Shown: positions 1 through 7,102 of the stretch, piece after piece | Layout of the letters: every line of letters begins with the position of its first letter | Numbering within the stretch: position 1 is the stretch's first letter | Origin: Lachnospiraceae bacterium | GTDB lineage: Bacteria > Bacillota_A > Clostridia > Lachnospirales > Lachnospiraceae | Direction: 5' to 3' | Length of the DNA stretch: 7,102 nt | NCBI GenBank assembly: GCA_017960415.1 | Contig: JAGCZE010000286.1 | Location: 1 to 7,102 of the forward strand | Notes under the pieces: model-generated | What the model was told of the DNA's origin: nothing | The model's input: the letters and a program-made list of their open reading frames with translations, nothing else | Databases searched by the model: none | Translations under genes and position numbers: made by a program

Positions 1-7
1 ATTCATT

Positions 8-1156
8 ATGAAAAAACTGATCTCAGTGAGTGGTACCCGCTTTGTAACCCGGGACCGGACAGAATTTATTCCCAAAGGTATAAATATGGTTTGCAAAGAC
101 AAAAGCAGGAATTATAACGGTGATTATACCGCAAAAGACTTCAAATTCCTGAAGGAGAAGGGCTTCAACCTCATACGCCTCGGGATTTTCTGGGACGGTG
201 TCGAACCCGAACCCGGCATTTACGACGAAAACTATCTGGACAAGGTTGAAGCGATCATAAATATGGCTTCATCCGAGAATATTCCGGTTTTCCTTGATAT
301 GCACCAGGATCTGTACGGGATCATGTTTTCAGACGGAGCCCCTGTCTGGGCCACCGTTACGGATGGTGAAGAACATATCAGAACAGAGTTGTGGAGCGAG
401 TCATATCTTATCAGCCCCGCGGTTTGGCATGCATTTGACAATTTCTGGAACAATGCCGCAGCTCCCGACGGGACCGGTATCAGGACTCATTTCATAAAAA
501 TGTGGCAGCATCTGGCTGAGCGCTTTGCAGGACATCCCGGTGTTGTGGCCTATGATGTTTTCAATGAACCCTTCCCGGGAAGCCGTGGCGGAGAAATTGC
601 ATGTATCCTCGGAGATTTTGAAAAGAATGCCGGATCCGTCACCGATATATCCGATATGTCTGCTCTGTCAGGGCTTATTTCCGGAATAGCCGCGATAACC
701 GGCGAATTTGAGCAGGATACACTATGTCCGTTTTATGACGAGTTGTTCAATGCGATCAGAAAAGTCGATCCGGATACAATACTCCTGCTTGAGAGCAATT
801 ATTTCGCAAATGCCGGAATTCCTTCGATGATCCGGCCCGCAGTTACGCCTTCCGGCGAAGTCATCAGCGGGCAGGCGTATGCCCCTCACGGCTACGATAT
901 CCTCGTTGACACCGATGAATATGAGACCGGCGGCACAGACAGGATAGACATCATCTTCGGCAGCCTGCTTGAGAAGATCCGTTCCATTGGTCTTCCTGCA
1001 TTCATCGGAGAATGGGGCTGTTACCGTAACGCAGGAGACGCCCAGAAAGCACAGGCGCGTCATATCAAAGGTCTGCTGGCATCGGCCGGTATCGGAAATG
1101 TGTATTATGAGTATCCCGACCTGTTGAAGGAGGATGGAATTATCACTGTACTTTAA
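8..1156 (+). CDS. Glycoside hydrolase family 5, endoglycoceramidase-like, cytosolic
   Basis: This 382-residue protein is probably a retaining beta-glycosidase with a TIM-barrel fold. Visible family 5 landmarks are R57 in NLIRLGIFW, the DMHQDLYG strand end (97-104) followed by DGAPVWA (109-115), the acid/base E187 in DVFNEP, H294 in YAPHGYD, and the nucleophile E335 in FIGEWG. The HQDLYG/DGAPVWA pair is typical of the endoglycoceramidase-like branch, which cleaves glucosyl linkages to lipid aglycones, but the true substrate cannot be read here. Secreted endoglycoceramidases have a signal peptide and a C-terminal beta-sandwich of roughly 80-100 residues. This protein has neither: it opens directly with a barrel-entry strand and stops just after the last strand (VYYEYPDLLKEDG), so it is probably intracellular and acts on imported or short glycosides. 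Only 7 bases precede the ATG, so its RBS and a slightly longer start cannot be excluded. It converges with the GltD-like gene; no terminator is evident in the 31-bp gap. Confidence 0.88.
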   Translation: MKKLISVSGTRFVTRDRTEFIPKGINMVCKDKSRNYNGDYTAKDFKFLKEKGFNLIRLGIFWDGVEPEPGIYDENYLDKVEAIINMASSENIPVFLDMHQDLYGIMFSDGAPVWATVTDGEEHIRTELWSESYLISPAVWHAFDNFWNNAAAPDGTGIRTHFIKMWQHLAERFAGHPGVVAYDVFNEPFPGSRGGEIACILGDFEKNAGSVTDISDMSALSGLISGIAAITGEFEQDTLCPFYDELFNAIRKVDPDTILLLESNYFANAGIPSMIRPAVTPSGEVISGQAYAPHGYDILVDTDEYETGGTDRIDIIFGSLLEKIRSIGLPAFIGEWGCYRNAGDAQKAQARHIKGLLASAGIGNVYYEYPDLLKEDGIITVL

Positions 1157-1187
1157 TCTTTCGAAAGTTCTTTGAATACTAATCCGC

Positions 1188-2426
1188 TCACTTTTGATCC
1201 CTCATGTACCTGTCCATATCTTCGGCGATCTTCTTTGATACAGCCACGGCGGCAACCACAGTCTTCGCGCCTGTTACAACATCACCGGATGCAAATACTC
1301 CGGGGATCGTGGTTTCCCCGTCTTCATTGGTCGCCAAGTTGCCTTTTTCATTGAGCTTCAGGTCTTTATCACGTGTCACAAGCCTATCCTGGGGAACTTG
1401 GGAGATCGCGACCAGAATACTGTCGGCAGGTATCAGATGTTCCGTATTTTCCAGGATGCGGAATCCCACAGGTTTTTCATCTTCACCGGCGGTCGGCTCC
1501 ATATCGCAGAATACTGGGCCTTCATCCTCTATCCGCACGATTGCCTTCCTATACTCGAACCGTACACCATCGACTTTGGCATATTCAAATTCGCTCTTCG
1601 AAGCATTCACCTCATCTCCGCGCACATAGACCGTTACCTCTCTTGCCCCGTGACGGATCGCGGTTCGCGCAACATCCATTGCCGCATTGCCCGCACCTAT
1701 CACCGCAACTTTGTCACCAAGCTCATACACATCGGGATTGTTCAGATAGTTGATGGCATAGAAAACATTACCAAAGGTCTCGCCGGGAATATTCAGCTTT
1801 CTGGGCCTCCAGGCGCCCGTACCTATGAAAACGGACTTATAGCCGTCATTTAAAAGATCCTGTATACTGGTCGAGCCGCCGATAGCAAAATTCGGGCGGA
1901 ATTTGATCCCGAGTTCGCGCATCTTCCGGTAATAACGGTCAAGGATCGATTTCGGCAGTCTGAATTCCGGTATTCCGTACCTTAAGATGCCTCCGATCTT
2001 GTCACGGGTCTCGAATACAGTGATCGAATAGCCCTTGAGCGCCAGAATGATGGAGATCGTGATCCCGGCAGGTCCCGCCCCAATAACCGCTGCTTTCATC
2101 CCGTTGGACGGAGCAGGCTTCAGTTCGATACGCTCAAAGCAGGAATCGGAAATATAATTCTCGATGGACGAAATATGAACGGGGTTTTCCTTGATCCCTT
2201 TGATACAATGGCCTTCGCACTGATTTTCATGATTGCATACGAGAGAACAGATCACCGAAAGCGGATTGTTGTCAAACAGCATCTGTGCCGCTTCCATCAT
2301 CCGGTTTTCCTTGAACAGCCGTATCATCTCGGGGATATTGGTCCCGATCGGGCACCCCTGCTGCCTGCATCTCTGATTCTTGCACTGTAAACACCTGTTA
2401 GCTTCGTCGATTACGTGTACTGCCAT
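1188..2426 (-). CDS. GltD-like NAD(P)/FAD-dependent Fe-S oxidoreductase
   Basis: This 412-residue cytosolic flavoprotein belongs to the family of glutamate synthase small subunits and NfnB-type electron-bifurcating subunits. In that family electrons pass between NAD(P)H, FAD and Fe-S clusters to a partner. The N-terminal cluster domain carries C12, C15, C20 and C25 (CX2CX4CX4CP) and then C60, C64, C70 and C74 (CX3CX5CX3C). The FAD-binding Rossmann loop is GAGPAG at 116-121, with the usual downstream KIGGILRYGIPEFRLPK (143-159). The NAD(P) loop is GAGNAAMDVART at 244-255, and the C-terminal FAD motif is GVFASGDVVTGAKTVVAA at 376-393. It is shorter than classical GltD (about 450-490 residues), mostly after the NAD domain. 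No glutamate synthase large subunit or NfnA partner lies next to it, so I give no gene symbol: the partner and net reaction are unknown. The start is well supported by an AGGAGG 7 nt upstream. Confidence 0.9.
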   Translation of the reverse strand: MAVHVIDEANRCLQCKNQRCRQQGCPIGTNIPEMIRLFKENRMMEAAQMLFDNNPLSVICSLVCNHENQCEGHCIKGIKENPVHISSIENYISDSCFERIELKPAPSNGMKAAVIGAGPAGITISIILALKGYSITVFETRDKIGGILRYGIPEFRLPKSILDRYYRKMRELGIKFRPNFAIGGSTSIQDLLNDGYKSVFIGTGAWRPRKLNIPGETFGNVFYAINYLNNPDVYELGDKVAVIGAGNAAMDVARTAIRHGAREVTVYVRGDEVNASKSEFEYAKVDGVRFEYRKAIVRIEDEGPVFCDMEPTAGEDEKPVGFRILENTEHLIPADSILVAISQVPQDRLVTRDKDLKLNEKGNLATNEDGETTIPGVFASGDVVTGAKTVVAAVAVSKKIAEDMDRYMRDQK

Positions 2427-2433
2427 GGATCGC

Positions 2434-2439
2434 CCTCCT
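2434..2439 (-). promoter_or_regulatory. Ribosome binding site of GltD-like gene
   Basis: A perfect AGGAGG on the minus strand lies 7 nt before the ATG at 2426. It fixes the start codon of the GltD-like gene. Confidence 0.9.
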
Positions 2440-2466
2440 AAAAAATCTCTCGTGAAAAACTTTCTG

Positions 2467-2499
2467 AAAAAAACAGCCGGAGATCAACTCTCCGGCTGT
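2467..2499 (-). terminator. Rho-independent terminator of the surface-protein gene
   Basis: An 11-bp perfect stem pairs 2473-2483 (plus-strand ACAGCCGGAGA) with 2489-2499 (TCTCCGGCTGT) around a 5-nt loop. Read on the minus strand, the GC-rich stem is followed directly by six T (2472-2467), the textbook form. It begins 45 bp after the stop codon of the LPXTG protein gene. On the plus strand the 3' flank is not T-rich, so it should act mainly in one direction. It also lies between the best promoter candidate and the start of the GltD-like gene. Confidence 0.9.
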
Positions 2500-2510
2500 C
2501 TGTTAATTAT

Positions 2511-2538
2511 ATTATACACATTTACTCACTAAATTCAA
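2511..2538 (-). promoter_or_regulatory. Candidate sigma-A promoter for the GltD-like gene
   Basis: On the minus strand a perfect -10 TATAAT (2516-2511) stands 16 nt after a TTGAAT -35 (2538-2533, 4 of 6 consensus bases). A second TATAAT overlaps the first (2511-2506) but would give a 21-nt spacer. The predicted transcript start near 2504 gives a 5' leader of about 78 nt that begins just before the terminator hairpin. No better promoter is visible in the 40 bp between the hairpin and the ATG. The -35 lies 7-12 bp past the surface gene's stop codon. Confidence 0.6.
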
Positions 2539-2544
2539 TTGTTC

Positions 2545-5178
2545 TTAGTTCTCTTCTTCTTCCTTCTTGAGTGCCTTTCCTGCTACGATCGCACCGGCGA
2601 TGATGCAGGTAAGACCCATTCCGAAGAATACTGCTACAGGAGTGGTTCCTGTCTGAGGAAGTCCCTGCGGTACCTCGGGAAGACCAACATCTTCAAGATC
2701 TTCGGGCTCATCTTCAGGAGCGCCCTGAGGAGTCTCGCTGGTAGCAGGAATATCATCTAACACCTCATCATCTGCAGGTGTTCCCTCGGGAATCTCGGGT
2801 ACCTTTACATCAATTGTATCATCATCAGGTGTTCCTTCGGGAGTTGTAGGAGGAACAACATCCTCTACAACCTCTGAGGTCTTGGGAGCAGTCTTGTAAA
2901 CAACTGTCTCATTTACATTGTTCTCAGGCATTGTGCCAGCAACAACTGCTTTATCAGGTGTGTAGCCTTCGATTGCGGGTGATGCAACGCTGTAGTTGCT
3001 GCCTGCTTCAAGATAGCTGACTGCAGGAGCTGCTGCAGAGGTTCCATCCTCGTAAATGTACTCAACTGTCAGAGTGTAAACAAAGTTTACTGAACCGGAA
3101 GGAGTAGGATCTGAAGGAGTGGTAGGTACTACAGGAACATTGGGCTCTTCCTTGGGATCTTCCTTAGGGTCTTCCTTGGGATCTTCCTTCGGCTCTTCCT
3201 TCGCCATATCGAAGTAGATTACGAATGTCTTATTAGCTTCGTCAATAATGTACTCGGTATTATCAGCGTTTACTCTGAGGCTGAACTTCTCATCCTGGCC
3301 GGCGAACTTTGTGTCAACTGCAGAAGCAGTCTTCTTAACATTGTCATTGCCAAATGCAGGTGTTGTGCCTTCGGGAGCCTGTAATGCCTTCTCAAAATCG
3401 ACATGATCAAGAATTTCTGCACCATTCATGAAATTGTAAACGATGTTCCAGTCGATAGTTTTGGGCTCTTCTTCCTTGGGCTCTACATACTCGTAGTAGA
3501 TGTTGATGACTTTCTTCTCTTTATTGAAAGAATACTCGGTTTCATCTGCGTTAACTTTCAGAACATAATCGGTGTACTTTGCATCAATTTCTGTAGCAGG
3601 CTTAATAACATCTTCATTGGTAAATTCAGGTGTCTTATCTTTCAGAACCTTGATCTGATTCTTTTCAACGGTTTCAACTTCTTCACCCTTTACGAAGTTG
3701 TAAACAACTGTCCAGTTATCATATTCAGGCTGGGGCTCTTCATAATCGAAGTAAAGAGTAAGGGTTCTGAAGTCATCGTTAACAGCTACTACGATCACGC
3801 CATCGGCGTTAACTCTCAGGATATACTGATCATCAAGTCCGGTATATTTCTCAGCTACTGCTGATGCGGTTGTCTTGATTTCTTCTTCATCTACAGTTGA
3901 CTTGATCTTATTACCGTCTGATACAGGAATTTCATTTTCAGGAGCCTGAAGAACATCTACAAAGTCAACATGATCAAGAACATCTTCGCCGTCCATGAAA
4001 TTGTAAATTATAGTCCAATCAACTATCTCGGGCTCGGGCTCAACATAATCGAAGTAGATATTGATGATCTTGTTTTCATCATCAAGACTAAATTCGGTTT
4101 CATCCTCATTAATTCTCAGAACATACAGATCATCCAGATCGGTGTACTTCTCGTCTACTGCAGATGCAGTCTTAATAACATCGTCATTATCAAAATCAGG
4201 AGTTTCATCCTTTGTAACTGTAATTGTATCTTCTAACTTAATGCTGTCAATTTCATCATCTTTAACGAAGTTGTAAACAACGGTCCACTCGTCAATCAGC
4301 ATATCGTAGTAGATCGCGATAATGTGCTTGCTGCTGTCAAGGTTAAACTTGGTTCCATCTTCATTGGTTCTCAGAGCGAACTGGTTATCCTTGTATGTAT
4401 TCTCACTTACGAGAGATGCTGCAAGAATATCATCATTGTCGAAATCAGGAGTTGTATCCTGAGGAACCCTGATTGTTTCATCCAAGGAGATGCTGCTAAG
4501 GGATTCGTTGTTCTTCATGAAGTTGTAAACTACAGTCCAGATATCATAGGTATTTACAACACCGTCAACATGGAATCTGCCGCCTACTTCATGACCATCG
4601 ATCTGATACTTGATAATGTACCAGTTAATTTCCCAATCAGGAACATATGCGCCTTCTTCAACATTGGTAAACAGGCGATGTGCCATATATTTGGTAGCCA
4701 CATTATTAAGTGTGGTATAATCAGATTCGCTCAGAACGTTTTTAAGAACGCCTTCAACCAGATTTCTGGAATTCTCGTTTTCCTCAATCATCATTTCGTT
4801 CAGGTTCTTGGCATCGCTGTACTCTTCGCTATCGTAGTAGTTGTTCAATGCGCTTCTGATTTCTCCGACAACTGCATCATCAGATACTAAGATCGAAAAT
4901 CTGCCAGCGTTACCGGTCTCCTCAGGAACCGAATGAATCTGATTGTAATTACCTTCAGGCTGTCCGTCATATCTGTCATGATTGTCGGTCATGTCAACGC
5001 CGGGCTGATTGGGTTCCTGGATAACGCTGAACACCATATCAACGGTATTGCCCGTCTCAGGCGAAGTATGCCAGTCATGTGACTCTGCAAACGCCTTCAC
5101 GCCACTGGTAGAGAAAACAAGCGATACAGCTGCGATAACTGCCAGAGCTTTTGTTGCTAACTGTGAAAACTTTTTCAT
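2545..5178 (-). CDS. LPXTG-anchored repeat surface protein with MucBP-like domain
   Basis: This 877-residue protein is exported and, by its sorting signal, covalently attached to peptidoglycan by a sortase. Order of parts: signal peptide 1-31 (MKKF start, hydrophobic core, cleavage after AFA); an unrecognised, partly helical acidic N-terminal region to about 180; a short WYIIKYQIDG...FHVDG segment (186-206); five degenerate repeats of 84-101 residues starting at W214, W298, W388, W489 and W577, each opening W[TN][VI][VI]YNF and closing with a strand such as INIYFDY; a PKED linker (about 661-679); a MucBP-like domain (about 698-762: LTVEYIYEDG...EGYTPDK...VVYK); an acidic Pro/Thr linker; and LPQTG at 840-844 with a membrane segment (847-867) and a short tail KKEEEEN. 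It is probably an adhesin or surface-layer component; the ligand is unknown. An AGGGAGG 5 nt upstream supports the start. It looks like a single-gene transcript ending in the strong terminator at 2467-2499. Confidence 0.92.
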   Translation of the reverse strand: MKKFSQLATKALAVIAAVSLVFSTSGVKAFAESHDWHTSPETGNTVDMVFSVIQEPNQPGVDMTDNHDRYDGQPEGNYNQIHSVPEETGNAGRFSILVSDDAVVGEIRSALNNYYDSEEYSDAKNLNEMMIEENENSRNLVEGVLKNVLSESDYTTLNNVATKYMAHRLFTNVEEGAYVPDWEINWYIIKYQIDGHEVGGRFHVDGVVNTYDIWTVVYNFMKNNESLSSISLDETIRVPQDTTPDFDNDDILAASLVSENTYKDNQFALRTNEDGTKFNLDSSKHIIAIYYDMLIDEWTVVYNFVKDDEIDSIKLEDTITVTKDETPDFDNDDVIKTASAVDEKYTDLDDLYVLRINEDETEFSLDDENKIINIYFDYVEPEPEIVDWTIIYNFMDGEDVLDHVDFVDVLQAPENEIPVSDGNKIKSTVDEEEIKTTASAVAEKYTGLDDQYILRVNADGVIVVAVNDDFRTLTLYFDYEEPQPEYDNWTVVYNFVKGEEVETVEKNQIKVLKDKTPEFTNEDVIKPATEIDAKYTDYVLKVNADETEYSFNKEKKVINIYYEYVEPKEEEPKTIDWNIVYNFMNGAEILDHVDFEKALQAPEGTTPAFGNDNVKKTASAVDTKFAGQDEKFSLRVNADNTEYIIDEANKTFVIYFDMAKEEPKEDPKEDPKEDPKEEPNVPVVPTTPSDPTPSGSVNFVYTLTVEYIYEDGTSAAAPAVSYLEAGSNYSVASPAIEGYTPDKAVVAGTMPENNVNETVVYKTAPKTSEVVEDVVPPTTPEGTPDDDTIDVKVPEIPEGTPADDEVLDDIPATSETPQGAPEDEPEDLEDVGLPEVPQGLPQTGTTPVAVFFGMGLTCIIAGAIVAGKALKKEEEEN
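2656..2841 (-). repeat. P-[EQ]-G-x-P linker repeats ending in the sorting motif
   Basis: In the surface protein, residues 780-841 contain four copies of P[EQ]GxP at 780, 797, 817 and 837 (PEGTP, PEGTP, PQGAP, PQGLP), spaced 17, 20 and 20 residues and separated by acidic stretches. The last copy shares its final LP with the LPQTG sorting signal. The segment is probably an extended wall-spanning stalk. Confidence 0.75.
3142..3198 (-). repeat. PKED/PKEE 12-bp tandem coding repeat
   Basis: Residues 661-679 of the surface protein consist of consecutive P-K-E-[DE] tetrapeptides, encoded by 12-bp tandem units (plus-strand GGATCTTCCTTG and close variants). They join the last large repeat to the MucBP-like domain. 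Such a unit can gain or lose copies by slippage without breaking the reading frame. Confidence 0.85.
3199..4539 (-). repeat. Five large protein repeats of the surface protein
   Basis: On the minus strand the units are R1 4539-4288, R2 4287-4018, R3 4017-3715, R4 3714-3451 and R5 3450-3199. Each has W[TN][VI][VI]YNF, then an acidic strand/turn section, a TP.F.N[DE]D-like segment (altered in R3), a TASAV..KYT-like segment, an LR[VIT]N.D segment and a final I[YF]F[DE]-type strand. R2 and R4 share NFVK..E and KD.TP; R3 and R5 share LDHVDF and LQAPE. The order therefore reads A-B-A-B after R1, which suggests duplication of a two-repeat block. I cannot place the unit in a named family with confidence; it may be an immunoglobulin-like or other beta-rich stalk module. 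Confidence 0.85.
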
Positions 5179-5183
5179 ATCTG

Positions 5184-5190
5184 CCTCCCT
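5184..5190 (-). promoter_or_regulatory. Ribosome binding site of surface-protein gene
   Basis: AGGGAGG on the minus strand lies 5 nt before the ATG at 5178. It confirms the start that yields a proper signal peptide. Confidence 0.85.
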
Positions 5191-5236
5191 ATATAAGTAA
5201 CATGTTTTTTTGTTTCGTATTTCTTACGTTGGGTAC

Positions 5237-5242
5237 ACTATA
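5237..5242 (-). promoter_or_regulatory. Possible -10 box for the surface-protein gene
   Basis: TATAGT on the minus strand (5 of 6 consensus bases) lies about 60 bp upstream of the ATG. No convincing -35 sits 16-18 nt upstream; GTATC elements and A/T tracts occupy that place instead. If this is the promoter, it may depend on an activator or on UP-like A/T tracts. The call is tentative. Confidence 0.35.
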
Positions 5243-5246
5243 AAAC

Positions 5247-5346
5247 TAAAAAGATACTTTTTGGATACATTTGAACCTTTTTTTGTATCTTTTTAAAAGT
5301 TTTTTTATTTTTCTCACAGTTTTTCTTATGAAATTTGTATCCAAAA
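5247..5346. repeat. Interlocking inverted repeats with GATAC cores
   Basis: Two exact 11-bp inverted repeats interlock in the AT-rich gap upstream of the surface-protein gene. One pairs TAAAAAGATAC (5247-5257) with GTATCTTTTTA (5285-5295). The other pairs TTTTGGATACA (5259-5269) with TGTATCCAAAA (5336-5346). Four GATAC/GTATC pentamers therefore occur within about 90 bp. The rest of 5191-5380 is T- and A-rich, with no gene and no clear GC-rich terminator for the MATE gene. The arrangement would fit operator sites for a dimeric regulator, but that is inference. Confidence 0.6.
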
Positions 5347-5380
5347 TGATCCTTAATAATGTTTTTATTTGATAAATACG

Positions 5381-6784
5381 CTATTTTTCCTGAATATTTC
5401 GCTTAAACAAGCCCGAAAAAAGTAAGGGAAGTTCTACGATCATCATTGCTATCCAGCCTGCAAAATAGGACCACGGCAGCGCTTCGATACCGAAACCGAA
5501 GCCGAATACCAGCACCATTGCCGCTGCAACGCGCACTCCCATATTGGTAAAGCTCGCGGCAAGCGTGATCTTCAGGCGTCCCATGCCCCTGAAATATCCC
5601 TGCACTCCATTGGTCACAGCAGGAAGAAGATACATCGGCGCTATCAGCTTCAGATAGCTGACGCCGTGAGCTATGACACTTGCGGCCGATCCCGTAATTG
5701 CCGCATCATTTGTGATACCGGCTGTCCCCACTGCCTCTGCCGCGTCCCCATTTCCTATAAACAGCTTCATCAGCGGAACGGCGCATAATGTACATACTGC
5801 GAACACTATCAGTCCGTAAATGAGTTCAAGGATCATACCTTTCAAAAAGCCTTCCCTGACACGCCTGTCTTCACCGGCGCCGCGGTTCTGGGCCATGAAA
5901 GCCGTCATTGCATGAGCAATGTTCTGTTGGGGTATATAAGTGAAATCATCGATCCTGTTAACCGCAGTAAATGCGGCTGCGATCGCCACTCCCATGGTAT
6001 TGACAACAGCCTGCACCGCTATCTTGCCCATTTGCACGGTTCCCTGCTGCATTGCCGATGCCCATCCGTAGCCTATTGTATCTTTGAGGAGAGCTCGGTC
6101 AATCTTCAATTCAGTCTTTCTGATGTAGATCACTGGAACCTTTTTCCTAATGTATAGAGAACAGCCCAGACAGCACAGAAGCTCGCTGAGTACCGTCGAA
6201 ACCGCGCATCCGTCGCTTCCCGTATTCAGCAGCACAACGAATACCAGGTCGCCGATGATATTGAGCGCGGCGCTGGCGATCAGGAAAAACAGCGGTGTAT
6301 AGCTGTCTCCCAGTGCCCGCAGCGTCGAAGAGTAGAAATTGTATAAAAAGGTAAATAACAGACCGGTCAATATTATACGAAGATAACGGACTGCGATATC
6401 CATGATCGTGGGATCGGTCCTCAGAAATGTAAGTATGGGTCTCGCAAATATTATGCAGAGCACTGACAGCCCTACAGAAAAGATGATCCCGGCAAGCATG
6501 GTCGTACTGACCTGGCGGCGCAGCGTTTCGTGATCGCCCCTTCCGTACTGGGTGCCCATCAGGACCGCAGCGCCGATGCACAGCCCGTTCAGGAACAATA
6601 TCATTAATGTGGTGACCGGATTGCAGATCCCGACCGCCGCAAGGGCATCAGGACCCACGTAATTTCCGACGATTATCGCATCGACCGCATTGTAGGTCAG
6701 CTGGAAGAGATTGCCCAGCACAAGCGGGATCGTAAATTTGATCAGCAGCGGCATTACCGCGCCTTTTGTAAGTTCTCGAGTCAT
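5381..6784 (-). CDS. MATE family efflux transporter
   Basis: This 467-residue inner-membrane protein is built of about twelve hydrophobic segments in two related halves, as in the multidrug and toxin extrusion family, which exports drugs or metabolites using a Na+ or H+ gradient. Seen in the sequence: the N-terminal PLLIKFTIPLVLGNLFQLTY entry with VDAIIVGNYVG (34-44), TQYGRGD at the first cytoplasmic loop (78-84), STLRALGDSYTPL (153-165), NIIGD (175-179), the second-half NRIDDF (276-281), FMAQNRGAG (296-304), and QGYFRGMGR (395-403). The length is near the usual 440-460. The slight excess comes from an Ala/Gly/Thr-rich insert at about 348-370 between GNGD and the next membrane helix. The start is supported by AAAGGA 5 nt upstream. 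The substrate cannot be predicted. It lies 146 bp downstream of the AEC gene on the same strand and is probably co-transcribed with it, since no promoter is obvious in the repeat-filled gap. Confidence 0.93.
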   Translation of the reverse strand: MTRELTKGAVMPLLIKFTIPLVLGNLFQLTYNAVDAIIVGNYVGPDALAAVGICNPVTTLMILFLNGLCIGAAVLMGTQYGRGDHETLRRQVSTTMLAGIIFSVGLSVLCIIFARPILTFLRTDPTIMDIAVRYLRIILTGLLFTFLYNFYSSTLRALGDSYTPLFFLIASAALNIIGDLVFVVLLNTGSDGCAVSTVLSELLCCLGCSLYIRKKVPVIYIRKTELKIDRALLKDTIGYGWASAMQQGTVQMGKIAVQAVVNTMGVAIAAAFTAVNRIDDFTYIPQQNIAHAMTAFMAQNRGAGEDRRVREGFLKGMILELIYGLIVFAVCTLCAVPLMKLFIGNGDAAEAVGTAGITNDAAITGSAASVIAHGVSYLKLIAPMYLLPAVTNGVQGYFRGMGRLKITLAASFTNMGVRVAAAMVLVFGFGFGIEALPWSYFAGWIAMMIVELPLLFSGLFKRNIQEK

Positions 6785-6789
6785 TTTAT

Positions 6790-6795
6790 TCCTTT
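6790..6795 (-). promoter_or_regulatory. Ribosome binding site of MATE gene
   Basis: AAAGGA on the minus strand lies 5 nt before the ATG at 6784. It is weaker than the sites of the other genes and sits immediately beyond the last unit of the tandem array. Confidence 0.65.
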
Positions 6796-6801
6796 ATTTA
6801 C

Positions 6802-6960
6802 GGTATCAGATAGCCTGGGATTGATTCTTTCTATGGTATCAGATATCCCCCAATCGATACATTTCTATGGTGTCAGATATCCCGCGATCGATACTTTCTT
6901 TGGTATCTGATATCCTTCGATCGTTATTTCCTACGGTATCAGATATCCAGCGATTGATAC
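6802..6960. repeat. Five-copy 33-bp tandem repeat array
   Basis: Plus-strand units start at 6802, 6835, 6869, 6902 and 6935, with lengths 33, 34, 33, 33 and a last partial unit of about 26. Each begins GGTATCAGATATCC (variants: TAGCC in the first unit, GGTGTC in the third, ATCTGAT in the fourth), then an [AG]ATCGATAC-like segment, then TTTCTAT. There are no unique spacers, so this is a simple direct tandem array. The unit at 6935-6960 lies inside the 3' end of the AEC transporter gene, where it encodes VSIAGYLIP. The other four fill the gap up to the MATE ribosome binding site. Confidence 0.92.
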
Positions 6961-7102
6961 AAACACCGGGATCACGATTATTGCCAGAAGCGTCGAATAC
7001 GAAACGATCGCGGCCGAAAGCTCCGCGTCGCGGTTAAACTTCGTTGCAAGCATGGTCGTCATTGCCGCACTCGAAGACGAGCAGGCGATCAGACAGGATA
7101 CA
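6931..7102 (-). CDS. AEC family transporter (auxin efflux carrier-like), C-terminal fragment
   Basis: Only the last 56 codons and the TAG stop (6933-6931) are in the window; the 5' part lies beyond the right edge. The translation contains SSSAAMTTMLATKFNRDAEL, then SAAIVSYSTLLAIIVIPVF, and ends VSIAGYLIP. This matches the end of AEC permeases (the auxin efflux carrier/malate permease family): a small-residue-rich membrane segment, a short charged loop (KFNRDAEL), and a last hydrophobic helix with ST and P. Family members move organic acids or related compounds across the cell membrane; the substrate here is unknown. The 3' terminal codons are also the first unit of the 33-bp array that continues downstream. 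It is upstream of the MATE gene on the same strand. The family call rests on a short segment. Confidence 0.72.
   Translation of the reverse strand, partial: VSCLIACSSSSAAMTTMLATKFNRDAELSAAIVSYSTLLAIIVIPVFVSIAGYLIP

Follow-up and report, generated by a model that had tools for sequence, protein, structure and literature searches.

Tandem copies of a permease gene's 3′ end as the probable origin of an intergenic minisatellite in a Lachnospiraceae bacterium

The window analyzed here, a 7,102-nt stretch of DNA from a Lachnospiraceae bacterium, raises the question of how a tandem array came to begin within the coding end of one transporter gene and to continue toward the start of the next. On the minus strand, an AEC-type permease gene is followed by a MATE-family transporter gene, and five 33-nt units run from position 6960 down to 6795 at spacings of 33, 33, 34, and 33 nt (Table 1). 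TRF reports the array at period 33 (6802-6960, 4.8 copies, 77% matches, score 183) and at period 67 (6799-6960, score 203), whereas 500 dinucleotide-preserving shuffles of 6785-6962 yielded 32 rows with a best score of 51. The self-match of the array at lag 33 is 0.559, compared with a maximum of 0.393 at that lag in 2000 shuffles and of 0.467 over all lags from 5 to 89 in a second 2000. The tandem array that a first-pass annotation had placed at the AEC gene end is thus real, and its head-to-tail copies, scoring at 203 when none of the 500 shuffles exceeded 51, are those of a minisatellite. We conclude that it is most probably a lineage-specific intergenic minisatellite, formed by tandem duplication of the end of the AEC gene and without a dedicated function.

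Table 1. Positions of the array units and of the flanking features in the window.
Feature	Position	Strand	Description
AEC-type permease gene, 3′ end (partial, past window edge)	6931..7101	-	From translation; stop TAG 6933-6931
Unit 1 (U1)	6928..6960	-	Coding AEC gene end: VSIAGYLIP, TAG, GAA
Unit 2 (U2)	6895..6927	-	Non-coding copy, ITIEGYQIPKK, without a stop; largest difference from U1, 9/33
Unit 3 (U3)	6862..6894	-	Non-coding copy, VSIAGYLTP and stop; then one extra T at 6861
Unit 4 (U4)	6828..6860	-	Non-coding copy, VSIGGYLIP and stop, frame shifted
Unit 5 (U5)	6795..6827	-	Non-coding copy, ESIPGYLIP and stop; its TAA ends 13 nt upstream of the MATE start codon
Spacer with AAGGA, ribosome-binding-site-like	6785..6794	-	Direct reading; precedes the MATE gene
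MATE-family transporter gene, 467 aa	5381..6784	-	Pfam MatE, E 1.5e-51; L001 orthologue 84% identical

As cut here, a unit consists of nine sense codons, a stop (lost in U2), and three further bases; the earlier count of 11 codons including the stop per 33 bp depends on the phase in which the unit is cut. The first-pass annotation had identified the first unit as the AEC 3′ end, reading VSIAGYLIP and then TAG, and had quoted peptides from later units (EGYQIP, KVSIAGYLTP followed by TAG, and GATACCGTAA at the end), all of which are present, the last being the end of U5. Its description of a persisting coding trace was correct as given but overlooked that U4 and U5, which follow the extra T, retain this trace in another frame. 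Pairwise, the five units differ at 3 to 12 of 33 positions (9-36%), U3 and U4 being the closest pair (3/33). Such differences are unexpected from misjoined or duplicated reads, and although the array is known from one assembly, we regard it as extremely improbable that the five units are an assembly artefact.

The gene that supplies the first unit can be characterized through L001, a locus from a Lachnospiraceae metagenome-assembled genome (G001) that is the nearest relative found, the comparisons having turned up no second genome of the window's species. The match of the AEC fragment in the window, to SBF, is weak and falls short of the curated cut-off, but the full-length orthologue in L001 was assigned to Pfam Mem_trans (E 1.8e-30). 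Across the last 57 codons, stop included, 56 are equal in meaning between the window and L001; because 30 of the codon differences are synonymous and 1 is nonsynonymous, the AEC tail is protein-coding and strongly constrained.

Comparison with relatives bears on which state came first. L001 has the order AEC-MATE as in the window, and its AEC gene ends in VSIVGYLIP followed by TAG at the same position; TRF finds no array at its AEC-MATE locus. The AEC-MATE pair is also kept in the more distant G009 and G005, again without an array, and none of these three relatives has extra copies of the unit. Between the AEC stop and the MATE start lie 146 nt in the window, 89 nt in L001, and 40 nt in both G009 and G005; the earlier proposal that copy number sets the spacing between the two genes stands as arithmetic, and a functional consequence is a hypothesis. 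When the last 33 nt of the AEC gene (stop included) were compared with the downstream flank, the window gave a copy matching at 26 of 33 positions, which 0 of 500 letter shuffles equalled. At 14 other AEC loci from 13 genomes, the next 180 nt held no copy of the last 33 nt, their best matches being equalled by 64 to 500 of 500 shuffles, in a test that omitted reverse-strand matches (G004 and G007 among them) and partial matches.

The proteins are consistent with this picture. Among the matches listed, the closest AEC homologues (P0001-P0017) terminate at residue 309 or close to it, one of them being N-terminally extended (P0015, 316 aa) and another having a different end (P0008, 311 aa). The last residues of P0002 are those of the AEC protein in the window, of which it may, from this identity, be close kin. 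No repeated tail was found within the last 60 residues of the AEC homologues listed (120 of 173). Given where the closest homologues end and that no repeated tail occurs among those listed, the AEC tail looks ancestral and not like an inserted repeat. Protein-level read-through into the array was also considered and was rejected, no repeated tail being present in any of these 120 of 173 homologues. Comparing the gap across related genomes, as the first-pass annotation had advised, showed the array to be absent from L001, G009, and G005, and its attribution of the array to the AEC gene end gains support from relatives in which a single coding tail occupies that position and the array is lacking. 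From these comparisons, the array appears to be the derived state and the single gene end the older one.

The unit could instead be a dispersed or mobile repeat that entered the AEC 3′ end and multiplied later. Intergenic arrays can consist of dispersed families, MIRUs for example, according to the available text of two reports (PMC12548453, PMC2734929). Searching nine relatives with the array as query returned the AEC tail of G001 as the top match (E 4.7e-4), the next standing at E 0.058. A wider search of 395 relatives, in which the two best candidates per genome were scored, produced a single match at E<=0.001 in each of two genomes other than G001, against a chance expectation of about 0.4; both matches lie within long open frames and are not arrays. 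There was no match to the array at E<=0.1 in 72,556 plasmid records or in 50,697 phage records, and no match to an 18-base pattern in viral contigs, and nothing in the window matched Rfam at gathering score. The 14-base core word GGTATCAGATATCC, allowing up to 2 mismatches, occurs 50 times in the whole G001 genome versus 5 times for the reversed control, an excess that in itself leans towards dispersal. We suspect that it reflects common words and do not take it as a repeat family, because the whole-array query matched only the AEC tail in that genome at E below 0.01. The first-pass annotation had reasoned that the same unit at unrelated loci would mark a mobile or dispersed repeat; no such pattern emerged from the relatives, plasmids, phages, and viral contigs, the window's own genome lying outside the search. 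With the tail coding and single-copy in relatives that have no array, a dispersed or mobile origin seems very unlikely, and a local duplication of the gene end is well supported by sequence comparison.

How might local duplication have produced the present arrangement? We propose that the last ~33 bp of the AEC gene, including the stop codon, were duplicated in tandem, presumably by slippage or unequal exchange. The first copy would have remained the coding end and the AEC protein would therefore have been unchanged, while the downstream copies, being outside the reading frame, would have drifted, presumably neutrally and in this order of events. Since the last tandem unit keeps the old downstream junction, the ancestral AEC stop may have stood ~13 nt before the MATE start. 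Some indication of age comes from four-fold sites in MATE codons 1-120, where the window and L001 carry different bases at 35 of 63 (56%, uncorrected). Because the units differ from one another by less, the array is probably younger than the split between the window and L001, provided that the units drift freely. Against plain drift, U3, U4, and U5 keep both the stop and the IxGYLxP reading, which decay need not preserve. Of the differences between U5 and U4 over the first 30 columns, 6 fall on third, 2 on second, and 1 on first codon positions, a third-position excess that would fit the two having parted while still coding, yet the codon-position bias across all units is not significant (third-position enrichment P 0.23; 7 of 16 extra letters in 30 columns).

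A further question is whether the array does anything in the gap it occupies. It could be a selected control element, acting as a row of binding sites, as RNA structures, or as a spacer that sets AEC-MATE coupling. Across the five units, only 3 of 70 letters depart in the little-changed 14 columns around GGATATCTGATACC, but a scan for a conserved core at eight window lengths gave its lowest P (0.042, uncorrected) at one length, and the conservation is not robust across the lengths scanned. Comparing substitutions among units for signs of selection, as had been advised, brought out no significant bias in codon positions and no robust core. The model of pairing leaves the MATE start region largely unpaired, to a greater degree than in L001 (0.84 versus 0.60). 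However, the region's transcript folds no more stably than expected by chance (z -0.20; 81 of 200 shuffles did as well), and of the unit hairpins, at -6.0, -0.9, -2.7, -5.3, and -1.5 kcal/mol from U1 to U5, those of U2, U3, and U5 are weak or absent. A structured RNA would be expected to fold beyond chance or to belong to a known family, and we found neither. The array as an RNA-structure element was rejected on these grounds, and the earlier suggestion that copy number would set the RNA structure between the two genes is not supported. The scan for promoters gave a single promoter-like site near the array, on the plus strand and thus opposite to the genes, where 0.8 would be expected by chance; no terminator-like site was found near it. 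In Mycobacterium tuberculosis, the length of the repeat between rnc and fpg1 goes with the fpg1 mRNA level, according to the available text of PMC2734929, which lends the idea of control a precedent. None of the 14 other loci tested has an array, and on balance we consider a selected control element improbable here.

The preferred reading, a minisatellite without a dedicated function, leaves a longer AEC-MATE spacer as the only likely effect of the array, and this spacer may loosen the translational coupling of the two genes. Because coupling is described as most efficient at small distance in the available text of PMC12548453, looser coupling is a fair prediction and not a result. In a bolder version, each unit would be a fossil of the AEC 3′ end of a different age, and the number of units would slowly tune AEC-MATE translational coupling; we judge this combination to be quite improbable. 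If copy number were to alter the coupling, the array would represent a simple tuning mechanism for two transporter genes.

Among known systems, the closest likeness is to bacterial intergenic minisatellites and VNTR loci such as VNTR3239, a tandem repeat between rnc and fpg1 in M. tuberculosis (PMC2734929), in that tandem repeats lie between two same-strand genes. To judge from the text available for that locus, the present array differs in that its unit was copied from the coding end, stop included, of the gene upstream; variation in copy number and an effect on expression would, for the present array, be hypothetical. MIRUs, described in the available text of PMC12548453 as apparently mobile elements that insert at start codons and whose ORF is coupled to the gene, are alike in being short repeats that lie next to genes and contain reading frames resembling coding sequence. 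Unlike the MIRUs described there, the array has a local source, its frames are stop-ended leftovers, and dispersed copies are absent from the relatives searched. The array shares part of its character with both and is most aptly classed as an ordinary minisatellite whose origin, from a local and still visible source, is unusually clear. Its value lies in making the origin of one bacterial intergenic minisatellite plainly visible, since the source persists as the coding first unit and the relatives are free of the array.

Stop-crossing arrays seem to be uncommon, judging from a small survey of 81 sequences (80 loci and the window; 879 kb, 717 ORFs of at least 120 aa, the AEC fragment in the window being too short to count), in which a single array with a period of at least 12 extended 8 or more bases to each side of an ORF stop. 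A literature search, judged by titles and the openings of abstracts among the entries listed, found no stop-spanning gene-end array. The one stop-crossing array listed in the survey, at L004 2851-2899, is a marginal two-copy repeat of 24 bp that extends 9 bases inside a 225-aa ORF. Elsewhere in the window, the gene at 2545-5178, which encodes an 877-aa MucBP-domain protein, contains a coding tandem repeat of 12/24 bp at 3140-3201 in a charge-rich, PKED-type linker, as well as longer, diverged repeats ~250-270 and 560-570 bp apart.
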